From positions 1 to 64,000 of the forward strand of contig CAISPO010000038.1 in NCBI GenBank assembly GCA_903887415.1: a DNA stretch of 64,000 nucleotides, given 5' to 3'. Under the pieces are notes generated by a model. It ran no database searches. It worked only from the letters and a program-made list of their open reading frames with translations, and was not told where the DNA came from. Origin of the DNA: an uncultured Bacteroidota bacterium. GTDB lineage: Bacteria > Bacteroidota > Bacteroidia > Chitinophagales > Chitinophagaceae. Positions 1 to 64,000 of this stretch are shown here, in pieces. The position numbers were made by a program, and so were the translations under genes. Numbering within the stretch: the first letter of the stretch is position 1; each line of letters opens with the position of its first letter.

Positions 1-139
1 ATTAAATCCAGAATTTGGCGCAGTAACGGTTTGTTATTATTTTTACTACGTTTGAATAGCCCCATATTTTTGTGTTTTGGTCGTTCTTAACCAAAGGTAT
101 GGCCGCTATTCAGGCAAAAAAGTTTCGGATAGTTGTGAA

Positions 140-2416
140 ATGATTGCTATGAAATGGATAATAAAACTCCTGCTGATATTATTTGCCGTTTTTGAATGCG
201 GAGACTTGTATGCGCAGAAGAAGCAGGAGGAGCTCATTGATTCTATGTTGGCAGTAATGCCAAAACAAAAAGAAGATACTAATAAAGTAAAGTTGCTAAA
301 GGAAATAATATCAGGTTATTACAAATCAGACTTTGCTGTTGGCATTAAATACGCAACACAGGGATTGCAGCTGGCCGAAAAATTAAATTGGAAAAAAGGA
401 ATTGCAACGATGAATTATTGCCTTGGCTTTGGGTATCAAAATAAATCAGATTTTTCGCAGGCGTTAGCTTATTACGCAAAAGGATTGAAAATATTCGAAG
501 AGGCCGGCGATAAAGGGGGTATAGCAGATGGTAATGCCAATCTTGGCAATGTTTATAACAATCTGAACGAGGATACGAGAGCGCTTGAGTATTATGATAA
601 AGCATTAAAAACTGATGAGGAGATCGGGAATAAAAAAGGGATTGCCTCTATAACCGGTAATATTGGGCATCTTCACCAAAAACACGGTAAAATCACCGAA
701 GCCATGACCTGCTATTTGAAAGCCTTAGCTATAGATGAAGAAGAGGGCAATAAACCGGGGGAAGCTTTGATCAATGGCAATATTGGCAATATTTATCTTG
801 GCCAGTGCAATTACCCAAAGGCATTGGAATACTTTTATAAAGTCTTAAAGACCGGGGAAGAAACTGGAGATAAAGGCTGCACTGCAAGAGGGGCTAGTTG
901 CCTCGCTAATGTTTATGAATCCGAAAACGACGATCCAAAAGCGCTGGAATATGATTTTAAATCTCTGAAATTATACGAAGAGCTAGGAAACAAAACTAAG
1001 ATCGCATTAGTTACTGGTAATATCGGTGTTATTTATGAAGACCAAAAGGATTATCCTAAAGCATTGGATTATTACTTCAAAGCTTTGGCGCTTTATCAGG
1101 CCCTTGATGAAAAACCAGGCTTGGCGCGGACAACAGGCAACATTGGCAATATTTATATGCTCCAGAAAAATAACATTCTGGCGCTACAATATGAACTTGA
1201 GGCTCTAAGAATAGACGAAGAAATAAATGACAGGTACAATACTGCGGTGGAACTGCAATTTATTGGCACTGCTTACCTGGCGTTGGTTACAGACACACCG
1301 GCTCCTCCGGACAGGGGTACAGTCATTACTATTGCGAATGGGTCAAATTCCCTGCCCCATGTAGTAATACCTGCAGGCAAGGCTGCCCGCCTGGACAAAG
1401 CCATTGACTACCTGCAGAAAGGGTTGGTAACTGGTAAAGAAATGCACACCCCCAATGTTATGCAGGAGTTTTATAAAAACCTGGCAACAGCGTACAAATT
1501 GGCTGGTGATTATAAAAGATCGCTGGCAGCATATGAAAATTACATGGTTGTCAGGGATTCTATTTTCTCGAAAGAAAATGAAGACAAGTTACTTAAGACA
1601 ACTATGGAGTATGATTATGACAAAACGCATTTTGCCGATAGTATGCAGCGTATGGCATCTCAACAAAAAAAGGACGCTGAAGCGGCATTAAAATTCCGGC
1701 ACCAGCGCACCCTCACCTACTTTGGGCTGGGCGGTACACTGATTTTAGCGTGCCTTTCTTTTTTCATCGTTAAGGAACGCCGGAAATCTGAGAACTTACT
1801 GCTTAACATTTTACCATCTAAAGTAGCTGCAGAATTAAAAGAAAAAGGATATTCGGCGGCCAAGCATTTCAACAATGTAACCGTAATGTTCACTGATTTT
1901 GTCAGCTTCACCACTGCTAGTGAGCGTCTCGGCCCGCAGGAGTTAGTGGATGAACTCCATGCCTGTTTCAAAATTTTTGATGATATAATGGCCCGTAATC
2001 ACGTAGAAAAAATAAAGACCATAGGCGATGCTTACCTGGCGGTTAGCGGCCTGCCTGCAGCAGATGCTAACCATGCCGAAAATGTGGTAAATGCCGCCCT
2101 TGAGATCGCGGTATTCATGCACGACAGATATGCGAAAATGGGTGACAAGACTTTCCAGGTGCGGCTGGGCATACATAGCGGGAATGTGGTTGCCGGCATT
2201 GTAGGGATCAAGAAATTCGCCTACGATATATGGGGCGATACCGTGAATATTGCCGCGCGAATGGAGCAAAACAGCGAACCCGGAAAGATCAATATATCAG
2301 AATCGACCTACCACCTTGTAAAGGAAAAATTTGATTGCGAATATCGCGGCGAGATAGAGGCCAAAAACAAAGGGCATTTGAAAATGTATTTTGCAGGTGC
2401 CAAAAAGGTTGCCTGA
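140..2416 (+). CDS. TPR-repeat protein with C-terminal class III adenylate/guanylate cyclase domain
   Basis: ORF 77..2416; likely start at the MIAMKW.. signal peptide (140 or 149). Repeated ALEYY.KAL..DEE.GNK..A...GNIGN TPR units, TM segment LTYFGLGGTLILACLSFFIV, cyclase motifs VTVMFTDFVSFT, KTIGDAYLAVSGLP, YDIWGDTVNIAARME. Confidence 0.9.
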   Translation: MIAMKWIIKLLLILFAVFECGDLYAQKKQEELIDSMLAVMPKQKEDTNKVKLLKEIISGYYKSDFAVGIKYATQGLQLAEKLNWKKGIATMNYCLGFGYQNKSDFSQALAYYAKGLKIFEEAGDKGGIADGNANLGNVYNNLNEDTRALEYYDKALKTDEEIGNKKGIASITGNIGHLHQKHGKITEAMTCYLKALAIDEEEGNKPGEALINGNIGNIYLGQCNYPKALEYFYKVLKTGEETGDKGCTARGASCLANVYESENDDPKALEYDFKSLKLYEELGNKTKIALVTGNIGVIYEDQKDYPKALDYYFKALALYQALDEKPGLARTTGNIGNIYMLQKNNILALQYELEALRIDEEINDRYNTAVELQFIGTAYLALVTDTPAPPDRGTVITIANGSNSLPHVVIPAGKAARLDKAIDYLQKGLVTGKEMHTPNVMQEFYKNLATAYKLAGDYKRSLAAYENYMVVRDSIFSKENEDKLLKTTMEYDYDKTHFADSMQRMASQQKKDAEAALKFRHQRTLTYFGLGGTLILACLSFFIVKERRKSENLLLNILPSKVAAELKEKGYSAAKHFNNVTVMFTDFVSFTTASERLGPQELVDELHACFKIFDDIMARNHVEKIKTIGDAYLAVSGLPAADANHAENVVNAALEIAVFMHDRYAKMGDKTFQVRLGIHSGNVVAGIVGIKKFAYDIWGDTVNIAARMEQNSEPGKINISESTYHLVKEKFDCEYRGEIEAKNKGHLKMYFAGAKKVA

Positions 2417-2438
2417 TAAACGTGCTTCACAGCACATG

Positions 2439-2843
2439 TCACTTTTGGTATTTCTTATCATACCGCACAAAAAACGCTATCCATACAGACCTGGCCAAAC
2501 GCTGTATGGGCGGCTGCAGCAAGATAAGTAATGCGGCATTCAGCCCCAGCCACCACCATATTCTATTGTCGCGGACAGACATACCAACTGTGAACCACCA
2601 CAAAATAAACGTGATCCCGCTAAATAGAACAGTAAGCCCGTAGCTTACAAATCCAGTACCAAAATAGAAGCCTGTTTGCAATTCGAATTTCTGCCCGCAA
2701 ACCGGGCAGGCATCAGGCATTTGCATTGTGCTCCTGAGGTCGTAAGGGTTGGGGTTAGTAAACAAGTTGCCCTGCCTGCAGTGCGGGCATTTGTTGGCAG
2801 CTACGCTCCATAGCAGGCCGGGATGTGAATGTGCGGTAGTCAT
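2439..2843 (-). CDS. DUF983 family membrane protein
   Basis: ORF 2439..2864; NKCPHCRQGNLF and ACPVCGQKFELQTGFYFGTGFVSYG followed by TM segments, typical of DUF983. Confidence 0.8.
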   Translation of the reverse strand: MTTAHSHPGLLWSVAANKCPHCRQGNLFTNPNPYDLRSTMQMPDACPVCGQKFELQTGFYFGTGFVSYGLTVLFSGITFILWWFTVGMSVRDNRIWWWLGLNAALLILLQPPIQRLARSVWIAFFVRYDKKYQK

Positions 2844-2853
2844 AACATTTGTT

Positions 2854-3747
2854 TTAACCAGCATTGCCGGAAGCCTTTCTGAATTCTTCCGGCGTTAGCT
2901 GGGTGTTCTTTTTGAAAAATTTTGTAAAATGGGAATTATCGGAAAAGTTTAGTTGCAGCGCGACCTCTGATATACCCAGGCCTGCATTTATCAGCAGCCT
3001 TTTTGCCTCAAGCAGTATTCTGTCCCTTATCATTTCCCCCGCCGGCTTGCCCATGAGGTCTTTACATAGTGCGTTCAGGTGATTGGGGGTTATATACAGC
3101 ATGGCGGCATAATCTTTCGGCAATCTTTTTTCGGCATAATAACTATCTACCAGCTTTCTGAAGTTGGCCAATATCAGTTGGTTTTGTTGCGGTATGCGGG
3201 CTGGTACACTTGCCGGGCAAGCACGATGCACAATAATAAATAGCTCCATGAGGTACGCACGGATAAGATCAGGAGACAAAGCATCATTTCTTCTTTGTTC
3301 GGCAACGATCCTTCCAAGAATACCGTTTACCTCTTCGCGGGTTTTGCCGGTCAATTGGCACACGCTCTCCCCAGCTATTCCCTTGAAGAACGGATATTGC
3401 GCCAGATATACTTCATTGGATAGAAATGAACGAAACAGCTCATCTGAAAAATTGACCACAAATCCGTCAACGCTGCCCTTAAAATTCCAGCTATGCACCT
3501 GTCCGGGAATCATAAAATAGATCTGCCCCGCTTTCACATCAAATCGTTCAAAATCGATAGTGTGATAACCGCCGCCTTCTGTAAAAAATACAATGTGGTA
3601 GAATGAGTGCCGGTGCGGCAGGTGCAGGTTTGGATGAACCTTCAAATACGCTGCAAACGGATCGGCAATGATCTCATGAAGGGCCTCATCCTGCCCGCTT
3701 AGTGAGCATATATCAAAGACCGGAATTGTATTTTTCAATTGTTTCAT
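2854..3747 (-). CDS. AraC family transcriptional regulator with N-terminal cupin-like domain
   Basis: LHLPHRHSFYHIVFFTEGGGYHTIDF cupin segment; C-terminal HTH LGISEVALQLNFSDNSHFTKFFKKNTQLTPEEFRK. MKQLKNT start preferred. Confidence 0.9.
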   Translation of the reverse strand: MKQLKNTIPVFDICSLSGQDEALHEIIADPFAAYLKVHPNLHLPHRHSFYHIVFFTEGGGYHTIDFERFDVKAGQIYFMIPGQVHSWNFKGSVDGFVVNFSDELFRSFLSNEVYLAQYPFFKGIAGESVCQLTGKTREEVNGILGRIVAEQRRNDALSPDLIRAYLMELFIIVHRACPASVPARIPQQNQLILANFRKLVDSYYAEKRLPKDYAAMLYITPNHLNALCKDLMGKPAGEMIRDRILLEAKRLLINAGLGISEVALQLNFSDNSHFTKFFKKNTQLTPEEFRKASGNAG

Positions 3748-3821
3748 TACACAGCAAAGATACTGCGGACATGGACTTTGCAATGGTAAGAATCAAGGTA
3801 TTATTTGTACTTTTTACTGAT

Positions 3822-4990
3822 TCAGCTATTTTCTGTTTTACCGTCCTTAAACATCACCTTCTTCAGAAATTTTGAAACCGGCATTTCCACAACATGGTAA
3901 AAACACACGCTAAACAGGCACAACCCTACCATAACCACTGGCGGAAAAAGGCCTGAAAAACCATGAAAATAACCACCGTAGCGGCTAATAAGCAGTACGC
4001 CAATATTCTCATGTATCAGGTAGAGAAAATAAGACGCAACACCCACCTTATTTAATGCGCGGAAAATGCCATGCGCAAAAACGCCTGGATACTTGATGAA
4101 CAGGAAGAAAAATAAAAGCGCTCCTGCATAGACTAACGCCGCGGCATGCCCCTGCCACAATATACAGGCGCAAAAGCCCAGCAAAATGGTGGTAAACAGG
4201 CTCCCCAGGTAAGTTTTGTTGCTTTATGAACGAACACCTCATGCAGCAATACACCCGTTAAAAACCAAGGCATGTAAAAAGGTAAATTAAATACTGAGGC
4301 ACAGACTATATAAGCTGCTCTTACTGCGTCGGACAGGTGAACAGGAAGTTTACCGCTGTCCATGCTATACATCAGCAAATAGAGCAGGAAGAGGCCGGTG
4401 CCAATGAAAGAAAAATTTCTTGCAAACTTTGCCCTGTTTGAGAAATAGATGAGGCTGGCCAGGAAATAAAATTGCAGCTCCGGCCACAGCGACCAGTAAG
4501 AGCCACTGAGATAATGTCCTTGAATGTGTAACGGAGCAAGTATTCTGTTTAGCAGAACGGGCGGTAAAAAGGTAATCGAAACCAGGTAATTCAGCAGGCT
4601 GTGGCCCTGAATGAACAAATTATCCTTGTCCAGCAGCACCATCAGGAGCCTGGTAATAAGCGAGGCAAACACCATGGCTGGGAACAGGCGTATAAACCGC
4701 CTTTTCCAAAAGTCAGCAACTGTATTTGTGGCATGGAGCGTATAAGTGATCACAAAGCCGGAGATAATAAAAAAGAACTCCACCCCATATCTGCCCCACT
4801 GAAAGAAATTATATTTTGCCCCGAACGGATACAGGCTCGTGGTGTTTTCCGGCGGGTTCCATCTTGAATAATAATGAAACAGCATTACACTGAGTATGGC
4901 GATGAACCTGAAAAAATCGAGTGTATCTAGTCTTTTAGAATTGTTCAAGTGGGTGGATTGTGTTTGCAAAATAGAACATTGCAAGGGCAT
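3822..4990 (-). pseudogene. Acyltransferase family 3 (OafA/YrhL-like), split by an apparent frameshift
   Basis: ORFs 4133..4990 (LDTLDFFRFIAILSVMLFHYYSRW...GVEFFFIISGFVITYTL) and 3822..4184 (remaining TM helices) join if one G is added to the GGGG run (CCCC on +, 4203-4206). Confidence 0.75.
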
Positions 4991-5071
4991 TTTATATTTT
5001 CACACCAGTTGATTTTTATATAGCAAAACGGAGCTGCCTGTGGCATATCCGTTTTGCTACTATGAGCATCA

Positions 5072-8000
5072 TTATTCCTTCACAAACTTCCTTGTCTCCA
5101 CACCATTCACTTTTACGAAGTACAAACCACCAGCTAATTTTGATACATCAACCCGCACTTCATTAGCATTGTAAATGTTGCTGTAAACTTTTTGTCCAAA
5201 AAGATCCGTGATCGTTACCTGATTGATAATACTTGAGTAAGTAATAGTTAAGGATGAAGCTGCCGGGTTGGGAAATATGGTAAGAACGCCTGCTGTATTA
5301 TCAACAATATTTATCCCGGTTGAACATGGATCAACGGTTACCACTTCCGTGGCAACCGCAGTGCCGCAGCTATTGGTTAAGGAGTAGCTAATTGTAGATG
5401 TGCCTGCAGACAAGCCGCTGACCGTACCTGTAGTATTTACGGAGGCTACTGTAGTATTACTGCTGCTCCATGTTCCGCCCGCAGCGCCATCACTAAGGGC
5501 AGTTATTGAAGAAGTGCATACAGTATCTATGCCTGCGATGGTGCCCGCATCAGGTGCGGCATTCACAGTCACAATAGCTGTTGCCGCGGCTGTGCCGCAG
5601 CTATTGACAACGGTATAGGAGATCGTTGATGTACCAACGGCCACGCCGGTTACTACACCTGTGCTGCCTACTGTTGCAATACCTGTGCTTACACTGCTCC
5701 AGGCGCCACCACCAATGGCATCGGTTAAGTTTGTAGTTGCCGTTGGGCATACTAAGCCAACTCCGGTTATTGTTCCTGCCGATGGTGCTGCGCTAACAGT
5801 TACAATGGCTGTTGCTGCTGCTATGCCGCAACTATTACTTACGGTATAGGAGATTGTTGAAGTACCAACTGCCGCACCGGTTACTACACCTGTGCTGCCT
5901 ACTGTTGCAATACCTGTGCTTACACTGCTCCATGTGCCGCCGCCTGTAGCATCGGTTAAATTAGTAATGGCAGTAGGGCATACTAAATCCACTCCGGTTA
6001 TTGTTCCCGCAGATGGTGTTGCGCTAACAGTCATGATGGCTGTTGCTGCTGCCATACCGCAGCTATTACTCACGGTATAAGAAATTGTAGAAGTACCAAC
6101 AGTCACACCAGTCACAATACCTGTGCTGCCCACAGTAGCAATACCCGTGCTTACACTGCTCCATGTGCCGCCGCCTGTTGCATCAGTTAAGTTTGTTGTT
6201 GCGGTTGGGCATACTAAATCAACACCCGTTATTGTTCCAGCCGAAGGCGTAGTGCTCACAGTTACAATAGTTGTTGCTGCCGCGATACCGCAGCTATTGC
6301 TTACGGTATAAGAGATAATAGATGTACCAACGGCCACACCGGTTACTACTCCTGTGCTGCCTACTGTGGCAATACCTGTGCTTACACTGCTCCATGTGCC
6401 GCCGCCTGTAGCATCAGTTAAGTTTGTAGTTGCCGTTGGGCATACTAAGCCAACTCCGGTTATTGTTCCTGCCGAAGGCGTAGTGCTCACAGTTACAATA
6501 GTTGTTGCTGCCGCGATACCGCAGCTATTGCTTACGGTATAAGAGATAATAGATGTGCCAGCGGCTACACCTGTTACTACTCCTGTGCTGCCTACTGTTG
6601 CAATACCTGTGCTTACACTGCTCCAGGCGCCACCACCGGTAGCATCGGTTAAATTTGTAGTAGCGGTTGGGCATACTAAATCAACACCCGTTATTGTTCC
6701 AGCCGAAGGCGTAGTGCTCACAGTTACAATAGTTGTTGCTGCTGCCATACCGCAGCTATTACTCACGGTATAAGAAATGGTAGAAGTACCAACAGCCACA
6801 CCGGTCACAATACCTGTGCTGCCTACTGTCGCAATGCCTGTGCTTACACTGCTCCATGTGCCGCCGCCTGTAGCATCAGTTAAGTTTGTAGTAGTCGTGG
6901 TACATAGCGTACCGGTGCCAGTAATGCTGCCTGCTGCGGGAGCAACATTCACAGTTACAGTTCCTGTTACGGTAAATCCCGCAACAGTATAAGAGATAGT
7001 AGTTGTGCCAACAGTTGCACCGGTAATAGTGCCGGAAGAAGACCCTACTGTTGCCACGGCGGGATTGCTGCTTACCCATAAGCCGCCTGTTACCGGATCA
7101 CTGAGTGATGTTGTGGCCCCTACGCAGACACTGGTATTGTTAAGATTGACTACAACGGTATCTACCTTAGTAGTATATAGGGTACGGTCGATCAGTGTGA
7201 GCAGGAATATATAGCGGCCGGGCACTGTAAGATTTTGCGCTTCATTGATGCGCTCACCCTGCATAGAAAACGTTGGGTTCGCACCTGCGGGAGCTGATTT
7301 TACAGTCCACCAGTGTGTAATAATATCTCCATCCGGGTCGCTGGTAACGGCGGATAGCAGGCTGCTGTCAACAGGCAGCGACATTACGGCTGGTGTTGCC
7401 GAAACACTGGATATTACCGGGGTATCATTTACAGGGTACACAGGTATTGTTATGTTACGGATGCTAGGGCTGCCAACATGTGATGGATCTGTAACAGAAA
7501 GCTGAACCACGTAATTACCCGGCAGTGTCATGTTGTAAATATCCTGGACGTTTATAGAAATGTTTCTCAAAGCTGCAGTAGCCCCTATGGGTTGGCTAAT
7601 GATAGAATAACTATAAGTTAGCGCATCGCCTTCTATGTCAAACGCAAACCCATGTATTATTGACGTGTCAACAGGCAGGGTTACGATCGTTGGGTTCCTG
7701 CTTTGAAGTGCGGAAATAATTGGCGCCTGGTTGTTAGGGAATACCTCTACGGTAACACTCCTTTTGGTAGTATCGGTACTGCCATCTGCCATGTGTATCG
7801 TGAAAACATAGTTCCCCGCCACGGTCATACCGGTAGCAGTAGGTGCGGCAATGTTCGGATTAGAAAGCACAACCGCAGCCCCCGCAGGGAAACTGTCTAT
7901 TGTCCAGTGATAAGTGACTGTGCTTAGCTCAGGATCCAAACCGCTCGAAGTGAGCGCTACGCTGCTGGCTGGCAAATCCAGGTAGGTTGGCGTTGCTGCC

Positions 8001-9349
8001 CATGTTTCGGGAACGACGGGAAGATTTGCGGTGTGTGGATAGACCGTCATTATTGCCTGGTTTGCGAGCGGCAGGGTTAATGTACCAGAGCCGCCTACCG
8101 TATATACGCCAAACTCAGTATAAGGAGAGCCGCTGCCCAGCACCTGGCTTACCGCATAATTCCCCGCAGGCAGCCCGGCAATGGTAACAGTTGTAGCAAT
8201 GCTCGCCGCATTATTATTCAGTATCAGTGTGGTTATATTGCCTCCCTGGTTGAAAGCCAGGGACACTATGGCGGGTGTATCATTAGACACGGCGGCTATG
8301 CGCACAGCTCCAGGCCTTACATAGTGCATCAATTGCCGGAACGTCCAGTATTTAGCCCCGTGAGTGTACCAGGTGTTATTTGCATTTGGCACACAGTAAT
8401 CACCAATGGCATAGGCTTGCCAGTAAGATACGCCAGCCAGCGTAATATCGTTATAAACTTCACTTATCCCCTCGCCTTGCTCTTCTGTCTGGGCGCTGAT
8501 AATTCCTTTCAGGGTTGCGAGGCTATCTATATCATGGCGGTAAGGATCGTTTGTGCCGTATTTATGGAATGAAAGGCATTTAATATACGGCCATATACCG
8601 GGATCAAGCAGGCCGCTGTCAATGTATTGCCAGCTTTGCTGTGTGGATACACATTCGGGGTACTGGCACCAGGTATTGGTATATCCCGCAGCCTGTACCC
8701 TCGGCATTACGGTCTTGATCATATTGGCAACTAACAGTTCATAGAAAGCATTGCCATTGCCGGCCTCATTGCACATGGTTATATAATTCGGTATAAGGCC
8801 ATACTGGTTTTTAATGTGGTTCATGTAGCTGATATAGTATTCGGCATACTCTCCGGGGCTGTACCTGAGGAAAGCGGGAATATCACCGGTGCTGCCGCCA
8901 TAATACCAGGAAGGGCTCATGTAAAAAAGGAAGCTGTCACCATTACCAACAACTGCATTTCTCCACGGTACGATAAGATTGTTATAATAGTAGTCTATAG
9001 CGCCGCTGTCAAATGCGCTCTCTGTCACGGTATCCGGGCTGCCGTTATCATTGGTCCATTCCCAGGTGTGTTGCTGGCCATAGCTATGGGAATAATTACC
9101 CTGGTACATATCATCCCGCAAACCGGTGAACCCCACCCCGTTTACAGATTCATTGATATCCTGCGTGATCATGTAGGGCGGTGTTCCTTCAAACTGGGTG
9201 TTCTCACCTCCGGCGCCAACCCAGCCCTTTATGGTCTGGTATGTAACCGCACTGTTTACATGGACGGTATCTTGTGCCATTAGCCGCGTTGCTGATAACA
9301 GTGTAATAATTGCAAACAGAATTTTTTTCCTGGAGTATTTTACGATCAT
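5072..9349 (-). CDS. Secreted GH30-like glycoside hydrolase with PKD-like and tandem Ig-like (Big_2-type) repeats and T9SS type A C-terminal domain
   Basis: Signal peptide; YQTIKGWVGAGGENTQ...GFTGLRDDMY...ITMCNEAGNG catalytic-domain-like region; about seven Ig-like repeats; C-terminus LTIFPNPAASSLTITYSS...GLYFVKVNGVETRKFVKE. Confidence 0.75.
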   Translation of the reverse strand: MIVKYSRKKILFAIITLLSATRLMAQDTVHVNSAVTYQTIKGWVGAGGENTQFEGTPPYMITQDINESVNGVGFTGLRDDMYQGNYSHSYGQQHTWEWTNDNGSPDTVTESAFDSGAIDYYYNNLIVPWRNAVVGNGDSFLFYMSPSWYYGGSTGDIPAFLRYSPGEYAEYYISYMNHIKNQYGLIPNYITMCNEAGNGNAFYELLVANMIKTVMPRVQAAGYTNTWCQYPECVSTQQSWQYIDSGLLDPGIWPYIKCLSFHKYGTNDPYRHDIDSLATLKGIISAQTEEQGEGISEVYNDITLAGVSYWQAYAIGDYCVPNANNTWYTHGAKYWTFRQLMHYVRPGAVRIAAVSNDTPAIVSLAFNQGGNITTLILNNNAASIATTVTIAGLPAGNYAVSQVLGSGSPYTEFGVYTVGGSGTLTLPLANQAIMTVYPHTANLPVVPETWAATPTYLDLPASSVALTSSGLDPELSTVTYHWTIDSFPAGAAVVLSNPNIAAPTATGMTVAGNYVFTIHMADGSTDTTKRSVTVEVFPNNQAPIISALQSRNPTIVTLPVDTSIIHGFAFDIEGDALTYSYSIISQPIGATAALRNISINVQDIYNMTLPGNYVVQLSVTDPSHVGSPSIRNITIPVYPVNDTPVISSVSATPAVMSLPVDSSLLSAVTSDPDGDIITHWWTVKSAPAGANPTFSMQGERINEAQNLTVPGRYIFLLTLIDRTLYTTKVDTVVVNLNNTSVCVGATTSLSDPVTGGLWVSSNPAVATVGSSSGTITGATVGTTTISYTVAGFTVTGTVTVNVAPAAGSITGTGTLCTTTTTNLTDATGGGTWSSVSTGIATVGSTGIVTGVAVGTSTISYTVSNSCGMAAATTIVTVSTTPSAGTITGVDLVCPTATTNLTDATGGGAWSSVSTGIATVGSTGVVTGVAAGTSIISYTVSNSCGIAAATTIVTVSTTPSAGTITGVGLVCPTATTNLTDATGGGTWSSVSTGIATVGSTGVVTGVAVGTSIISYTVSNSCGIAAATTIVTVSTTPSAGTITGVDLVCPTATTNLTDATGGGTWSSVSTGIATVGSTGIVTGVTVGTSTISYTVSNSCGMAAATAIMTVSATPSAGTITGVDLVCPTAITNLTDATGGGTWSSVSTGIATVGSTGVVTGAAVGTSTISYTVSNSCGIAAATAIVTVSAAPSAGTITGVGLVCPTATTNLTDAIGGGAWSSVSTGIATVGSTGVVTGVAVGTSTISYTVVNSCGTAAATAIVTVNAAPDAGTIAGIDTVCTSSITALSDGAAGGTWSSSNTTVASVNTTGTVSGLSAGTSTISYSLTNSCGTAVATEVVTVDPCSTGINIVDNTAGVLTIFPNPAASSLTITYSSIINQVTITDLFGQKVYSNIYNANEVRVDVSKLAGGLYFVKVNGVETRKFVKE
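5340..7080 (-). repeat. In-frame tandem array of 77-aa (231-bp) Ig-like modules
   Basis: Units of the form PSAGTITGVDLVCPTATTNLTDATGGGTWSSVSTGIATVGSTGVVTGVAVGTSTISYTVSNSCGIAAATTIVTVST; antisense artefact ORFs recur exactly every 231 bp (5661, 5892, 6123, 6354). Confidence 0.9.
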
Positions 9350-9395
9350 AAAAGTGGATTAACTGACTATGTGTGTGAATTGATTGCTTAAGGTG

Positions 9396-12300
9396 TTAAT
9401 GTACCACTATAAACCTCCTGGTTTCTGAAACCGCGCCCGACTGGAATTTTAAAAAGTAAGACCCGTTATTAAAGCCATCTACAGAAAAGACAGACTGGTG
9501 ACTGCCTTGCGGTTCGTTTGAGCTGCTCTGTGTCATCAGCCTGCCCAAAACATCATATACGGTAAGTGTAACAGTACCGGCCTCGGGAATGGTGTAAGCT
9601 ACGGTATAATTTTGCTGCACCACGGTCGGGTACAGGGAAATAATATCTGCTTTCCCCGGAGCAGGTACTGAGGTGGTGAGGACAGTTGGCACACCAATGA
9701 AATGCGCCGCTGCATTTCTTTGTGCGCTCCATGTACTTACCCTGAACAGCTTCACGTCTGTAACCCCCGCTGCCATGTCCATTGGCGGGTCTGCGCGCAC
9801 TGCGCGCAATTGTGCAAGATCATTAAGCAGAGATGTTGTATCTACCAATATATTATGTACTTTATTGGCTACATCATCCAGGTAATGGAGGTTTGTAGTT
9901 GCAGAGTTTCTGTAAAAACCGGCATTAGCATCAGGTGACGTGAGGTCTTCCCAAACTGAATCAGCGGTTCCGCCTACAGCGTTTGATTGCCCCCAGTCAT
10001 TATAAATACCCAAAGTGCTGAGGCCAGCACCGGAGCCTTCCATTAAACATGTGGTGCGGTCCACCTGGTTAAAATGGTTCAGCATGAGTGTGAGATTTCC
10101 TGTGAAATTATTGGTATGAACGATAGATTCATGGCAGGCAGTATCGAGATACCAGGCCATACAGGCGACCGATAATTTTCCTGAGCAGTTTTCAAGGTCA
10201 ATTAACCCATCTGTGAGGCCCGGACTATAACCTTCATACCACATACCTTCTGCAGTGATACGGCCGCCATTGACAACGCTGAATAAATTCTGCCCGCCGC
10301 CGCCTGCACCGCCCAGGCAGGAGAACTGGCCGTTAGTATTCCCGCCGGAAGAAAGCACTGTTCCTCCTTTGGCTTTTATTGCGCCGTTCAGGCACTCGCC
10401 CGGGCCGCCGCAAATAAGCGTTATGTCACTGTTCTCCACACCATCGGCATATATGCCTACATCGCCAAAGTGGTCCACATCATGCCCGCCTGCATGAAAC
10501 TGGTTGCCGAAAATGCGCCCGCCCACCTGGTCTGCATTTTGGATGACTAGCGGTTCTACGCCTGAATTATATGTCGATATTAGCAGCATATCTTTCATCG
10601 TTATGCGGCTCGGTCCCGCGCAATTCATAATAGGGCCTGTGGTGTCGCCAGTCCACGTCAGCCGTGTAATAGTTCCCGAGCCTACACCATCACCTATAAG
10701 CTGCATATCACTGTTTGCAGGTACATTTATGGTACGGGCGATATTGAACAAGCCATTAGGAATATGCACAACAGGCTTGTTACCCAGCGGCAGCATCGCG
10801 GCTGAATCTATTTTTGTTTGTATCGCTAATGCATCGTCTCCTGTACCGGTGGGCACTTCAAAAATAGTGCGGTGCATATTTGGGGGGGTGCCGGGCAAGG
10901 AAACGGTTGTGGGCGCCGGTATTGCCGAGGAATCTACAACACTATTGTCCAGGGAAATATAGGTGCCCCAGGGTTCATCAGCGCCGCATAATAATCCCGT
11001 GGGGTCTTGAGTCAGGTCATTGCTCACTGAATCATATAAATGGAATTCGATCACCTCTATCCAGCCGGATGCATTATCAACGGTTGGCCGGAATTCATAG
11101 ATACCGTAAGGAGTGGTATTAGTGATGGTGTAGGTATGCAGGCCACCGCCGCCTGTAAATGTTTGCGCCACTTCGGTATCCAGCGTGGTCCATGTATATC
11201 CCCAATCGTTTGATGCCCGTAAAATGAAAGTACCAGGCGATTTGCCCCCGCTGTTGGGCGGTGCTGATAAGGTGTATTTTTTCACTGTTCTTCTGGTTCC
11301 CAGCGGGCAGTTCCACTGAATACCGCCGAGCCCGTCGGCAACTTGCGATGCAAAACTCGTGGTGGGATCATTGTCTATACTTTTTTCTATTTGCTTGCCC
11401 ACATTGTAGGATCCACCAAGGCCATGGTCAAACTGCTGGAATCCCGGCTGTATGGGAAAGTAAGGCCAGATATGCTGCGTCTTACAGAAAGTATTTCCTA
11501 TTACCGTATTGGAGCCGTTCCTTACACGGGCAGAGGGCCAGGCATTGCTTGGTGTGCTGATTATGTTGTCCACCAGCACCGAGCCTATGCTTGTATGCAC
11601 AGAATCATCGACATTGCTGTATATCTTATTGCCTTGCAGATAGCCATCCTCTGTTTGAAGAAAACAGGTGGAGTTAATGGACGTATTATTGACCATGACA
11701 TTCTTATATGGGGAGCCGCTGATATCGTACCAGACTGATCTTAGGAAAACATTTCCATATGCCTGGCAATACCCCGTGCATTGGTCCAGCGCTGCATGGC
11801 AGTCAGCAAAAAGGCAATTCCATACCCATTGGTCCAGGCTGTTCCAGTTGCAACTGCTTATGCCATACTTCACCCCGGTGAACCGGCAGCGGAGAATTGC
11901 ATTTTCCGCTTGGCCATTTACCGGCGCACCAAAGTCTATTCCAACGCTGTAAACGGGATTAAAATTTGTGAACCAAAGATCACTCCATTCGCAACCAGTA
12001 GAAAATCCGCCGGTATGGAAAATACCCCAGCCTGCTGTGCCATTCCCGTCAAAGGTTAAACGGCTGACCCGCATGTACCAGCCATTGATATACATCATTT
12101 TCCCAAACGCCGGGCCGTTCCATTTAATGATAGTAGTTGCCGGGTCTTCACCAATGATCTGCACGCCAGAATAGTCTTCACCGCTTACCCGGTCTATATT
12201 GAATAAGGTATCGTCTATGAGGTAGGTGCCCGCCGGGAAGTACAGCACATTATAATTGTTTGTCCCCGTATTTTTCATAGCCAGCAAGGCCGCATTTATT

Positions 12301-12497
12301 GCCGCAGCATCATCGGTCACACCATCGCCCATCGCCCCGAAGTCGGTCTTTACATTTTTCCAGCTGGAAAAAGGCCCTGAGAATTCCTCTCCGGTAGCAT
12401 AATAAGTCACTGTTTGTGCAAAAGAAGAATTTTTATTACAAACTAAACAGAACATAAAAGCAAATAGCAGGTAGAAGCGATGTATAGTTATACGCAT
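9396..12497 (-). CDS. Secreted pectate lyase-like/GH55-like beta-helix protein with T9SS type A C-terminal domain
   Basis: WKNVKTDFGAMGDGVTDDAAAINAAL...VLYFPAGTYLIDDTLF is a Pectate_lyase_3-type motif; C-terminus IISLYPTVVQQNYTVAYTIPEAGTVTLTVYDVLGR...GSYFLKFQSGAVSETRRFIVVH. Confidence 0.8.
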   Translation of the reverse strand: MRITIHRFYLLFAFMFCLVCNKNSSFAQTVTYYATGEEFSGPFSSWKNVKTDFGAMGDGVTDDAAAINAALLAMKNTGTNNYNVLYFPAGTYLIDDTLFNIDRVSGEDYSGVQIIGEDPATTIIKWNGPAFGKMMYINGWYMRVSRLTFDGNGTAGWGIFHTGGFSTGCEWSDLWFTNFNPVYSVGIDFGAPVNGQAENAILRCRFTGVKYGISSCNWNSLDQWVWNCLFADCHAALDQCTGYCQAYGNVFLRSVWYDISGSPYKNVMVNNTSINSTCFLQTEDGYLQGNKIYSNVDDSVHTSIGSVLVDNIISTPSNAWPSARVRNGSNTVIGNTFCKTQHIWPYFPIQPGFQQFDHGLGGSYNVGKQIEKSIDNDPTTSFASQVADGLGGIQWNCPLGTRRTVKKYTLSAPPNSGGKSPGTFILRASNDWGYTWTTLDTEVAQTFTGGGGLHTYTITNTTPYGIYEFRPTVDNASGWIEVIEFHLYDSVSNDLTQDPTGLLCGADEPWGTYISLDNSVVDSSAIPAPTTVSLPGTPPNMHRTIFEVPTGTGDDALAIQTKIDSAAMLPLGNKPVVHIPNGLFNIARTINVPANSDMQLIGDGVGSGTITRLTWTGDTTGPIMNCAGPSRITMKDMLLISTYNSGVEPLVIQNADQVGGRIFGNQFHAGGHDVDHFGDVGIYADGVENSDITLICGGPGECLNGAIKAKGGTVLSSGGNTNGQFSCLGGAGGGGQNLFSVVNGGRITAEGMWYEGYSPGLTDGLIDLENCSGKLSVACMAWYLDTACHESIVHTNNFTGNLTLMLNHFNQVDRTTCLMEGSGAGLSTLGIYNDWGQSNAVGGTADSVWEDLTSPDANAGFYRNSATTNLHYLDDVANKVHNILVDTTSLLNDLAQLRAVRADPPMDMAAGVTDVKLFRVSTWSAQRNAAAHFIGVPTVLTTSVPAPGKADIISLYPTVVQQNYTVAYTIPEAGTVTLTVYDVLGRLMTQSSSNEPQGSHQSVFSVDGFNNGSYFLKFQSGAVSETRRFIVVH

Positions 12498-12665
12498 AGA
12501 AGTGTGTGTTTATTAACCGGAAGTTATTAATTAAAACTTGAATACTATCATGAAACATTAAAAGCAAAAATTATGCCGCTTTTAACATTTTTGTAAAATA
12601 AAAATTTGCAGGCCAGGAAGGAAAATGAAACTTCAAAAACAAGAAATTGAGGTAGAAATACGCGG

Positions 12666-12674
12666 TTATCCACA
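12666..12674 (+). promoter_or_regulatory. DnaA-box-like 9-mer TTATCCACA (exact consensus)
   Basis: Read directly from the intergenic region upstream of mraZ. Confidence 0.55.
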
Positions 12675-12741
12675 TGCCCTTTCATCCACGATTTCCTACC
12701 AGCAGATAGCAATAACAGTCTTTATTTCCTGAATAAACAGG

Positions 12742-12750
12742 TTATCCACG
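12742..12750 (+). promoter_or_regulatory. DnaA-box-like 9-mer TTATCCACG (one mismatch)
   Basis: Read directly from sequence. Confidence 0.4.
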
Positions 12751-12762
12751 CCAACTAACAGG

Positions 12763-12771
12763 TTATCAACA
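12763..12771 (+). promoter_or_regulatory. DnaA-box-like 9-mer TTATCAACA (one mismatch)
   Basis: Read directly from sequence; followed by a T-rich stretch. Confidence 0.4.
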
Positions 12772-12845
12772 CTCTTTTTTTGGATTTACGGTATAAATAC
12801 ACCTAAAATACAATACAGGCAAGGCTTTCAGCTCATATATCAGGA

Positions 12846-12854
12846 TGTGGATAA
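12846..12854 (-). promoter_or_regulatory. DnaA-box-like 9-mer TTATCCACA on minus strand (TGTGGATAA on plus)
   Basis: Exact reverse complement of the consensus. Confidence 0.55.
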
Positions 12855-12873
12855 ATATGTTATGTTATTTTGA

Positions 12874-12908
12874 TGGAAAGAAGTGGGAAAAAGTGTTATT
12901 TTGTGGAG
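12874..12908 (+). promoter_or_regulatory. Candidate MraZ-box array upstream of mraZ
   Basis: TGGAA-N5-TGGGA-N5-TGTTA-N5-TGGAG at 12874, 12884, 12894 and 12904: exact 10-bp phasing, 32 nt before the mraZ ATG. Confidence 0.6.
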
Positions 12909-12939
12909 ATAATTGTTTTTATCGTTTCTTAACACACAC

Positions 12940-13407
12940 ATGACCAACTTTCTCGGTGAATATGAAGTAGCAATAGACGCCAAAGGGCGCTTCTTATTGC
13001 CATCGGGATTCCGGAAGCAGCTTGCTGAAGGGATGGGGGAAAAGTTTGTCATAAACCGTGGTTTTGAAAACTGTCTTTCGATATACACAATGGATGTATG
13101 GAGTGCGATCAGTGAAAAGATAAATCGCCTCAATGATTTCAAACCTGCCGTAAGGGAATTCAAAAGATTATTTCTGAACGGAGCAACAATAGTGGAAGCA
13201 GACAGTGCAGACCGCATACTGCTGCCTAAACCCTTGCAAGACCATGCAGGAATTAAGAAAGATGCTGTGTTGAGTGCGCAGGGCAATAAAATAGAATTGT
13301 GGGATAAAGATACTTATTATAATTATCTCCGTGAGCGTGTTGGCGGTTTCAGCAAGCTGGCGGAAGAGGTGGCAAATGATTTCGGGAACCCTTTTGAAAA
13401 TCTATAA
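12940..13407 (+). CDS. mraZ: Transcriptional regulator/division protein MraZ
   Basis: MTNFLGEYEVAIDAKGRFLLPSGFRKQL is diagnostic of MraZ; first gene of the dcw cluster. ATG at 12940 preferred over the upstream TTG of the ORF call. Confidence 0.95.
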   Translation: MTNFLGEYEVAIDAKGRFLLPSGFRKQLAEGMGEKFVINRGFENCLSIYTMDVWSAISEKINRLNDFKPAVREFKRLFLNGATIVEADSADRILLPKPLQDHAGIKKDAVLSAQGNKIELWDKDTYYNYLRERVGGFSKLAEEVANDFGNPFENL

Positions 13408-13408
13408 A

Positions 13409-14320
13409 ATGGGCACACCCGGTTTTTACCACACAACAGTTCTTTTACAGGAAGCCGTAGATGGGTTGGCAATAAAGGAAAACGGGGTATATGTGGATGC
13501 CACATTTGGCGGCGGCGGACACAGCAGGCTGATACTGGAAAAGCTGGGGCCGCAGGGAAAGCTGATAGCGTTTGACCAGGACGCAGATGCGTGGAAGAAC
13601 AAACCGGACGATGAAAGGCTGATACCGGTGACTGAGAACTTTAAATATCTGAAACGGTTTTTAAGGTTACACGGGCAGAGTGAGGTGGACGGGATACTGG
13701 CAGATCTCGGCGTAAGTTCTTTCCAGTTTGATACGGCAGAGCGCGGATTTTCGATACGCTTCGACGGGCCGCTGGATATGAGGATGGACAAACGGTCAGA
13801 GCTGACAGCAGCAGAGGTACTGAAGACCTATAGCGAACAACAGTTGCATACGCTCTTTGAACAATACGGTGAAGTGCGCAATTCGAAAGAACTTGCTAAG
13901 CACATAGTGGCCCAGCGTAAAGGACGTACGGTGCAAAGTATAGCTGCTCTGAAAGCGACTTTGGAGCCAGTGATGCGAGGCAACCCAAACAAATACCTGG
14001 CACAGGTGTTCCAGGCGCTGCGGATAGAAGTGAATGATGAGCTGGGTGCACTGAAGGAGTTTTTGCAACAGGCTGCTGTAAGCCTGAAGCCAGGCGGAAG
14101 ATTAAGCGTGATATCGTTTCACTCACTGGAAGACCGGATAGTGAAACACTATATAAAAAGAGGGCGATGGGATGAAGCAGGTGAATATGAAGAAGCAATA
14201 GTACCGCTACTAAAACCAGTGAATGCGAAACCGATAGAGCCGGGAGATGCAGAAATAAAGAACAACCCGCGCTCGCGCAGCGCCCGGTTGAGAATAGGTG
14301 AAAAAGTGCCAAGTTCATAA
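13409..14320 (+). CDS. rsmH: 16S rRNA (cytosine(1402)-N(4))-methyltransferase
   Basis: MGTPGFYHTTVLLQEAVDGLAIKENGVYVDATFGGGGHSRLIL...ADLGVSSFQFDTAERGFSIRFDGPLDMRMD...NPRSRSARLRIGEK. Confidence 0.97.
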   Translation: MGTPGFYHTTVLLQEAVDGLAIKENGVYVDATFGGGGHSRLILEKLGPQGKLIAFDQDADAWKNKPDDERLIPVTENFKYLKRFLRLHGQSEVDGILADLGVSSFQFDTAERGFSIRFDGPLDMRMDKRSELTAAEVLKTYSEQQLHTLFEQYGEVRNSKELAKHIVAQRKGRTVQSIAALKATLEPVMRGNPNKYLAQVFQALRIEVNDELGALKEFLQQAAVSLKPGGRLSVISFHSLEDRIVKHYIKRGRWDEAGEYEEAIVPLLKPVNAKPIEPGDAEIKNNPRSRSARLRIGEKVPSS

Positions 14321-14330
14321 GTGATGGGTA

Positions 14331-14456
14331 GTAGGGACGCAATGCTTTGCGTCTCCAGTAAACAGAGGTAGCGATGCTCCGGTGCGAAAATGTAGAGACG
14401 CAATGTTTGCGTCTCCAGACATAAGGGAAGTAGTAGAGACGCAATGCTTGCGTCTC
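14331..14456. repeat. Three copies of a short palindromic element, GTAGAGACGCAATGCTTGCGTCTC-like
   Basis: Copies at 14331-14356, 14392-14416 and 14433-14456; a related perfect hairpin lies at 43258-43286. Confidence 0.85.
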
Positions 14457-14521
14457 AGACAACGGGAGGCACTCTCCTATGCTAAGTAAGTAAAAAGAAG
14501 TCCCATTAGGGATAGGGTTAT

Positions 14522-14878
14522 ATGAGTAACGAAGAGCAGATGAGTCAGACGCAGGAAGCGCTGACGCCCGCACAACGGGTTAGGAACGACTGGCGGTCGT
14601 TAGTGGAAAAAGTATCTTATAAAGCGATAGTCAATAATATTCCTTTCCTAGCCTTCATAGCCTTGTTATGCGTGTTGTATATCAGCAACAGCCACCGTGC
14701 TATTGATATACAGCGGGAGATAAACGCGCAAAACAAAATACTTAAGGAACTGCGCTGGAAGTATATGGACACGAAATCGCAACTGATGTATGTGAAGACA
14801 GAAACGCAGGTAATAAGGAGCGCAGAAAAAATAGGCCTGAAGCCATCATTGCTTCCGGCCTATAAGATTAAGAAATAA
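14522..14878 (+). CDS. ftsL: FtsL-like small bitopic division protein
   Basis: 118 aa, single TM (IPFLAFIALLCVLYISNSH) then a coiled-coil-like segment, between rsmH and ftsI. Confidence 0.75.
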   Translation: MSNEEQMSQTQEALTPAQRVRNDWRSLVEKVSYKAIVNNIPFLAFIALLCVLYISNSHRAIDIQREINAQNKILKELRWKYMDTKSQLMYVKTETQVIRSAEKIGLKPSLLPAYKIKK

Positions 14879-14957
14879 TGGAATTGGGAATTAGGAATCG
14901 GGATTGTTTTGGGAACAGCTTTAGACTTTCTACTAAATACTTTAGACTAAAAGAAAA

Positions 14958-17048
14958 GTGGACATAAAAAAAGACATACGGTTCAGGGTGTACATCGCTT
15001 TTACATGCATTTGCGTGTTTGGGCTTGCTATCATCATCAAAGCCGCGATGATCCAGGTAAAAGAAGGGCCTAAGCTGCGGGCAATGGCTAAAGAAATGCA
15101 TACCCGTTTTGATACATTGATCGCCGAGCGCGGCAACATATATACGGAGGACGGTGTACTGCTGAGCTCGTCCATACCCGAATTTGATGTGCATATTGAT
15201 TTCTCTGTGATAGATTCCGGCCTTTTTGCCAAAAATATTGATTCGCTCTCCCGCTGCGCCTCCCGCTTGTTCGCAGATAAATCGGCTGAAGAGTACAAGG
15301 AAGAATTTGTGCGTGCATATAACGAAGAAGACAAATACTACCTGCTGGGCCACAAAATGAAGTACTACCAATACGAGGCCCTTCGGTCGTTCCCCATTTT
15401 CAATAAAGGAAAAGGCTACGGGGGCTTTATAGAAGACTCCAAAGAAAAGCGTACAACACCGTATGACCTGCTGGCAAAAAGAGTAATAGGCGAGTTCAGG
15501 GACAGTAACATAACCGGCCTGGAGGCAAAATATAACAAGGAGCTGATCGGTGAGAATGGCCGCCGCGTAGTGCAGAAAAGCACGGGTAATGTATGGGTGC
15601 CTATAGAAGGATCGGAAGTGGACCCGGTAAATGGCAAGGACATAGTAACCACGATAGACATCAATGTGCAGGATGTGGCGGAACACGCGCTCATGAGCAT
15701 ACTGGAAAAATATGAGTGCCTTTACGGTACTTGTATCGTAATGGAAGTAAAGACCGGCAAGATACGGACGCTGGTAAACCTCGGCAGGCAGACTAATGGC
15801 AGTTACTGGGAAGACTACAATTATGCACTCAGCCCTACGGAGCCGGGCTCCACCTTTAAGTTGGTAACCCTGCTGTCGCTGCTGAATGATAAACTCACTA
15901 ATGTGGACAATATAGTGGATGCAGAGGGCGGCGCTATACGTTTTGGCAATGATGTAATGAAGGATTCGCACCTTGGCCTTCATGCTATGCCGATATGGAA
16001 AGCTTATGCCGAATCGAGCAACGCTGCTTTTGCTAAGCTGGCTTATACTTACTACAGAGAAAATCCAACGAAGTTCACAGACCACCTCAAGGCGCTGCAC
16101 CTGGACAAACCAACCGGAATAGATCTGATCGGGGAACGCCCCACCCGCGTTATAACACCAGCCTCTAAAGACTGGAGCAACACATCGCTGCCCTGGATGG
16201 CTGCGGGGTATAATGTTCAGATCACTCCGCTGCATACGTGCATGTTATACAACTCCATTGCCAACAATGGTAAGATGATGAAGCCTTACCTGGTAAGCTC
16301 TATAAAAGAATATGGCAAAGAGGTGAAAACTTTTGAGCCAACGGAAATTGAGCAGGTTGGCGACTCCTCGGTAGTGGCACAGATCCAAAAGTGTATGCGC
16401 GCTGTCGTTACCGAAGGCACGGCTAAAGGCATTGAATCACCTTATTATACAATGGCGGGCAAGACAGGCACCGCTCAGGTGGCCGATAAAGGCATCAGAT
16501 ACACAGATGGTGTTTACCAGGGTTCTTTTGTAGGCTTCCTGCCTGCCGACCAGCCTAAGTACACGATCTGCGTAGTGATCAGGACAAAAGCACATTCGGC
16601 TGCATATTATGGCGGAGCCATAGCAGCACCGGTATTCAGGATGGTGGCCGATAAAATATTCTCCGAGAACATTGGCGCCTGGGGCGGCCCGCTGGACAGC
16701 CTCGCTAAAAACGGCAGTGGAAGCATACCTGCGAGGGCGGCTACAGCAAGGAATTATCGCGTAATGCTCAATGCACTGGATAAGCATACCGCCCTGCCCG
16801 GAGAAAATATTAACCGGATGATGGAGCTAAAGACAGACTCCAGCAAACACATGACCGTAACCGCGAAGAAAATATACCGCAACATAATGCCGGATGTGAC
16901 CGGCATGGGCGTAAAGGACGCTGTATATATGCTGGAAGTGAGCGGCCTGCAGGTAACGGTGCAGGGCAAAGGAAAAGTACGCGGACAATCAATAACACCG
17001 GGAACACCCATAATCAAAGGACAAACGATAATACTGCAATTAAGCTAA
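14958..17048 (+). CDS. ftsI: Penicillin-binding protein, FtsI/PBP3 type, with C-terminal PASTA domain
   Basis: PTEPGSTFKLVTLL (SxxK), AESSNAAFAKLAY (SxN), MAGKTGTAQVADKG (KTG) motifs; PASTA IMPDVTGMGVKDAVYMLEVSGLQVTVQG. GTG start. Confidence 0.93.
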   Translation: MDIKKDIRFRVYIAFTCICVFGLAIIIKAAMIQVKEGPKLRAMAKEMHTRFDTLIAERGNIYTEDGVLLSSSIPEFDVHIDFSVIDSGLFAKNIDSLSRCASRLFADKSAEEYKEEFVRAYNEEDKYYLLGHKMKYYQYEALRSFPIFNKGKGYGGFIEDSKEKRTTPYDLLAKRVIGEFRDSNITGLEAKYNKELIGENGRRVVQKSTGNVWVPIEGSEVDPVNGKDIVTTIDINVQDVAEHALMSILEKYECLYGTCIVMEVKTGKIRTLVNLGRQTNGSYWEDYNYALSPTEPGSTFKLVTLLSLLNDKLTNVDNIVDAEGGAIRFGNDVMKDSHLGLHAMPIWKAYAESSNAAFAKLAYTYYRENPTKFTDHLKALHLDKPTGIDLIGERPTRVITPASKDWSNTSLPWMAAGYNVQITPLHTCMLYNSIANNGKMMKPYLVSSIKEYGKEVKTFEPTEIEQVGDSSVVAQIQKCMRAVVTEGTAKGIESPYYTMAGKTGTAQVADKGIRYTDGVYQGSFVGFLPADQPKYTICVVIRTKAHSAAYYGGAIAAPVFRMVADKIFSENIGAWGGPLDSLAKNGSGSIPARAATARNYRVMLNALDKHTALPGENINRMMELKTDSSKHMTVTAKKIYRNIMPDVTGMGVKDAVYMLEVSGLQVTVQGKGKVRGQSITPGTPIIKGQTIILQLS

Positions 17049-18514
17049 TGCCGATATTACGCGACATACTGGTAAATGTAACCCCTTTGGCAACACAAGG
17101 TGATGCAACTGTGCGGGTGGATAGCGTATGCATCGATTCACGTAAAGTGACGAGGGGCAGTGCATTTATTGCAGTCCGGGGTACGCTTTCCGATGGCCAT
17201 GCCTTTATCGAAAAGGCTATCGGGCAAGGAGCATCAGTCATTGTATGCGAGCGGCTGCCGGAAATGATGGTAGCCGGAACAACATTTGTGCAGGTGAAAA
17301 ACAGCGCAGAAGCAGCCGGGCTAATGGCAGATGCATTTTACGGATTCCCATCGAAAGAGCTGAAAGTAGTGGGTATTACCGGAACCAATGGCAAAACAAC
17401 CACTGCAACTCTTTTATACAAATTGTTTGAAGCGCTCGGCCATAAAAGCGGATTGCTTTCTACTGTCCAAAACCATATTCATGATAAAGTAGTGGAGGCA
17501 ACGCATACCACACCCGATTCGGTATCTATTCATGCATTGCTGCGGGAAATGGCGGATGCAGGCTGTACTTATGCATTTATGGAAGTAAGCTCTCACGCCA
17601 TTCACCAGCGCCGCATAGCAGGCATAAGGTTCGTGGGCGGCGTATTTACCAATATTACCCACGATCATCTCGACTACCATAAAACATTTGACGAATACAT
17701 AAGGGTAAAGAAACAATTCTTTGACGATCTGCCTGAAACAGCGTTTGCATTAACTAATGCAGATGACAAACGGGGTATGGTGATGCTGCAGAACACAAAA
17801 GCAGATAAGCATACCTACAGCCTGCGTATGCCGGCAACCGTGAAAGGCAAGGTGCTGGAAAATAATCTTACCGGCCTGTTCATGAACGTAGATGGCCAGG
17901 ACGTGCATTTCAGGCTCATCGGCACATTCAACGCATACAACCTGCTGGCAGTGTACGGTGCAGCAAAATTGCTTGGACAAGACAAAATGGAGGTGCTCGC
18001 TGTGCTCAGCGGTTTGCAGGGAGCAGCAGGGCGTTTTGAAACGTACTTCTCTCCGAAAGATAAAATACTGGGCATTGTCGATTATGCGCATACCCCCGAT
18101 GCATTGATAAATGTGCTGGCCACCATCAACCAGTTGCGCCAGGATGGGCAGCAGTTGATAACAGTAGCCGGCTGCGGCGGTGACCGTGACAAAACCAAGC
18201 GGCCGATAATGGCGCAAGTGGTATGCGAGCACAGCGATAGGGCAATCCTTACATCGGACAACCCACGAAGCGAGGACCCGGAACAGATACTTAACGATAT
18301 GGAAGCCGGGCTTACTGCCCCGCAGAAGAGAAAGAGCCTGCGCATCACCGACAGGAGAGAAGCGATAAAGGTTGCATGTTCACTTGCCCAGGCCGGCGAT
18401 ATAGTGTTGGTAGCAGGTAAGGGGCATGAGACCTACCAGGAAATAAAAGGAGTAAAACATCATTTTGATGACCGCGAAGTATTAACCGAAGCATTTGAAA
18501 CATTAAATAAATAA
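17048..18514 (+). CDS. murE: UDP-N-acetylmuramoyl-tripeptide synthetase MurE
   Basis: VVGITGTNGKTTTATLLYKLF, THTTPDSV, GIVDYAHTPDAL, GCGGDRDKTKRPIM, TSDNPRSEDP. Confidence 0.95.
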   Translation: MPILRDILVNVTPLATQGDATVRVDSVCIDSRKVTRGSAFIAVRGTLSDGHAFIEKAIGQGASVIVCERLPEMMVAGTTFVQVKNSAEAAGLMADAFYGFPSKELKVVGITGTNGKTTTATLLYKLFEALGHKSGLLSTVQNHIHDKVVEATHTTPDSVSIHALLREMADAGCTYAFMEVSSHAIHQRRIAGIRFVGGVFTNITHDHLDYHKTFDEYIRVKKQFFDDLPETAFALTNADDKRGMVMLQNTKADKHTYSLRMPATVKGKVLENNLTGLFMNVDGQDVHFRLIGTFNAYNLLAVYGAAKLLGQDKMEVLAVLSGLQGAAGRFETYFSPKDKILGIVDYAHTPDALINVLATINQLRQDGQQLITVAGCGGDRDKTKRPIMAQVVCEHSDRAILTSDNPRSEDPEQILNDMEAGLTAPQKRKSLRITDRREAIKVACSLAQAGDIVLVAGKGHETYQEIKGVKHHFDDREVLTEAFETLNK

Positions 18515-18520
18515 GAGCCG

Positions 18521-19792
18521 ATGCTGTACTATTTGTTCACATACCTGCGCGATACCATCCACCTTACGGGGGCAGGGGTGTTCAATTTTATTACTTTCCG
18601 CATAGCCATGGCCATCATTCTTTCTTTGGTGATCTCCATGCTTATGGGCAAGCGGCTCATTGCCTTCCTGCAGCGCAAGCAGATAGGCGAAACAGTGCGC
18701 GACCTGGGCCTGGCCGGCGAAGCACAAAAGAGGGGAACACCAACGATGGGCGGACTTATCATCATCTCCGCTATTCTGATACCAACATTGTTATTTGCCC
18801 GCGTACTCAATGTATATATAGTGCTGATGCTGGTGTCCACGGTATGGCTGGGCATGGTGGGCTTCCTCGATGACTATATCAAGGTGTTCAAAAAGAACAA
18901 AGAGGGACTTGCGGGACGTTTCAAGATATTGGGCCAGGTTGGGCTGGGCATCATTATAGGTGTCACAATGTACTACAACAACCATGTGGTCGTCAGCAGA
19001 GAAGTAACACCCGGTAACAATGGTATGCACAGCACTGCTGAAAAGCTGGAGGGCGACCGTTATCCAAGAAAAGACGAGAATGGAAAGCTGCAAACCTATG
19101 TGAATGTGCGCACAGCCACTACCACCATACCTTTTGTAAAGACACATGAATTCAGGTACGAAAAAATAGCCGAGATATTCGGTGAGAAAAATGTAGCCAT
19201 CACAACGCCTATCATTTATATCCTGTTTGTCATTTTCATCATCGTAGCAGTGTCCAATGGCGCTAACATTACCGATGGGATCGACGGCCTTGCTACCGGG
19301 GTGTCCGCAATAATAGGTGTTTGTCTCGGCGTGTTCGCATATGTATCGGGCAACTATCTTTTTGCAGGCTACCTGAATATAATGGACATACCAAATCTCG
19401 GCGAGCTCTCCATCTTCATTGGGGCATTCGTAGGGGCATGCGTGGGCTTTCTGTGGTATAATGCATATCCCGCGCAGGTCTTCATGGGCGATACCGGCAG
19501 CCTGGCGCTTGGCGGCATTATAGCTTCGCTGGCTATCATAGTACGTAAAGAATTACTGATACCCATCATCTGCGGCATATTCCTGGTAGAGAATCTGTCC
19601 GTGGTACTGCAGGTATGGTACTTCAAGCGGACAAAGAAAAAATATGGCGAAGGCAGGCGCATCTTTAAGATGGCCCCATTGCATCACCATTACCAAAAAT
19701 CAGGATACCACGAATCAAAAATAGTAACACGCTTCTGGATCATAGGTATCCTGTTGGCGATAATGAGCATAGTAACATTAAAACTGCAATAG
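18521..19792 (+). CDS. mraY: Phospho-N-acetylmuramoyl-pentapeptide-transferase MraY
   Basis: [73 protein letters not shown]. Confidence 0.96.
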
Positions 19793-21147
19793 TGAGCACA
19801 AACACAAAACGCCTGGTGATACTCGGCGCCGCAGAAAGCGGTGTGGGCGCAGCCTTGCTGGGAAAGCAGCAAGGGTGGGATGTTTTTGTGAGCGATGGCG
19901 GAACGATAAAGGAAAACTTTAAACAAGAGTTGCAACAGCAACGAATAGCATTTGAAGAAGGTGTCCATACGAGCGATAAGATATTAGCTGCGGTATGCCT
20001 GGTGAAGAGCCCCGGTATCAGCGATAAGACGCCGATCATGAAGCAGGTAAGGGCTGCGGGCATAGAGGTTTGCAGCGAGATCGAGTTTGGCTTCCGGTAT
20101 AAAGGGGACAGTAAAATAATAGCAATAACGGGCAGCAATGGCAAAAGCACAACAACCAAGCTGACCTACACCATACTGAAGAACGCGGACTACGACGTAG
20201 CAATGGTAGGCAATATTGGTTACAGCTTTGCCCGGCAGATCGCGGAAAGGCCATGCAAATGGTATGTGATGGAAGTAAGCAGTTTCCAGCTCGATGATAT
20301 TCACCAGTTCCGCCCGGATGTAGCGGTGCTGCTCAACATCACCCCGGATCACCTGGACCGCTACGATTATGTTTTTGCCAACTACGTGGCTGCAAAGTTC
20401 AACATAACAAAATACCAGACTCACAACGACTACTTCGTAATAAACACAGATGACCCGGTAATAAGAGATTATATCGCAACCCATTCTATTCACGCTACTA
20501 CAATTCACTTTACGATGAGCGATAACAACATTGGCAACGAAGGCGGCTACATCCGCAACGAACGCATGTACATAGACTTTGATGGCGACTACATGGATAT
20601 GTCAATCCATGACCTGTCGCTCAGGGGCAGGCATAACCTATATAACAGTATGGCAGCGGGAATATCAGCGCGCATAGCAGGCGTGAGACGGGAAAAGCTG
20701 CGCGAGACGTTTGCAGGCTTTGAGGGGCTGGAGCACCGCCTCGAATTTGTAGCCACAGTGCGCGGCGTGGATTTCATCAACGATAGCAAGGCAACGAATG
20801 TGAATTCGGTATGGTTTGCGCTTGAAAGCATGAGAAAGCCGGTAGTACTGATACTCGGCGGGCAGGATAAAGGAAACGACTATAGCGAAATACTGGACCT
20901 GGTTGCCGAAAAAGTACATGCAATTGTATGTATGGGCATAGACAACACACCTATTCATGCGGCATTTGATAGTGTGGTGGAGACAATTGTTGACACCAAT
21001 AGTGCAGAGGCAGCGGTAAAAATGGCATACAGGTTAGCACAAGGCAACGATGTTGTTTTGCTTTCTCCGGCATGTGCCAGCTTCGATCTGTTTAAGAACT
21101 ATGAAGATCGCGGAAAACAATTTAAAGAAGCAGTGAAGAATTTGTGA
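19792..21147 (+). CDS. murD: UDP-N-acetylmuramoylalanine-D-glutamate ligase MurD
   Basis: IAITGSNGKSTTTKLTYTIL, LNITPDHLDRYD, FINDSKATNVNSVWFAL, LSPACASFDLFKNYEDRG. GTG start. Confidence 0.95.
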   Translation: MSTNTKRLVILGAAESGVGAALLGKQQGWDVFVSDGGTIKENFKQELQQQRIAFEEGVHTSDKILAAVCLVKSPGISDKTPIMKQVRAAGIEVCSEIEFGFRYKGDSKIIAITGSNGKSTTTKLTYTILKNADYDVAMVGNIGYSFARQIAERPCKWYVMEVSSFQLDDIHQFRPDVAVLLNITPDHLDRYDYVFANYVAAKFNITKYQTHNDYFVINTDDPVIRDYIATHSIHATTIHFTMSDNNIGNEGGYIRNERMYIDFDGDYMDMSIHDLSLRGRHNLYNSMAAGISARIAGVRREKLRETFAGFEGLEHRLEFVATVRGVDFINDSKATNVNSVWFALESMRKPVVLILGGQDKGNDYSEILDLVAEKVHAIVCMGIDNTPIHAAFDSVVETIVDTNSAEAAVKMAYRLAQGNDVVLLSPACASFDLFKNYEDRGKQFKEAVKNL

Positions 21148-21150
21148 CAG

Positions 21151-21182
21151 CCTCTCCCCATCCCTCCCCGAAGGGGAGGGTG
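21151..21182. repeat. GC-rich dispersed palindrome (CTCCCCATCCCTCCCCGAAGGGGAGGG)
   Basis: Related to palindromes at 44504, 49485 and 50543. Confidence 0.6.
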
Positions 21183-21249
21183 AAGCAGAGTAAGAGCAGC
21201 GCGGGTGAGTTGGGTTTTGAATTTTGACTTTTAACTTTTGAATTTAGAA

Positions 21250-22587
21250 ATGGCAGACCACATGAAGCAATTGCTGGCTAAGACGAAAGGCGACCAGGTT
21301 ATCTGGGGCGTGGTCGTGCTGCTGTCCTTCATCAGCCTGCTCGCGGTGTATAGCAGCACAGGATCGCTTGCTTATCGCATGGAAAAGAACTCCAGCTACT
21401 ACCTGGTAAAGCAGGTAATGGTCTTGGGCCTCGGCTTGCTCATCATATATTGGGTGCATAGGATCAACTATACCAAGTTCGCGAGGATAGCGGTGATACT
21501 GTACCTGCTGAGCCTGCCGTTATTGCTATATACGTTGTTCTTCGGCACCAGCCTCAACGAGGGGTCAAGATGGATAAAACTGCCTGGCATTAACCTTACG
21601 TTCCAGACTTCAGACCTTGCTAAGCTGGCGCTGTTCATGTTCATCGCCCGTGTGCTGAGCATGAAGCAGGATGTGATAAAAGACCTGAAAAAAGGGTTTG
21701 TCCCGGTACTGCTGCCTATGCTGTTCACTTGCGCGCTCATTGCTCCTGCAAACCTTTCTACTGCATTGATGCTGGGTGCTACCTGCAGCATTGTATTCTT
21801 TATAGGCCGTGTGCAGGTGAAACATTTGTTGCTGCTGGGCGCTGTAGGGATAATGGGGATTTCCGTGCTGTTCACAGTATCCAAGCTCACTGGTTTCGGC
21901 AGGGCAAAAACGTGGCAGCAGCGCATGGAAGACTTTGCCGGGGGAAAAAAGAAGGACGGCAAGCCCGAAGACGTTTACCAGGTGCAGCAGGCAAAGATAG
22001 CTATCGCCAATGGCGGCGTGGCTGGCCGCGGGCCTGGCCAGAGCCTGCAGAAGAACTTCCTGCCCCACCCTTACTCCGATTTCATTTTTGCAATAATCAT
22101 AGAGGAGTATGGGCTCATCGGCGGCGCGGTGGTGATGATGCTGTACCTGCTGTTCTTATGGCGCAGCATACTCATCTTCAAGCGCTGCCCTTTTGCTTTC
22201 GGTGCATTCCTGGCCGTAGGGCTCAGTATCACGCTGGTTTTCCAGGCGATGCTGAATATGGCTGTGAATGTGCACCTGGTACCGGTTACCGGCCTTACAC
22301 TGCCCATGATAAGCATGGGCGGGTCTTCCATATGGTTCACCAGCATAGCCATTGGTATAGTGCTCAGTGTAAGCCGGTATGTGGACGAAATGGAGGGTGT
22401 AAAGAAGCCGGAGAAGAAACCAAGGAAGAAAGTTACCGAGCGCACTTTCGATGAACCCGCAGAAGATACAAATGAAGAAGAAACAACAGAAGCGGCAACA
22501 GAAGAAATAGCTGTTGCTGCCCTGGAAGGAACGAAAACTAAAACAACAAAAACAAGCACAGGCAAAACGCCGGTACCGGCAGTATAA
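21250..22587 (+). CDS. ftsW: Lipid II polymerase/division protein FtsW (SEDS family)
   Basis: ORF 21238..22587, ATG at 21250. SLLAVYSSTGSLAYR, SRWIKLPGINLTFQTSDLAKLALF, PHPYSDFIFAIIIEEYGLIGG, PLMISMGGSS-like motif TLPMISMGGSSIW. Confidence 0.94.
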   Translation: MADHMKQLLAKTKGDQVIWGVVVLLSFISLLAVYSSTGSLAYRMEKNSSYYLVKQVMVLGLGLLIIYWVHRINYTKFARIAVILYLLSLPLLLYTLFFGTSLNEGSRWIKLPGINLTFQTSDLAKLALFMFIARVLSMKQDVIKDLKKGFVPVLLPMLFTCALIAPANLSTALMLGATCSIVFFIGRVQVKHLLLLGAVGIMGISVLFTVSKLTGFGRAKTWQQRMEDFAGGKKKDGKPEDVYQVQQAKIAIANGGVAGRGPGQSLQKNFLPHPYSDFIFAIIIEEYGLIGGAVVMMLYLLFLWRSILIFKRCPFAFGAFLAVGLSITLVFQAMLNMAVNVHLVPVTGLTLPMISMGGSSIWFTSIAIGIVLSVSRYVDEMEGVKKPEKKPRKKVTERTFDEPAEDTNEEETTEAATEEIAVAALEGTKTKTTKTSTGKTPVPAV

Positions 22588-22589
22588 AG

Positions 22590-23687
22590 ATGAACAGTTT
22601 GCGCGTGATAATAGCAGGTGGAGGAACAGGCGGGCATATATTCCCGGCAGTAGCAGTGGGCCATGCCCTGCTGCGGCTGCGCCCCGGTATTGAACTGCTG
22701 TTTGTGGGTGCAAAGGGCAAGATGGAAATGGAGAAAGTGCCGCAGGAAGGCTTCGAAATAATAGGACTGGATATTGCAGGATTTAACAGGGGCAGTATAT
22801 TAAAAAATCTCTCACTGCCGTTCAAGTTAATAAAGAGCCGGATGCAGGCGAGAAGCATCATAAAACAGTTCAAACCGGGGATTATAGTTGGCGTAGGGGG
22901 ATACGCCAGCTTCCCGGTTTTGAATGCAGGACAAAGCATGAATATACCGACGCTCATACAGGAACAAAATTCGTTCGCAGGAAAGAGCAATAAGATATTA
23001 GGGAGAAGGGCTAAAGCGATATGTGTGGCGTATGAGAACATGGAGCAGTTCTTCCCGAAGGATAAAATAACAATTACAGGCAACCCGGTGCGTAAGAGCA
23101 TATCCGATATGGACAGCACACCGGTAGAGGGAAAAGCATGGTTTGAACTGGAGTCGGGGATAAAGACCATACTTGTCGTGGGTGGCAGCCTTGGCGCAAA
23201 ATCAATTAACGAAAGCATAGACGCGCAGCTGGATGAGCTGATGAAAGAGAATGTGCAGTTGATATGGCAAACGGGCAGGAATTATATAGACGAGGCGCGC
23301 AAACGGGTGGAGGCCTATGGCAATCGGGTGAAAGTGTTTGATTTTATCAAGGACATGGACAAGGCCTATGCGGCCGCGGAAATAGTGATATCAAGGGCTG
23401 GGGCGCTGGCAATAGCTGAGCTGTGCATTGCGGGTAAGCCCGTAATATTTGTGCCTTATCCGCATGCGGCTGAAGATCACCAGACGAGTAATGCAATGGC
23501 TTTGGTGCAGCGGAATGCCGCAATGCTGGTGAAGGATGCTGATGTGAAAAAGGAACTGCTGGAAAAGCTGAAAGTAATACTAAATGACAGCGGGTTGCAG
23601 GCGCGCATGGCGCAAAGCCTGAAGAAGTTGGCTATAAAGGATGCGGATGAGCGGATAGCGTGGAAGGTAATAGAACTAAGTAGTTAA
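22590..23687 (+). CDS. murG: UDP-N-acetylglucosamine-undecaprenyl-pyrophosphoryl-MurNAc-pentapeptide transferase MurG
   Basis: RVIIAGGGTGGHIFPAVAVGHAL, GVGGYASFPVL, EQNSFAGKSNKIL, VGGSLGAKSIN, SRAGALAIAELCIAGKPVIFVPYPHAAEDHQTSNA. Confidence 0.96.
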   Translation: MNSLRVIIAGGGTGGHIFPAVAVGHALLRLRPGIELLFVGAKGKMEMEKVPQEGFEIIGLDIAGFNRGSILKNLSLPFKLIKSRMQARSIIKQFKPGIIVGVGGYASFPVLNAGQSMNIPTLIQEQNSFAGKSNKILGRRAKAICVAYENMEQFFPKDKITITGNPVRKSISDMDSTPVEGKAWFELESGIKTILVVGGSLGAKSINESIDAQLDELMKENVQLIWQTGRNYIDEARKRVEAYGNRVKVFDFIKDMDKAYAAAEIVISRAGALAIAELCIAGKPVIFVPYPHAAEDHQTSNAMALVQRNAAMLVKDADVKKELLEKLKVILNDSGLQARMAQSLKKLAIKDADERIAWKVIELSS

Positions 23688-23734
23688 ACGACCAACAGGT
23701 TTTTGAATTTTGGCTTTTGAATTTTGAATTTGTA

Positions 23735-25093
23735 ATGAACGTAAGGGAAATAAACAGGGTGTATTTCATAGGTATCGGCGGCATCGGTATGAGCGCGCTT
23801 GCGCGGTTTTTCCGGGAGCAGGGGGCTGTAGTGAGCGGCTATGATAAGACTGAAACTGACCTTACCAAACACCTGGCAAAAGAAGGAATGAGCATACATT
23901 ATACTGATGATGAAGCGCTGCTGGATAAAAACACACAACTGGTGGTCTATACTCCTGCCATTCCTAAAGACCACAAAGAGCTTAACTGGTACCTGGCAAA
24001 TAAATTTCCTGTTTACAAGCGCAGCGATGTGCTGCAATGGATCACGGAAGCTATGTATGCGGTAACGGTAGCAGGTACGCATGGCAAGACTACCATTTCC
24101 ACCATGATCGCATACCTCCTTCGCGAAACAGGTTATGGCGGCAATGCATTCCTGGGAGGCATATCGGTAAACTATGATTGTAATTACTGGCACAGCAGCA
24201 GGAATACAGCGGTAGTAGAGGCTGATGAATACGACAGGAGCTTCCTGAAGCTGAAGCCGGATATTGCTGTGCTTACTGCCATGGATGCCGATCACCTGGA
24301 TATTTACGGCACTGTAGCGGAAATGGAGGCCGCATTTATCCAGTACACAAAAAACATTAAGCCCGGCGGCACATTGCTGGTAAAACACGGACTGCATAGA
24401 GAAGCGGAGCTGAAGGGCGATCACACACTTACCTACAGCCTGCAAAATGATGCTGCAGATATTTATGCAGACAATATCCGGCAAAAGGATGGCGGCTATT
24501 TATTTGATGTAAAAGGTGCAGACTGCATCCTGGAGCAGGTACACCTGCAGGTGGGTGGCATGCACAATGTAGAGAATGCAATAGCAGCTATAGCTGTAAC
24601 CCAACTGCTGGGCATTGATGGCGCTGCAGTGAAACGTTCGCTGCCCGGGTTCATGGGGGTAAAGCGCCGATTTGAGTATGTGGTGAAGAACAGCAAAATT
24701 GTTTACATAGACGACTACGCGCATCACCCCGAAGAATTGGCTGCGCTGATAGGCGGTGCAAAACATTTGTTCCCGGGGCGCAGATGTGTGGTGTGTTTTC
24801 AGCCGCACCTCTTTAGCCGCACCCGCGACCTGGCCGATGGTTTCGCTCATAGCCTGGATATGGCTGATGAAGTACTGCTGCTGGATATATACCCGGCGCG
24901 CGAGTTGCCTATGGAAGGCGTGACATCAAAAATGATAGCGGACAAAATGAACAATCCTGCACATACTATCATGTCGAAAGAGGGCGTGCTGGAATATGTG
25001 AAAGCAGCGCCGCTGGATATGTTCATCACAGCTGGCGCAGGGGATATTGACAAATTAGTAGAACCAGTTAAAAAAATATTGTTAGGTAAATAA
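23735..25093 (+). CDS. murC: UDP-N-acetylmuramate-L-alanine ligase MurC
   Basis: VYFIGIGGIGMSALARFF, VAGTHGKTTISTMIAYLL, ADEYDRSFLKLKPDIAVLTAMDADHLDIYG, DDYAHHPEELAALI. ORF starts at 23717; ATG at 23735 plausible. Confidence 0.95.
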   Translation: MNVREINRVYFIGIGGIGMSALARFFREQGAVVSGYDKTETDLTKHLAKEGMSIHYTDDEALLDKNTQLVVYTPAIPKDHKELNWYLANKFPVYKRSDVLQWITEAMYAVTVAGTHGKTTISTMIAYLLRETGYGGNAFLGGISVNYDCNYWHSSRNTAVVEADEYDRSFLKLKPDIAVLTAMDADHLDIYGTVAEMEAAFIQYTKNIKPGGTLLVKHGLHREAELKGDHTLTYSLQNDAADIYADNIRQKDGGYLFDVKGADCILEQVHLQVGGMHNVENAIAAIAVTQLLGIDGAAVKRSLPGFMGVKRRFEYVVKNSKIVYIDDYAHHPEELAALIGGAKHLFPGRRCVVCFQPHLFSRTRDLADGFAHSLDMADEVLLLDIYPARELPMEGVTSKMIADKMNNPAHTIMSKEGVLEYVKAAPLDMFITAGAGDIDKLVEPVKKILLGK

Positions 25094-26211
25094 TGGCGGC
25101 AAAGCGCAAAATATCGGTACGCAAAATATTGCAGGTGTTCGTTACCGTGGTGGTAAGCGCTGGCTGCATTATTGCCATGGTCAGCGCTTCGCGTATAGAA
25201 GATAGTAAAATGCTGTCGAGCGTGGCAGTGCATATCAAGAATGACAAGAAGTATCATTTTATAGAAGAGAAAGAGATCATGGACCTCGCGGTCAATAACC
25301 GGGGAATAGATGTAATGAACACTCCTATATCTCACCTTGATGTAAAGGGCATGGAGCAGGTGATCGCGGCTGATCCGTGGGTAGCAGGCGTACAGGTATT
25401 TGTGGATAACGACCGTGTGCTGCACATGTACGTTATGCAGCGCATACCGGTAGTAAGAATATTCGGGCGGGACAGCCACAGTTATTATATGGATGCTACA
25501 ATGAGCATGATGCCGTTGTCAGAGAACTATGTTTACTATACCGCCGCGGTGACAAATGTACCTGAAATAAAAGATGACAGTGCAGGCTGGGCTTTAAGAA
25601 AGCAAATACTGAAACTCGTAAACGCAATACAGGCAGATACATTCTGGAGCGCACAAATTTCACAGGTGATCGTTGATTCAGCAGGTACATTTGAACTGCT
25701 GCCTGTCCTTGGTGACCAAAAAATAATATTCGGGGATACCACCCTGATGAAGGAGAAATTCAACAACCTGTTTGTGTTTTATAAAAATGTGCTGAACCGC
25801 ATAGGCTGGGATAAATACGAAACACTGGACCTGCGCTTTAAAGGCCAGGTAGTTGCCTCCCCTGCCATTCCATACAGCGGCCCTGTTGATAAAGCCGTAT
25901 CAACGATGAACTGGATAAACAGCATTGTAGAAACAGAGGCTAAAAACGATAATAAAGATTCAGTGCAAAACGCTGTAGCCAAAACAACAAACGTACCGGC
26001 AGCGAAAGCAGCCCCGAAGAAAGATGCAAAAACAGCAGCAAAAGAAAAGCCCAAACCAAAGCCGGTGGCAAAGGCAGCCCCGAAAAAGAAAATGAAACCG
26101 CAGGCGAACGGTAAAGAGGTGCATCATGCTGCACCACCAAAGGCAAAGGATAACAGTAAAGAAAAAAATAAAAAGCAGGCTACTCCAAAATATGTGTATC
26201 CTGAAAAATAA
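25093..26211 (+). CDS. ftsQ: FtsQ-like division protein with Lys/Ala/Pro-rich C-terminal tail
   Basis: Position between murC and ftsA; N-terminal TM; POTRA-like DVKGMEQVIAADPWVAGVQVFVDNDRVLHMYVMQRIPVVRIF. Confidence 0.8.
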   Translation: MAAKRKISVRKILQVFVTVVVSAGCIIAMVSASRIEDSKMLSSVAVHIKNDKKYHFIEEKEIMDLAVNNRGIDVMNTPISHLDVKGMEQVIAADPWVAGVQVFVDNDRVLHMYVMQRIPVVRIFGRDSHSYYMDATMSMMPLSENYVYYTAAVTNVPEIKDDSAGWALRKQILKLVNAIQADTFWSAQISQVIVDSAGTFELLPVLGDQKIIFGDTTLMKEKFNNLFVFYKNVLNRIGWDKYETLDLRFKGQVVASPAIPYSGPVDKAVSTMNWINSIVETEAKNDNKDSVQNAVAKTTNVPAAKAAPKKDAKTAAKEKPKPKPVAKAAPKKKMKPQANGKEVHHAAPPKAKDNSKEKNKKQATPKYVYPEK

Positions 26212-26243
26212 AAGCAATTAACAGTTTTTAAAACCGCAGCAAC

Positions 26244-27668
26244 ATGAGCAAAAATGAACAGCCCATTATCGTAGGCCTCGATATCGGAACCACAAAGGTG
26301 GTCGCTATCGCCGGCAGGAAAAACGAGTTCGGTAAAGTAGATATTCTTGGCTTTGGCCGCGCTGACTCTGCCGGGGTCAGCCATGGTGTGGTCATGAATA
26401 TCGAGCAGTGCATCCGTTCCATAGAGCAGGCTATGGAAAGGTGCCTTCTTTCTAATCCCAACCTTCAGCTAAAAGAAGTGTATGTGGGTATTGCGGGGCA
26501 ACACATCAAGAGCCTGCAAACCCGTGGTGACAGGGTACGCGCCAACTCCGAGAATGAAATAAGCCAGGAGGATATAGATATGCTGGTTCGCGACCAGAAC
26601 AAGACCTATATCCCCGCAGGCGACCAGATCATAGATATTGTGCCGCAGGATTTTACGGTGGACAGTACACCAGATGTGCTTGATCCTATAGGTATGAGCG
26701 GCGTCAAGATAGGGGCCAACTTTCACATCATCACCGGCGACCGCAACGCGATACGTAACATAAAGCGCTGTGTGGACAAATCAGGCCTCAGTACCCGCGA
26801 CTTGGTGCTGCAGCCGCTCGCATCCGCAGCAGCCGTGATGAACGATGAAGACCTGGAAGCAGGCGTTGCAATTGTTGACATAGGCGGCGGCACCACCGAT
26901 ATGGCAGTGTATTATGACGGCATCCTGAAACATACTGCGGTGATACCCTATGCAGGGGTGAATATCACCAATGACATCCGTAACGGCCTTGGCGTATTGC
27001 GCGCGCAGGCAGAGCAGATGAAAGTGCAGTTTGGTACAGCGCTTGCAGACGAGGCCAATGCTAATGCCTACATCACAATACCTGGCCTTCGTGGCCTGCC
27101 GCCAAAGGAAATATCAGTGAAGAACCTTGCGCATATCATACAGGCGCGTATGCAGGAGATACTCGACTACGTGATGTATCACCTGAAACAGATAGATATG
27201 GACAAGCGGCTGTGCGGTGGCATCATTCTCACTGGCGGCGGTGCTCAGTTGAAACATATCACCCAGCTCACAGAATTTGTTACCGGCATGGGCGCACGCA
27301 TCGGCTATCCTAATGAGCACCTTGCAGGCGGCCATGTGGACACACTGATGAACCCGATGTACTCTACTTGTATCGGCCTCATACTGCGCGGCTACTATGA
27401 CTACGAGAGCGGCAAGATGCGCTTTGCAAGGGAAGGCGGCAATATGATCCATATAACGGAACAAGAGCTTAAACCGCTGATGGAAGACAGGCAAGTGCCC
27501 GCAACACCGGTTGCCGAAGCAACTGAGGAGGCAAGCGAGGAAGAAGTTGCGGAAATAAACCTGCAGAAATCACGAAAACGGAATGAAAATGTCAAGAAGC
27601 TCTTTGATGGGCTCAAGGGCAAATTCATGAAGCTGTTTGAAGATGTCGAAGACCAGGAAATACAATAG
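26244..27668 (+). CDS. ftsA: Cell division protein FtsA
   Basis: PIIVGLDIGTTKVVAIAG, VAIVDIGGGTTDMAVYYDGILKHTAVIPYAGVNITNDI, GGIILTGGGAQLKHI; amphipathic C-terminal KKLFDGLKGKFMKLFED. Confidence 0.96.
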   Translation: MSKNEQPIIVGLDIGTTKVVAIAGRKNEFGKVDILGFGRADSAGVSHGVVMNIEQCIRSIEQAMERCLLSNPNLQLKEVYVGIAGQHIKSLQTRGDRVRANSENEISQEDIDMLVRDQNKTYIPAGDQIIDIVPQDFTVDSTPDVLDPIGMSGVKIGANFHIITGDRNAIRNIKRCVDKSGLSTRDLVLQPLASAAAVMNDEDLEAGVAIVDIGGGTTDMAVYYDGILKHTAVIPYAGVNITNDIRNGLGVLRAQAEQMKVQFGTALADEANANAYITIPGLRGLPPKEISVKNLAHIIQARMQEILDYVMYHLKQIDMDKRLCGGIILTGGGAQLKHITQLTEFVTGMGARIGYPNEHLAGGHVDTLMNPMYSTCIGLILRGYYDYESGKMRFAREGGNMIHITEQELKPLMEDRQVPATPVAEATEEASEEEVAEINLQKSRKRNENVKKLFDGLKGKFMKLFEDVEDQEIQ

Positions 27669-27761
27669 CTAAAGTAAAAAATGAAAAAGCAAAAAATAAA
27701 AATCCCAATTAAAAATTCTCATTCACAACTAACCTTTTACTAACTCACAAAACAACCAGAT

Positions 27762-29396
27762 ATGATACATTTTGAAATCCCCAAAAATCAATCGTCCATT
27801 ATTAAAGTGATAGGTGTAGGCGGCGGCGGAAGCAATGCTGTAAACTACATGCACAGCCTCGGTATAGAGGGTGTGGATTTTGTGGTGTGCAATACCGATT
27901 CACAAGCCCTTGCTCTGAGCCCTGTGGCGAACAAGATCCAGCTCGGGCCGCATCTTACCCAGGGGCTGGGCGCCGGCGCTAATCCCGAGATCGGCAAGCA
28001 GTCCTGCGAAGAGAGCCTGGAAGATGTGGCGAAAATACTAAAGGTAAATACCCGCATGGCCTTTATTACCGCAGGCATGGGCGGCGGTACAGGTACCGGC
28101 GGCGCGCCCGTAGTATCTAAGATCTGCCGCGACCTCGGCATACTTACAGTAGGTATTGTCACCACCCCGTTTACCTACGAGGGCCGCAAGCGCATGAAGC
28201 AGGCGCAGGACGGCATTGACAAAATGCGCGAGCATGTGGACACTATTCTTATCATCTCTAATGATAAGCTGCGCCAGCAGTTCGGCAACCTGCCATTCAC
28301 GCAGGCGTTCGCAAAAGCCGATGATATACTGGCCACAGCAGCAAAATGTATCACTGATGTGATCACGACCACAGGCCAGATAAACGTGGACTTTGCAGAC
28401 GTTTGCACCGTAATGAAAAACGGCGGCGTAGCTATCCTGGGCAGCGCATCGGCTGTTGGTGAGAATCGTGCAACGCAAGCGGTAGAGGAAGCGCTCAACT
28501 CACCATTGCTCAACGACAGCGATATTAGCGGCGCTAAATGGCTGCTATTAAATATAACATCTGCTGCCGGTGAGTTTGAGCATACTATGGACGAGGCGGA
28601 AGCCATCCAGGCATATGTACAGCAGCAGGCAGGCGATAACTGTGATGTAATACTAGGCATGGGCCACGACCCTAACCTGAAAGAGCGCATTGCCGTTACG
28701 GTAATAGCTACTGGCTTTAATCATAAGGATATCAAAATAGATATGCCCGCGAAGAACAATGAGCCGGAAAAAATAGTTGTGAAACTGGGCGACATGCAAA
28801 CCACAGAACCCCGCCCTGCCGAAACATGGCCATACGCAAAGCAAACCAGCATGGCGCCGGTTTTAGTAGATACCCCTGTAGCGGTAAGTTCCATAACGGA
28901 AAACAAGCCGGCGGAACAATACACCCCAGCTCCATCAGATCATTTTTTGCAATTGGCTGAAGATAAGCCGGAAGTCGTTGCTGAAACCACTCCTCCGGCA
29001 TATATGCAGGAAGCGAAGAAGGTGGAAGACATCCCGATGCAGATCATAATAAAAGAAGAGCCTGCGAAAGAAATACCAATGATGAAAATCGGCGAGCGCA
29101 TTCTTACCGCTGATGAGATAGAAGAAAAGAAAAGATTTGAAGAGCAGAAAAGGTCATTGGAAGATCGCGCCGAACGCCTCCGCAGGATGAGCTTTAATAT
29201 TAAAGGCACTGAAAGCAGCGATGAAATGGAAGCTGTGCCTGCTTATATGAGAAAGAATATGAAGCTCGATAACCAGGCCGGGTCATCCGATTCTTATTAT
29301 AGCGGCTATTCCGTTGGCGTAAACGACCAGCAAAATAATAAGCAGGCTGCTATACAAACGATCAATACATTTCTTGACGGAAAGAAGCCGGATTGA
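27762..29396 (+). CDS. ftsZ: Cell division protein FtsZ
   Basis: IKVIGVGGGGSNAVNYM, FITAGMGGGTGTGGAPVVSKI, NKLR-like SNDKLRQQFG, NVDFADVCTVMKNGGVAILGS; C-terminal VPAYMRKN. Confidence 0.97.
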   Translation: MIHFEIPKNQSSIIKVIGVGGGGSNAVNYMHSLGIEGVDFVVCNTDSQALALSPVANKIQLGPHLTQGLGAGANPEIGKQSCEESLEDVAKILKVNTRMAFITAGMGGGTGTGGAPVVSKICRDLGILTVGIVTTPFTYEGRKRMKQAQDGIDKMREHVDTILIISNDKLRQQFGNLPFTQAFAKADDILATAAKCITDVITTTGQINVDFADVCTVMKNGGVAILGSASAVGENRATQAVEEALNSPLLNDSDISGAKWLLLNITSAAGEFEHTMDEAEAIQAYVQQQAGDNCDVILGMGHDPNLKERIAVTVIATGFNHKDIKIDMPAKNNEPEKIVVKLGDMQTTEPRPAETWPYAKQTSMAPVLVDTPVAVSSITENKPAEQYTPAPSDHFLQLAEDKPEVVAETTPPAYMQEAKKVEDIPMQIIIKEEPAKEIPMMKIGERILTADEIEEKKRFEEQKRSLEDRAERLRRMSFNIKGTESSDEMEAVPAYMRKNMKLDNQAGSSDSYYSGYSVGVNDQQNNKQAAIQTINTFLDGKKPD

Positions 29397-29417
29397 TAAC
29401 ATTTTATTATTATAAAT

Positions 29418-29449
29418 ATAAAAAGCCTCGCGAGTGCGGGGCTTTTATA
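29418..29449 (+). terminator. Rho-independent terminator after ftsZ
   Basis: AAAAGCCTCGC-GAGT-GCGGGGCTTTTATAT hairpin with T-rich tail. Confidence 0.8.
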
Positions 29450-29734
29450 TTTATACATGTAAATATTTATTGTCAGGTAAGTGTTTGATTATGTAATATA
29501 TATGGTAGATTTAGAAAATCATTGTATTAAATGGAATATTATTTTCAATATATAATGCTTACATATTATTTTGTTTATTGGGTTTGTTAAAAAAAAGCAA
29601 TAGATTTACTAACCTATTTGGAGTAAATGCTGTCTTTAGAGATATGAGGCCATACTTTTTGCATGGCTGATGTTATTATTGTCGGCAGCAAAAGGATAAA
29701 AAAGATTTTTTAATAGACCTACTTTAGACGAATT

Positions 29735-32700
29735 ATGAAACGCAATTGTTACTTATTTAGTATTATAGCCGGTATCGCATTTTTCTTTGGAGTTACTGTT
29801 GCCAATGCACAGGTGACTGTTACCAGCAGCGATACAGTGAACTGCACTAATCCTTGTACAGTGCTTACCGCTCATTTGACCGGAGATACGCCAACAGATG
29901 CGGGTATTACGGAGGATGACGTTTATACCGCTCTTATTCCGATAGGGTTTACATTCAATTTCTACGGCGTTAACTATACCCAGTGTGTCATCGGAGCAAA
30001 TGGTAACGTAAGTTTCGATGCCTCAGTTGCTACTGCTTATGATCCATGGCCTATTTCTGCGGCATTGCTGGGCAATCCCAGTGTTCAGAACAGCATTTGC
30101 GGCCCTTGGTGCGATATTGATATTTTTTACACCGGCTCCCCTATTGGTACAGAAACATATTCCACCGATGGTGTTGCTCCTAACAGGAAATTTTCGGTAA
30201 CCTGGTGTGGTTGCAGCATGTTTGAATGCCCCACACAGTTGACAACGACACAAATAATTATGTACGAAACTACAAACATAATAGAAGTGCATATTGCACA
30301 AAAACTTGTTTGTAGCTCCTGGAACGGCGGATACGGGATAGTGGGCGTACAAAATGCCGCAGGCACTGCAGCAACTGCGGCGCCAGGCCGTGATTATCCT
30401 TCTGTATGGTCTATCCCGCCGTCTGAAGCATGGCGCTTTACGCCAACCGGGGGCGGGACTTCTTATACCGTAGCATCCATCCCTTACGCTCCCATTCCTT
30501 ATGCTTCTTCCAACATATATTGGTATGACGTTACGGCTGGCACGTATCTCGGTACTGGCGGTACGATGACCGTTTGCCCTACAGGCTCCTCTTTATACAG
30601 GGCTGCTGCTTTGGGTTGTTCTGATACTTCTTCGGGCTACTATTTTGTGACCGCATCAGGCGGCACCGCTTTTACAACTACTTCCACAAATCCTACAACG
30701 TGCGGCGCCTGCAACGGCACCATAACGCTCAATGGATTAACACCCAGCGTAGTTGACTCTATTGAATACTGGATCGGCGCCACGCCGCAGCCTGCATATA
30801 CTGTCGTTGTAACTGCCGGCGGTACTGTTACCATTTCCGGCCTCTGCGCGGGCTTATACGACAGTATCAAAGTCAAATCGGGCACATGCTGGTCTCCGCC
30901 TGCTGCCGTCACACTGGTCAATCCACCAATTTCGATGACAGCCGCTTCCACCAACCCCACTTTTTGCGGCGGGTGCAATGGCACCATAACGCTGTCAGGG
31001 CTCTTTGCGTCCACTTCATACATCATTACCTACACCTATAATGGAACAGCAGAGCCCCCCGTCACAATGACCAGCGGGCCAGGCGGCAGCATTACACTTT
31101 CAGGCCTGTGTGCCGGTGCCTATACAAATATTATTGCTACTGTCACGTCCTCTGGCGGTGCATGTGTTACTCCGCCAGTCACAGCTACTTTGGTTAATCC
31201 GCCGATCTCCATGACCGGTACATCAACAAACAATTCGTACTGCGGGGTATGCGATGGTGCGATCACACTAAATGGATTGTATGCCACCACTGCCTATATT
31301 ATTACCTATAGCCTGGGAGGGGTTGCCCAACCGCCGGTGACATTGACTACTAATGCCTCAGGGTCGGTAACCATAACAGGGCTTTGTGCAGGAACTTATT
31401 CAAATGTCATAGCAGCAATCGCTTCTTCCGATGGCGCTTGTGTTACGCCGGCCATCGGGCCATTTACTATTACCGCGCCGCCGCCGCCGCCATTAAGTAT
31501 ATCTGCTTCTGTAAACCCTTCCCAATGCGGTTATTGCGATGGCAGTATTACCATTAAGGCAATAACGCCTTTCAGTACAGACACCGTATTATATTCCTTT
31601 AACGGTACTGCGGCTACTCCCATTGTTACCATATCTCATGCTGACAGTACCATAACATTGTCCGGTCTTTGCGCAGGCGCTTATACAGGCTTTAGCGTAA
31701 AGGTGGGTGATTGTATTTATACCGTTACTGGTTCAGCCACTTTGGCTAACCCAACGTTAACAGCGAAGTTTGATACATCTATCCATTTTGGATGCCATGG
31801 CGACACCGTAACATTTACCAATGAATCATTTACAGCACCTTCTGGCGGCCTGCTGTATTATATATGGCATTTTGGCGATGGCAGCTCAGATACTACCAGC
31901 AGCCCGTCACATATTTATCCGCAGGGAACCTATACCGTAACGCTGCTTGTCAATAACCATGTATGTGAAGACAGTATGGTAATGACGATCCCGCTGGTTC
32001 ATCCTTTGATCGCGTCTTTCATTGATACACCCAGCATCATTTGCCAGGACGAACTGATCACATTTACAAATACAAGCACCATTTCCGGTGGCTACCCCGG
32101 CCAGTTTATATGGTCTTTTGGCACAGGTGCTACCGACACTAACAAGAATACTACCTATACATTTTTGCACACTGGTACCTACACAATCCAGCTTATAGCT
32201 ACGGACTGGGTGCCGTGCAGTGATACTGTTACAGCTATTGTCCAGGTGGACACCATCAGTGGCATAAACATCCGGCTTTCAGATACAGTCATTTGCCAGG
32301 GCACTTATATTACCTATACAGGTCTTTATGCAAGCCTTGGTAATACAGGGAATATATGGGACTTTGGAGATGGCAGCAAAATAATGAATGAAAATCCGGT
32401 GGTGCATGGGTATAACGACGCAGGAACTTTTACGATTACTGTAACAGCAGAATACCGCGCCTGCCAGGATATTAGTACAACAAGGAAAGTGGTAGTTATC
32501 CCCCAACCTTACATCAACCTTGGTTCAGATACCTCGATCTGTAAGGGCAGCGAGTCGCTGGTGCTTGCCGATAATCTGAACGGCGGCAATCCTGCGGCAA
32601 GCTGGATGTGGAGCACCGGGCAAACGGGGCCATCGATAGTAGTAGTGGCGCCAGGTTATTACTATGCTACGGTAAACATCAACAACTGCTATGCTTCCGA

Positions 32701-33007
32701 TACAGTATGGGTGCAGGATAACTGTTACATGGATATCCCCAATGTATTTTCACCAAATGGCGATGGTGTGAATGACTTCTTCTTCCCGCGCCAGCTCCTG
32801 ACAAGGGGCCTTACTGCGTTCTCTATGAACATATACAACCGCTGGGGCCAACTGATATTTACCACAACTACACTCGATGGCAGGGGCTGGGATGGCAAAT
32901 TCAATAATGAGAACCAACCGGAAGGCGTGTATATATATGTAATAGACGCAACTTTCAAAGACGGGCAAAAAGAACATCACCAGGGAAATGTTACATTATT
33001 GAGGTAG
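29735..33007 (+). CDS. Giant secreted protein with CGxC repeats, PKD domains and T9SS type B/gliding-associated C-terminal domain
   Basis: Signal peptide; four GxCNGTITLxGL...LCAG repeats; PKD YYIWHFGDGSSDTTSSPSHIY; C-terminus DIPNVFSPNGDGVNDFF...YNRWGQLIF...GWDGKFNNENQPEGVYIYVIDATF. Confidence 0.88.
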   Translation: MKRNCYLFSIIAGIAFFFGVTVANAQVTVTSSDTVNCTNPCTVLTAHLTGDTPTDAGITEDDVYTALIPIGFTFNFYGVNYTQCVIGANGNVSFDASVATAYDPWPISAALLGNPSVQNSICGPWCDIDIFYTGSPIGTETYSTDGVAPNRKFSVTWCGCSMFECPTQLTTTQIIMYETTNIIEVHIAQKLVCSSWNGGYGIVGVQNAAGTAATAAPGRDYPSVWSIPPSEAWRFTPTGGGTSYTVASIPYAPIPYASSNIYWYDVTAGTYLGTGGTMTVCPTGSSLYRAAALGCSDTSSGYYFVTASGGTAFTTTSTNPTTCGACNGTITLNGLTPSVVDSIEYWIGATPQPAYTVVVTAGGTVTISGLCAGLYDSIKVKSGTCWSPPAAVTLVNPPISMTAASTNPTFCGGCNGTITLSGLFASTSYIITYTYNGTAEPPVTMTSGPGGSITLSGLCAGAYTNIIATVTSSGGACVTPPVTATLVNPPISMTGTSTNNSYCGVCDGAITLNGLYATTAYIITYSLGGVAQPPVTLTTNASGSVTITGLCAGTYSNVIAAIASSDGACVTPAIGPFTITAPPPPPLSISASVNPSQCGYCDGSITIKAITPFSTDTVLYSFNGTAATPIVTISHADSTITLSGLCAGAYTGFSVKVGDCIYTVTGSATLANPTLTAKFDTSIHFGCHGDTVTFTNESFTAPSGGLLYYIWHFGDGSSDTTSSPSHIYPQGTYTVTLLVNNHVCEDSMVMTIPLVHPLIASFIDTPSIICQDELITFTNTSTISGGYPGQFIWSFGTGATDTNKNTTYTFLHTGTYTIQLIATDWVPCSDTVTAIVQVDTISGINIRLSDTVICQGTYITYTGLYASLGNTGNIWDFGDGSKIMNENPVVHGYNDAGTFTITVTAEYRACQDISTTRKVVVIPQPYINLGSDTSICKGSESLVLADNLNGGNPAASWMWSTGQTGPSIVVVAPGYYYATVNINNCYASDTVWVQDNCYMDIPNVFSPNGDGVNDFFFPRQLLTRGLTAFSMNIYNRWGQLIFTTTTLDGRGWDGKFNNENQPEGVYIYVIDATFKDGQKEHHQGNVTLLR
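30670..31760 (+). repeat. Four degenerate in-frame repeats (about 85-95 aa) with CGxC[ND]GxIT and GLCAG motifs
   Basis: TTCGACNGTITLNGL, TFCGGCNGTITLSGL, SYCGVCDGAITLNGL, SQCGYCDGSITIKAI. Confidence 0.75.
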
Positions 33008-33091
33008 GATCAAAGGCGTAAATACTATTTTTAATGTATATCCTGGCGAACCAGGGTGTATAGATCCCCTGTTTTTTGACAGGGCATAAAC

Positions 33092-36073
33092 TTGACCCTG
33101 ATGAAAAACCGCATAGTTTTATTTTTCTCGTTCGTTTTGTTGCTATGCTGCGATGCAGTTTATGGCCAGATGGTTGGAGACAATGTATTTCTGCAAGGGG
33201 CCTTCGTGGAGATAGGCGTAGCCCCCAACGGTGGTTATGGAAGTACCCTGGCGGCTCCTGCCGGATACCACCCATACCTGGGAGGTACTACCTTTACTTT
33301 TTACGATCCGGCGGCGGCAAGCACTACAACCAGCGGCAATTTCCTGGGCTTTGTAGCTGATTACGGCGCCGACGGATGGACGGTAGGAACGCCACCTTAT
33401 TTCGGCGATTTTTATCTGCCCGGCGACCCGCAGGAAGGATGGGCTATTACTGTAGGCGGCGTTGAATCAGACGCATACATCCCTATTTATGAGACCTCGC
33501 CAACGACAGGTTTCACAGGCGGCCTCGCAGGTACAAACGTATCCTACAGCAATACCGGGGGCGTTATTACCGGCGTTTGGCAGGGCACAGATGGGGCGCT
33601 CGCCATAAGGCAGACAACCATACTGGACACTAATAAACTGTACTTCACGGTGAATGTGGTGCTTACAAATACTGGCAGCACACCGCTTACCAATATCTAC
33701 TACATACGCACCGTGGACCCGGACAATGATGAGACCCGCTATTCCGGCGATTATACAACGGTAAATACTATCACTTATCAGTTACCCGACCCTACCAACC
33801 GTGTGCTGGTTTCAACTACCGGCAATGACAACCACGCTGCTTACCTTGGCCTCGGCACAAAAGATTGCCGTGCAAAGTGTATGATATTCGATGGCGGCCT
33901 TGCTCCGGAATATACACTGGACCAAATGTGGAATGAAACCACTACTTATATGTATGCCATCGGTACCACCTATACCGCAGACGTAGGCATCGCGCTTGAT
34001 TTTAACATCGGTACAATTGCCCCCGGCGACAGTACCTCCCTTTCATATGCCTACATACTTAACGCCACATACATAGACAGCGCGCTCAACGCTACCGAGC
34101 TCACATTTACAGTTAACGGGGTGGCGCATGATTCTACCGATACGATCAACTTATGCAGTTATGCTTATGATACCGTTGCGGTAAATATATCAGGCGGTGG
34201 GTTCTATAGCTGGAGCTGGGCCCCGGACTCCTTTCTTACAGATACATCCGGTACCTCCAGCATTATTCATTCCGACAGCATAACCGGCAATATTACTTAT
34301 ACGATCACCGGTACCAACATAGCCGGTGGGTGTAATGATATCCATTACTATGTCAGCTTTCAACACGCTACATTTCCGGGGCCTGTCGTCACGCCGGTTA
34401 CTTATTGCCAGGGTGCTACTGCCGTGCCTTTGACAGCGCCGGGTACCGGGCTTGAGTGGTGGACTACCCCCACCGGTGGCACAGGCAGCTCCACGGCCCC
34501 TACCCCATCCACTACAACCCCGGGTACCACTGTATATTATGTCAGCTCTACATTCGGCCTGTGCCAGAGCCTGCGTTCTCCCGATACGGTTACGGTTATT
34601 CCTTTGCCGTTGCCGCCGGTTCTTTACGATCCCACACCCTATTGCCAGGGGCAAACATTTGTGCCGATCACAGTTACAGGCGCAGGTATATTATGGTACA
34701 CCGCAGCTACGGGCGGCACAGGCAGCACGACCGCACCTGTTGTGAATACTGCTGTTCCGGGCACCTATACATTCTGGGCCAGCCAGACTGTGAATGGCTG
34801 TGAGGGGCCGCGCGCATCTATTACCATAACCGTGCTCGACTTCATTACCCCCGCATATACTTATGCCATTCACTATGGCTGCCATGGCGATACCGTTACA
34901 TTCAGCAATACATCCACCGGCGCGATCAGATATACATGGGATTTTGGTGACGGAACAAGCGATACCACCACCAGCCCCACACATATATTTACTACGCAGG
35001 ATACCTTTGATGTAAAGCTGATAGCCATAAACGGGCAGTGTGCAGACAGTGTGATACAGAAGATCAGGCTCATACACCCTTTACATGCTTCTTTTTCCAA
35101 TGATCCCGATATTCTTTGCCAGGACAATGCGGTAACTTTTGTAAATACCTCTGTTGATACCGGCGGCACCTTTCTTTGGTCCTTTGGCAACGGGGCCACG
35201 GATACCAGTAAAAACCCCGTTTATACTTACCTGAATACCGGCGTGTACAATGTGCAGCTCATCGTAACTGATTTTGTGCCCTGCAGTGATACCGCATCAG
35301 GTATAGTGTATGTGGACACGATGAGCGGCATAGACATTAAGCTCACCGATACCGTTATTTGCCAGGGCACCTATGTTACTTATACCGGTTTATATTCAGG
35401 GATAGGCAATACAGGTAATAACTGGAACTTTGGTGATGGCAGCAGCATTGTTAATGTTAACCCTGTTGTACATGGCTATAACACCACTGGTGTATTTACC
35501 ATAACAGTCACTGCCAACTACCGCGCCTGTCCCGATACCAGCATTAGCCATACCGTGACCGTTATTCCGCAGCCGTATATCAATCTTGGAGCCGATACTT
35601 CAATTTGTAAAGGCAGTGAATCACTGGTGCTTGCAGATTATTTGAACGGTAATACCCCAGGGGCTAGCTGGCTTTGGAGCACCGGACAAACCGGGCCGTC
35701 TATTGTCGTTGACGCACCGGGCTACTACTATGCCACCGTGAATATCAATAACTGCTATGCTTCTGATACCGTATGGGTACAGAACGGCTGCTACCTGGAC
35801 ATACCCAATGTCTTTTCACCAAATGGCGATGGCGTAAATGATTATTTCTTTCCCCGCCAGTACCTCACCAAAGGTCTTACTTCATTCTCTATGAATATCT
35901 ACAACCGCTGGGGCCAGTTGATCTTTACTACAACTACCCTCGATGGCAGGGGCTGGGATGGCAAGTTCAATAATGAAAACCAGCCGGAAGGTGTTTATAT
36001 TTATGTAATAGATGCAACATTCAAAGACGGGCAAAAAGAGCACCACCAGGGAAATGTGACATTGCTGAGGTAG
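33092..36073 (+). CDS. Giant secreted PKD-domain protein with T9SS type B C-terminal domain
   Basis: N-terminus QMVGDNVFLQGAFVEIG..PAGYHPYLGG; PKD TWDFGDGTSDTTTSPTHIF; C-terminus nearly identical to the 29735..33007 product. Confidence 0.88.
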   Translation: MTLMKNRIVLFFSFVLLLCCDAVYGQMVGDNVFLQGAFVEIGVAPNGGYGSTLAAPAGYHPYLGGTTFTFYDPAAASTTTSGNFLGFVADYGADGWTVGTPPYFGDFYLPGDPQEGWAITVGGVESDAYIPIYETSPTTGFTGGLAGTNVSYSNTGGVITGVWQGTDGALAIRQTTILDTNKLYFTVNVVLTNTGSTPLTNIYYIRTVDPDNDETRYSGDYTTVNTITYQLPDPTNRVLVSTTGNDNHAAYLGLGTKDCRAKCMIFDGGLAPEYTLDQMWNETTTYMYAIGTTYTADVGIALDFNIGTIAPGDSTSLSYAYILNATYIDSALNATELTFTVNGVAHDSTDTINLCSYAYDTVAVNISGGGFYSWSWAPDSFLTDTSGTSSIIHSDSITGNITYTITGTNIAGGCNDIHYYVSFQHATFPGPVVTPVTYCQGATAVPLTAPGTGLEWWTTPTGGTGSSTAPTPSTTTPGTTVYYVSSTFGLCQSLRSPDTVTVIPLPLPPVLYDPTPYCQGQTFVPITVTGAGILWYTAATGGTGSTTAPVVNTAVPGTYTFWASQTVNGCEGPRASITITVLDFITPAYTYAIHYGCHGDTVTFSNTSTGAIRYTWDFGDGTSDTTTSPTHIFTTQDTFDVKLIAINGQCADSVIQKIRLIHPLHASFSNDPDILCQDNAVTFVNTSVDTGGTFLWSFGNGATDTSKNPVYTYLNTGVYNVQLIVTDFVPCSDTASGIVYVDTMSGIDIKLTDTVICQGTYVTYTGLYSGIGNTGNNWNFGDGSSIVNVNPVVHGYNTTGVFTITVTANYRACPDTSISHTVTVIPQPYINLGADTSICKGSESLVLADYLNGNTPGASWLWSTGQTGPSIVVDAPGYYYATVNINNCYASDTVWVQNGCYLDIPNVFSPNGDGVNDYFFPRQYLTKGLTSFSMNIYNRWGQLIFTTTTLDGRGWDGKFNNENQPEGVYIYVIDATFKDGQKEHHQGNVTLLR

Positions 36074-36311
36074 TTATAACCCGGCAAGGAATAAGTATAT
36101 GCTTTATACCAACCTTATCCCTCGTTTCTTCCGTCTTTCATCACAGTAACACAGCTATATCCTATCGCTTAATAACCAACAGTTAGTAATATCAGATTTT
36201 CGTTATTAAATTGTAAAAGGGCTTTGTTGATAAAATAATATTTACTATATTTAGCAGCCTAATTGCGAAGAATAAAATAAGCGTATTTGAAATCCCCTAA
36301 TAAGCATAGAT

Positions 36312-39300
36312 ATGAAGAAACTTTACCCTTACCTTCTCTTTGTAACCCTTTTGATTCTGGGCAGCAATATTTCGTTTGCCCAGATCGTAGGTACAAATAC
36401 ATTTTTACAAGGCCATTGGCTTGAGATCGGCTTGACAAAAAACGCATCATTCGGTGCCTGTACCTCCCCTGCGGGCTATCATCCACATACCGGCACTGCG
36501 CTCGCGGAGGTATATGACTACGGCCATGATGGCTGGACAGTAGGCACTCCTGCCTACATGGGCGACTATACATACCCCGGCAGCCCGTTCGAAGGATGGG
36601 AACTGCAGGTTGGCACCGGCCGTACCCAGGCTTTTGAAAATTGTGCGGGAACAATGACCAGTGCGGGCGGAGGCTCATTAACAACTGTTGGCAACACCTA
36701 CATAAACGCCGGCGGCCGGATTATTGGTAACTGGACCGGAACAGCCGCTGGTGGCAATATCAGCGTAAAACAGGAGACACGCGTGGACACGAATGCTTCA
36801 TGGGTTGTGGTCACTACAAAATTTTACAATCTCACCGCAGCGCCTACTGCAGCGATTTATTATATGCGCAGTTGCGACCCGGATAATGATGAAACATGGC
36901 CAGGCGGCAGCTTTACTACAGATAATTATGTGGACTATCAAAATGATATAGACCATAGGGTACAGGTAAGGGCTACCACTAATTCACCCACTGCCAACCA
37001 ATATCCCATGTCTATCTGCACCAAAGACTGCCGGGCTGTTGCTTTAATATACAATGCCTGGCCGCTGGGCTCTGGCCAGGACCTTGCCGCACTGTGGAGT
37101 ATGACCTATGGCGGCGGAACCTATACTACAGGCGGCACACATGCTCCCGCTGCTGATATAGGAGATATAGCTATTGCACTCGTATATAACATCGGCGTGA
37201 TCCCGGCTAATGACAGCGCTGTGATCTCCTACGCATATACTTTCCTGGTTACCCTTCCGGGCAATCCCGAGAATGGTGTTGACGGCATTGACAGTGCTTT
37301 CCCAGAGCCAACATTGGTAGTGAACAATCTTCCTGTTCCTGCGTCTGGCCCCGCCCCGTCGGCGACCATTGATACCTTTAATGCTTGCTTATACCCTGGC
37401 CTCACTACGCTGCCAGTGAATATTATGTTTGGAGATGATAAATGCTGGACATGGAGTACATGGACGTGGGCGCCCGCCATAGGCTTGGCGACCACAACCG
37501 GCATCACTAACTCTATTTCCATCACAGGTTTGCCGCCAACTATTACCTATACCATCACGGGCACTGATGCTTCGATGTGCAATACAAGGACAATGTACCT
37601 TACCATAACCACCTGCAACGGCGCAGTTATCAATAGCCCCTGCCTTGGCGATCCATTGACTTTTAATGCACCGGGCGATTCAACTGGCGCAACTTATTTA
37701 TGGTACGGACCGGCTCCATCCACTGCTGTGGTAGGTACTACGCAGAGCTTTACCATTTCTCCTTCTGTATGGGCCGATACCGGCACTTATCATGTTGTGA
37801 AAACTGTTTTGGGCGTTAGTGATACATCGGTGGCTGTCGCGGTTATCCACCCCAATCCAATCATAACCGCATCAAGTAATTCCCCGCTATGCAGTGGCGC
37901 TTCAAATACATTGACACTGACTGCCACTCCGGCCGCCGGCAGTGCTGCGGTTACTGCTTATTCATGGACAGGCCCTGCCTCATTTGTTTCCGGCACTCAA
38001 AACCCCACTATTCCTGGTTTCGTTGCTTCTGAAGCAGGTACATATACCGTTGTCGCAGCATCCATATACGGATGCAAGGATACCGCAACTACAACAGTTG
38101 TTCTGTTGCCTCCTCCAGGCCCGCCAACTGTCGTTGGCCACGGCCCCTATTGCCAGGGCGATGCTCCCCTGGCGATCACTGTTACCCCCACAGCAGGCGC
38201 AACAGTGTACTGGTACCCAACTGCCGCGGGTGGCGTAGGGTCAACAACTACACCTGTTGTAAGCACCGCAGTTCCGGGTACCTTTACTTACTACTACGGC
38301 CAGACAATAGGTTCCTGCGAAAGCCCCATTGACTCCGTGAAAATCATTGTCAATCCTACACCATCTGCAATTCTGGGTGTTTCAGACGTTTGCCAGTTCC
38401 TGTCGATCCCGCTAACTGATGCTACAACAGGTGGCTCATGGATAAGCAGCGCGCCATCAATTGCAACTGTGAATACCACAGGTTTGGTTACTGGTGTTTT
38501 GGCAGGCGTTGCCACTATTACTTACCAATTACCTACTAGTTGCTATACTACTCACCTGGTCAATGTTCATGCAAAACCTGCAAAACCTGTAGTAACGCCA
38601 CCCACTTATTGCCAGTTCGGTACTGCTGCTCAACTGACAGCCACGCCCGCAACAGGCCTGTTGTGGTATGGCCCAGGCATTACTCCGGGTACACCTACGG
38701 GTCCAACACCCGCTACTTCTACTGCCGGTGTTACCAACTACTATGTTACAGAGACCAGTTCTTTTGGTTGCGTCAGCGATAGTGCTCTTGATGCAGTCAC
38801 CATCATTCCGATACCGGCTCCTCCTGTTACACGCGACACAATGTATTGCCAGAATTCTGTCACCGTTCCGCTGAATTACCAGGTGGACAGCGCGGCTGGT
38901 TCAAACCTGAATTGGTACAATTCAGCTTCCGGCGGTGTTCCGCTTGGTGCGGCGCCGGTTCCATCAAGTGCTGCTGTCACCTGGCCCGCTGGTACTACCT
39001 GGTATGTCACTCAAACGGTAAATGGCTGTGAAGGCCACTCATCGCCGGTAAAAGCCACAATCGTTGACCTGCCCGCCTTTACTATTACAGCCAGCAACAC
39101 CTGGGTCTGCGACCATGATTCGCTTACGTTCTCTTATAATGGCTCTGTGCTGGTATCCGGAACTTATTTCTGGAGCCTGCCTCCGGGCGCTACACCTATT
39201 GATGGAACAACAGTTAATGATCCGGTGATCACTGTACGTTTCGATTCCGTTTACGGGCCTCATATATTAACGCTGGCAGCAACGGAGCTTAACCTGTGTA

Positions 39301-40148
39301 CCACTTATGATACCATATCAGTAAGAGTAGTGCCACCGCCAACTTCGCAGTCGTACATGAAACCGGACATCTGCCTGGGCGATACCGTGAGCCTCGCACT
39401 TTCCGATAAGTCGGCTGATGCAAGCATATTTAGCTGGTTCATTGACGGCACCCCGCTTATCAGTTCTACCGAGGTGAATATCGTTTCAGCCAATTCAAAT
39501 AGCGGCGGGCCGTTCAGCATAAGCTGGAACGACAGCGGCAACCACGTTATCACCGTTACCTGTACTACAGCCGAAGGCTGTAAGTCTGATCCGGCTTATG
39601 ATACAATACATGTGCATCCTTTACCTGACCCGGTATTTAATATTACGCCGAAAGCTACTGGTGCCCTGTGCCTTGAAGACAGCATACTATTTGTTGCCCG
39701 CCACCAGGATGCCAATTGCTCTTACTTGTGGGAGCCGGAGCATTGCTTTAATAACAACAACAAACCGGAAGTATGGGGTAAGGTGGAACAAGGCAGAACA
39801 GACATCTGGCTTACCATTACGGATCCATTTGGCTGTAAAGCCAGTTATGATATGCAGCTAAGCCCGGATGCCTGCTGCACTGTTTTGTTCCCTACTGCAT
39901 TTACGCCCAACGGTGACGGCCTTAACGATAAGTTCCGGCCTATATTCAACGGCTATCATAACTTTCACAGCTTCCGTATAGTAAACCGCTGGGGCCAGAC
40001 CGTCTTCGAAAGCGCCAACTCCAACCCCGAGTGGGATGGAAGTTTCAATGGTGTGCCACAGGATATGGGTGTGTATTACTACTACATCAAATATGATTGC
40101 GGCGGCAACACAGTGGAGGAAAAAGGTGATTGCACACTTGTAAGATAG
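36312..40148 (+). CDS. Giant secreted protein with Ig-like modules and T9SS type B C-terminal domain
   Basis: QIVGTNTFLQGHWLEIGLTKNASFGACTSPAGYHPHTG N-terminus; repeated PPVTP.YCQG.. modules; C-terminus LFPTAFTPNGDGLNDKFRPIFNG...VNRWGQTVFESANSNPEWDGSFNGVPQDMGVYYYYIKYDC. Confidence 0.88.
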   Translation: MKKLYPYLLFVTLLILGSNISFAQIVGTNTFLQGHWLEIGLTKNASFGACTSPAGYHPHTGTALAEVYDYGHDGWTVGTPAYMGDYTYPGSPFEGWELQVGTGRTQAFENCAGTMTSAGGGSLTTVGNTYINAGGRIIGNWTGTAAGGNISVKQETRVDTNASWVVVTTKFYNLTAAPTAAIYYMRSCDPDNDETWPGGSFTTDNYVDYQNDIDHRVQVRATTNSPTANQYPMSICTKDCRAVALIYNAWPLGSGQDLAALWSMTYGGGTYTTGGTHAPAADIGDIAIALVYNIGVIPANDSAVISYAYTFLVTLPGNPENGVDGIDSAFPEPTLVVNNLPVPASGPAPSATIDTFNACLYPGLTTLPVNIMFGDDKCWTWSTWTWAPAIGLATTTGITNSISITGLPPTITYTITGTDASMCNTRTMYLTITTCNGAVINSPCLGDPLTFNAPGDSTGATYLWYGPAPSTAVVGTTQSFTISPSVWADTGTYHVVKTVLGVSDTSVAVAVIHPNPIITASSNSPLCSGASNTLTLTATPAAGSAAVTAYSWTGPASFVSGTQNPTIPGFVASEAGTYTVVAASIYGCKDTATTTVVLLPPPGPPTVVGHGPYCQGDAPLAITVTPTAGATVYWYPTAAGGVGSTTTPVVSTAVPGTFTYYYGQTIGSCESPIDSVKIIVNPTPSAILGVSDVCQFLSIPLTDATTGGSWISSAPSIATVNTTGLVTGVLAGVATITYQLPTSCYTTHLVNVHAKPAKPVVTPPTYCQFGTAAQLTATPATGLLWYGPGITPGTPTGPTPATSTAGVTNYYVTETSSFGCVSDSALDAVTIIPIPAPPVTRDTMYCQNSVTVPLNYQVDSAAGSNLNWYNSASGGVPLGAAPVPSSAAVTWPAGTTWYVTQTVNGCEGHSSPVKATIVDLPAFTITASNTWVCDHDSLTFSYNGSVLVSGTYFWSLPPGATPIDGTTVNDPVITVRFDSVYGPHILTLAATELNLCTTYDTISVRVVPPPTSQSYMKPDICLGDTVSLALSDKSADASIFSWFIDGTPLISSTEVNIVSANSNSGGPFSISWNDSGNHVITVTCTTAEGCKSDPAYDTIHVHPLPDPVFNITPKATGALCLEDSILFVARHQDANCSYLWEPEHCFNNNNKPEVWGKVEQGRTDIWLTITDPFGCKASYDMQLSPDACCTVLFPTAFTPNGDGLNDKFRPIFNGYHNFHSFRIVNRWGQTVFESANSNPEWDGSFNGVPQDMGVYYYYIKYDCGGNTVEEKGDCTLVR

Positions 40149-40171
40149 TAGCTGGTTCATAAAATGAAAAG

Positions 40172-40206
40172 GATACCATCGTTTGAAACGGTGGTATCTT
40201 TTTTAT
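40172..40206 (+). terminator. Rho-independent terminator
   Basis: GATACCATCGTTTGAAACGGTGGTATCTTTTTTATT, 24 nt after the 36312..40148 stop. Confidence 0.8.
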
Positions 40207-40410
40207 TCCAGAAATGATAAAATTACATGGTAGGTGAACAAGGGAATTTATATCCCCGCATTGAAATCTCGCTGGTCCACGAGCTTGGCGGTCTTAAAAA
40301 CAAAATGAAAGAATTGCGAGTTTTGCGCCTTTGCGAGAGACCTTTTTACAAACGCCACGCAACCAATTTGGCGGGAAATAGCTAAACACTTAATTTCGGA
40401 GCATCAACAC

Positions 40411-43236
40411 ATGAAAATGAATTTTAAAAATTTGCTTTGCGCAGCACTTTTGCTTGCATTTTACCATGAAGCCGATGCTAAAACCGTTCCGGTAAACACC
40501 GTTCAGAAACTTTATTTCTTAGAAAATAAAGGGCAGGTAAAAGACCAGGACCATAACCCCAGGAAAGACATTCAGTATGTACTCGCAGCGCCGGGCATGA
40601 ATGTTTTTATCGGCAACGGGCAATTGCATTACCAGTTTTCAAACGTTGCCCATGATGCTATTGGGAAACCTGCAGCTTCCCGGTTTACGGATATGGAAGC
40701 AGCCACCATAAATACTTACCGGATGGATGTAGCGCTTATTGGCGCAAACATACATGCTGAGGTGGTTGCGGAAGAGCCACAGGCTTATTATGAGCACTAC
40801 TACCTCGCCGACTGCCCTGCCAATGGCTTTGAGGCTCACGCTTTTGGCAAGATCACCTATAAAAATGTGTACAAAGGGATCGACTGGGTTGTTCGCATCA
40901 GGGGCAATAAGCTGGAACATGAATTTATCGTTGGCCCAGGCGGTAATGCAGCGGATATAAAGCTGAAGTATAACGGCCAGTCATCGTTGAAGATCAATGA
41001 GGATGGCAGTATCACAGCCACTACGCCAATGGGCACGGTTACAGAACATGCACCGGTATGCTTCCGCACTGGTGGCAGGATAGTGCCTTCTTCTTTCCGG
41101 CTGCACGGAAATACATTAAGCTACGAAACGAACGGTTTGTATCATGCACTCGTTGTTGACCCAGTATTAGACTGGGGCACTTATTATGGCCCGGATACCA
41201 GCACCAGCCCGTTTTATGCTGTTGCCTGCGATGCTATGTACCATGCATATGGTGCAGGTTTTACCTATGCTGCAAGCCAGATAGCTACCTCCGGCAGCTA
41301 CCAGGGCACTTTTGGCGGCGACCAGGATGCATATCTTGTTAAATTCGACTCTTCGGGCAACAGGCTTTGGGCAACTTATTACGGGGGCACCGGCACCGAC
41401 ATCGGCTACGCTGTAGCCTGTGATTCAATAGGAAATGTATATCTCGGCGGCACTACCAGCAGCACTGCAGGCATAGCCACTCCCGGCGCTCAGCAAACCA
41501 CTTATGGCGGCGGCACAAGAGATTGTTTTTTAGCTCGGTTTACTGCAGATGGCGCCAGGCTGTGGGGCACATATATGGGCGGCTCTGGTGATAATATCCC
41601 TGGCTCAGTAGCCTGCGATGCTCATTGGCACGTTTACTTAGCCGGCGTCACTACAGATGGCACCAATACGGCTACACCGGGAAGTTTCCAGCCTACTCAT
41701 TCCGGCGGATACGATGATTTTCTTGTGCAGTACGATTCAACAGGCGCACGGCAATGGGGGACATATTATGGTGGCACCGGCGATGAATTTAGCGGAGTAG
41801 TTTGTACCGATGGTAATTACGTTTACCTCAGCGGGTGGACGAGCAGTACGGCCGGGATAGCCACTGCACTAAGCCACCAAACTGCCCTTGCCGGCGGCAG
41901 CGATGCGTTCCTTGCTAAATTCAATGTAACAGGGGCCAGGCTGTGGGGTACTTATTTTGGTGGCCCGGCGGCGGAGACTACCGGCGGCGCTACTTGCGAT
42001 GACCTGGGGAATATATATATGCTGGGCAATACCCAAAGCGATGCCGGGATCTCTACTGCAGGCAGCTTTCAGCCGGCGAGGGGCGGGCTGTATGATGCTT
42101 TCCTCGCAAAGTTCGATCCTGAATTAGGCACACTTGACTGGGCTACATATTATGGCGGCCCTGATGCTGAGGATGTCACTTACAGCAGGATCACAACCGA
42201 CGATTCCCTGAATGTTTATATAACTGGCTATACGGCCAGCATCACAGGTATAGCCTCTGCTGGCGCCTGGCAGGATACCTTTGGCGGTGGTGACCAGGAT
42301 GGTTTTCTTGCGAAATATAACCCAGCAGGCATCCAGTATTGGAGCACTTATTATGGCGGCGATGGCACAGATGAAGCCAGGGCATGTGCCTTTGATGGCA
42401 AAGGGGTTTACGTAGCCGGATACACTACGAGCACCGATAATATTGCCACGCCCAGTGGGCTGCAGCCAACAGGCGGTGGCGGCATGTATTATTACCAGGG
42501 CTTCCTGTCAAGGTTCTCTGATTTTGTTTCCGGCTTACCCGGCCCTATAGGCGGCGCTACCCATATCTGCATCGGCAGCCCCACAACTATGAATGATGTG
42601 GTCTCCGGCGGCACCTGGTCCAGCAGCAACACAACAGTAGCAACCATCGACCCGTCTTCGGGGGCCGTCACCGGCCTTTCCGTTGGCAGTACCGTTTTTA
42701 CTTACACCGTACCTACGGGGTTTGTTACAACAACAGTAGCCGTTAATCCGCCCCCTACCCCGATTTTAGGCCTCACCACATACTGTAACGGTTTATCCAC
42801 GTTGCTCTCAGACTCTACTGCCGATGGTGTATGGACAAGCAGCAACCCATCCGTTGCCACCGCTGGCTATACCACGGGGCTCGTAAGCGGCATATCGTTG
42901 GGCACCGCTACAATTACCTACACTGATACGCTCACCACCTGTTTCACATCCACGGTATTTACCGTTATCACGTGTTTTGACGAGGTGCCATCCGTATCCG
43001 GAAAGCAACCGGTGCAGGTGTTCCCCAGTCCAGCCACAGATGTCGTTACCATAAAAATGAATAAAGGAGCCTACGGCTCACTCATCATTACCAACGAGGC
43101 AGGCCAGGTAATTCAGCAGCAGCCGGTAACCGCAACACAAACAAGTGTGGACGTAAAAACATGGCCACCTGGTATCTACAACATTACACTTAGCGGTAGT
43201 GGCGGCACAATGGCTAAGAAATTTTTGAAGGAATAG
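40411..43236 (+). CDS. SBBP-repeat beta-propeller protein with Ig-like modules and T9SS type A C-terminal domain
   Basis: Recurrent WATYYGGTGTDIGYAVACDSIGNVYLGGTTSS units; N-terminal LENKGQVKDQDH...QYVLAAPGMNVFIGNGQLHYQF; C-terminus VQVFPSPATDVVTIKM..GIYNITLSGSGGTMAKKFLKE. Confidence 0.85.
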   Translation: MKMNFKNLLCAALLLAFYHEADAKTVPVNTVQKLYFLENKGQVKDQDHNPRKDIQYVLAAPGMNVFIGNGQLHYQFSNVAHDAIGKPAASRFTDMEAATINTYRMDVALIGANIHAEVVAEEPQAYYEHYYLADCPANGFEAHAFGKITYKNVYKGIDWVVRIRGNKLEHEFIVGPGGNAADIKLKYNGQSSLKINEDGSITATTPMGTVTEHAPVCFRTGGRIVPSSFRLHGNTLSYETNGLYHALVVDPVLDWGTYYGPDTSTSPFYAVACDAMYHAYGAGFTYAASQIATSGSYQGTFGGDQDAYLVKFDSSGNRLWATYYGGTGTDIGYAVACDSIGNVYLGGTTSSTAGIATPGAQQTTYGGGTRDCFLARFTADGARLWGTYMGGSGDNIPGSVACDAHWHVYLAGVTTDGTNTATPGSFQPTHSGGYDDFLVQYDSTGARQWGTYYGGTGDEFSGVVCTDGNYVYLSGWTSSTAGIATALSHQTALAGGSDAFLAKFNVTGARLWGTYFGGPAAETTGGATCDDLGNIYMLGNTQSDAGISTAGSFQPARGGLYDAFLAKFDPELGTLDWATYYGGPDAEDVTYSRITTDDSLNVYITGYTASITGIASAGAWQDTFGGGDQDGFLAKYNPAGIQYWSTYYGGDGTDEARACAFDGKGVYVAGYTTSTDNIATPSGLQPTGGGGMYYYQGFLSRFSDFVSGLPGPIGGATHICIGSPTTMNDVVSGGTWSSSNTTVATIDPSSGAVTGLSVGSTVFTYTVPTGFVTTTVAVNPPPTPILGLTTYCNGLSTLLSDSTADGVWTSSNPSVATAGYTTGLVSGISLGTATITYTDTLTTCFTSTVFTVITCFDEVPSVSGKQPVQVFPSPATDVVTIKMNKGAYGSLIITNEAGQVIQQQPVTATQTSVDVKTWPPGIYNITLSGSGGTMAKKFLKE

Positions 43237-43257
43237 GTTGTATTACAAACGCCGCTG

Positions 43258-43286
43258 GTAGAGACGCAAGATTTTTGCGTCTCTAC
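43258..43286. repeat. Perfect 12-bp-arm hairpin GTAGAGACGCAA-GATTT-TTGCGTCTCTAC
   Basis: Same family as the elements at 14331-14456; sits between convergent genes. Confidence 0.85.
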
Positions 43287-43365
43287 GCGTTTTGGGCAAT
43301 GGTGCGTAACAATCCATTCCGATGTCTATGGGGACCCAAAGACCAATTCCAAATTCCTTTTTCTA

Positions 43366-43800
43366 TCAGAAACTATACGCCTTTATATACTCCATTTTCG
43401 TGCTGCTCTTTGAGCAGCTCACCTGGAAGTAATCATAGAATGTGGTATCTCCGGCAATGTGGAAACCTATGATATAGGTATAGGGCGCATCGCCCTTCCT
43501 GATAACCGGCGTTGCATCTTCTGCGCCCTTTGGCATCGTAAACTTTCCCTCCCCGAAGTTAGTACCGAAGTCCGCATCAACATCATATACGCCAGTGGCA
43601 ATATCACTGTCAGCGATTACTTTCACCGAAAAACTGGAGTGGTTGATTGCGTCCTCGGCAATAGGCATTTTAGCCTCGGCAATGGTAGCTCCGGGCTTGG
43701 GAAATTTTTTCGGTTTGTGCTGTTCAGCATTGTTATTACAGCTATAAGCGCACCCATAGACAGTGCAAACGCAAAGAATAAAAATCCCGATTTTTTCATT
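43366..43800 (-). CDS. Hypothetical small secreted/membrane-anchored protein, possibly frameshifted
   Basis: C-terminal part in ORF 43366..43824; MKKSGFLFFAFALSMGALIAVITML start lies in another frame (ORF 43623..43847) and would join at the T6 tract 43705-43710. Confidence 0.5.
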   Translation of the reverse strand, partial: NEKIGIFILCVCTVYGCAYSCNNNAEQHKPKKFPKPGATIAEAKMPIAEDAINHSSFSVKVIADSDIATGVYDVDADFGTNFGEGKFTMPKGAEDATPVIRKGDAPYTYIIGFHIAGDTTFYDYFQVSCSKSSTKMEYIKAYSF

Positions 43801-43843
43801 ATGGCGGCAAAAATAAGGCAACAACCCTTTACAAAAATCGCAA

Positions 43844-44326
43844 TCAAAAATTAATCACAACACCCGCCGCATTACCAGAAAAAGAAAGATGCACCTCCAT
43901 AGGTGGTTTCATATAACCAACACCCTGCACGCTACCATTATATGCCCTCACCGCCCTTCTTAGTTGATGTGTGAACGAAACGGTGAATGGGATACTAGCT
44001 ACCACAAATCCAGTCCCTGCAATGAATAACCCATTTTCATACGGGTGATGGAAAGAAAAGTCGGAAGACAACACGCAGGCAAAGCCAACGGCATAGAGGG
44101 ATAAACCCAAATAGCGTGCTGTTTGAGCTCTTCTCAAAATTTTTAAGGCATCGGGCTCTGTAGCGAGCAACTTATGTATTTTGTGGTATCCGATATTGCG
44201 CCCGTCATACTCATAGTAAGTACCCAACCAGGTCCTTTTAATCACGATTGTATCCGAACTCGGTTGTGCCCATAGTGATTGCGACAACGAAATAAAAATG
44301 CCGATAAATACAATGGCCCTTACCAC
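43844..44326 (-). CDS. Hypothetical protein with signal peptide and TM segments
   Basis: MVRAIVFIGIFISLSQSLWAQ signal peptide; hydrophobic segments; no recognised family. Confidence 0.55.
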   Translation of the reverse strand: MVRAIVFIGIFISLSQSLWAQPSSDTIVIKRTWLGTYYEYDGRNIGYHKIHKLLATEPDALKILRRAQTARYLGLSLYAVGFACVLSSDFSFHHPYENGLFIAGTGFVVASIPFTVSFTHQLRRAVRAYNGSVQGVGYMKPPMEVHLSFSGNAAGVVINF

Positions 44327-44503
44327 AGCATGAAATTTTATCCAAATTACTGGTTTTGTTTCGTAAACAAAAGTCAGTATATCTCGCTAAAGCGAGCTCG
44401 CGCTTTGCGGCCTTTAAAACACAACCCCAACGCAACGATGGGCGCGCCCTTGCGCCTTTGCAAAAGACCCTTTTTGCGAGACACCACTACGCAACTCATT
44501 CGA

Positions 44504-44539
44504 CCTCACCCTCTCCCTTGGGAGAGGGCCGGGGTGAGG
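44504..44539. repeat. GC-rich dispersed palindrome CCTCACCCTCTCCCTTGGGAGAGGGCCGGGGTGAGG
   Basis: Same style as 21151, 49485 and 50543. Confidence 0.7.
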
Positions 44540-44590
44540 CTCTTTGCGAAACCATCCCCATGCAGTACCTTGCCACAAACTTTGCTGAAA

Positions 44591-46681
44591 ATGAAATACA
44601 GTAACCACTTAAAATGGGCAATACCCGTAATAGCAATGAGCACACAACTGTTCACCAGTAGCTGTAACAGCAGCACTACGACCACCACCAAAACCGAGAC
44701 AACAACCACAGTAGAAGGCTACGACAGCACCTTCAATGTAATGGCGCAATCGTTTGCCGACCTGCAGATGCTGCGCTACCAGGTGCCAGGCTTTAATGGC
44801 CTGAGCCTGCAACGGAAGAAACTCGCCTACTACCTCTACGAGGCCGGCCTCAGCGGCCGGGACATGATCTACGACCAGAAAAGCAAGTATGGCCTCATGC
44901 TCCGCAAAACAATAGAGGCCGTTTATGGCTCCTATAAAGGCGATAAGAACAGTGACGACTGGAAAAAGTTTGAGGTCTATTGCGGCAGGTTTTGGTTCAG
45001 CAATGGCAACCACCACCACTATAGCAATGAAAAGTTCATACCGGAATGTTCCTACGAATATTTCTCGGGGATAGTAAAGGCAGCCGACACAACGCAACTG
45101 CCGAAAAACAGCGGCGAGAGTACAGACGCTTTCCTGGCGAGGATAAAACCAATTGTTTATGATCTGAAATTTGAGCCTAAAGTTGTTGACCAGCGCCCGA
45201 ATATTGATAACATCGTCAACTCCTCCAACAACTTCTACGAAGGCGTAACACAAAAAGAAGTAGAGGACTTCTATGCAAAGTTCGATACAAAAGGCAACGC
45301 GCCATCATGGGGGCTCAACAGCAAGCTGATGAAAGAAAACGGCCAGATCACAGAGCACACCTGGAAGAGCGGCGGCATGTATGGCGCTGCTATTGATAAG
45401 ATCATATTCTGGCTGGAGAAAGCAGCTACTGTAGCAGAAGACAGTGTGCAGAAAAAGTCGCTGGACCTGCTGGTTCAGTATTACAAGACCGGCGACCTGA
45501 AAACATGGGACGACTACAACATCGCCTGGGTTGACTCAAAGTCACGTATTGATGCCGTAGTTGGCTTTATAGAAGTGTATCTCGATGCCATAGGCAAGAA
45601 AGGCAGCTTTGAAAGTACCATATCCCTCAAGGACATGGAAGAGACCAAGCGCATTGAGGCAATAGCCAACCAGGCACAATGGTTTGAAGACAACTCACCC
45701 ATAATGCCCGAACACAAAAAGAAAACAGTGAAGGGCATTACCGGCAAAGCCATCACTGTGATCGTGGAGAGCGGCGATGCGGCGCCCAGCACGCCTATAG
45801 GTATCAACCTCCCCAACGCAGAATGGATACGTAAAGAACACGGCTCTAAATCCGTATCGCTCTCCAACATCATCCATTCCTATAATGTAGTAAGTGCAAA
45901 AAGCGGCCTGGTGGATGAATTCGCTGTGAACGATACCGTAATGCAGCGCATGAAGAAATACGGAGCACTCTCCAGCGACCTGCATACCGACATGCATGAA
46001 TGCATAGGCCATGCATCGGGCCAAATAAACCCCGGCGTAGAAACAACCGACAAAACCCTGAAGAACTACGCGAGCTGCCTGGAAGAAGCCCGCGCCGACC
46101 TCGTAGGCCTCTACTACATTATGGACAAGAAGCTCGTGGACATAGGCGTAATGCCCAGCCTGGAAGTGGGCGAAGCGGGCTATGACAACTACATGATGAA
46201 CGGCCTCATGACACAGCTCACCCGCCTGAAACCCGGAGAGCAACTGGAAGAAGCCCATATGCGCAATCGTGCCCTCATAGCGCACTGGGCTTATGAAAAA
46301 GGGAAGAAAGACAAAGTAGTAGCTTTTGTAACAAAGAACGGCAAGACCTATGTACAGGTAAACGACTACAACAAGCTCCGCGACCTCTTCGGCCAGTTGC
46401 TGAAAGAGATACAGCGCATAAAATCAGAAGGCGACTACAACGCAGGTAAAAACCTCGTAGAGAACTACGGCGTAAAAGTGGACGCCAAGCTGCACAAAGA
46501 AATACTGGAGCGCTTCGCCAAGCTGAACATAAAGCCCTACCGCGGCTTCATTCAGCCCAAACTGGTGCCTGTAATGAGCGGCAACGACATCAGCGACGTA
46601 AAAGTAGAATACCCCGACAACTTCTTCACCCAGATGATGGAGTATGGCAAGAACTATGGCTTTTTGCCCGTGAAGAACTGA
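44591..46681 (+). CDS. Dipeptidyl-peptidase III-like (M49) zinc peptidase
   Basis: HTDMHECIGHASGQINPG (HExxGH) and CLEEARADLVGLYYI; ATG at 44591 gives MKYSNHLKWAIPVIAMSTQLFTSSCNSS signal/lipobox-like start. Confidence 0.85.
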   Translation: MKYSNHLKWAIPVIAMSTQLFTSSCNSSTTTTTKTETTTTVEGYDSTFNVMAQSFADLQMLRYQVPGFNGLSLQRKKLAYYLYEAGLSGRDMIYDQKSKYGLMLRKTIEAVYGSYKGDKNSDDWKKFEVYCGRFWFSNGNHHHYSNEKFIPECSYEYFSGIVKAADTTQLPKNSGESTDAFLARIKPIVYDLKFEPKVVDQRPNIDNIVNSSNNFYEGVTQKEVEDFYAKFDTKGNAPSWGLNSKLMKENGQITEHTWKSGGMYGAAIDKIIFWLEKAATVAEDSVQKKSLDLLVQYYKTGDLKTWDDYNIAWVDSKSRIDAVVGFIEVYLDAIGKKGSFESTISLKDMEETKRIEAIANQAQWFEDNSPIMPEHKKKTVKGITGKAITVIVESGDAAPSTPIGINLPNAEWIRKEHGSKSVSLSNIIHSYNVVSAKSGLVDEFAVNDTVMQRMKKYGALSSDLHTDMHECIGHASGQINPGVETTDKTLKNYASCLEEARADLVGLYYIMDKKLVDIGVMPSLEVGEAGYDNYMMNGLMTQLTRLKPGEQLEEAHMRNRALIAHWAYEKGKKDKVVAFVTKNGKTYVQVNDYNKLRDLFGQLLKEIQRIKSEGDYNAGKNLVENYGVKVDAKLHKEILERFAKLNIKPYRGFIQPKLVPVMSGNDISDVKVEYPDNFFTQMMEYGKNYGFLPVKN

Positions 46682-46802
46682 TATAAGGAAATCTTGAGGC
46701 CAGTTGAATAGCGCCTTGTCATGGTGAGCCCCGCCGAACCATGACTGATGAGGCTTAAGCTAAAGTCGATTAGAGTAGGAAGTATAAAAATGGGAATAGT
46801 TC

Positions 46803-46844
46803 AATGAAAGAAGGCAGCTCTATGCAGGGTAGCCTTCTTTCATT
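46803..46844. terminator. Bidirectional hairpin between convergent genes
   Basis: 13-bp perfect arms AATGAAAGAAGGC/GCCTTCTTTCATT around a 16-nt loop, A/T-rich flanks. Confidence 0.6.
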
Positions 46845-46853
46845 TACAGAAGT

Positions 46854-48284
46854 TTATTGTTCCTCTATGCTCGTCCACTGTACCTTATGATCCTTCACAA
46901 CTATATTTCCACCGGTATATCCTATAGTATTACTTATTAAGTAATCCACGGGTTTTCCATTAATGCTGGCTGGTGTAAAGGCAAGACTACCATCACTAAG
47001 CAGCTTTTCTATTTTGTCAACTATTGGTTTTTTGTTGGTCACCTTTTCATCAACATCCGCACCTATTTTTTGTATGCCGTAATTTTCATAGTAGATTACC
47101 TTTCCCTTCCTGTCAATAACAACCTCAGATATGATCAGGTTGTACTCACCATCGGCAAGCTTTTCAAATTCCGGCTTTAGATTCCGCACCATATAGTCGG
47201 CAAGGCTTTTGTCTTTCGCTTTTATTTTTGGTTTTGAAGCATCTCTAACGTCGTGTATAGTTCGTCCATTCACTTTTATTGGTGGGTTTGCCCAGTTGTG
47301 GATTTTCGTCTCTTCTTTGCCGGTTACTGGATCAGTAACAATAACAGTGTCAGGTGGCTTTTGTGGGGCAAATTCAATTGTATTTCCATTAAAGGTCACC
47401 TTATTATCCACCTTCTTGAACTTCTGTGAAAAGCTATTCTTTGAAAAGCACACTATACATATTAGTGCCAGCGGCACAAATACTAGCATCTTACTTCTGG
47501 CAGCCATTGATGATTTACGTGTTAGCATAACGATCCTTTTTTTTATGGGTGAACGATTAAATGAATGAGTGATACTAGGCGCTGTTTGCAGCAGTGCCTG
47601 CTCTATAAGAAACTTACCGTAAAACTGTGGCCGCCCGCTACCTGCTTTATCAGCCTGGTATTCATGCTGCATCATTAGCCGCTTTTGGTAAACATATACC
47701 AGCGGGTGAAACCAGAACACAATGCGCGCAACCTGCATCAGCAGCAGATCTACGAAATGAAACAGCAGTCCATGCATCTGTTCATGCGCAATGATCGTAT
47801 TCCACTCCTCCGTATCATATCGCTCCCTGCTGCTCACAAATACATAATTGAATATAGAGAACGGAGCGTAGTCTTTGTTTGTCTCAATGATGATGCACGA
47901 CCCTTCTCGGTACCGGTTACCAGCGCGGTACAGCCGTGTTATTTTTACAACTTCAGCCAATAACAATAAGAGGCTCACAACCGCTCCAGCCAAATAGACA
48001 AAACCCAGGTATAAGTCCCAATTGACTGATGCAGATGCCGGCGTGGCCGAGGCAACAATTGTTTCCTTCGCAGCGATCACCCGCTCTACAGGCCTTTGCA
48101 GAGCTGCCGTATATATCGGGCCATCACCCTGCCACTGCCAGAGCGGCAACAATGCTCCCAGCAGAAAAGTAAGCAGCAGGTAAAACCTGTTATACCCATG
48201 GTAGCTTTCCCTCCGCAGGAAAACATCGAATAGTACAAGACTGATAAGCCAGATAGCCGTAGCGTTTAAGAGATATTGCAGCAT
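46854..48284 (-). CDS. M56 family BlaR1/MecR1-like membrane metallopeptidase
   Basis: NTIIAHEQMHGLLFHFVDLLLMQVARIVFWFHPLVYVYQKRLMMQHEYQADK; four-TM architecture; adjacent to a BlaI-like gene. Confidence 0.88.
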   Translation of the reverse strand: MLQYLLNATAIWLISLVLFDVFLRRESYHGYNRFYLLLTFLLGALLPLWQWQGDGPIYTAALQRPVERVIAAKETIVASATPASASVNWDLYLGFVYLAGAVVSLLLLLAEVVKITRLYRAGNRYREGSCIIIETNKDYAPFSIFNYVFVSSRERYDTEEWNTIIAHEQMHGLLFHFVDLLLMQVARIVFWFHPLVYVYQKRLMMQHEYQADKAGSGRPQFYGKFLIEQALLQTAPSITHSFNRSPIKKRIVMLTRKSSMAARSKMLVFVPLALICIVCFSKNSFSQKFKKVDNKVTFNGNTIEFAPQKPPDTVIVTDPVTGKEETKIHNWANPPIKVNGRTIHDVRDASKPKIKAKDKSLADYMVRNLKPEFEKLADGEYNLIISEVVIDRKGKVIYYENYGIQKIGADVDEKVTNKKPIVDKIEKLLSDGSLAFTPASINGKPVDYLISNTIGYTGGNIVVKDHKVQWTSIEEQ

Positions 48285-48285
48285 G

Positions 48286-48669
48286 TCATTTCTTTTTAGG
48301 ATTATCTACTGTTTTTAGCAGGTCGTTCAGTTCCTTCAGGTTCATGTCCTCGCTTTGCACCAGGAAACTAACCAGCTTCTTAGGCGAGCCGCCAAAGTAT
48401 TTTTCCACCAGGCTTTTTACGCCATGCTGTGCATACTCTTCTTTGGTGATGATGGGGAAGTACTCATGCGTCTTGCCATAAGCCTTGTGGCCTACAAACT
48501 CTTTCTTCTCCAGTATCCGCACTACAGATGATATGGTGCTGTGCGGCATATCCGGGTCGCCCAGTTTATCTATGATATCACGCACCACGCAGCGATCCAG
48601 TTGCCAGATGATGTGCATCACTTCTTCTTCAGCCTTGGTCAGTGTAGGTAATGTCTTATTCCGTTTCAT
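48286..48669 (-). CDS. BlaI/MecI/CopY family transcriptional repressor
   Basis: TLTKAEEEVMHIIWQLDRCVVRDIIDKLG...PHSTISSVVRILEKKEFVGHKAYGKTHEYFPIITKEEYAQH. Confidence 0.92.
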   Translation of the reverse strand: MKRNKTLPTLTKAEEEVMHIIWQLDRCVVRDIIDKLGDPDMPHSTISSVVRILEKKEFVGHKAYGKTHEYFPIITKEEYAQHGVKSLVEKYFGGSPKKLVSFLVQSEDMNLKELNDLLKTVDNPKKK

Positions 48670-48686
48670 AACGTAAAATTACGTTA
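48669..48686. promoter_or_regulatory. Candidate BlaI-family operator dyad TAACGTAA-AA-TTACGTTA
   Basis: Perfect 8-bp inverted arms with 2-nt spacer abutting the repressor start codon. Confidence 0.6.
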
Positions 48687-48734
48687 CAAAACTTAAAAAC
48701 CAAATTTATTTTTCCGGAGCGTAGGGAAACCGAT

Positions 48735-49340
48735 CTATTTTGAGTAGTAAATACTATGGTTGTTCACCCTGAAGTACGCCTTCCAGATATCCTTATCATC
48801 CGCAAAAGCAGGTACCTTGCCCTTGTGGTCATTATCATTGGCAGGAATAAAATTCGCCTCCTTCATTACGGTGCACAGCCTTTTAAATATGGCCAACTGC
48901 ACATCCAAAGCCAGTGGGTTACCTCCTGAAGAATCCCGCACTCCCTCATACCCGAAGTAAGCCACCTTGCCTTTTGCATCCACCAATATATCCCGCAGAT
49001 TCAGTGTATAGCTGCCCTCCGGTATTTTATTGAGTTCATCAGCAATACCGTTAAACAAATAGTCATGAAAGATCTCATCACCTTTGTATTGCGGCTGGTT
49101 GCCTTTTACCTGCACCTTCATGCCCCCTACTTTTATCGGCCGGGCTATGGTCGTGGCTCTATGCACCACTTGCCCATTGCCGCTTTCGCTACCCATTGCG
49201 AAGTCGCCAGCTTTAACTTTAGAAAACTCTATGGCCACGCCCTTGCGTACCACCTTATCTCCATTTCTTTCAAATGTTTGCGCGAAACCTGTAAATGGAA
49301 TACATACCAATAAGACCAGGAAAAAACAGATTGCCTTCAT
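48735..49340 (-). CDS. Secreted hypothetical protein resembling the C-terminal ectodomain of the adjacent M56 protein
   Basis: Signal peptide MKAICFFLVLLVCIPFTGFAQ; EGSYTLNLRDILVDAKGKVAYFGYEG parallels DGEYNLIISEVVIDRKGKVIYYENYG of the M56 protein. Confidence 0.65.
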   Translation of the reverse strand: MKAICFFLVLLVCIPFTGFAQTFERNGDKVVRKGVAIEFSKVKAGDFAMGSESGNGQVVHRATTIARPIKVGGMKVQVKGNQPQYKGDEIFHDYLFNGIADELNKIPEGSYTLNLRDILVDAKGKVAYFGYEGVRDSSGGNPLALDVQLAIFKRLCTVMKEANFIPANDNDHKGKVPAFADDKDIWKAYFRVNNHSIYYSK

Positions 49341-49484
49341 CAGATACGTTTTAGCATATCAACAAAATAACAACATCTCAATAAATACAAAAGGCAAAAG
49401 CCGGCATTAACCAGCTTTTTAAAAAAGATATGACACCCGCTTTGCTCAACCGTTATTCCACTGCTGAAAACATATTCACAAAGC

Positions 49485-49508
49485 ACTCCCCTTTAGGGGC
49501 CGGGGGTT
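49485..49508. repeat. GC-rich dispersed palindrome ACTCCCCTTTAGGGGCCGGGGGTT
   Basis: Same style as 50543-50572. Confidence 0.6.
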
Positions 49509-50478
49509 ACTGTCCCTTAAACTTCTTCACCGCCTCAGTAAGCCTTGGTACTATCTCCATAGCATCGCCCAGCACACCGTAGTCGGCAGCCTTAAAGAAT
49601 GGCGCTTCCGGGTCTTTATTGATGACAACAATCGTCTTCGATCCATTCACACCTGCCAGGTGCTGAATAGCGCCGGATATGCCCACCGCTATATACAGGT
49701 TCGGGCGAATGGTGCCACCCGTCTGGCCCACATGCTCATTATGCGGCCGCCAGTGACTGTCTGCCACAGGGCGGCTGCATGCCAGCGCGGCACCCAGTTC
49801 CTTGGCCAGGTCTTCCAGCACATACCAGTTTTCCGGGCCCTTCATGCCACGGCCACCGCTCACTACCAGTTCTGCCTCAGAGAGCGGCACGCTGCCACTC
49901 GCCTTGCTCACTTCCACCACCTTTATTGAAAAGTCTTTGTCTTCAAAAGTCACATCCAGGTTCTCCACCGTAGCGCTACCCTCACCCTTTACCACAGGAT
50001 AAGTATTCGGCATCAGCGTGATCACCTTTACATCGCTGGTCACATTCACATACGCAAATGCCTTGCCGCTGAATACATTCTTCTTCACCACAAAACCCTT
50101 GCTCAGGTCTGGATAAGACACCGCACCAGCCACCAATCCCGCCTTCAGGCGAGCAGCAAGCCGCGGAGTTACCGCCTTGCCCACCGTATCATGCAGGCCC
50201 ACGATCACCTTGGCGCCTTCCTTCGCAGCAGCAGCCAGCATCACCTTGGTATAAGCCCGGCTGTTGAATTCATTGAGCCGGCTGTCCGTAGTGTGCAGCA
50301 CCTTATTAGCGCCATACTGGCCCAGTGCCTGCATAGCCGCATTATCTGCATCGCCCACAGCTACGGCCGTTACCGTAGTGCCCGTAGCCTTAGCTATATT
50401 AGCCGCATATTGCACCGCCTCCAGCGATTTCTTCTTAAAAACCCCACCCGCGTGTTCAACTAAAACAAGTACGCTCAT
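49507..50478 (-). CDS. etfA: Electron transfer flavoprotein subunit alpha
   Basis: SGGRGMKGPENWYVLEDLAKELGAALACSRPVADSHWRPHNEHVGQTGGTIRPNLYIAVGISGAIQHLAG, FAD-binding EtfA signature. Confidence 0.95.
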   Translation of the reverse strand: MSVLVLVEHAGGVFKKKSLEAVQYAANIAKATGTTVTAVAVGDADNAAMQALGQYGANKVLHTTDSRLNEFNSRAYTKVMLAAAAKEGAKVIVGLHDTVGKAVTPRLAARLKAGLVAGAVSYPDLSKGFVVKKNVFSGKAFAYVNVTSDVKVITLMPNTYPVVKGEGSATVENLDVTFEDKDFSIKVVEVSKASGSVPLSEAELVVSGGRGMKGPENWYVLEDLAKELGAALACSRPVADSHWRPHNEHVGQTGGTIRPNLYIAVGISGAIQHLAGVNGSKTIVVINKDPEAPFFKAADYGVLGDAMEIVPRLTEAVKKFKGQ

Positions 50479-50542
50479 CTTTATAGTAATTTGTAATTAG
50501 TAATTGGTAATTAGTAGTAAGTAACATGACCTTTTGCGCAAC

Positions 50543-50572
50543 AACTCCCTCCTTTAGGAGGGCCGGGGAGGT
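50543..50572. repeat. GC-rich dispersed palindrome ACTCCCTCCTTTAGGAGGGCCGGGGAGGTT
   Basis: Located between etfB and etfA. Confidence 0.7.
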
Positions 50573-50574
50573 TC

Positions 50575-51318
50575 TCAAATCACTTTAGCCTCCGTATGCA
50601 GCAAATTAACAAGCTCATCCATATTCTCCGCAGCTATCATCTTCACGCCCGATTTTGCCGGAGGTAATTCATACGATACTATTGCGGTCAGCGCATCCAT
50701 CGCAGCCGGTGGAACCACCTTTAGCGGCTTGGTGCGCGCAGCCATAATGCCACGCATATTCGGGATACGCGCCTCGGCCACACCCTTCTGGCAACTGATC
50801 ACTACCGGCAGGCTGCACGAGTCTGTTTCCTCACCACCCTCTATCTCGCGCTTAGTCGTCACTACCCCACCCGCTACATCTATTTTCGATGCGAAGCCGA
50901 TGTAGTTCATATCCAGCAGTTCGGCCACCATAGCGCCCACGCTGCCGTTATTGTAGTCTATGCTTTCTTTACCGCACAGCACCAGGTCATAGCCCACAGT
51001 CTTAGCGTATTCGGCTATCTGTGCCGCCACCATATAGGTGTCATTGCTATCCGTATCTATACGTATCGCCTCGTCGCCGCCCAGCGCCAGCGCCTTGCGT
51101 ATCACCGGCTCGGCATCAGCCTTGCCCACAGTTATCAGGTGCACATCAGTAGCCACACCCGCTTCCTTCAGTTCCAGCGCCCTTACTATACCATACCATT
51201 CGTCATATGGATTGATGATAAACGTTACCCCCGCGGTGCTGAAATGCGTATTATTATCCGCAAACGCAACCTTCGTAGTGGTGTCCGGCACCGGGCAGAT
51301 ACAAACTAGTATTTTCAT
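50575..51318 (-). CDS. etfB: Electron transfer flavoprotein subunit beta
   Basis: MKILVCICPVPDTTTKVAF...INPYDEWYGIVRALELKE...YDLVLCGKESIDYNNGSVGAMVAELL...IPNMRGIMAARTKPLKVV. Confidence 0.95.
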   Translation of the reverse strand: MKILVCICPVPDTTTKVAFADNNTHFSTAGVTFIINPYDEWYGIVRALELKEAGVATDVHLITVGKADAEPVIRKALALGGDEAIRIDTDSNDTYMVAAQIAEYAKTVGYDLVLCGKESIDYNNGSVGAMVAELLDMNYIGFASKIDVAGGVVTTKREIEGGEETDSCSLPVVISCQKGVAEARIPNMRGIMAARTKPLKVVPPAAMDALTAIVSYELPPAKSGVKMIAAENMDELVNLLHTEAKVI

Positions 51319-51676
51319 TATAAATTTAAAATTAAAAAGTCAAAATTCAAAACACTCAGGTGGAGCGTTTGGGAGTGCAAAAGTAGGCAAAAAACTACAA
51401 ATTGTGATCTTCGATGAGTCAAGGCCGTCATTTCGCAGCGCAGCGGAGAAACCTCCTGAAAATCTGCACTTAGTTGAAGAAGGGTACTGTCCAAACTGAT
51501 TTACTACTATCACCACCTGTGGCTATGGCACACTTGTACAATAGGGTTTCTATTCTGCTTTCTCTGCACGTTATGCCCCGTAGGCGGCTACAGCTTTGTA
51601 GCATATTGTCATCCTGAGCCCCGCCGAAGGATAACCACAAAGCGCCCCGTAGTGTGCGCAACCTGTTCGCGATGGA

Positions 51677-52624
51677 CTAATAAGATTTATGCAGTTGCAT
51701 AAACCTTTCAAAATGCCAATTGAGATTATCAAGTGACGGTCGATATTGTATTTCATTTGGCAAATAAATCTTCCTGCCGTGAAAAGCTCTGATCGAATGA
51801 CTTCCCGATTCTGTAAAATGCTCCGATACTATTATGTCGAAATGCTTGTCTATAGTTATAAGGAAACGATCAAATGCTCTATGCAAATTTGGCGACAGCG
51901 ATATTCCGTTCCTGATCGTATCATCATGTGATTCCGAAAATGGCACAATATGGCAGGCATCAATCATTTGCACATCCCGCGTAGCAATTATTTTCATACC
52001 TGATATACAACACGTATAGTTGTAAATTTTTGGTACTACTTTCTTAAAGACACCGCTTCTTACAAAAATTTCCTCCTCATCCGTTTTAACAACTTCATTT
52101 TTATAATCGCCGGATGCCTCATTTAAAATTTGATTTTCTACCCTCTGCAATAAGCCGTAATCTCCCCCTTTTACTTTCTGCCCTTCTAAGTAGGTTTGTA
52201 ATAAAGTATGTTTCATTATTTCTCTGCTATGGTGGTTCATAAGCAGATCATAAAATGTTTCGTCAAAGTATGCGTAATCGATCGCATTTTTTAACGCAGC
52301 GAAACTTCTTATTGAATTTGATGAAGTGAGCAATATTTCTTTGCCAACCGATGTTTTTAAATGCCAGAAACCATCACTTTTTAAATGATAAAATGGTAGT
52401 GAAAAATTAGGATTGAATCGCTCATTTCTCACAAGCTCATGCCAGTTATCTTTAAATCTCGCAACTAATTCCGGAGTAATAAATATTCTGTTTTCTGTTA
52501 TCTCTTTTTTCTCAATAGACTGTATAACAGATAACATGAGTATGGCCTTATGCGGAGCTACCGCTCCCTTTGAGCGGTCAACTTTAAGTTTGGCAAGTTT
52601 ATTAATAGCGGCAGAAATCTCCAT
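51677..52624 (-). CDS. HNH endonuclease (HNH_2-like), orphan restriction-type nuclease
   Basis: MEISAAINKLAKLKVDRSKGAVAPHKAILMLSVI N-terminus; YNYTCCISGM...MIDACHIVPFSESHDDTIRNGISLSPNLHRAFDRFLITID HNH core. Confidence 0.85.
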   Translation of the reverse strand: MEISAAINKLAKLKVDRSKGAVAPHKAILMLSVIQSIEKKEITENRIFITPELVARFKDNWHELVRNERFNPNFSLPFYHLKSDGFWHLKTSVGKEILLTSSNSIRSFAALKNAIDYAYFDETFYDLLMNHHSREIMKHTLLQTYLEGQKVKGGDYGLLQRVENQILNEASGDYKNEVVKTDEEEIFVRSGVFKKVVPKIYNYTCCISGMKIIATRDVQMIDACHIVPFSESHDDTIRNGISLSPNLHRAFDRFLITIDKHFDIIVSEHFTESGSHSIRAFHGRKIYLPNEIQYRPSLDNLNWHFERFMQLHKSY

Positions 52625-52679
52625 TGGATATAGCAAGTAAATATAGTTGACTTTTCGGCTTGCTAAATATTTGCTTTTT

Positions 52680-52912
52680 GATCTGGCAGTCGCCGTGCCA
52701 CATTTCCAAAATGTGCCACACCTGCGCGAGAGCACATCCCGCGCGAATAGGTTGCGCCCGCTACGGGGCGCCGTGTTTTGTTGGATATCATAATAGCTAC
52801 AAACAGGTTGCCACCTATAGCCTGCCCTGAGCTTGACGGAGGGGGCAATAACATGTTATTCTGTTATCCAGGTAATCCTGAAAATTCTTAAATCCTGAAA
52901 ATCCTGATTCAG
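52680..52912. repeat. Mosaic of short dispersed repeats
   Basis: GTGCCACATTTCCAAAATGTGCCAC near-palindrome followed by TAATCCTGAAAATTCTTAAATCCTGAAAATCCTGATTCAGACA, with internal iteration of ATCCTGAAAAT. Confidence 0.65.
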
Positions 52913-53352
52913 ACAAAAAGTGGATATCTCTTTTTGCTACGCATCATTTTCCATCCTAACTTTGTGCTGAAATTGCACCAATTCCTTGGTTCATGCAGCC
53001 TCAAGGCTAAAGAATACACCCATCAACCGCACCAGTTACAATTATAAATAACAGCAAATAAAATGCATCGGCCAGGCGAAAAAAATGCGCGAAAACCTGG
53101 GATAAGAACGTGATATTTTTGTGATATTTTTCAGCACTAAAGCATTGATAACCAACAAAAACCTGTGCAAACTTTTTTTTCTTAAAAACTGTGACATTTT
53201 GCTCACAGCATAAAACAAAGAATGTATAAGATACTTCCACAGTAAATCTAAACATCCATTTTTGAACCGCAAATCAAATTAATCACAATAATCAGGTAAA
53301 TCATAGTTCAGATAACTGCAGCAATCCGGAAGAAAACCAGAAGTTTCCAGCA

Positions 53353-53655
53353 CATGAAAACGCTACTTAAAATATTTATTGCACTGCTGCTCACTCCGTT
53401 ATATCTCCTTGCGCAGATCACCCCAAAGGAAAATAGCGAGCTGAATTACCGGATGATAGCGGGTCATACAGAAAGCTGTTTATCGTGAACCGAGATAAAC
53501 AAATATTGTGGAGTGCCCAGCCGGAAAAATGGGACAAGGCCGGAAGCAAGTGGATAAAAGACGGCGTATTAGTGGATGGCAAAGTGAGAGAGGGCTCTTA
53601 CCGCGCCAGCATCATCAGCCGCGATGAGCTTGAAAGCCTGATATGGGGCAGATGA
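53353..53655 (+). pseudogene. Small secreted-protein remnant with broken reading frame
   Basis: Signal-peptide-like MKTLLKIFIALLLTP.. start; YRKLFIVNRDKQILWSAQPEKWDKAGSKWIKDGVLVDGKVREGSYRASIISRDELESLIWGR is readable downstream but in a shifted frame. Confidence 0.4.
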
Positions 53656-53691
53656 AGAAACCATAAAAAGTGACATTTGCTACCACCCCTG

Positions 53692-56600
53692 TTAGTTTTT
53701 CACAAATTTCCTGACCACATAGTGATCCACTTTTACGAAATACAAGCTGGGGGGCAATTGCGTTACGTCTATTTCCACTTTTGAAGACCCGTATGATCCA
53801 GTGAACATTTCTTTGCCTGAAATATCGGTGATGACAACCTGGTGAATGGTCTCCGGAGCACTGATGCTGATAACGGAAGTTGCCGGATTAGGGAATATTT
53901 CCAGTCCATTTTTCAAAGCAGGCTGGTCAACGGATGTTGCGGAATCACACTGCGCCGCCGTGTACACTTCTATGTTCTCCGTAGCATAGGTCATGCCGCA
54001 TGTATTGCTTACTGAGTAGCTGATTGTGGCAGTGCCCGGCGCGACCGCAAACACGAAACCAATGAATGAATCGATGGCCGCCACACTGCTGTCTGTGCTC
54101 GTCCAAATGCCCTCGTAAGTGCTGTCAGAAAAAAGAAGCGACTCGCCGATACACATAAAATCCGCACCTACAATGGGCATTGCGGGTTGTTGGATATCTA
54201 CAATTATGCTGCCGTAGGATATACCGCAAACATTGGTCAGTGTATAATCTATACCCACCGGGCCCTCCTGTATGCCTATCACCAGGCCTGCAGCATTCAC
54301 AGTGGCGGCAGCAGGGTCCACGCTGCTCCAAACGCCTCCGGCAGCGCTGTCTTTCAGCAGTACGTGCACCCCGACACAGAAGGTATCCGTGCCGGTAACT
54401 ATTGATGCATAGCGCTGCACAGTGACTACCATTGTGTCTGTTACGCTGCCACAGGCATTGGTTTTAGTATATTTCACAGTATCCGTACCAGCAGCAAGCG
54501 ACACCACAGCACCACTTGCCACCTGGGCCACGGAATCATTGGACGTACTCCATACTCCGCCGGGGTCGCCATCGCTCCACATATGTGTCGTTCCCACGCA
54601 GGCTGGTGTTTCGCCATAGATAACACCCGGGTGCGGCGTAGCCAGAACATCCAGGTACAGTACCGCACTGTCTGTGCAGCCCCAGCCATTTGTTTTGATA
54701 TATGCAATACTGGCGGGGCCTGGCACTGTGCCTTCCACCATGCTGCCGCTGTGCCACAAATTGGCGCTGTAAGAACTCCATGTGCCGCCGGTAGTAGTAT
54801 CGCTCAGTGTATAGACAAGACCGGTACAGAGAATGGTATCTCCATAAATTGCGCCAACGAACGGCAGCGGATTTATCGTGAGTATAGCAGTTGCCAAACC
54901 GGATGCGCAACTATTGGTATAGGTGACCGTGTCAACTCCGGCAGTTACGGCATGGACCTGGCCTGCCGAATCTATTGTTGCATTGCCATTGGAGGCGCTC
55001 CACACACCATCAGTGACACTGTCGGTCAGGATCGTTGCAGCGCCTGAGCACAGGGATATTGTTCCGTCCACAGCACCTGCATTTGATGCGGCGATAACGT
55101 GAATAGGGAACAAGGCGGTATCTGCGCTGCAAGCCCCGGCGAGCACATACAAAATGGTATCGGCACCCGCACTCAACGCCGTTACCAGGCCGGTGCTGCC
55201 CACCATGGCAACAGAAGTATTTGTGCTGAACCACGAGCCAGATGCAGTGGTATCTGACAAGACAACCGTGGAACCAACGCATATATCACGTATGCCGTTG
55301 ATGGCGCTCAAAGAAGACGTCTGGTATGCGCCGGCATCCAGATGAATGCCTGCGACACGTGCGATACCCCTGAAGTCTGTGAGCTCACCGGGCAACACAT
55401 ATATTTCGGAACCGGCATCGATAGCCGGGCTGCAATGGGTCAATATTAGCCCGTCATCAGCGGTACCCCATAGCATATCTGCACCTTGCGGATCGGCCTC
55501 ATTTACAAATACCGGATCGATGCTGCTCAGCGAATTGTTCGCAAAAGTAATTGCGCCCGGGCTGGAGAGGCCGGTGTCTATGCCCGGGCCAGCGCCATAA
55601 TCCTGGTAAAAAACATTGTTGGCGATGGTGCAGTTTGCCCCGGCCACCAGTATTGCGCCTCCCCTGCCGGCAGTAGTGCTATCGGCATAAAAGGTATTAT
55701 TAGCCAGGAAGTGATTACTGCCATAACAGACGATACCGCCGCCGCCATATGCCGATGCATCTTTGTTATCAATGAACAAGTTATTCAACACGGTATCGGT
55801 GCCACTATTGGGATACACATATACTGCTCCACCGCCACCTGTGGCTCTATTGCCGATGAAGACATTGTCGCTCGCATTGGTGCTGCTGGTGATAAGCACT
55901 CCCGGGCCGCCGATATTCATAGCGCCGCCGGAGCCAGAGCTGTTGCCGTTGTAAACACACCGCGCGATATTGAATATGCCATTGTACAGATAGACTGCGC
56001 CCCCCCTGGTGAGCGAATAAGCGCTATCAAAATGACAGCTATCAAGGTTCAGCACAGCCGATGTGTTACTGCATATAGCGCCGCCATATGCCTCGTTGGT
56101 GCCATAAGCCACCTCACTATAAAAATTGCAGTGCGAAATGTGCGGCGATGAAAAGCTATCATATATGCCCCCCCCACAACCGCCACCAACAGAATAGCCC
56201 CCAGCCCATGCACCGAACGCAGTATCGGCGGTAAAGGTGCAATTCGCTACATCAGGTGCATAGTAAAAATTGGCAATAGCGCCTCCATATCCCCAGCCAC
56301 TTTCGCCGGGGGCGTCTGAATATGCATAGCCGATCGCCCGGTTCCTGTAAAAATTACATGAGCTGATGAGGCCCGGCGAACCATAGTTGTATATGGCACC
56401 ACCGTATCCTTTTCCGCCTCTTAAAGGGCCTTCGCGCTCCACGCTGCTGGAGACATTAAGCGAAAAACTCGAATTCCGTATGACCGTATTTCCAGTCGTA
56501 TTATACAGAGCTCCACCAAAGCAGAGGGCACCGCCACCAAGCGTGCCGCCAGCTACCCTGTTAGCAGTAAATGTGCAGCTATCAATAGTGAGCGTTGAAT

Positions 56601-57543
56601 TGTTGCTATAAACTGCGCCGCCATATGCGCCATCGGTGGTGTAGCCGCCTTGCACGTCACAGTAATTGTTCTGGAAAATGCAATTAACGATCTGCAGCAT
56701 GGACGACTGGTTGCTCATTACGCCGCCGGCAGAATTGTTGGAACTGCTGCAATGATTGCTTGTGAAACTGCAGCTTCGCAGCATAGGTGTAGCGTTGACG
56801 TTGTACATGGCCCCGCCGGCAACTGTGCCTGATGTGCAGGAATTTCCGGTCATGGTGCAGTTGATCATCGTATATAATGCAGACGAGCAATACATGCCAC
56901 CACCGGTGCCCGAATAGTTGTTTTGAACCACACAATTGCGGATAACGAACTTCAAACTACTGTCACTGTAGAGCGCTATTCCGCCGCCGCCGTACTGGTA
57001 CACCGGCACCGAGTTATATACCCTGACACCGCTTGCGCCTGCAACCCCATGACGTATGGTCAGCCCATCTAGCACAAGGCTGTCTGCAGCTGCAGGTAAG
57101 CCAGCAACAACAACGACATGGAAGGATGCGGTATCAGTACCCAACTGCCCGTCGAGGTAGGTATGGTTGGCGGTATCCCGCATGGTAATGCTTGTTTCTG
57201 TGCCAGCGAAGCCGCCATATATTTTCAGGGCTTTACCAATGCCATTACCACGATAAAACGCAAATGAAGTATCCCGGTGGTCGGCAGGTAAGGAGCTGAC
57301 ACCGTCTGTGGGCCAGTAAGTTCCTTTAGCGATCCATATATCCACCTCCGGCGCAGCACTGGTGTCTGCTGCGGCAACGGCCTTCGTCACATTGCGGAAT
57401 GCCGTGCCCCAACTGGTACCTATATGTGTATCGCTGCCGGTCGCGGAGTCAACATAGAAAATAGTCTGGGCTCCTAACGGAACCGCCAATGCTACGAAAA
57501 CCAGTATTAACATCGCCAGTAGGGTCCATGGGTTCATTTTCAT
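53692..57543 (-). CDS. Secreted POMP-like/right-handed beta-helix protein with Ig-like modules and T9SS type A C-terminal domain
   Basis: Recurrent GGGIALYSDSSLKFVIRNCVVQNN, GGAMYNVNATPMLRSCSFTSNH, GGAVYSNNSTLTIDSCTFTAN units; C-terminus LEIFPNPATSVISISAPETIHQVVITDISGKEMFTG. Confidence 0.88.
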   Translation of the reverse strand: MKMNPWTLLAMLILVFVALAVPLGAQTIFYVDSATGSDTHIGTSWGTAFRNVTKAVAAADTSAAPEVDIWIAKGTYWPTDGVSSLPADHRDTSFAFYRGNGIGKALKIYGGFAGTETSITMRDTANHTYLDGQLGTDTASFHVVVVAGLPAAADSLVLDGLTIRHGVAGASGVRVYNSVPVYQYGGGGIALYSDSSLKFVIRNCVVQNNYSGTGGGMYCSSALYTMINCTMTGNSCTSGTVAGGAMYNVNATPMLRSCSFTSNHCSSSNNSAGGVMSNQSSMLQIVNCIFQNNYCDVQGGYTTDGAYGGAVYSNNSTLTIDSCTFTANRVAGGTLGGGALCFGGALYNTTGNTVIRNSSFSLNVSSSVEREGPLRGGKGYGGAIYNYGSPGLISSCNFYRNRAIGYAYSDAPGESGWGYGGAIANFYYAPDVANCTFTADTAFGAWAGGYSVGGGCGGGIYDSFSSPHISHCNFYSEVAYGTNEAYGGAICSNTSAVLNLDSCHFDSAYSLTRGGAVYLYNGIFNIARCVYNGNSSGSGGAMNIGGPGVLITSSTNASDNVFIGNRATGGGGAVYVYPNSGTDTVLNNLFIDNKDASAYGGGGIVCYGSNHFLANNTFYADSTTAGRGGAILVAGANCTIANNVFYQDYGAGPGIDTGLSSPGAITFANNSLSSIDPVFVNEADPQGADMLWGTADDGLILTHCSPAIDAGSEIYVLPGELTDFRGIARVAGIHLDAGAYQTSSLSAINGIRDICVGSTVVLSDTTASGSWFSTNTSVAMVGSTGLVTALSAGADTILYVLAGACSADTALFPIHVIAASNAGAVDGTISLCSGAATILTDSVTDGVWSASNGNATIDSAGQVHAVTAGVDTVTYTNSCASGLATAILTINPLPFVGAIYGDTILCTGLVYTLSDTTTGGTWSSYSANLWHSGSMVEGTVPGPASIAYIKTNGWGCTDSAVLYLDVLATPHPGVIYGETPACVGTTHMWSDGDPGGVWSTSNDSVAQVASGAVVSLAAGTDTVKYTKTNACGSVTDTMVVTVQRYASIVTGTDTFCVGVHVLLKDSAAGGVWSSVDPAAATVNAAGLVIGIQEGPVGIDYTLTNVCGISYGSIIVDIQQPAMPIVGADFMCIGESLLFSDSTYEGIWTSTDSSVAAIDSFIGFVFAVAPGTATISYSVSNTCGMTYATENIEVYTAAQCDSATSVDQPALKNGLEIFPNPATSVISISAPETIHQVVITDISGKEMFTGSYGSSKVEIDVTQLPPSLYFVKVDHYVVRKFVKN

Positions 57544-57675
57544 AAATCAATGCTTTATGCTTGCAAAACATTTGCTACAACAAAATAATGATTTTTTTGA
57601 AAGTATGTATAAGCTGACCGCTACGGCTAAGCGATGTTTCAACTTCCACGATGACCGGGGCCAATTTCCCAAATA

Positions 57676-57707
57676 AAAAGAGAGCTGCGTAATGCAACTC
57701 TCTTTTA
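57676..57707 (-). terminator. Rho-independent terminator downstream of the WXXGXW gene
   Basis: Minus strand AAAAGAGAGTTGCATTACGCAGCTCTCTTTTTATTT. Confidence 0.8.
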
Positions 57708-57727
57708 AATGTCTGCTATAGCATGCT

Positions 57728-58030
57728 TCAACGGTGCCAGCTACCTTGCCTCCACTGATGGCCGTGGCCGTCATGGTTCCAATGGCCTTGCTTGTATTTG
57801 TAACCTGGATGTGGTGGCGCTTCCCATCTGCCGCCATTCCATTCGTACTTGCCGTCGCGCTCGTGCCAATCTTCGTCCACCCATACGTGCTGTGGGCTTG
57901 GCGCTTGTACGCGAACCACCGCAACCGGCCTCGGCGGACGGACGTTGACATATATCTGGGCCATGCTGCCGTATGCACCGCAGGTGAGCGCAATTGCGAG
58001 GATAAATAATACCTTGTTAATGTTTTTCAT
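57728..58030 (-). CDS. YXWGXW/WXXGXW-repeat secreted small protein
   Basis: Signal peptide MKNINKVLFILAIALTCGAYGSMAQ; YEWNGGRWEAPPHPGYKYKQGHWNHDGHGHQWRQGSWHR. Confidence 0.75.
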   Translation of the reverse strand: MKNINKVLFILAIALTCGAYGSMAQIYVNVRPPRPVAVVRVQAPSPQHVWVDEDWHERDGKYEWNGGRWEAPPHPGYKYKQGHWNHDGHGHQWRQGSWHR

Positions 58031-58233
58031 ATGCTTGTTAATTTTTTTGGTATGCCTAATGTGTATGCATTATCATACCAACAAACGGAAAAACAATAAA
58101 TTCTTTTGAAATTACACCTTCAATACAATGCTGGCAAGGTTATTAATTTTTTTGAACCTGGTTATGAAAAGCAATTTTTTAATAGCTGCTTTTTCTCAAA
58201 ACGGGGTCTCAATTTCAGAGGGCACAACTATAA

Positions 58234-58638
58234 CTATATAACCGCCTGTACCGCTCTCCTTCCGTCCAGCTCATTTCTCACGGTCCTTAAAAGTCCCATA
58301 AAGTCTGCATTAACGGCCAACTCCAGCGTTCTTTTATCCACCCAGTCATACTCTTTCGAAAAAATGTCTTTATTTCTTTTCGAGTTTTTTTCGATAACTA
58401 TTTCGTTTTCCGGAATACAGTTTTTTAATATTTCTGCACGCCTGGGTATAACATTATCTTCCAGGCTCATCATAACCTTCACCTTCGGGTAAAAATCATA
58501 ACCGAGTGTGAAGTAAACATCGAATGGCCCTTTTATCGCTATCCAGTGAAGTGTCTGGCGTACAAACACAAACTCATTGCTTGCCGGGTCCTTGAATTTA
58601 ACCTGTCTGAGCAGTGCTTTAAAATATTCCGCGTCCAT
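58234..58638 (-). CDS. Hypothetical protein
   Basis: ORF 58234..58716; likely start MDAEYFKALLRQ at 58638; no recognised family. Confidence 0.5.
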   Translation of the reverse strand: MDAEYFKALLRQVKFKDPASNEFVFVRQTLHWIAIKGPFDVYFTLGYDFYPKVKVMMSLEDNVIPRRAEILKNCIPENEIVIEKNSKRNKDIFSKEYDWVDKRTLELAVNADFMGLLRTVRNELDGRRAVQAVI

Positions 58639-58914
58639 ATTTATTGTTTTTCTGATTGAAATGATTAACGCCTGCGTAATAAAATGACAAAGGGTTCCGA
58701 CTAGCCGAAACCCCATTCCTTGTTGGAGACAAATCCCGGTATCTTCAGGATTTCCCTGAGTAACTGGATGATTGCTTTTTGCGGTGTGATCAGTAAAAAG
58801 AGGTAATTCCCTTTAAACTTGTGCAAAGGTAGGCTATTATCGGGCCAATTAGTAAAATACTTACAGATGAAGCAGATCGTGCACGTTTAGCTAAGGAACG
58901 ATGACAAAATACAT

Positions 58915-59310
58915 CTATATCAATTCCGTTTTTATTTCTATAGGGTTGCTAAGCATTTTATGAACCGGGCAACTGTTCGCTATCTCAAGAAGCCGTGCTG
59001 TTTGTGTCTCATCAAGGTTGCCTATTAGCTGAATGCTCCTGTTGATTGCAGTTTTGTTTACTGCCTCATCCCTGGTCAATTCAATGTGCGTATTGACCTC
59101 AGCCAGGTCCCAGCCCTTCCTGTCGGCATACATGCGAAGGGTAACGGATGTACAGGCCGCTAATGATGCCGCCAACAGCTCTGTGGGTGAAAGGCCCTTA
59201 TTCTGGCCTCCGTTCTCTATAGGTTCATTAGCAATGAGTGTGCTACCGCCCGGCGATGCGATCTCGGTTCTGTACAGTTCCTTGCCAATATGTGATGATA
59301 CTTTTGCCAT
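58915..59310 (-). CDS. OsmC family protein
   Basis: GLSPTELLAASLAACTSVTLRMYADRKGWDLAEVNTHIEL...CPVHKMLSNPIEIKTEL. Confidence 0.92.
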   Translation of the reverse strand: MAKVSSHIGKELYRTEIASPGGSTLIANEPIENGGQNKGLSPTELLAASLAACTSVTLRMYADRKGWDLAEVNTHIELTRDEAVNKTAINRSIQLIGNLDETQTARLLEIANSCPVHKMLSNPIEIKTELI

Positions 59311-59313
59311 TTT

Positions 59314-59595
59314 CTATTTCTTGTTGAGTGTGGGATACGGAACAAATTCGGTCTCGTCTCCTTTTATTTTATCAAATGTTTGCGCTATCCATTTTTGTTT
59401 GGCAAGGTTAATTATCTCCTTATCAGACGCAACAAAATTCCAGTCTATGAAGCGTTCCTCGGGAAATGGCTCGCCACCAAAAATATAGATAGTGCTGTTG
59501 GCCGCTATTGTAAATTCACATAGGCTGCTTTCCTTTGCAACAAGCAATTGTTTTGGGTAGTAACCGTTGCCATCACTTTCTATGCTTCCTTCCAA
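59314..59595 (-). pseudogene. Pirin family protein, C-terminal fragment only
   Basis: IYIFGGEPFPEERFIDWNFVASDKEIINLAKQKWIAQTFDKIKGDETEFVPYP matches the pirin C-terminal region; no N-terminal cupin is present upstream. Confidence 0.7.
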
Positions 59596-60316
59596 TGTGA
59601 CAAAAGCCGTTGCAGAAATACGTACTATAAACCCGATGCCGGTAGCCGACAGTCATAACGATATCATAGCCAATATTTCGTTCTCGCAAGACTTAGAGGC
59701 TAATGTAGATGTCTCTTATACATTTTCCGGTTATTGTGCGATGGGCATCAGGGAGGCAGTGTTATTGTTGCCAGAGGACAAGAAAAAAAACCTGATACAA
59801 ACTATTGTTTCCATTGCCGGCAAGTCTGAAGACATCCAAAAGTCTGCCGTAACCGGCGAGGCTTTTGAAAACTATAGTAGCGGGGCGCCGGTGCTGATAA
59901 AGGCTACTGTAAGCGCTCCGCAGTTTACCGAGAAGGCGGGTGCTAAGTATATATTCAAAGTAGGAGATGTTATCGGGAAGCAATCGGAGCTTTACCAGAC
60001 ATCTCAGCGGAAGCAGCCCGTAGATATCGAATACCCTCATTCGCTGAACCGCACACTTACTGTGAATATACCAAACGGCTATACCATACTCAACCCGGAA
60101 ACTCTGACCATGAAAAGTGAGTGTAAAGATGAGAAAGGTGAAGTAGGCGCTTCTTTTGTCAGTAGTTATAAAATTGAGGGTAATAAACTAGTGGTCAATA
60201 TCGTCGAATTTTACAGCCAGCTGCACTACAGGATTTCAGATTTCGAGAACTTCAGGAAGGTAATTAATGCCGCTGCGGATTTTAATAAAATTACGTTGTT
60301 ATTGGCTAAATCATAG
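59567..60316 (+). pseudogene. C-terminal fragment of a DUF3857/transglutaminase-like protein
   Basis: RTLTVNIPNGYTILNPETLTMKSE...YKIEGNKLVVNIVEFYSQLHYRISDFENFRKVINAAADFNKITLLLAK; no signal peptide or transglutaminase core. Confidence 0.5.
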
Positions 60317-60349
60317 CCAGCTGATTTTTCTCCCCTGAATTAAGTTCAC

Positions 60350-60378
60350 AAAAAAGACCTGCATTTCTGCAACTCTCT
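60350..60378 (-). terminator. Terminator-like hairpin, copy 1
   Basis: Minus strand AGAGTTGCAGAAATGCAGGTCTTTTTT. Confidence 0.55.
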
Positions 60379-60380
60379 CG

Positions 60381-60420
60381 TGGTCCCACTCGGGCTTGAA
60401 CCAAGGACCCGTGATTATGA
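60381..60420 (-). other. tRNA 3'-half fragment, copy 1
   Basis: Minus strand TCATAATCACGGGTCCTTGGTTCAAGCCCGAGTGGGACCA: T-arm CTTGG-TTCAAGC-CCGAG and acceptor TGGGACC-A; no matching 5' half. Confidence 0.7.
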
Positions 60421-60451
60421 CTGGTTACTTTCCGGCACAGCATTACTGCAT

Positions 60452-60479
60452 AAAAAAAGAGCTGCATTTCTGCAACTCT
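60452..60479 (-). terminator. Terminator-like hairpin, copy 2
   Basis: Minus strand AGAGTTGCA-GAAA-TGCAGCTCT-TTTTTTT. Confidence 0.75.
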
Positions 60480-60484
60480 GTGTG

Positions 60485-60526
60485 TGGTCCCACTCGGGCT
60501 TGAACCAAGGACCCCCTGATTATGAG
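60485..60526 (-). other. tRNA 3'-half fragment, copy 2
   Basis: Minus strand CCTCATAATCAGGGGGTCCTTGGTTCAAGCCCGAGTGGGACCA; the 29 nt T-arm/acceptor segment is identical to copy 1; no GGTCCCA 5' strand upstream. Confidence 0.7.
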
Positions 60527-60559
60527 GTGGCCTTTGAAGCTCTCATTTTGATGCGAAAT

Positions 60560-60794
60560 TGTCAATATTGATATTGTTCAAATGCTTGTCTGGCAAGCAA
60601 TGTAGCTGATTTTAAATGCAAAAACTATCATTCTGATACCTTAAAGCAAAGTTTGACCAGGACACAGTTCGGAAGCAACTTTAGTGCGAGTTTTAGTGCG
60701 AGTGATTTAAGTCGTGTAACAATATTACCCCTCAACTGTAACATGGGGCAAGCCGTTCCTCTCACGATACTAAACTACAATATCAATATTGACA
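60560..60794. repeat. 235-bp segment bounded by 18-bp perfect inverted repeats
   Basis: TGTCAATATTGATATTGT at 60560-60577 and its exact reverse complement ACAATATCAATATTGACA at 60777-60794. Confidence 0.8.
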
Positions 60795-60858
60795 TCGAAT
60801 GCGTATTATCTTCAATGTCATTGCGGTAGAATGTTGCTGTCATAATCATAGTATCCTT

Positions 60859-62397
60859 TTATTCCACCATTACTTTCCCCGACTGCACCTCGCCATCGGT
60901 TCTGAACTGGTACAAATATATGCCGGGTGCGTATTTAGTCAGGTTAAAGCTGCTTGTAGAACTATTTTGCAACGTTTGTTCATCCATCAGCCTCCCAGTA
61001 ATATCTATGATCTTAATCGTAACATTATTTTGGTAGGCGTATTGAAAATTAACCACACTCGTTGCAGGGTTAGGATAAACAAGCACACTTGAATTTGTTG
61101 GTTTTATTTTATTCACCAACGCAGGTACACACCAGCCATTCTCACAACCGTTACTGTCTACGCTTACCAACCACACATCTTCCGTTTGGTGCCATGTAGG
61201 CAGAGTATCGTTCATTGTTGTGCCGGTAAATATTAAGCTGCCGTCGGGCCGCTCGGCCACATCTCTCAGTGCCGCATATTTAGCCGTGTCACTTAGATAG
61301 TATCTGTTCCATACAATCTCTCCATTTCTGCTCACTTTTGCACCCCACCCATAGCTCCCAGCCGAAGACGTCACCAGTTGGTCTCCCACTGCTACATAAC
61401 TGCTGTCACTTAATTGTCGTATCATCCAGATGGCTCTATGCTCATCAGTAGGGGTATAGGGAAATTCCGTGATCCATGTCATACGAAAATTACTATCAAC
61501 GTGTGCAATAAAGTTTGGGAAATTCCGTATATCATCAGGGTTAGAGGCATTTACCGAATCATAACTTCCCCATATTACATACCCGCCGTTTTTGTCCGGC
61601 AATATGTTGCCACCGCCCATACTGTAAACTGTATCGCTAATAATACTGCCCGTACTGTCCAAGACCATGAACCAGGCTGCATCAGAGTAATACGCATCAG
61701 GCCCGGGATTTACTAAACGGCTGCTTGTCGCCCCAACTACTATACGCCCATCAGCCAAAGGAATAATGTTGTCTATTTGAACCAAGTCAGTGGTGTCGAG
61801 TTGGTAAGTCCGGGTCCATAGTGTATCCCCCATGCTGTCGGTACGTGCGATAAGGCCCTTGTAATATGAAGAAGAATTCAATTCACGTGTTCCACCTGCT
61901 ATATACCCGCCACCAGGCATTATTGCGCAGCAGATCATTCCTTCAAAATAGACAGATTTATCAGTAAATGTCTTTAAAAATACGGTATCGCCAACAGCAT
62001 TGTATTTCACCAATCCAGCACTTGCTTTGTTATAGCTGCCGTAAAAAACATTTATGGATAATGGCGATAAATACCCTCCCCCGGGCAACAATATGATGCC
62101 TCCGTTGGCTCCGCCATACAGGGATGCGATGCTATCCGTGACAATACGTTCATTTAATATGGTACTGCCATCAGCAGATATTTTCATATTAACTAATGCC
62201 CAGTAGCCGTGGTCAATGTTACTTATGCCCGCCTCCGTCTTGACAAAATAACTGCCATCAGATAGTACGAAAATATCCATCCCCCAATCATAGCTGGAGT
62301 CAATATCGTACAGCTTTTGGAAATATTGACCAAAAGATTGGTGCGCTGCTGTTAGTAACAGCAGCACACCAATTATGCTTATTATTTTTCGTTTCAT
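60859..62397 (-). CDS. Secreted beta-propeller-like protein with T9SS type A C-terminal domain
   Basis: Signal peptide; GGYIAGGTRELNSS, GYVIWGSYDS-type repeats; C-terminus VLVYPNPATSVVNFQYAYQNNVTIKIIDITGRLMDEQTLQNSS. Confidence 0.8.
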   Translation of the reverse strand: MKRKIISIIGVLLLLTAAHQSFGQYFQKLYDIDSSYDWGMDIFVLSDGSYFVKTEAGISNIDHGYWALVNMKISADGSTILNERIVTDSIASLYGGANGGIILLPGGGYLSPLSINVFYGSYNKASAGLVKYNAVGDTVFLKTFTDKSVYFEGMICCAIMPGGGYIAGGTRELNSSSYYKGLIARTDSMGDTLWTRTYQLDTTDLVQIDNIIPLADGRIVVGATSSRLVNPGPDAYYSDAAWFMVLDSTGSIISDTVYSMGGGNILPDKNGGYVIWGSYDSVNASNPDDIRNFPNFIAHVDSNFRMTWITEFPYTPTDEHRAIWMIRQLSDSSYVAVGDQLVTSSAGSYGWGAKVSRNGEIVWNRYYLSDTAKYAALRDVAERPDGSLIFTGTTMNDTLPTWHQTEDVWLVSVDSNGCENGWCVPALVNKIKPTNSSVLVYPNPATSVVNFQYAYQNNVTIKIIDITGRLMDEQTLQNSSTSSFNLTKYAPGIYLYQFRTDGEVQSGKVMVE

Positions 62398-62415
62398 AAA
62401 TCCACATTTAAAAAA

Positions 62416-64000
62416 CTACTCCACTATTACTTTACCAGATTGCGTTTTACCATTCGTTATCACCTGATACAGGTAGATACCGGGTGTATAAGATGCTACA
62501 TTAAAGCTGGCAAGGGTACTGTTTTGTAATGTTTGCTCATCCATTTTACGGCCTACAACATCAGTTATTCTTATTGTGATGTTATCCTGTTGTGAGTATT
62601 GAAAATTCAGCACCATACTTGTAGGTATAGGATATACATTCAGTCCTTGTATCAAAGATTGCTGGTCACGGTTGTTGGCAACCTGTATATTGCCGTTACT
62701 TCCGCTACCTCCGCCGCTATTACCATTTCGGGAATCGCTGTGATGACGGGATGTGGGCGAACAGCAGGGCAGGTTCAATAAGTTTTGCTGTATGTTTTGC
62801 CCGTACCCACTGTTTACATTGCCCAGAGTGGGTGGCACGGCACCGCCTGCATCGGCAGGCAATTGCTGCCACTGAGCAGGATTGCCAAGATCGGCAGCGC
62901 TGCTGCCTGTGAAGCAATACTTATATCCTCTGCCTGTGCTGTTAATAACAGGGCCGCCGAGGCAGGCAGTGTCAGGAGGTATGCTGCCGAATTGGTTAGG
63001 ACCTGAACCGGGGCCATAACCAAAGCCATGATAGAATTCAGGCTGCTTGTTCATATCGTGGCCGCATCTTGGACACCTCACCTGGAAAGCATCACAACTG
63101 GAATCGAAATTGATGGTGTTCTGCCAGTTGCCTCCATAAGTATAATAGGTGCTGTCATACGTGCTGTCGCTCGCGGTGGTAATGGTATCTACCACATAAT
63201 TGCACAGCGAAGAATCGAGAGTAAACTGGAAACGTTGTATGTGCGGCGTGCCCAACGGATAAGTGGTTGCCCCGCCCAGCGGCACCCAATAGGTATTACC
63301 AAGGCTGATGCTGTTGAACGAGGTATTAATGGTACCTGCGTTAGCGGTTATCGTAAATGAATCCGGCAGATTGTAACAATTGCTATCTGCGTTATATACT
63401 ATGATTGTGCTGCCGACCGGCACATTGCCCCAGGTAGCATCATAAGCCAGCCGGTAGTGGCTCTGAGTGATCCCTCCGAAGATGGTGCAGCCGCTCAGGT
63501 TAAAATTGCCGCTGTTATCATCTATTATCCAGCCTTGCACATTTACAGTTGGTGAGTTGCAAATGCCACAGTTAGATACCGTAAGCTCGCCATAGTCGCA
63601 GCCGGATACCGGCGCTAATGCCGACGACTGCGCACTGATTGAAGTGGTAGCAGGGCCGTTAGATAATTCGGTTACAGTAAGCACTCCTGGGCAGGGCGGC
63701 GGTGGCGGCTTGTATCTTAACTGAAAGGAATAGCCACCGTAAACCGTATCATATCTATACGTGGTATCATAAACAGTAGTGTACACCGTATCAAATACAC
63801 TGCTATACACAGTATCATAAACCATTGCATAGATTACGCTGTCATAAGTGCTGTCAACAGAGCTAACCAATGAAGTATCTATCGAGACTGTATAACCGCT
63901 ATCAATTAAAGTCCTGACCGGTGCGCTAAAATTTAATTGTCTAAAACTAACAGTTTCATTAGGCATGTTTTCCCCATTTACTCCCGGCAGCAGATCAAAT
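62416..64000 (-). CDS. T9SS type A C-terminal domain protein, 5'-truncated by window edge
   Basis: ORF listed 62416..63966 but the frame stays open to 64000 (FDLLPGVNGEN-MPNETVSF). C-terminus LNVYPIPTSMVLNFQYSQQDNITIRITDVVGRKMDEQTLQNS. Confidence 0.75.
   Translation of the reverse strand, partial: FDLLPGVNGENMPNETVSFRQLNFSAPVRTLIDSGYTVSIDTSLVSSVDSTYDSVIYAMVYDTVYSSVFDTVYTTVYDTTYRYDTVYGGYSFQLRYKPPPPPCPGVLTVTELSNGPATTSISAQSSALAPVSGCDYGELTVSNCGICNSPTVNVQGWIIDDNSGNFNLSGCTIFGGITQSHYRLAYDATWGNVPVGSTIIVYNADSNCYNLPDSFTITANAGTINTSFNSISLGNTYWVPLGGATTYPLGTPHIQRFQFTLDSSLCNYVVDTITTASDSTYDSTYYTYGGNWQNTINFDSSCDAFQVRCPRCGHDMNKQPEFYHGFGYGPGSGPNQFGSIPPDTACLGGPVINSTGRGYKYCFTGSSAADLGNPAQWQQLPADAGGAVPPTLGNVNSGYGQNIQQNLLNLPCCSPTSRHHSDSRNGNSGGGSGSNGNIQVANNRDQQSLIQGLNVYPIPTSMVLNFQYSQQDNITIRITDVVGRKMDEQTLQNSTLASFNVASYTPGIYLYQVITNGKTQSGKVIVE
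63736..63852 (-). repeat. Low-complexity V-Y-D-T-V-Y tandem motif
   Basis: STYDSVIYAMVYDTVYSSVFDTVYTTVYDTTYRYDTVYG. Confidence 0.7.

Follow-up and report, generated by a model that had tools for sequence, protein, structure and literature searches.

Conserved DnaA-type boxes upstream of mraZ point to a probable replication-initiator input into the division operon of Chitinophagaceae

The coupling between replication initiation and division in bacteria is still an open question. In Caulobacter crescentus, the ftsZ promoter carries DnaA boxes, with DnaA binding and dependence both reported (PMC8203912); in Bacillus subtilis, ChIP finds DnaA at ftsL, a promoter of the dcw cluster (PMC8203912); and E. 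coli has DnaA boxes upstream of ftsZ, in ftsQA, which were shown not to control ftsZ (PMC8203912). MraZ, for its part, is described as binding direct repeats in front of its own gene (AAAGTG[T/G] being the consensus in Mollicutes), and E. coli MraZ binds and represses its own promoter (PMC8475190).

The Bacteroidota locus studied here resembles C. crescentus ftsZ in placing DnaA boxes in a division-gene promoter, and E. coli ftsQA in having them within the dcw cluster. It differs from the former, a single gene of an alphaproteobacterium, in heading the whole dcw cluster and in carrying phased, two-sided boxes, to which DnaA is predicted to bind, next to MraZ-type repeats. The B. subtilis ftsL promoter is a different one within the cluster than that of mraZ, and the E. 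coli boxes lie inside genes, whereas those of mraZ occupy an intergenic region, with phasing and conservation at the promoter that opens the cluster. With the MraZ autoregulatory boxes of E. coli and Mollicutes the locus has in common that direct repeats stand in the mraZ promoter; unlike those, the repeats here follow a DnaA-box module at a fixed spacing. Its head-of-cluster place, phased two-sided layout, coupling to MraZ-type repeats and conservation across a family set this module apart, and no earlier description of mraZ with a DnaA box was found in the open-access papers searched. We consider it probable that the cluster makes the dcw promoter responsive to DnaA, in combination with MraZ autoregulation; we do not take it for an origin. 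Set precisely in front of all the division genes, the module is a direct, testable candidate link between replication and division in Bacteroidota.

Anatomy of the mraZ upstream region

The window (the whole 64,000-nucleotide stretch analysed) is the start of contig C38 of a 4.73-Mb genome in 74 contigs, whose near relatives are labelled Flavipsychrobacter or Chitinophagaceae. The first-pass annotation had proposed two exact and two one-mismatch DnaA boxes beside a T/A-rich stretch, at a point of divergent transcription. We re-found both exact 9-mers (12666, forward; 12846, reverse) and both one-mismatch boxes (12742 and 12763, forward) where it had put them, and place the T/A-rich stretch at 12772–12803. 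Large open reading frames occupy the minus strand from 2857 to 12500 and the plus strand from mraZ (12940) to 43236, on to 46681. The upstream region and first dcw genes comprise:

12666–12674, forward strand: outermost exact DnaA box TTATCCACA, a lineage-specific extra outside the conserved core
12742–12750, forward strand: DnaA-like box TTATCCACG, preceding the reverse box by 104 bp (distance class 100–104)
12763–12771, forward strand: DnaA-like box TTATCAACA, preceding the reverse box by 83 bp (distance class 78–83) and following box TTATCCACG by 21 bp
12806–12833, no strand assigned: spacer block between forward and reverse boxes, moderately conserved in an alignment of 16 loci
12846–12854, reverse strand: DnaA box TTATCCACA, the most conserved element of the module
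12883–12907, forward strand: three 10-bp-spaced repeats GTGGG/GTGTT/GTGGA, probable MraZ operator
12897–12904, forward strand: candidate −7 promoter box TATTTTGT of the TAnnTTGY type
12940–13407, forward strand: mraZ, first gene of the dcw operon (Pfam MraZ, 109 bits)
13409–14320, forward strand: rsmH (mraW; Pfam Methyltransf_5, 315 bits)
14522–14878, forward strand: ftsL-like gene (Pfam FtsL_2)
14958–17048, forward strand: division transpeptidase of ftsI type with a PASTA domain (Pfam Transpeptidase, PBP_dimer, PASTA)
17048–18514, forward strand: Mur ligase in murE position (Pfam Mur_ligase families)

Box 12742–12750 falls in a block that aligns with relatives' loci; among the loci compared, the only other one with the outermost box in this position belongs to a very near relative (L034). 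The spacer block belongs to neither kind of site, DnaA box or MraZ repeat, and upstream sequence outside the conserved blocks is poorly conserved. Downstream of the boxes, the MraZ-type direct repeats GTGGGAAAAAGTGTTATTTTGTG (12883–12905; with the last repeat complete, GTGGGAAAAA GTGTTATTTT GTGGA, 12883–12907) are conserved in the family. Their first letter lies 37 bp beyond that of the reverse box, a distance fixed among loci that favours a promoter role for the box. Membership of the reverse box in these repeats was rejected: its TGG lies 26 bp from the nearest repeat-like TGG, off the 10-bp register. The TAnnTTGY type of −7 box is described in a flavobacterium (PMC9723704), and the predicted mraZ start site lies near 12909, with the centre of the reverse box near −59. 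On the other side of the boxes, positions 5072–12497 hold two large divergently transcribed genes. Their products, probably secreted, carry Por_Secre_tail sorting domains of type IX secretion, together with a pectate-lyase-like domain in one and near-identical Ig-like repeats in the other.

Chance expectation and conservation in the family

Exact TTATCCACA occurs 73 times in the 4.73-Mb genome, against 41 for the reversed control word. The first-pass expectation of 0.0015 exact boxes in this space has to be raised about twofold, the genome rate giving 0.003 per 201 bp. Genome-wide, 0.21 exact pairs within 190 bp are expected, which is not improbable, and the boxes upstream of mraZ form the only close exact pair in the genome. 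Four TTATC[CA]AC[AG] sites in 190 bp have a genome-wide expectation of 3.6e-5, a figure for a degenerate word picked after the sites had been seen. A cluster that arose by chance and does nothing could thus draw on one exact pair being expected in about one in five such genomes; we regard it as a negligible prospect in view of how its position, orientation and helical phase are conserved. We take this conservation, and not chance statistics, to be the decisive evidence.

Conservation of the boxes in relatives had been named beforehand as a check, and all three properties are kept in most of 90 family genomes. Allowing one mismatch at most, a reverse box lies within a 30-bp interval, −102 to −72 of mraZ, in 81/90, a forward box at −215 to −155 in 73/90, and a forward box together with a reverse box (−105 to −72) in 68/90; these genomes share kinship, making the counts non-independent events and tempering their weight for a DnaA-responsive promoter. 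The same reading must accommodate the roughly 10 percent of the 90 that lack a clear reverse box. The box matched 213 times against a median of 7 for letter-shuffled words (60 shuffles, one of which equalled the box itself and was set aside). Reverse boxes are of the type TTWTCCACA, and their letter pattern, TT[A/T]TCCACA, varies mostly at position 3, where A and T alternate just as they do in classical DnaA boxes.

Phasing between the two groups adds further support. Among 82 genomes anchored on the reverse box, 69 have a forward box 70–125 bp above it, at distances mostly near 81, 91, 102 and 112 bp (main classes 78–83, 89–94, 100–104 and 109–116), and neighbouring forward boxes are usually 10–11 or 20–22 bp apart. 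The distances follow a helical period of ~10.7 bp (R = 0.71), a value reached in none of 5,000 randomisations. The module comprises one reverse box at a fixed distance from the MraZ-type repeats and one to three forward boxes mostly 80–115 bp farther upstream, on the same helical face. Judged from these alignments, it is kept in most sampled Chitinophagaceae genomes, with box position conserved relative to the gene and its predicted promoter.

The arrangement is also largely specific to mraZ. A whole-genome search of 150 family members for the pair pattern (forward box, 60–90 bp, reverse box) returned 71 places, of which 52, in 50 genomes, lie directly upstream of mraZ; two of the other 19 are the likely oriC of relative G111. 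The reversed pair pattern gave ~10 places in all across the 150. The window itself is not among these places, as its two forward boxes depart from the strict pattern at their last or sixth letter. Since the gene upstream of mraZ differs among relatives while the boxes stay, the boxes belong to mraZ, again as a promoter module would. Their assignment to the divergent upstream gene was rejected, that gene being common to just one near relative among the loci compared.

Beyond the family, a class-wide search for the reverse box plus GTGGGA returned mostly chance matches; seven loci examined from four further families of the class do precede mraZ and keep the reverse-box layout, a further point in favour of the promoter reading. 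In Rufibacter and Adhaeribacter (L057, L063 and L064), box clusters precede mraZ at −97 to −138 in another arrangement, with reverse boxes followed by a forward box.

Location of the replication origin

Clustered TTATCCACA-type boxes beside a T/A-rich stretch are shared with bacterial oriC, and the first-pass annotation had offered an origin as one of two readings. Divergent transcription and the presence of the genome's only close exact-box pair fit that proposal; GC skew, sampled in 20-kb pieces in three complete relatives whose mraZ is preceded by a box, speaks against it. The sign of the skew does not change across mraZ in any of them, and unlike an oriC the cluster sits away from the switch, by ~0.6–1.1 Mb. 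In G022 the minus-to-plus switch falls at 620–650 kb, with mraZ at 42 kb and ppiD at 669 kb; in G118 it falls between ~3.1 and 3.27 Mb (mraZ 2.11 Mb, ppiD 3.165 Mb); and in G112 at 169–220 kb (mraZ 882 kb, ppiD 195 kb). The gene ppiD is thus within or close to the switch in each. Across 13 genomes with large contigs, 0.49 Mb or more separates it from mraZ, the range being ~0.49–3 Mb in the ten besides these three.

Box clusters near ppiD offer alternative candidate origins. G111 carries 11 boxes between ppiD and nadA, near mnmG, at least seven of them exact TTATCCACA (L173 9797–10099), which we consider its likely oriC and a strong candidate for the clade. In G022, six DnaA-like boxes at 640.2–640.5 kb (L183 220–516), inside the skew switch and ~28 kb from ppiD, are the probable oriC. 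The likely oriC of the family is accordingly at or near ppiD/nadA. The window's own genome has ppiD on C46, a different contig from C38, and there the nadA–ppiD intergenic region (L193 880–1530; C46 ~46.3–46.95 kb) carries five boxes and a weak minus-to-plus change in a noisy skew; this region is likely to be the oriC. The window has no skew switch at 12.9 kb, although skew in this genome is noisy and its own contigs alone are not decisive.

An origin at mraZ is therefore rejected by skew in the relatives together with the separate nadA–ppiD region, and we assign it only a very slight probability. An origin beside dnaA was likewise rejected, the genome's own dnaA locus (L001) containing no TTATC[CA]AC[AG]-type box. 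DnaA-box clusters beside dcw should not be annotated as origins without skew or depth evidence.

A candidate two-input switch and its probable reader

The other first-pass reading, a replication-initiator input into the division operon, is supported by position-specific, helically phased conservation of boxes at the mraZ promoter. DnaA would bind both the forward boxes, with their phasing, and the reverse box close to the promoter; these two groups would touch via DnaA oligomerisation or a short loop, and this contact would set dcw operon transcription. MraZ would repress from its repeats, which span the core promoter. The division genes would in this way be transcribed according to how much replication initiator is present or to its nucleotide state. 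As to sign, with the centre of the reverse box near −59 relative to the predicted start, activation seems somewhat likelier than repression, a judgement from layout. Whether the module represents an ancestral, family-wide coupling of replication and division in Bacteroidota, with phased-box DnaA and MraZ acting as a two-input switch that times the whole dcw operon, is a broader proposal to which we give slightly less than an even chance.

Several points weigh against a DnaA-responsive promoter. Binding and expression are read from layout, with promoter position a prediction; G111, despite its strong likely oriC, has almost no boxes at mraZ; and the E. coli boxes upstream of ftsZ, which do not control that gene (PMC8203912), provide a cautionary precedent. 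Multiple phased boxes at a non-origin locus could alternatively serve mainly for titration of DnaA or a change of its nucleotide state, akin to datA/DARS of E. coli, any effect on mraZ being secondary. We judge this improbable: the fixed distance to the MraZ repeats and to the mraZ start points to transcription, the boxes remain with mraZ when the neighbouring gene changes, and they lie anywhere between 0.5 and 3 Mb away from the origin marker.

For the promoter reading, the likeliest reader of the boxes would be DnaA, since the genome's own DnaA has a standard domain IV, which aligns with the E. coli DnaA of PDB 1j1v and keeps the DHTT motif. TTATCCACA is also the box of the likely oriC of G111, further linking the word to this protein. 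A different transcription factor might instead recognise TTWTCCACA-like sites, DnaA binding at mraZ being a prediction; position 5 of the reverse box is C in 84/88, stricter than the loose DnaA consensus, which allows any base there. Such a factor is unlikely, in that the sequence, its allowed variation and the tandem layout phased at 10–11 bp all fit DnaA, and the same word builds the likely oriC of G111. Elsewhere in the window's genome (L002; C44 ~131.2–131.4 kb), a short protein encoded by an open frame of 171 aa has a DnaA domain-IV-like region and no initiator domain, and its neighbours look like mobile-element genes.

Follow-up and report, generated by a model that had tools for sequence, protein, structure and literature searches.

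Putative composite DnaA/MraZ control region upstream of the dcw operon in Chitinophagaceae

The MraZ site of Mollicutes has the form (AAAGTGKN3)3, and the Burkholderia sites consist of four 7-nt repeats with 3-nt spacers, located at the transcription start. DnaA has been found at division genes, being bound at ftsL of B. subtilis in vivo and at ftsZ of C. crescentus in vitro (PMC8203912). The DnaA boxes upstream of ftsZ in E. coli have no effect. In the same species, MraZ binds a site that overlaps the DnaA box of mioC (PMC4446571). How replication initiation and division are coupled in bacteria is a long-standing question. Here we describe the region upstream of mraZ in an uncultured Chitinophagaceae bacterium, in which an array of MraZ boxes is accompanied by sites matching DnaA boxes. 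The window refers to the whole stretch analysed, i.e. 64,000 nucleotides of contig CAISPO010000038.1; its placement in the family is based on close relatives with names and on how the genome collection groups its families.

Probable MraZ boxes and predicted core promoter

In the window, mraZ is the first gene of the dcw cluster and is followed by rsmH, ftsL, ftsI, murE, mraY, and murD, as named from their translations. The MraZ protein scores above the Pfam cut-off for PF02381 (E = 9e-32) and aligns to the solved MraZ 1n0e (E = 2e-19). Two very long open reading frames on the minus strand, 5072-9349 and 9396-12497, diverge from mraZ. Their products of 1425 and 1033 aa both resemble secreted surface proteins that end in a tail of the C-terminal sorting type, and the first one contains tandem repeats. 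The features of the operon start are as follows.

12869 to 12872, plus strand: possible -33 element TTTG (sequence; a weakly conserved TTTG in the family, some 21 nt 5' of the -7 element)
12873 to 12879, plus strand: MraZ box 1 (ATGGAAA), lineage-specific (sequence and count among relatives)
12883 to 12889, plus strand: MraZ box 2 (GTGGGAA), invariant core (sequence and alignment of 100 upstream regions)
12893 to 12899, plus strand: MraZ box 3 (GTGTTAT), invariant core (same basis)
12896 to 12903, plus strand: predicted -7 promoter element TTATTTTG (alignment and published consensus)
12903 to 12909, plus strand: MraZ box 4 (GTGGAGA), invariant core (same basis as boxes 2 and 3)
12940 to 13407, plus strand: mraZ, 155 aa, two MraZ domains (open reading frame and domain search)
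13409 to 14320, plus strand: rsmH (mraW), which follows mraZ in the dcw cluster (named from translation)

Direct repeats with a GTG/TGG core and a 10-bp period lie upstream of mraZ. The boxes ATGGAA, GTGGGA, GTGTTA, and GTGGAG span 12873-12908, and the array ends 31 bp 5' of the mraZ ATG (12940). The sequence bears out the original prediction in placing TGGAA at 12874, TGGGA at 12884, TGTTA at 12894, and TGGAG at 12904 with an exact 10-bp spacing, and in reading AAGTGGG-AAA-AAGTGTT at 12881-12897. Its likening of the array to known MraZ targets also holds, as the GTG core and the period are the same as in the Mollicutes and Burkholderia sites. The direct repeat TGTTATTTTG, which had been noted as overlapping the array, is present at 12863 and 12894, but it is better explained by a merger of promoter -33/-7 sequence and operator than by membership in the MraZ site.

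An exact three-box match occurs in the window only at the mraZ array. The degenerate three-box pattern with up to two mismatches gave 4 matches in the 64-kb window against 3.5 expected, and the four-box pattern gave 2 matches in the whole 4.7-Mb genome against 12 for a reversed control pattern. Because the degenerate patterns are no commoner than the controls, the motif alone does not reject a chance origin, and conservation is needed. We collected the regions upstream of mraZ from 43 named loci and from genomes of the family, and anchored them on AGTGGGAAAAAGTGTTATTTTGTG, which left 100 non-redundant sequences. These are mostly from Chitinophagaceae and cover more than 50 genera (counted by genome handles), with a few from outside the family. 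One locus, L063, is titled Azovibrio restrictus, a proteobacterium, and has a mraZ region of the Chitinophagaceae type; it probably belongs to a misbinned contig. The GTG at offsets 1-3, 11-13, and 21-23 is 96-100% conserved per base among these relatives, which are phylogenetically non-independent. It is this conservation of the GTG cores, and not the rarity of the pattern, that places the array beyond chance.

The invariant core consists of three boxes, which start at 12883, 12893, and 12903 in the window. A box at the place of box 1 (12873) is found in 32 of the 100 relatives, a box at the downstream end instead in 29, and both in only 3; box 1 of the window is the upstream kind of this variable flanking box. 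Hence, the predicted array of four boxes is complete in the window, but as a conserved unit it reduces to three boxes with a lineage-specific box 1. Footprinting upstream of mraZ in Chitinophagaceae, proposed earlier as a check, finds the 10-bp-phased GTG boxes conserved in the family. Upstream of orthologous mraZ genes, recognisable arrays are also present elsewhere in the class and over a large part of the phylum. In the class outside the family, the array is typically composed of three copies of GTGGTAAAAA, and many members of the outer phylum have two to three copies of GTGGG(G)AAAA, often behind a TTGAC promoter.

The array is closely associated with the predicted promoter. The element TTATTTTG (offsets 14-21) is 84-100% conserved per base in the 100 upstream regions. 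It fits the Bacteroidota -7 consensus TAnnTTTG (PMC7366714) except that its second base is T, and some relatives have a perfect TAGATTTG at its place. As TTATTTTG is conserved and fits the consensus, MraZ boxes 3 and 4 appear to be fused to the promoter: judged by sequence, the element lies within these two boxes, and the transcription start is predicted near 12908. The GTG boxes, with their 10-bp phasing, all face the same side of the helix over the core promoter and this predicted start. Bound MraZ would obstruct RNA polymerase here and so repress the operon that contains its own gene (steric autorepression). The conserved mraZ autoregulation of the original prediction stands with respect to the array, which is conserved upstream of mraZ in the 100 regions; MraZ binding and autorepression at this array are what we infer from it. 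The array at 12873-12908 is very probably the MraZ autorepression operator, and would extend the known MraZ operator to Bacteroidota in a form fitted to their unusual promoters.

DnaA-box matches upstream of the array

A second conserved module, overlooked in the original prediction, is located upstream of the MraZ array and is made up of sites matching DnaA boxes.

12666 to 12674, plus strand: outlying DnaA box TTATCCACA, offset -216 (exact consensus; common to few close relatives only)
12742 to 12750, plus strand: distal DnaA box TTATCCACG, one mismatch, offset -140 (slot filled in many relatives)
12763 to 12771, plus strand: distal DnaA box TTATCAACA, offset -119 (slot filled in many relatives)
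12846 to 12854, minus strand: proximal DnaA box (TGTGGATAA on the plus strand), 36 bp before GTGGG (fixed spacing in 84 of 100 relatives)

In the 100 upstream regions, TGTGGAWAAA at offsets -36 to -27 is 83-93% conserved per base, with the exception of one position, at which A and T are about equally frequent. Read on the other strand, the element is TTWTCCACA, a DnaA box with respect to the consensus TTWTNCACA (PMC5835720). The exact consensus is found near -36 in 82 of the 100 regions versus 0.2% in shuffles, and a box at exactly -36 with one mismatch allowed in 84 versus 2.5%. The rare other exact variants at -36, namely TGTGTATAA, TGTGAATAA, and TGTGCATAA, differ at the N position only. 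Seven of the 100 relatives have no recognisable box near -36. The geometry is fixed across species within the family and differs outside it. About 20 relatives also have an imperfect dyad, CTGAAAnnCTTTACTGTAAAGnnTTTCAG, centred at -64 from GTGGG (12804-12832 in the window, where it is decayed). Its arms co-vary when some of the lineages are compared, L053 and L115 for instance having CCAATAC/GTATTGG; the fixed-centre pairing test on the 100 sequences was weak, with a paired fraction of 0.35 versus a mean of 0.27 and higher values at several other centres.

DnaA boxes are concentrated a second time between -160 and -80, at up to 16.5 per kb versus 0.063 per kb in neighbouring coding DNA. Nearly all of these distal boxes are arranged head-to-tail and oriented opposite to the proximal box. 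They occupy slots near -117, -128, -139, and -149 with a best period of 11.0 bp (R = 0.61), while the largest R in 2000 jitters was 0.34. At E. coli oriC, a gap of 2 bp between 9-mers allows DnaA to bind co-operatively (PMC6727663). Distal boxes differ in number between relatives; some have three in succession, as in GGTTATCCACAGTTATGCACAGGATATGCACA, and 30 of the 100 are without a further exact box. In the genome of the window, no two exact copies of TTATCCACA other than those at 12666 and 12846 lie within 2 kb of each other.

It could be argued that the region is an MraZ operator only. TGTGGAWAA would then be one more MraZ site outside the phase, or would be contacted by another factor or by the polymerase, and the distal boxes would be incidental. 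MraZ and DnaA sites have the GTGG core in common, so the -36 element could partly serve MraZ; E. coli MraZ does bind at the mioC DnaA box (PMC4446571), and the array is recognisable as an MraZ operator without the -36 element. In the element itself, however, GTGG is preceded by T and followed by A; at the later position, the three core MraZ boxes mostly have G or T. Rare variants of the element change the N position only and thus keep the DnaA consensus. The element is also 36 bp off and outside the 10-bp phase, and the distal boxes are TTATNCACA in opposite orientation with an 11-bp phase of their own. We consider this explanation unlikely.

Several controls bear on the identity of the boxes as DnaA sites. 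Position 5 is C in 58 of 70 TTTT-type boxes versus 80 of 125 TTAT-type boxes (p = 0.005), and as a dependence between positions 3 and 5 has been reported for E. coli DnaA, this favours DnaA as the binder. TTWTNCACA boxes exceed both chance and control regions: there are 199 exact boxes in the 100 mraZ upstream regions versus 4 in 18 dnaA upstream regions of the same family, an excess which also favours DnaA. Co-oriented TTATNCACA pairs 10-22 bp apart occur at only 13 places in 18 genomes, five of them before mraZ (in four genomes) and one at the origin of the complete genome G019. Their rarity and their location at mraZ point in the same direction. The DnaA encoded by the genome of the window has an intact DNA-binding domain.

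Outside the family, 13 of 19 relatives from the class match TTWTNMACA no more than 60 bp 5' of the MraZ array, where shuffles predict 0.6; the box is frequently TTATTAACA, placed at exactly -11 or -21. Flavobacteriaceae-like genomes mostly have TTATTAACA as their box, but in the opposite strand and with a different spacing, and the geometry is not universal. In the outer phylum, such a box near the array was found in 1 of 46 members versus 1.3 expected. As orientation and distance differ and TTATTAACA is a non-consensus box, the claim for the class is weaker than that for the family. We found no report of DnaA boxes at mraZ in Bacteroidota in a literature search that was thin on subscription journals.

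Proposed joint control by DnaA and MraZ

Judged from its sequence, the region probably serves the dcw operon as a composite promoter with DnaA and MraZ sites. The DnaA module would comprise a head-to-tail array in steps of about 11 bp that faces the single inverted proximal box, which lies at a fixed distance of about 58 bp on the 5' side of the predicted start. Through DnaA bound to this module, dcw transcription would be tuned to the replication status. Upstream activators usually bind approximately where the DnaA module would sit. The upstream position leans towards activation by DnaA, and repression by looping or competition is possible. The DnaA complex would be directly upstream of the MraZ operator covering the promoter, and may compete or co-operate with MraZ. 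Cross-talk between the two proteins is plausible because GTGG is common to both sites and because the sites overlap at mioC in E. coli.

The clustered, phased, and oriented boxes might instead form a DnaA-titrating or -resetting locus like datA or DARS, placed beside mraZ by happenstance and without action on the promoter. The distances are comparable, E. coli datA being about 460 kb from oriC (PMC6727663) and the mraZ cluster of G019 being 388 kb from the origin. In 84 of 100 relatives, however, the proximal box stands at one exact distance from the mraZ promoter, an arrangement that titration does not call for, and the boxes are few for such a locus, which makes this reading rather improbable.

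A present or former replication origin beside the dcw cluster can be dismissed as very improbable: a DnaA-box cluster in an AT-rich intergenic region that includes the only exact TTATCCACA pair within 2 kb in its genome would suit one, but in G019 the GC skew changes sign at about 2.375-2.40 Mb, at an 8-box DnaA cluster (several boxes within about 250 bp) 388 kb from mraZ, whereas mraZ and its own cluster at 2.763 Mb lie in a uniformly positive stretch, and nadA, the gene adjoining this origin, has four boxes in front of it on another contig (C46) of the window's genome. The contig of the window shows no consistent GC-skew switch at mraZ, and its skew is uninformative alone. The segment upstream of nadA on C46 (L243, 2552-2906) is a candidate oriC with two copies of TTATTCACA, one TTATTAACA, and one TTATCCACA within 355 bp. 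On contig C1 of G019, the orientation of TTATCCACA flips near the origin, from mostly plus on the left of 2.3757 Mb to mostly minus on the right, which indicates that TGTGGATAA favours the leading strand.

Returning to the composite promoter, a DnaA-box module whose spacing to the first dcw gene is kept through more than 50 genera of the family, and which recurs in modified form more widely in the class, is a direct candidate for the coupling of replication initiation to division. If so, these bacteria would tie the expression of division genes to DNA replication. The broader proposal, that in Bacteroidia the dcw operon is jointly controlled by DnaA and MraZ, with mraZ transcription as a direct read-out of replication initiation, we regard as evenly balanced between being right and wrong.

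Comparison with described systems

The operators described for MraZ in Mollicutes, E. coli, and Burkholderia resemble the present array in being direct GTG-core repeats with a 10-bp period, and in their location at the promoter or transcription start upstream of mraZ as the first dcw gene. Different from them, the boxes described here merge with a predicted -7 element of the Bacteroidota type (TTATTTTG), and not with the -10 element of sigma-70 promoters, and consist of three invariant boxes and one variable flanking box. DnaA boxes upstream of division genes are also found at B. subtilis ftsL and C. crescentus ftsZ, and MraZ and DnaA sites overlap at E. coli mioC (PMC4446571). Unlike at ftsL, ftsZ, and mioC, a fixed-spacing box and a phased array are located before mraZ itself, conserved in the family and altered across the class. 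In the ordered low-affinity arrays of E. coli oriC (PMC6727663), as in the distal array, one step from box to box is about 11 bp, made up of a 9-mer and 2 bp. Compared with them, the boxes upstream of mraZ are fewer, nearer to the consensus, beside a promoter, and away from the skew switch.
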